Shown here: in pieces, positions 1 to 10,657 of the stretch
Layout of the letters: each line of letters starts with the position of its first letter
Position numbering within the stretch: the first letter of the stretch is position 1
Origin: an uncultured beta proteobacterium
Lineage (GTDB): Bacteria > Pseudomonadota > Gammaproteobacteria > Burkholderiales > Rhodocyclaceae
Direction of reading: 5' to 3'
DNA: 10,657 nucleotides
Assembly: GCA_903917505.1 (NCBI GenBank)
Contig: CAIXAY010000532.1
Location: 1 to 10,657, forward strand
Translations under genes and position numbers: made by a program
The notes under the pieces: generated by a model
Told to the model about the DNA's origin: nothing
Seen by the model: only the letters and a program-made list of their open reading frames with translations
Databases searched by the model: none

Positions 1-621
1 CAGCAGGCGTTCGACGAAGCCATAGACCGTCGCCGCGGTGCGCGGATCGCTGACCGCCGCCCAGTGCGAGAAGGCCTTGATCGCGCCGCCGATCGGCGGC
101 CAGACGACCGACAGCGCGGCGCCGAGCGCGATCGCCCCGAGCGCCGTGACGATAGGCACGAAGCGCTTGCCAGCGAAGAAGCCGAGGTAGGTCGGCAGGG
201 CAATGCGGAAAAAGCGGTTGAACATGTAGGCCGCGAGCCCGCCGGCGAGAATGCCGCCGAACACGCCGGTCTGGATCGACGGCAGCCCCATGATCGTGTC
301 GGGCTTGACGCCCATGATGCCGGCCATCACGCCCAATGTCACCGTCATGACCAGGAAGCCGACGGTCGCGGCGATGGCCGCGACCCCGTCGTTTTCGGTG
401 AAGCCGAGCGCGACGCCGATGGCGAAGATCAGCGGCAGGTTGCCGAAAATCACGTCGCCCGCGTTCTTCATCAGCGCGAGAATGGCCAGCGCGAAGGCGT
501 TGGTGGTGTGGAAGTCGGTCGCGCCGATGCCCAGCAGCAGGCCGGCGACCGGCAGCACGGCCACCGGCAGCATCAGCGATTTGCCGATTTTCTGCAGTAC
601 GGCGAAAGCATTTTTGAACAT
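1..621 (-). CDS. ptsG: PTS glucose-type permease EIIC(B), PtsG-like, 3' end outside window
   Basis: This is the membrane permease of a phosphotransferase system; it imports a sugar and phosphorylates it on the way in. The 207 visible residues are the N-terminal part of an EIIC domain. The start [20 protein letters not shown], the segment [20 protein letters not shown] (62-81), [10 protein letters not shown] (147-156) and VVWPPIG (172-178) closely match what I recall of E. coli PtsG rather than NagE. Hydrophobic helices are evident at about 17-34, 61-75, 82-104, 117-133 and 153-175. The C-terminal EIIC remainder and any EIIB domain lie beyond the left edge. The ATG has GGAG about 8 bases upstream. 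It starts 27 bp after the EIIA-HPr-EI fusion, so the two are almost certainly cotranscribed, and that fusion supplies the missing EIIA. Glucose is the family default, but the phospho-beta-glucosidase gene upstream makes a beta-glucoside possible. Confidence 0.9.
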
Positions 622-648
622 GGTGTGAATCTCCGAAGGCGGCGAGGA

Positions 649-3189
649 TCAATCGGCGAAGGCGGCGAGGCGCGCCCGGACTTCGGTGGTGGTGCCCATC
701 TGCACAACCTCCTGCGCCAGCAGCTGGCACTCGGCGAGCGAGAGGCGCTTGACCAGCGCCTTGATCGCCGGGATCGCCGGCACCGATACCGACAGTTCAT
801 GGACGCCGAGGCCGATCAGCACCGGCACGGCCATCGGGTCGGAGGCCATGCCGCCGCACACGCCGACCCACTTGCCGTGCTTGCGCGCGCCTTCGCAAGT
901 GAGCGCGATCATTTTGAGCACGGCCGGATGCAGGCCGTCGGCTTTCTTCGCCAGCTTGGGATTGCCGCGGTCCATGGCCAGCGTGTATTGGGTCAGGTCA
1001 TTGGTGCCGATAGAGAAGAAGTCCGCTTCGCGCGCGAACTGCTCGGCCATCACCGCGGCCGAAGGCACCTCGATCATCACGCCGACCTTCACGTCGGTAT
1101 GGCCCTTGGCAAAATGCTCCTCGGCGAGAATGGCGGCGAGGATGGCCTTCGCCTCGCGCAGCTCTTCGAGCGTGGCGATCATCGGGAACATGATGTGCAG
1201 CTTGGCCAGCCGCGCCGTGCGCAGGATGGCGCGCAACTGGGTGCGGAACATTTCCGGCTGATCGAGGCTGACGCGCACGCCGCGCAGCCCGAGGAAAGGA
1301 TTGTCTTCTTTGGGCAATGGCAGGTAGGGCAAAGGCTTGTCGCCGCCGACGTCGAGCGTGCGGATGACCAGCGTGCGCTCGCTGCCGAGCGCCTCGGCGA
1401 CAGCCGTGTAGGCCGCGGCCTGCTCTTCCTCGTCGGGCGCCGTCGCGCGATCGTCGAAGAGGAATTCGGAACGCAGCAGGCCGACACCTTCGGCGCCGTT
1501 GGCCACGCCCTCGAGCGCGTCCCCGGCGTTGCGCACATTGGCCACCACTTCGATATGCTGGCCGTCGGTGGTCACCGCCGGGGCGAAGGCGCCGGCCAGT
1601 TCCTCCGTGCGTATGGCGGCCTGGCGCGCGACGCGCTCGTGCGCCGCGGCGATCCCGGCCGCGCTCGGATTGCGCTGCAGCAGCCCCTTGCTGCCGTCGA
1701 GCACGACCAGCGTACCGTCGGCCAGCGCCAGCGCCGCCTCGTCGATGCCGCAGATGGCCGGGATGCCGAACGAGCGCGCGAGGATCGCCACGTGGCTGGT
1801 CGCCCCGCCGGTCGTGGTGCAGAAGCCGAGCAGCTTGCTGCGATCGAAGGCGGCCGTGTCGGACGGGGTGAGTTCCTCGGCGATCAGAATAGCCCCTTCG
1901 GGCACGACGACCTGCGCCTGCTTGACGCCGGCGAGCAGCGCCAGAACACGGCGTCCGACGTCGCGGATGTCGTTGCCGCGTTCGCGCAGCAGCGCATTGT
2001 TGTCGCCGGCAAGCGCTTCCAGGCGGCCGGCGTATTCCGTGAACGCGGCGCGCCAGGCGAAGGCCGCGCTCTTCCCCTGGCTAATACCCTGGATCGCCAG
2101 GTCGATGAGGTCGGGATCTTCGAGCAGTTCCTCGTGCGCGCCGAGAATCTGCGCCTTGGTCGGGTCGGAGAACTGCCCCTCGAGCGCCTTGATCTGCGCG
2201 CGCGCGTCGTGCAGCGCGGCGTCGAGCTTGCTCCGCTCATGCGTCGGCGTGCCGCCGTTTTCGGCGACCTCGATCGCCTGGTGGCGGAACTGCACGACGC
2301 GGCCGACCGCCAGGCCGGGCGAGGCCGAAACGCCGACGAGTTCGTCGGCCGAAGCGGCGATGGCGCGCTGCGGCGTCACAGCAGCAGGCGCCTGCGGCGC
2401 ATCGCCGGGCTTCTCGCCGCAACCTTCGGCGAGCAGGAGCGAGAGCTTGCGCACCGCTTCGTTGGCATCGGGACCGCTGGCCTTGACTCGGATCGCGTCG
2501 CCGAGCTTGGTGGCCAGCCCCAGGATGGACACCACCGACTTGGCGTTGGCTTCGCCGGTCTCGCGCAGGAGGCGAATGTCGGACTTGAATTTTTTCGCTT
2601 CGGCGGCGAGCAGCGCGGCCGGCCGGGCGTGCAAACCGGAGGCGTTGGGCAGGCTAACCGGATCGCCGGTGATTGCAATTCCCGCACTGGCCGCGGCCGT
2701 GGCGACGGCGGCGGTTTCCGCGAGTTCCAGCGTCAACACCACCGACTTGCCGGCGACGACGAGGCCGCTCGCTGGAATGAAGCGCGCAACCTTCTCGACG
2801 TTGGCGATCAGAATCTGGGTCAGCAGACTGAGCGCCTTGCGGGCGACGAGGTCGGCGTCGAAGCTGATCAGCACCTGGCCGATGTCGACATGGTCGCCCT
2901 CTTTGACTTTCGCCGTAAAGCCCTCGCCCTTGAGCGCCACGGTATCGATGCCGATATGCAGCAGCACTTCGATCCCCTGCGCGGTGGTGATGGTCAGCGC
3001 GTGATTGGCGCGGTGCAACTGGGTCACGATTCCGGCGACCGGCGCAAGCAGGTCGGTCGAGGTCGGATCGAGCGAAACGCCGTCGCCGACCATCTTCTGG
3101 GCAAAAACCGGATCGGGCACGGATTCCAGCGCGACCAGAATACCGGACAGGGGCGCAAGCAATTCAAGGCGGACGGGGGGCGTACTCAT
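649..3189 (-). CDS. PTS multiphosphoryl transfer protein, EIIA(Glc)-HPr-EI fusion
   Basis: A single 846-residue cytosolic protein carries three phosphotransfer modules in the order EIIA (about 1-150), HPr (about 175-262) and enzyme I (about 283-846). EI takes phosphate from PEP and passes it through HPr to EIIA and then to the EIIB of the permease. In EIIA the two glucose-family histidines are present, His63 (ANHAL) and His78 (LLHIGIDTV). In HPr the phospho-His is His187 in ASGLHARPAA, and Ser218 aligns with regulatory Ser46. In EI the phospho-His is His466 in GGATSHVAILAR; the PEP-site segments FSIGTNDLTQYTLAMDRGN (725-743) and Cys778 in GVCGGMASDP are intact. An Ala/Pro-rich linker (about 263-281) separates HPr from EI. 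The ATG has AGGAG 9 bases upstream. The gene lies between GH1 and ptsG in the same orientation. Fusions of this order are known in Betaproteobacteria (NagF) and, with a fructose-type EIIA, as FruB; here EIIA is glucose-type. Confidence 0.96.
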   Translation of the reverse strand: MSTPPVRLELLAPLSGILVALESVPDPVFAQKMVGDGVSLDPTSTDLLAPVAGIVTQLHRANHALTITTAQGIEVLLHIGIDTVALKGEGFTAKVKEGDHVDIGQVLISFDADLVARKALSLLTQILIANVEKVARFIPASGLVVAGKSVVLTLELAETAAVATAAASAGIAITGDPVSLPNASGLHARPAALLAAEAKKFKSDIRLLRETGEANAKSVVSILGLATKLGDAIRVKASGPDANEAVRKLSLLLAEGCGEKPGDAPQAPAAVTPQRAIAASADELVGVSASPGLAVGRVVQFRHQAIEVAENGGTPTHERSKLDAALHDARAQIKALEGQFSDPTKAQILGAHEELLEDPDLIDLAIQGISQGKSAAFAWRAAFTEYAGRLEALAGDNNALLRERGNDIRDVGRRVLALLAGVKQAQVVVPEGAILIAEELTPSDTAAFDRSKLLGFCTTTGGATSHVAILARSFGIPAICGIDEAALALADGTLVVLDGSKGLLQRNPSAAGIAAAHERVARQAAIRTEELAGAFAPAVTTDGQHIEVVANVRNAGDALEGVANGAEGVGLLRSEFLFDDRATAPDEEEQAAAYTAVAEALGSERTLVIRTLDVGGDKPLPYLPLPKEDNPFLGLRGVRVSLDQPEMFRTQLRAILRTARLAKLHIMFPMIATLEELREAKAILAAILAEEHFAKGHTDVKVGVMIEVPSAAVMAEQFAREADFFSIGTNDLTQYTLAMDRGNPKLAKKADGLHPAVLKMIALTCEGARKHGKWVGVCGGMASDPMAVPVLIGLGVHELSVSVPAIPAIKALVKRLSLAECQLLAQEVVQMGTTTEVRARLAAFAD

Positions 3190-3252
3190 CGATCCACTCC
3201 TATTTCGATTCAGCTCAGGTTTGGCGCGGCTGAATATCGCATTGGTGATGGC

Positions 3253-3281
3253 ATAGTAACGAAGCGCATATGCTTTAACAA
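3253..3281 (-). promoter_or_regulatory. Possible sigma70 promoter of the EIIA-HPr-EI gene
   Basis: Read on the minus strand, TTGTTA (3281-3276) is followed by a 17-bp spacer and TACTAT (3258-3253), each matching the consensus at four of six positions. The spacer holds the 8-bp palindrome GCATATGC. It lies in the 126-bp gap between GH1 and the PTS fusion, about 64 bases before the fusion ATG. It would let the PTS genes be made without GH1. The match is imperfect and read by eye. Confidence 0.4.
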
Positions 3282-3315
3282 TGCCGGTGCTGTCGTCATC
3301 CTTTCCCGCGCGAGC

Positions 3316-4749
3316 CTAGAGCCCCGCCCCGTTATCGGCGATGACCGTCCGATACCAGAAGAAACTGTCCTTGCGGATTCGTCGCAGTTCTTTGGCATCC
3401 TGCTCGTCGCGATCGACATAGACAAACCCGTAGCGCTTCTGGTAGCCATTGAGCCAGCTGAGAAGATCGGTGAACGACCAGGCACAGTAGCCGAGCAGGT
3501 CGACGCCATCGTTGATCGCCTCCTTGCAGGCGATGATGTGGGCTTTCAGATAGGCGATCCGGTAATCGTCGCGGATGCGGTCCCCTTCCTCCAGCCGATC
3601 GAATTCGCCGAGCCCGTTCTCGGTGATCAGGATCGGCAAGGCATAGCGCGCGGCAAGACGGCGCAGGCCGACGCGCAGCCCGGCCGGATCGATGGTCCAG
3701 TCCCAGTTCGTCGTTTCCAGATGCGGATTGACCGCCGTCCTGTACAAGCCCGGCACCCCGCTCGACGGCGTGCTGCCATTCACGCCCGTGGTATTGATGC
3801 GCTGCATCGTCTGGCCATCCGGATTATCGGTGTAGGTCAGGCTCTGGTAATAGTTCACGCCAATGAAGTCCGGACGATTATGCCGCAAGAGATCGAGGTC
3901 CCCGGGCAGAATATCGGGAGCCTCCCCCACCTCGCGCAGACAGGCGAGCGCAGCCTGCGGATAACGCCCCAGGCAATAGGCGTCCAGCCACCAGTCATTG
4001 GTGAACGCTTCGGCATTTTCGCAGGCCAGCAGGTCCTTCGGGTGGCATGACAGCGGGTAGGCCGGCGAATAGGCAAAGCTCGGGCCGATCAGACCGTCGG
4101 GAACGCAGCGGCGAAACGCGCCTATCGCCCGGGCATTGGCGAGAAAGGCAATGTGGTTGGCCGCGAAGAATCGCTTGCGATCTCGCACAGCGGGCGGATG
4201 GGCGCCGATTTGGTAGGCGTTGCTCAGGTTGTAGTTCTGCTCGTTGAGCGATACCCAGTATTTCACCTTGCCTGCAAAACGCCGGAACAGCGTGACGCAA
4301 TACGCTTCAAAATCGGCAATGATGCGTCTGTCCTCCCAGCCACTGTACGCATCCTGCAAGGGCTGCGGCAAGTCCCAGTGATAAAGCGTCAGCACCGGCT
4401 CGATGTGGTTCGCCAGCAAGGCGTCGACCAGCGCTTCGTAGAAAGCGAGACCCGCTTCGTTCGGCGCGCCCCGGCCTTGCGGGTAAATGCGCGGCCAACT
4501 GACCGAGAAGCGATAGGCCTTGAGCCCCATTTCGGCCATCAGGGCCACGTCCTCCCTGAAGCGATGGTAATGGTCGACAGCGACATCGCCATTGCTGCCG
4601 CGGAAGGTTGCGCCAGGCTGCTTGCAGAACGTGTCCCATACCGACGGGCCCTTGCCATCGACGTCCCATGCGCCTTCCGCCTGATAGGCCGCAGACGCGG
4701 CGCCCCACAAGAAACCGTCAGGAAATTCATTGCGTTTTGGGCGATGCAT
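3316..4749 (-). CDS. GH1 6-phospho-beta-glucosidase
   Basis: A 477-residue glycoside hydrolase family 1 enzyme of the usual length, with no signal peptide, so cytosolic. The family start FPDGFLWGAASAAYQAEGA (9-27) is present. The acid/base is Glu170 in SLNEQN and the nucleophile is Glu377 in ITENGLG; Gln24 and His124 (YHWDLP) line the glycone site. Near the C terminus SWLNGYQKRYG gives Ser431, Lys438 and Tyr440. These have the same spacing as the phosphate-binding Ser/Lys/Tyr set of LacG-type enzymes, where plain beta-glucosidases carry an NFEW-type motif. It should therefore hydrolyse 6-phospho-beta-glucosides or related 6-phospho-glycosides delivered by a PTS. It is first in the minus-strand cluster, 126 bp ahead of the PTS genes, which fits. 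The ATG has AAGGAAG upstream. Aglycone and glucose-versus-galactose preference cannot be read from the sequence. Confidence 0.93.
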   Translation of the reverse strand: MHRPKRNEFPDGFLWGAASAAYQAEGAWDVDGKGPSVWDTFCKQPGATFRGSNGDVAVDHYHRFREDVALMAEMGLKAYRFSVSWPRIYPQGRGAPNEAGLAFYEALVDALLANHIEPVLTLYHWDLPQPLQDAYSGWEDRRIIADFEAYCVTLFRRFAGKVKYWVSLNEQNYNLSNAYQIGAHPPAVRDRKRFFAANHIAFLANARAIGAFRRCVPDGLIGPSFAYSPAYPLSCHPKDLLACENAEAFTNDWWLDAYCLGRYPQAALACLREVGEAPDILPGDLDLLRHNRPDFIGVNYYQSLTYTDNPDGQTMQRINTTGVNGSTPSSGVPGLYRTAVNPHLETTNWDWTIDPAGLRVGLRRLAARYALPILITENGLGEFDRLEEGDRIRDDYRIAYLKAHIIACKEAINDGVDLLGYCAWSFTDLLSWLNGYQKRYGFVYVDRDEQDAKELRRIRKDSFFWYRTVIADNGAGL

Positions 4750-4800
4750 CGTGCTTGCTTCCTTATCCGTGCGGCGTGAGTCGTCCTATGGTATCCGCAA

Positions 4801-4811
4801 CAGGCGGCCTG
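4801..4811. promoter_or_regulatory. Short palindrome upstream of GH1, possible operator
   Basis: CAGGCGGCCTG is a perfect inverted repeat with 5-bp arms around a single G. It lies 52 bases upstream of the GH1 ATG, just upstream of the -10-like ATACCATA read on the minus strand. Its position suits a repressor site for the GH1/PTS genes, but an 11-bp palindrome of this GC content can arise by chance. Confidence 0.25.
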
Positions 4812-4900
4812 ATGAAGCGGCGGACGCAGTTTTCGCCAATCCGCGAACCCTGATATCGCGCAGCACCGGCCGGGACAGGCAAGGCATCGCTCCCGGAATC

Positions 4901-4922
4901 AATGAATACTTTATAGTATCTG
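4901..4922 (+). promoter_or_regulatory. Inverted-repeat operator upstream of dctP1, copy 1
   Basis: ATACT (4906-4910) and AGTAT (4915-4919) form a perfect inverted repeat around TTAT. The context AATGnATAC-N6-GTATCTG recurs at 7042-7063 in front of the isomerase gene, in the same position relative to TTGACA. Its centre is about 10 bp upstream of the -35 box, so the bound protein could repress by overlap or activate from near -45. Short ATAC/GTAT arms are the style of GntR-type operators, but the regulator is not in the window and its family is a guess. Confidence 0.7.
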
Positions 4923-4951
4923 TTGACATGCCTCGAGGTGTCCTCTATCGT
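4923..4951 (+). promoter_or_regulatory. Sigma70 promoter of the dctP1-kce operon
   Basis: A perfect -35 box TTGACA (4923-4928) is followed by a 17-bp spacer and the -10 box TATCGT (4946-4951). Transcription should begin near 4958, leaving a leader of about 120 nt before the dctP1 ATG. The same arrangement with the same spacer length occurs at 7064-7092, which strongly supports function. Confidence 0.75.
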
Positions 4952-4975
4952 ATTTTCTGAATTCTTGACCGGCTT

Positions 4976-4999
4976 CGGGGAGGGGTTCGCATTTCCCCG
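4976..4999 (+). other. Leader hairpin of the dctP1 transcript
   Basis: CGGGGA (4976-4981) pairs with TCCCCG (4994-4999) across a 12-nt loop, about 20 nt into the predicted transcript. There is no T run after it, so it is not an intrinsic terminator. It may stabilise the 5' end of the mRNA. A 6-bp stem is weak evidence alone, though the other promoter also has a hairpin just after its start. Confidence 0.35.
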
Positions 5000-5081
5000 C
5001 CGGGCTGCCCAGTATTCTCTGTCCGAGTTTCACCGAACCAGAAAAATCGAATTCAAACGATTGATCAACCAAGGAGGGGTC

Positions 5082-6080
5082 ATGAGAACTAACAAGCTGC
5101 TGGCGGCTTTCGCGCTGACCAGCATGGCGTTGGCCACGGGGGCATACGCTCAGACGGTTCTGAAGTTCAGCCATACAGACCAGCAACAGGGCGGGCGGCA
5201 TGCGGCGGCGCAGATCTTTGCCAAGAAAGTCGCCGACTACACGCAGAACCGCTACAAGGTTAACGTCTTCTGCTGCAGCCAGCTCGGCAACGATCCGAAG
5301 AACATCGAACAACTCGTCGCCGGCGGCATCGACTTCACGGTTTCCGGAACCGGTTCCTACGCTCCCTTCATCGACAATCTGAATCTCACCGCCCTGCCCT
5401 TCCTGTTCGACAGCTACGAGCAGGGCTGGAAGTTCTACGACGAATCGAAGTGGCTGAAGGCGCAGTTCGACAAGGGCCCGGCCAAGGGGCTGCGCTTCCT
5501 GGCAACCTGGGAAGCCGGATTCCGCTGCATGACCACCAAGGATGTGCTTAACAGCCCGGCCGACGCCAAGGGCAAGAAGCTGCGCACCTTCCCGAACGAA
5601 ATGATGCGCTGGCTGCTCGAGGACATCGGTTTCGGCGTGCAGATCATGCCGCTGCCGGAAGTGTATCTGGCGATTCAGCAGGGCGCGATCGCCGGCCAGG
5701 AAAACCCGATCGATACGATCTACTCGAACAAGTTCTACGAAGTCGCGCCGAACATCACGATGACCCGCCACGTCTACAGCCCGATCCCGCTGGCGATTTC
5801 GGAAAAGACCTGGCAGAAGCTCTCGCCGGCCGACCAGAAAGCGATCACCCAGGCCGCCGTCGAAGCCGGCGCCTGGAACCGCATCGAGGTCAAGTCGAGC
5901 GAAGAGAAACAGATGGCCGAGATGGCCAGCAAGGGCGCCAAGATCAACAGCCCGAACCTGGCGCCCTTCCGCGAAGCGGTCAAGCCGACGCTCGAGAAGG
6001 CCAAGCTCAAGTACGGCGCCGATGTCGATGCGATCATGGCCGACGTCAATGCCGTGCGCAAGGCGCTGCCGGTCAAGTAA
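5082..6080 (+). CDS. dctP: TRAP transporter solute-binding protein, DctP family, paralog 1
   Basis: A periplasmic receptor that captures a solute, usually an organic or sugar acid, and delivers it to the DctQM membrane subunits. It has 332 residues. The signal peptide ends in TGAYA, with likely cleavage before Gln24. The mature start QTVLKFSHTD, QLGND (67-71), the ligand-carboxylate Arg168 in KKLRTFPNEM, and GQENPIDTIYSNKFYEVAPN (205-224) are DctP family hallmarks. The ATG at 5082 is chosen for its signal peptide and ideal AAGGAGG; the upstream TTG at 4923 in the same frame is the -35 box. Cys64-Cys65 stand where DctP proteins usually carry a Pro plus a small or polar residue. No membrane subunits follow; the next gene is kce. 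It probably shares DctQM with the close paralog at 8236. The substrate is unknown. Confidence 0.93.
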   Translation: MRTNKLLAAFALTSMALATGAYAQTVLKFSHTDQQQGGRHAAAQIFAKKVADYTQNRYKVNVFCCSQLGNDPKNIEQLVAGGIDFTVSGTGSYAPFIDNLNLTALPFLFDSYEQGWKFYDESKWLKAQFDKGPAKGLRFLATWEAGFRCMTTKDVLNSPADAKGKKLRTFPNEMMRWLLEDIGFGVQIMPLPEVYLAIQQGAIAGQENPIDTIYSNKFYEVAPNITMTRHVYSPIPLAISEKTWQKLSPADQKAITQAAVEAGAWNRIEVKSSEEKQMAEMASKGAKINSPNLAPFREAVKPTLEKAKLKYGADVDAIMADVNAVRKALPVK

Positions 6081-6094
6081 GCAGTGAATCAGGA

Positions 6095-6125
6095 GACAGC
6101 ATCGTCCGCTCCGGGCGATGCTGTC
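6095..6125 (+). other. Strong intercistronic hairpin between dctP1 and kce
   Basis: GACAGCATCG (6095-6104) pairs perfectly with CGATGCTGTC (6116-6125). Inside it, CCG (6106-6108) can pair with CGG (6112-6114), and T6105 with G6115 as a wobble, giving about 14 pairs around a CTC loop. No T run follows, so full termination is doubtful. Placed 14 nt after a receptor gene, it fits a 3' mRNA protector or partial terminator that raises receptor yield over downstream kce. Confidence 0.7.
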
Positions 6126-6168
6126 GCGCCGATGGTCGCGACGACATCGGCTGCGTGAGGATCATTCG

Positions 6169-6975
6169 ATGCAAAAGAAAATCGTCATTGCGCTTGCGCC
6201 AACGAGTGGCAAGCCCGGCATGCCCAACAACCCGATTCAGCCGGCAGCCATCGCCGCCGATGTGATCGACTGTGCGCGTGCCGGTGCCTCCGTCGTGCAT
6301 CTGCACGCTCGCGACAGGCAAGGCCGCTTGAGCACCGACCTCAGTGCTTTCAACGAGGCGGTACAGACGATCAAGGACGGCTGCGACATCATTCTCGAGG
6401 CCTCGACCGGCGGGCTGTCGGAGCTGACGCCGGAAGAGCGGGCGCTGCCGGCGGGCAATCCGCATGCGGAGATCGCCTCGCTCAACATCGGCTCGGTGAA
6501 CTTCGGCGATCTCGTCTATCAGAACGGCATGAAGGATGTGCGCTACTGGCTCAAGGTGCTCGCCGCGAAGGGGGCCAAGCCCAGCCTCGAGGTCTTCGAT
6601 ACCGGCAACATCGAATCGGCGCATCAGATGATCAGCGAGGGCCTGGTCAGCCTGCCCTGTAATTTCGGTTTTGTTTTCGGACTCAAATGGGGCATGGCCT
6701 ATCATCCGGCGATCCTCGCCTACCTGAAGTCCCGTGTTCCCGCCGGCAGCAACTGGGGCGCCGACTTCTTCGACAGTACGGATTTTTCCCAGCACCTGGA
6801 CGCCGCGCGGGAGGGCGCCACGATCCTGCGGGTCGGCTTCGAAGACTCGAATCAATACAACGGGAAGATCGCCGCGAGCAATGCCGAGCTGGTCATCGCC
6901 GTGCGCGAGGAACTCGAAGGCGCCGGCTATTCGATCGCCACGACGAGCGAAGCCAGAGCCATTCTCGGTCTCTGA
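6169..6975 (+). CDS. BKACE/Kce-family beta-keto acid cleavage enzyme (DUF849)
   Basis: A 268-residue TIM-barrel enzyme of the beta-keto acid cleavage family, whose founder Kce converts 3-keto-5-aminohexanoate plus acetyl-CoA into aminobutyryl-CoA and acetoacetate. The zinc ligands are visible as His44 and His46 in VVHLHARD and Glu225 in RVGFED. Other hallmarks are the N-terminal IALAPTSG, EASTGG (77-82) and NIGSVNFG (106-113). Members act on many 3-oxo acids, and specificity cannot be read here. The ATG at 6169 has GAGG 8 bases upstream. An in-frame ATG at 6118 lies inside the 6095-6125 hairpin and adds an Arg-rich stretch foreign to the family, so it is rejected. The gene lies 88 bp after dctP1, apparently in the same operon, suggesting it cleaves the imported solute or a derivative. 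Family is near certain; reaction is not. Confidence 0.92.
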   Translation: MQKKIVIALAPTSGKPGMPNNPIQPAAIAADVIDCARAGASVVHLHARDRQGRLSTDLSAFNEAVQTIKDGCDIILEASTGGLSELTPEERALPAGNPHAEIASLNIGSVNFGDLVYQNGMKDVRYWLKVLAAKGAKPSLEVFDTGNIESAHQMISEGLVSLPCNFGFVFGLKWGMAYHPAILAYLKSRVPAGSNWGADFFDSTDFSQHLDAAREGATILRVGFEDSNQYNGKIAASNAELVIAVREELEGAGYSIATTSEARAILGL

Positions 6976-6979
6976 GAGC

Positions 6980-6997
6980 CGGGCCGGCAGCGGCCCG
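6980..6997 (+). terminator. Hairpin after kce, possible terminator without T tract
   Basis: CGGGCCG (6980-6986) and CGGCCCG (6991-6997) form a perfect 7-bp GC stem with loop GCAG, starting 5 nt after the kce stop and before the next promoter at 7064. Position and stability suit the end of the dctP1-kce transcript. The missing T run means it could be a 3' stabiliser instead. Confidence 0.45.
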
Positions 6998-7041
6998 AAG
7001 CGCTAACGCGCGCACCGCGAAAGAGGCGTAAACCGGAAATT

Positions 7042-7063
7042 AATGCATACATTACGGTATCTG
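7042..7063 (+). promoter_or_regulatory. Inverted-repeat operator upstream of the isomerase gene, copy 2
   Basis: ATAC (7047-7050) and GTAT (7057-7060) are inverted arms around ATTACG. The arms, the preceding AATG and the following CTG are identical to copy 1 at 4901-4922, while the six central bases differ. Conservation of arms but not centre is what a dimeric regulator's operator should look like. It implies that both transcripts belong to one regulon. Confidence 0.7.
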
Positions 7064-7092
7064 TTGACACATTTTATGAACTTCTTTATGGT
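7064..7092 (+). promoter_or_regulatory. Sigma70 promoter of the isomerase-dctP2-dctQM operon
   Basis: TTGACA (7064-7069), a 17-bp spacer and TATGGT (7087-7092) form a good promoter with transcription expected near 7099. The in-frame ATG at 7093 overlaps the end of this promoter and so cannot be the isomerase start. GTAT also follows at the end of the -10 box here (7091-7094) and in copy 1 (4950-4953), 34 bp after the operator GTAT in both. Confidence 0.75.
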
Positions 7093-7102
7093 ATGCACAA
7101 TT

Positions 7103-7127
7103 TCCGGCGCCGGCTGCACGCGCCGGA
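7103..7127 (+). other. 5'-end hairpin of the isomerase transcript
   Basis: TCCGGCGC (7103-7110) pairs perfectly with GCGCCGGA (7120-7127) across a 9-nt loop, only a few nucleotides after the predicted start of transcription. Stable hairpins at an mRNA 5' end can slow RNase E-type decay. With no T run, termination is unlikely. Confidence 0.5.
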
Positions 7128-7173
7128 CCGCACGCCCTCGCCAACAACAGTACTCCCGTCAAGGAGCAACAAC

Positions 7174-8133
7174 ATGAAACAAAGCGTGATCATTGCCTTC
7201 CTCGGCAAGACCCAGGACCGTTTTTGCGAATACCACGCGAGCAAGACGACCCGCGAAAAGCTGCAGATGGTGCAGCAGATCAAGGGCTTCGACGGCGTCG
7301 AAATGGTTTATCCGCACGAGACGACCAACCCCGCGGAAATCAAGGCGATGATGCAGGAGTTCGGCCTCAACTGGGCGGCGATCAACGCCAACGTCAAGAA
7401 GGATCCGAAGTTCATTTCCGGCAGCCTGTCGCGCCCGAACAAGGCGATCCGCGACGAGGCCGTGGCCATCATCAAGCAGGCCAAGGATTTCGCCAAGGCC
7501 GTCGGCGCGCCGCACGTCACGTGCTGCCCGCTCTCCGACGGTTACGACATGCTGTTCCAGGTCGACTACAAGACGGCCTGGCGCTACATGATCGAAACGG
7601 TCGGCGAAGCCGCCGATTACCTGCCCGAGATTCCGCTCTTCCTCGAGCCCAAATATTCGGAAGTGCGCGTCCATTGCCAGCTCGACAGCACGGCCAAGAC
7701 GCTGCTGCTCCTCAAGGAAGTCGGCAACAAGAATACCGGCGTGACGCTCGACTTCGGGCACTCGATCATGAGCCAGGAAAACCCGGCGCAAATGCTGGTC
7801 ACCACGCTCGAATCGGGTTTCGACGTCTATGTGCACACCAACGACAACGACACCAAGGCCGACTGGGACCTGGTCGGCGGCAGCCGGCATTTCCTGGGCT
7901 ACGTCGAACTCTTGTTCTGGGCCAAGGAGTATGGCTACAACAAGTACTTCACCACCGACGCCTCGCCGCGCATTTTCGATACCATCGCTTTCTTCGAGCG
8001 CCATGCCGAACTCAGCCTGGGCATCTGGAACCTGGTCAACAAGCTCGACGCCAAGAAGTACCGCAAGCTGATGGCCGAAGAAAACTATGACGAGTTGATG
8101 CGTCTGGTCACCAAGGAAATCTATCGAGTGTAG
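7174..8133 (+). CDS. Xylose-isomerase-like TIM-barrel protein (sugar isomerase/epimerase family)
   Basis: A 319-residue cytosolic protein of the xylose isomerase-like TIM-barrel superfamily (COG1082 type), whose members isomerise or epimerise sugars, sugar phosphates or sugar acids with a divalent metal. The likely metal ligands are Glu158 (FLEPK), Asp193 (TLDFGH), His221 (YVHTND) and Asp262 (FTTDAS). Their spacing resembles tagatose 3-epimerase, including a His three residues after the Asp (His196), but the last ligand is Asp where Glu is usual. GFDGVEMVYPHE (38-49) fits an early barrel strand. The ATG at 7174 is chosen for AAGGAG at 7161-7166; an upstream in-frame ATG at 7093 lies in the promoter. 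It is first in the operon with dctP2-dctQ-dctM, so it probably acts on the imported compound. Dehydratase or lyase activity is possible in this superfamily; the exact reaction is unknown. Confidence 0.85.
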   Translation: MKQSVIIAFLGKTQDRFCEYHASKTTREKLQMVQQIKGFDGVEMVYPHETTNPAEIKAMMQEFGLNWAAINANVKKDPKFISGSLSRPNKAIRDEAVAIIKQAKDFAKAVGAPHVTCCPLSDGYDMLFQVDYKTAWRYMIETVGEAADYLPEIPLFLEPKYSEVRVHCQLDSTAKTLLLLKEVGNKNTGVTLDFGHSIMSQENPAQMLVTTLESGFDVYVHTNDNDTKADWDLVGGSRHFLGYVELLFWAKEYGYNKYFTTDASPRIFDTIAFFERHAELSLGIWNLVNKLDAKKYRKLMAEENYDELMRLVTKEIYRV

Positions 8134-8156
8134 GCCCGCGTTGTTCAGGCCGGGCC
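8133..8156 (+). other. Weak hairpin between the isomerase gene and dctP2
   Basis: GGCCCG (8133-8138) and CGGGCC (8151-8156) are inverted around a 12-nt loop immediately at the isomerase stop. No T run follows. The 102-bp gap otherwise shows no convincing promoter; TTGACA at 8216-8221 is too close to the dctP2 ATG to serve as one. Readthrough into dctP2 is assumed. Confidence 0.3.
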
Positions 8157-8235
8157 GAGCCGTTCTATGCCACTGTCCTTAGCCGCATTGCAGTCCGCTG
8201 TGGATATCTGCCCTTTGACAAACTGAGGAGGAATC

Positions 8236-9243
8236 ATGAAGACCACCAAGCTGCTGACCCACGTTGCTTTCGCGCTCACCGGCATTTCATTGGCCATGGG
8301 TGCTTACGCGCAAACTGTTCTGAAGTTCAGCCACACCGACCAGCAGCTGGGCGCGCGCCACGCCGCCGCGCTGATTTTCGCCAAGAAGGTCGCCGATTAC
8401 ACGCAGAACCGCTACAAGGTCAACGTCTTCTGCTGCGCGCAGTTGGCCAACGATAACAAGGCCATCGAGCAGCTCGTTGCCGGCGGCATCGATTTCACGG
8501 TCTCGGCGACGGGTTCCTACGCGGCCTATATCGACTCGCTGAACCTGACCATGCTGCCTTTCATGTTCGACAGCTATGAGCAAGGCTGGAAATGGTACGA
8601 CTCCTCGAAGTGGCTGAAGACCGAGTTTGACAAGGCGCCGGCCAAGGGCTTCCGCCTGCTCGCGACCTGGGAAGCCGGCTTCCGCTCGATGTCCACCAAG
8701 GATGTGCTGAACAGCCCGGCGGACGCCAAAGGCAAGAAGATGCGCACCTTCCCGAACGAGATGATGCGCTGGCTGCTCGAAGACATCGGTTTCGGCGTGC
8801 AGATCATGCCGCTGCCGGAAGTCTATCTGGGCATCCAGCAAGGCGCCATCGCCGGCCAGGAAAACCCGGTCGATACGATCTACTCGAACAAGTTCTACGA
8901 AGTAGCTCCGAACATCACGCTGACCCGCCACGTGTACAGCCCGATCCCGCTCGTCATCTCGGAAAAGACCTGGCAGAAGCTGTCGCCGGCCGACCAGAAG
9001 GCCATCACCCAGGCAGCCGTCGAAGCGCGTGACTGGGACCGCATCGAGGTGCGCGACAGCGAGGACAAGCAACTCGCCGAAATGGCCGGCAAGGGTGCCA
9101 AGGTCAACAACCCGAACATGACGCCGTTCCGCGACGCGGTCAAGCCGACCTACGAGAAGGCCAAGGCCAAATGGGGCGCCGACACCGATACCGTGCTGGC
9201 GGAAACGGCCGCGATACGCAAAGCTTATCCGGTCAAGAAATAA
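8236..9243 (+). CDS. dctP: TRAP transporter solute-binding protein, DctP family, paralog 2
   Basis: A 335-residue periplasmic receptor, about 83% identical over the mature part to the protein at 5082. Its signal peptide ends MGAYA, with cleavage expected before Gln26. It retains Arg170 in KKMRTFPNEM, GQENPVDTIYSNKFYEVAPN, and the vicinal Cys66-Cys67. Differences cluster in the signal peptide and the C-terminal third, for example VEARDW versus VEAGAW. Several substitutions fall between the Cys pair and the hinge (GTGSYAPF versus ATGSYAAY), where ligand preference might be tuned. GAGGAGG at 8225-8231 sets the ATG. It directly precedes dctQ and dctM and is their natural partner. The two receptors probably bind the same or closely related acids; I cannot name the ligand. 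Confidence 0.94.
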   Translation: MKTTKLLTHVAFALTGISLAMGAYAQTVLKFSHTDQQLGARHAAALIFAKKVADYTQNRYKVNVFCCAQLANDNKAIEQLVAGGIDFTVSATGSYAAYIDSLNLTMLPFMFDSYEQGWKWYDSSKWLKTEFDKAPAKGFRLLATWEAGFRSMSTKDVLNSPADAKGKKMRTFPNEMMRWLLEDIGFGVQIMPLPEVYLGIQQGAIAGQENPVDTIYSNKFYEVAPNITLTRHVYSPIPLVISEKTWQKLSPADQKAITQAAVEARDWDRIEVRDSEDKQLAEMAGKGAKVNNPNMTPFRDAVKPTYEKAKAKWGADTDTVLAETAAIRKAYPVKK

Positions 9244-9305
9244 GCGCGTCTTTCATTAATCTGGCGGGGGAATCATCTTGGTTGCTGAACATAACGTTGC
9301 GGCCA

Positions 9306-9332
9306 GCCCGCACGACTTGTTGCCGTGCGGGC
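9306..9332 (+). other. Hairpin between dctP2 and dctQ
   Basis: GCCCGCACG (9306-9314) pairs perfectly with CGTGCGGGC (9324-9332) across a 9-nt loop, with no T run afterwards. It would protect upstream receptor mRNA and lower dctQM expression, as known for receptor/permease operons of other transporters. If dctQ starts at the TTG at 9278, the hairpin lies inside its first 20 codons instead. Confidence 0.6.
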
Positions 9333-9355
9333 CGATACAGGCGTGGCCCATTCAT

Positions 9356-9829
9356 ATGCTGGCGAGGTTGATCGATTGGCTGCTGGTGGTTGCCGCGGCG
9401 GTCATGATCGTGCTGGTTTTTTTCAATGTCTGTGCGCACGCGCTCAGCCACGACCTCGCGCAGACCACCGAAGCCTGCGAACTCCTGATGGTCTGGGTGT
9501 CTTTTCTCGGCGGCGCGTCGATCATTCGCCGCTCGGGGCACATGACCATCACCGAGTTCATCGACAAGCTGCAAGGCAAGCCGCGGCTCGCGGCCGATTT
9601 CTGCGTCCAGGTTTTTGCCCTCGGGGTGCTGGCCATCCTGTTCTGGAACGGCCTGATCATCATCGGCAACAACTGGGGCAACGTGCTCACCGTGCTGCAG
9701 ATTCCGATGGCCTTTCAATACATGCCACTGGCCATCGGTAGCGGAGCGGCGATGATCTTCGTGATTTATGACCTTTACCTGATTCTTCGCGGCAAGTCCC
9801 GTGAAGAGCGCTACGGGGCGGACGAATAA
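9356..9829 (+). CDS. dctQ: TRAP transporter small permease subunit DctQ
   Basis: The small membrane subunit that joins the receptor to the DctM channel of a TRAP transporter. From ATG 9356 it has 157 residues with four hydrophobic helices, at about 7-28, 41-57, 83-104 and 120-145. ASIIRRSGHMTITEFID (54-70) is the usual loop after helix 2, and NNWG (105-108) ends helix 3. The start is uncertain. ATG 9356 puts the first helix at the N terminus and leaves the 9306-9332 hairpin untranslated, but its ribosome site is poor. An in-frame TTG at 9278, behind GGCGGGGG, would add 26 residues with no recognisable feature. The stop overlaps the dctM ATG by one base (TAATG), implying coupled translation. 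Sequence of small subunits diverges fast, but the context makes the call firm. Confidence 0.88.
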   Translation: MLARLIDWLLVVAAAVMIVLVFFNVCAHALSHDLAQTTEACELLMVWVSFLGGASIIRRSGHMTITEFIDKLQGKPRLAADFCVQVFALGVLAILFWNGLIIIGNNWGNVLTVLQIPMAFQYMPLAIGSGAAMIFVIYDLYLILRGKSREERYGADE

Positions 9830-10657
9830 TGCTCACCATCCAGATCTTCGGCATCTTCTTCGTTATCGTCCTGCTCGGCATCCCGCTCTATTTCGGCCTG
9901 ATCGCCACGACCGCCGGCATCATCTATTTCAAGGACCTGCCCTATCAACTCGACTCCCTGCTCTTGAATCTGATCGCCGGCGTCGAACCCTTCATCCTGA
10001 TCGCCGTGCCGCTGTTCATTTTCGCCGGCGAACTGCTCTCGCGCGGCGGCGTTGGCAAACGCATCGTCGCCTTTGCCAACGTGCTCTTCGGCTGGATGCC
10101 GGGCGGCATGGGCGTGGTGACCATCGTCTCCTGCCTGATGTTCGGCGGCGTTTCCGGTTCGGCCATCGCCGACACCGCGGCGATCGGTTCGCTGGTCGCC
10201 CCGACCATGAAGCAAAAGGGTTATCACCCGGACTTCACCGCGGCGCTCTTGTCGGTGGCCGGTACCCTGGCGCTCCTGATGCCTCTGTCGATTCCCTTCC
10301 TGGTCTTTGCTTTCATTTCCGGCGCGTCGATGCGCATCCTGTCGATGTCGGGGGTCATTCCGGGATTTATCTGCGCCGCCTCCCTGGCGGTCGTCTGCAT
10401 TCGCTACGGCAAGAAAACGGGATGCGACAACGGCTCGGCCAGGGCTTCGCTGCCCGAGGTCTGGGCCGTCACCAAGGATGCGGGGCCGGCACTCTTGATG
10501 CCGGTAATCATCGTCGGCGGCATCTGGACCGGCATCTTCACGCCGACCGAAGCGGCGGCGGTGGCGGTGGTGTATGGCCTCATCGTCTCGCTCTTCCTGT
10601 ACAAGGATCTGAAGCCGCGCGACCTGCCGGCGCTCGCCTTGAAGGCCTTTCAGACCA
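9829..10657 (+). CDS. dctM: TRAP transporter large permease subunit DctM, 3' end outside window
   Basis: The main membrane subunit of the TRAP transporter, which moves the solute inward with sodium or protons. The visible 276 residues are very hydrophobic and follow DctM order: LFIFAGELLSRGG (62-74), FGWMPGGMGVV (87-97), the hallmark GVSGSAIADTAAIGS (107-121), GYHPDF (131-136), GVIPGF (175-180) and GIFTPTEAAAVAVVYG (235-250). The usual STIGPIIPPS-type loop reads GTLALLMPLS (145-154): only one proline of the PP pair remains, and the preceding Gly-Pro is lost. The ATG overlaps the dctQ stop. About 150 residues are expected beyond the right edge, since DctM proteins are usually about 425 long. 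It should serve both receptors in the window. Confidence 0.95.
   Translation, partial: MLTIQIFGIFFVIVLLGIPLYFGLIATTAGIIYFKDLPYQLDSLLLNLIAGVEPFILIAVPLFIFAGELLSRGGVGKRIVAFANVLFGWMPGGMGVVTIVSCLMFGGVSGSAIADTAAIGSLVAPTMKQKGYHPDFTAALLSVAGTLALLMPLSIPFLVFAFISGASMRILSMSGVIPGFICAASLAVVCIRYGKKTGCDNGSARASLPEVWAVTKDAGPALLMPVIIVGGIWTGIFTPTEAAAVAVVYGLIVSLFLYKDLKPRDLPALALKAFQT

Follow-up and report, generated by a model that had tools for sequence, protein, structure and literature searches.

Gene content and relatives of a TRAP transporter, BKACE and TIM-barrel isomerase cluster in an uncultured beta proteobacterium

A contig of an uncultured beta proteobacterium (CAIXAY010000532.1; the window, that is, the whole stretch of 10,657 nucleotides analysed) carries genes for a TRAP importer, a beta-keto acid cleavage enzyme (BKACE) and a xylose-isomerase-like TIM barrel (TIM) close together. 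Do these genes form one catabolic pathway, in which the isomerase turns an imported acid into a 3-oxo acid for BKACE to cleave, as an earlier note on this DNA had proposed? No title or abstract describing this gene set was found among the top matches listed, in a search that covered mostly non-subscription journals; as far as literature listings go, the module is uncharacterised, and it is built of known enzyme families.

Genes of the window and their promoter-operator element

All the genes that the earlier note had claimed between 5082 and 10657 can be found in frame, each scoring higher than its Pfam gathering threshold. This segment encodes, entirely on the + strand, DctP1, BKACE, TIM, DctP2, DctQ and a partial DctM, in two units with one type of promoter-operator element common to both:

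4906..4951, + strand: operator ATACTTTATAGTAT (4906-4919, exact match) and promoter-like TTGACA-N17-TATCGT (4923-4951), 5' of dctP1
5082..6080, + strand: dctP1, TRAP receptor paralogue, 332 aa; Pfam DctP 235.6 bits
6095..6125, + strand: strong hairpin between dctP1 and BKACE; 14-nt arms, 93% complementary, 3 nt between
6169..6975, + strand: BKACE (beta-keto acid cleavage enzyme family), 268 aa; Pfam PF05853 227 bits, gathering score 24.8
7047..7094, + strand: operator ATACATTACGGTAT (7047-7060) and TTGACA (7064) to TATGGT (ends 7092), 5' of TIM
7081-7094, + strand: weaker second operator copy, 2 mismatches, within the 7047..7094 element
7174..8133, + strand: xylose-isomerase-like TIM barrel, 319 aa; AP_endonuc_2 82.1 bits, cut-off 31.1
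8236..9243, + strand: dctP2, TRAP receptor, 335 aa; Pfam DctP 230 bits
9278..9829, + strand: dctQ, TRAP small permease, TTG start as listed; Pfam DctQ 78.3 bits
9829..10657, + strand: dctM, TRAP large permease, truncated where the window stops; Pfam DctM 224.5 bits, profile 1-268 of 413

The hairpin at 6095..6125 also folds in the intergenic RNA. Base 9829 is common to the DctQ and DctM reading frames, and DctM is represented by its first 276 codons. Left of 5082, on the - strand, lie a GH1 enzyme and a fused EIIA-HPr-EI phosphotransferase; a frame at 1-621, also on the - strand, resembles PTS EIIC by eye.

The operator ATACNTTANNGTAT occurs without mismatch at 4906-4919 and 7047-7060 only, and each site is followed, after 3 bases, by TTGACA-N17-TATNGT. 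With up to two mismatches on both strands it has 5 matches, compared with a mean of 0.14 in 200 shuffles, none of which reached 5; the pattern was derived from the two sites themselves, so that these odds express rarity and are not an independent test. GTATCTGTTGACA, likewise with up to two mismatches, has 2 matches, both exact, against a shuffle mean of 0.06, and a 37-nt direct repeat (4892-4928 / 7033-7069) shows 81% identity. Unlike the shuffle odds, the occurrence of the operator in relatives provides independent support: it stands 5' of TIM, with 0-2 mismatches, in all six close relatives examined (L001-L005, and L079 of genome G938). Tandem operators 34 nt apart are found there in L002, L003, L004, L005 and L079, and L001 has a single copy. 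In the same six loci a GntR gene adjoins TIM or lies one ABM gene away, and the regulator of the element is presumably this GntR protein, which is not encoded in the window. The stretches around the BKACE genes of P. dicarboxylicus (L075) and G938 (L100) are without the operator. Operator-promoter copies before both units, together with the operator kept in relatives, bear out the co-regulation of BKACE with TIM that the earlier note had put forward; its "one regulatory element" holds in that both units have the same element, although this is present as two copies, at 4906 and 7047.

DctP1 and DctP2 are 82% identical and are sisters in an eight-row tree (98/98) that excludes the receptors of relatives, from which we infer that dctP was duplicated in the lineage of the window. 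BKACE lies behind one of the duplicated dctP copies, under a further promoter copy. R150, R170 and N210 (DctP2 numbering) are invariant in eight aligned receptors, including both from the window, and correspond to the carboxylate site R152, R173 and N213 described for 4P47 in the accessible part of PMC11668362, with a spacing of the Arg pair of 20 compared with 21 in 4P47, a difference of one residue that also shows as a gap in the alignment with 4pdd; the 4P47 positions come from that paper rather than from a sequence alignment. This Arg/Arg/Asn set upholds the acid importer of the earlier note; according to the same portion of that paper (PMC11668362), the ligand in the closed relatives of IseP is pantoate or erythronate. 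The structural model of DctP, of modest quality (pLDDT 71), resembles TRAP receptors of several ligand classes. We take 4pdd and 4pdh to be TRAP receptor structures with erythronate bound.

The isomerase clade and its conserved neighbourhood

The best match of TIM, by sequence and by fold, is 3ktc, which we take to be D-apiose isomerase. TIM nevertheless scores far under every curated cut-off, with 40.2 bits for the xylose isomerase equivalog TIGR02631 (cut-off 447), 42.1 for the L-rhamnose isomerase equivalog TIGR02635 (531.35) and 31.6 for the OtnI equivalog NF043033 (325). Its model is nearest xylose and rhamnose isomerases, the metal-site region aligning with L-rhamnose isomerase. An OtnI-type isomerase was rejected on score and fold type, which leaves the earlier note's analogy with OtnI weak; judged by the model, the window TIM resembles the aldose-ketose isomerases (3ktc, xylose and rhamnose isomerase), not OtnI.

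Residues of the xylose/rhamnose isomerase type (E158, K160, D193, H196, H221, D224 and D262) are all found in TIM and in every acid-clade row with a residue at the position, one row being truncated; the aligned positions presumably act as the E, D, H, H, D metal ligands and the catalytic Lys. The TIM clade also carries K75 and R266, which are missing in nine homologues (eight distinct) outside it, six of them ABC-linked and three in other contexts, and this contrast in aligned sequences suggests that the two residues mark a carboxylated substrate. Because the signature is confined to one clade (support 100/99), it represents one historical event, a point against reading it as a substrate mark. 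If K75 and R266 do mark acid substrates, the clade is misleadingly annotated as "xylose isomerase" or "sugar phosphate isomerase/epimerase". Among species genomes, the nearest TIM gene (89%) comes from an Accumulibacter-labelled MAG.

A pattern scan of genome contigs yielded 63 TIM loci, 64 with the window, and conservation in other genomes, which the earlier note had left to be checked, is established for the TIM cluster. When ORFs were clustered, the neighbours within five picked ORFs of TIM in the 64 loci were an MFS transporter in at least 44, GntR in 38, a cupin in 38, a DUF5060 protein in 23, a GlcG-like protein in 21, DhaK in 18, DhaL in 17, a Bacteroidota-type TIM2 in 15, RpiB in 13 and DctP in 6, all counts being lower bounds, given that ORF picking was mechanical and that seven loci do not reach 7 kb. 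TIM heads a conserved module consisting mostly of GntR, an acid-type transporter and either DhaK/DhaL or a cupin. The cupin, which is like D-lyxose/D-mannose isomerase, and DhaK share no locus among the 64, and eight loci (the window, L001, L003, L004, L005, L017, L030 and L059) have neither. Since the fates after TIM differ in this way (38 cupin, 18 DhaK), a single tetrose-phosphate end point fails to explain all loci. The one MFS member tested comes closest to the model of the D-galactonate transporter, without reaching the cut-off (273.4 vs 395).

In P. dicarboxylicus DSM 5885 and G938 the gene order is TIM-DctP-DctQ-DctM-TIM2-DhaK-DhaL-RpiB-GntR, and the L005 contig ends within the same TIM2, directly after DctM. 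Because all three such loci that reach past DctM agree, TIM2-DhaK-DhaL-RpiB-GntR is predicted to lie right of 10657. In P. dicarboxylicus, RpiB exceeds the cut-off of the plain RpiB subfamily (155.6 vs 135) and falls below that for D-erythrulose-4-phosphate isomerase (DerI; 228.2 bits, cut-off 240); DhaL scores above the threshold of the general model for dihydroxyacetone kinase L (178.4 vs 138.3), and DhaK and TIM2 are under all equivalog cut-offs. Plasmids of Paracoccus seriniphilus and Roseibium aggregatum carry GntR-DctPQM-TIM-TIM2, with a TIM 31-32% identical to that of the window; their TIM2 bears no close similarity to the one in P. dicarboxylicus. All plasmid matches (132 records for TIM, 562 for BKACE) are below 60% identity, and pattern scans of viral contigs gave no relative of TIM or BKACE. 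An aldose epimerase gene is the second after TIM in Roseibium, and L002 ends with a frame that, by eye, resembles aldose epimerase; such genes near TIM would suit a cyclic aldose acid.

In Pseudomonadota, Bacteroidota, Verrucomicrobiota and Planctomycetota, gene sets of the sugar-acid type are headed by one unnamed isomerase clade, and, if K75 and R266 mark acid substrates, assigning its substrate would assign many operons at once.

BKACE and the possible routes

H44, H46, R221, E225 and D226 of the window BKACE are invariant in 24 aligned sequences, itself included, and place it in the family; these His/His/Glu, Arg and Asp residues are presumably the metal and catalytic residues, as in Kce structures. 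It is a full BKACE, yet belongs to no named equivalog, scoring 200 bits for the 3-keto-5-aminohexanoate cleavage enzyme (NF052387; equivalog cut-off 382). Close relatives are rare: four samples of 399, 395, 398 and 198 genomes contained one each (E 1e-70 to 1e-65), in every case the centre genome itself. Among 28 genomes of the genus of G001, TIM occurs in six, a close BKACE in three and both in two, a co-occurrence that is not significant (Fisher p 0.107). Close BKACE (at least 56% identity, the value for G938) was found in three of the 50 TIM-bearing genomes searched, namely 49 of the genomes of the 63 loci plus G938. At E 1e-20 nine of those 49 have any BKACE, two at 57-65% identity and the others at 38% or less.

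BKACE stands beside TIM in two of the 64 loci, the window and one of Prolixibacteraceae (L017), in which the order is MFS-TIM2-TIM-transaldolase-like-GlcG-BKACE and BKACE is the last gene; the locus DNA examined contains no DhaK and only a remnant of DhaL, a 40-residue stretch 5' of TIM. The co-occurrence that the earlier note looked for is thus seen in a second, unrelated genome with BKACE in the TIM operon, but adjacency is limited to these two loci, so that the lack of co-occurrence named in that note as a refutation is half borne out. Next to TIM one usually finds either DhaK/DhaL, together with an RpiB/DerI-like isomerase and a second TIM barrel, or the lyxose-isomerase-like cupin; BKACE lies outside the conserved TIM core as an optional extra and perhaps serves as an alternative outlet.

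In P. dicarboxylicus, G938 and G1352 (Propionivibrio group), all three genomes of the genus with this BKACE, the order BKACE-DctP-DctQM(fused)-ABM-racemase-like is kept, with its own TRAP and, in two, OtnK. The operon is followed in G938 by OtnK (641.7, cut-off 350), OtnC (319.4, cut-off 250) and GntR; the P. dicarboxylicus contig breaks off within OtnK, of which 127 residues can be compared (98% identical), and G1352 has a GntR gene in place of OtnK. A tree of 71 BKACE rows, 67 of them chosen among the 120 matches listed, places the window and L017 in one 28-row set (96/97), for which genomic context is known for one row besides the window, and the Otn-linked sequences in another (98/97). With the latter groups the BKACE of P0150, for which the longest contig has the same length (15528) as for P0019, a TIM match, a hint of a possible third association of the two enzymes.

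The reading that we prefer, and to which we give an even chance, is an isomerase module for a uronate-like sugar acid that leads on to tetrose or triose phosphates and into which BKACE was brought as an alternative outlet. Its basis is observed, namely gene content, shared operator and promoter, conserved core, residue signature, receptor motif and isomerase fold; its regulator, substrate, order of steps, carboxylate contact, CO2 loss and BKACE reaction would be as follows. A GntR-type regulator probably controls the module. DctP1 and DctP2 with DctQM would import a hydroxylated carboxylate, probably a uronate-like aldehydo acid, which TIM, binding divalent metals as in xylose/rhamnose isomerase, would convert into a keto acid by aldose-ketose isomerisation, the carboxylate being held by K75 and R266. 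The second TIM barrel, predicted by synteny right of 10657, would move the carbonyl further and so allow loss of CO2, although no decarboxylase was seen in the module; DhaK/DhaL and a DerI/RpiB-like isomerase, whose genes are also predicted by synteny, would then phosphorylate the product and yield erythrose-4-phosphate or triose phosphate, the former by chemistry like that described for LerK, LerI and DerI (PMC10733421). BKACE is probably a recruited outlet, because dctP is duplicated and one copy lies with BKACE under a copy of the same promoter, and it would use acetyl-CoA to cleave a 3-oxo acid arising along the same route. A more specific route is unlikely to hold as a whole: TIM (K75/R266 clade) and TIM2 would walk the carbonyl of a uronate-like acid, taken up by TRAP, to C3, and the 3-oxo acid would either lose CO2 to give erythrulose, on which DhaKL and DerI would act to give erythrose-4-phosphate, or be cleaved by BKACE with acetyl-CoA, which would have replaced the kinase branch in the Prolixibacteraceae locus. 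An optional BKACE would make this a test case for the recruitment of a retro-Claisen outlet into a sugar-acid pathway.

The linear route of the earlier note, in which BKACE has to cleave a 3-oxo acid formed by TIM, we regard as improbable. The shared operator co-regulates the two genes, BKACE lies within the TIM operon of the Prolixibacteraceae genome, and the ABM proteins of TIM clusters (L002, L003) and BKACE clusters (L075, L100) are 49-52% identical; there is also a precedent, proposed in the portion of PMC6365646 available, for a BKACE with a polyhydroxy 3-oxo acid as substrate, namely 2-deoxy-3-ketoribonate. However, 62 of the 64 TIM loci (seven of them shorter than 7 kb) are without BKACE in the locus DNA examined, 47 of the 50 TIM genomes searched are without a close one, and G1352 has BKACE without TIM, all of which argues against one obligatory pathway. 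Unlikely to a similar degree is that BKACE and dctP1 were acquired and share only the regulator, BKACE acting on a separate four-carbon acid, as its OtnK-side relatives may do. The G938 operon with its own TRAP, OtnK and OtnC, the same order in P. dicarboxylicus up to the start of OtnK at the contig end, and the gene order kept in all three BKACE genomes of the genus are consistent with this, but the window BKACE groups with the L017-type set, not with the Otn-linked one, and comes with the same operator as TIM and with a duplicated copy of the receptor linked to TIM.

Least probable, and quite unlikely, is a TIM that, like D-apiose isomerase, would isomerise a branched or neutral sugar, with a transporter importing a neutral sugar. 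The match to 3ktc in sequence and fold and the glycoside-hydrolase-like genes near TIM in Bacteroidota point that way, against which stand the carboxylate-binding set kept in the receptors, the lack of K75/R266 in the six ABC-linked and three other homologues checked, and an apiosidase match under the cut-off (E 0.0093). Apiose from the nearby hydrolases was rejected, the match being sub-threshold and no solved apiosidase appearing among the matches. The D-apionate route involves an OiaC-like TIM; on reading the modules, no gene for an oxidoisomerase was noticed.

Comparison with known systems

The L-threonate/D-erythronate pathway comprises OtnI, OtnK and OtnC, as given in the part of PMC12540250 at hand. 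The module is like it, on that account, in handling acid sugars with a TIM-barrel isomerase that moves a carbonyl to give a 3-oxo acid (PMC12540250), and OtnK and OtnC adjoin the BKACE homologue in G938; unlike it, the window TIM has 31.6 bits to OtnI (cut-off 325), and profile searches of the window, which is cut at both ends, detected no OtnK, OtnC or LtnD-type dehydrogenase among its genes. The tetritol/erythrulose pathway consists of LerK, LerI, DerI and EryC, LerI being a TpiA homologue (PMC10733421, excerpted). Candidate counterparts, a DhaK/DhaL kinase and a DerI-like isomerase, occur in the P. dicarboxylicus module; the candidates for LerK, LerI and DerI are in relatives, since the window ends before the predicted genes. 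In contrast to that pathway, the modules read add an acid importer and a xylose-isomerase-like TIM, no tetritol dehydrogenase was noticed in them, and TIM2 belongs to PF01261, unlike the TpiA homologue LerI (PMC10733421, same excerpts).

In the oxidative 2-deoxyribonate pathway, the substrate put forward for BKACE is likewise a polyhydroxy 3-oxo acid (2-deoxy-3-ketoribonate), the cleavage itself not being directly shown there (PMC6365646, in the portion available). Unlike that pathway, the window has no SDR dehydrogenase or lactonase among its genes, its transporter is TRAP, not MFS, and TIM is present. With xylose and L-rhamnose isomerases and 3ktc, the window TIM shares its fold and metal-site residues; it differs from them in falling far under the curated cut-offs and in K75 and R266, which are specific to its clade among the rows compared.

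Genes to the left of the module and the hairpin behind dctP1

To the left of the module in the window, the EIIA, HPr and EI components of the sugar phosphotransferase system are fused in one protein, and two further features adjoin this fusion:

1-621: EIIC-like frame, recognized by eye
649-3189, minus strand: EIIA-HPr-EI fusion, a single 846-aa protein
3316-4749: GH1 enzyme

The gap between the TRAP receptor gene dctP1 and the BKACE gene contains a strong hairpin (6095-6125; 14-nt arms separated by 3 nt) without a T run, which may set the ratio of receptor to enzyme.

DhaL- and DhaK-like sequences in individual loci

In the Prolixibacteraceae locus L017, the sole Bacteroidota locus carrying BKACE, a DhaL-like stretch of 40 residues (9743-9862) lies upstream of the TIM gene and is 62.5% identical to P. 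dicarboxylicus DhaL, and a search of the locus for DhaK found none. This stretch is a remnant of the kinase branch (DhaK/DhaL). The DhaK homologues of L084 (G003, C156) and L083 (G004, C126), from two related genomes, are 47% identical to the DhaK of L012, and each contains one in-frame TGA.

Other neighbors of TIM and BKACE homologues

Small ABM-domain proteins are encoded in TIM or BKACE operons of L002, L003, L004, L015, L075, L079, L100 and L105; they could be mutarotases or LsrG-like isomerases. Near the TIM gene of the Pirellulaceae locus L030 are a DUF1537-type kinase gene and an isopropylmalate/tartrate-dehydrogenase-like gene, both scoring below all cut-offs. Downstream of the Bacteroidota TIM operons of L012, L019, L020 and L039 are proteins with DUF5060 and Collagen_bind_2 domains (cluster c4); that of L039 has kelch repeats, and that of L019, which is kelch-free, matched 4n0r only weakly among solved structures.

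Beside the TIM module of P. dicarboxylicus (L101, 1-8500) is a 3-dehydro-L-gulonate 2-dehydrogenase gene (470.4 bits against a cut-off of 316), together with frames resembling, by eye, mannonate dehydratase, Gfo/Idh and Zn-alcohol dehydrogenase; this combination suggests a sugar-acid island.
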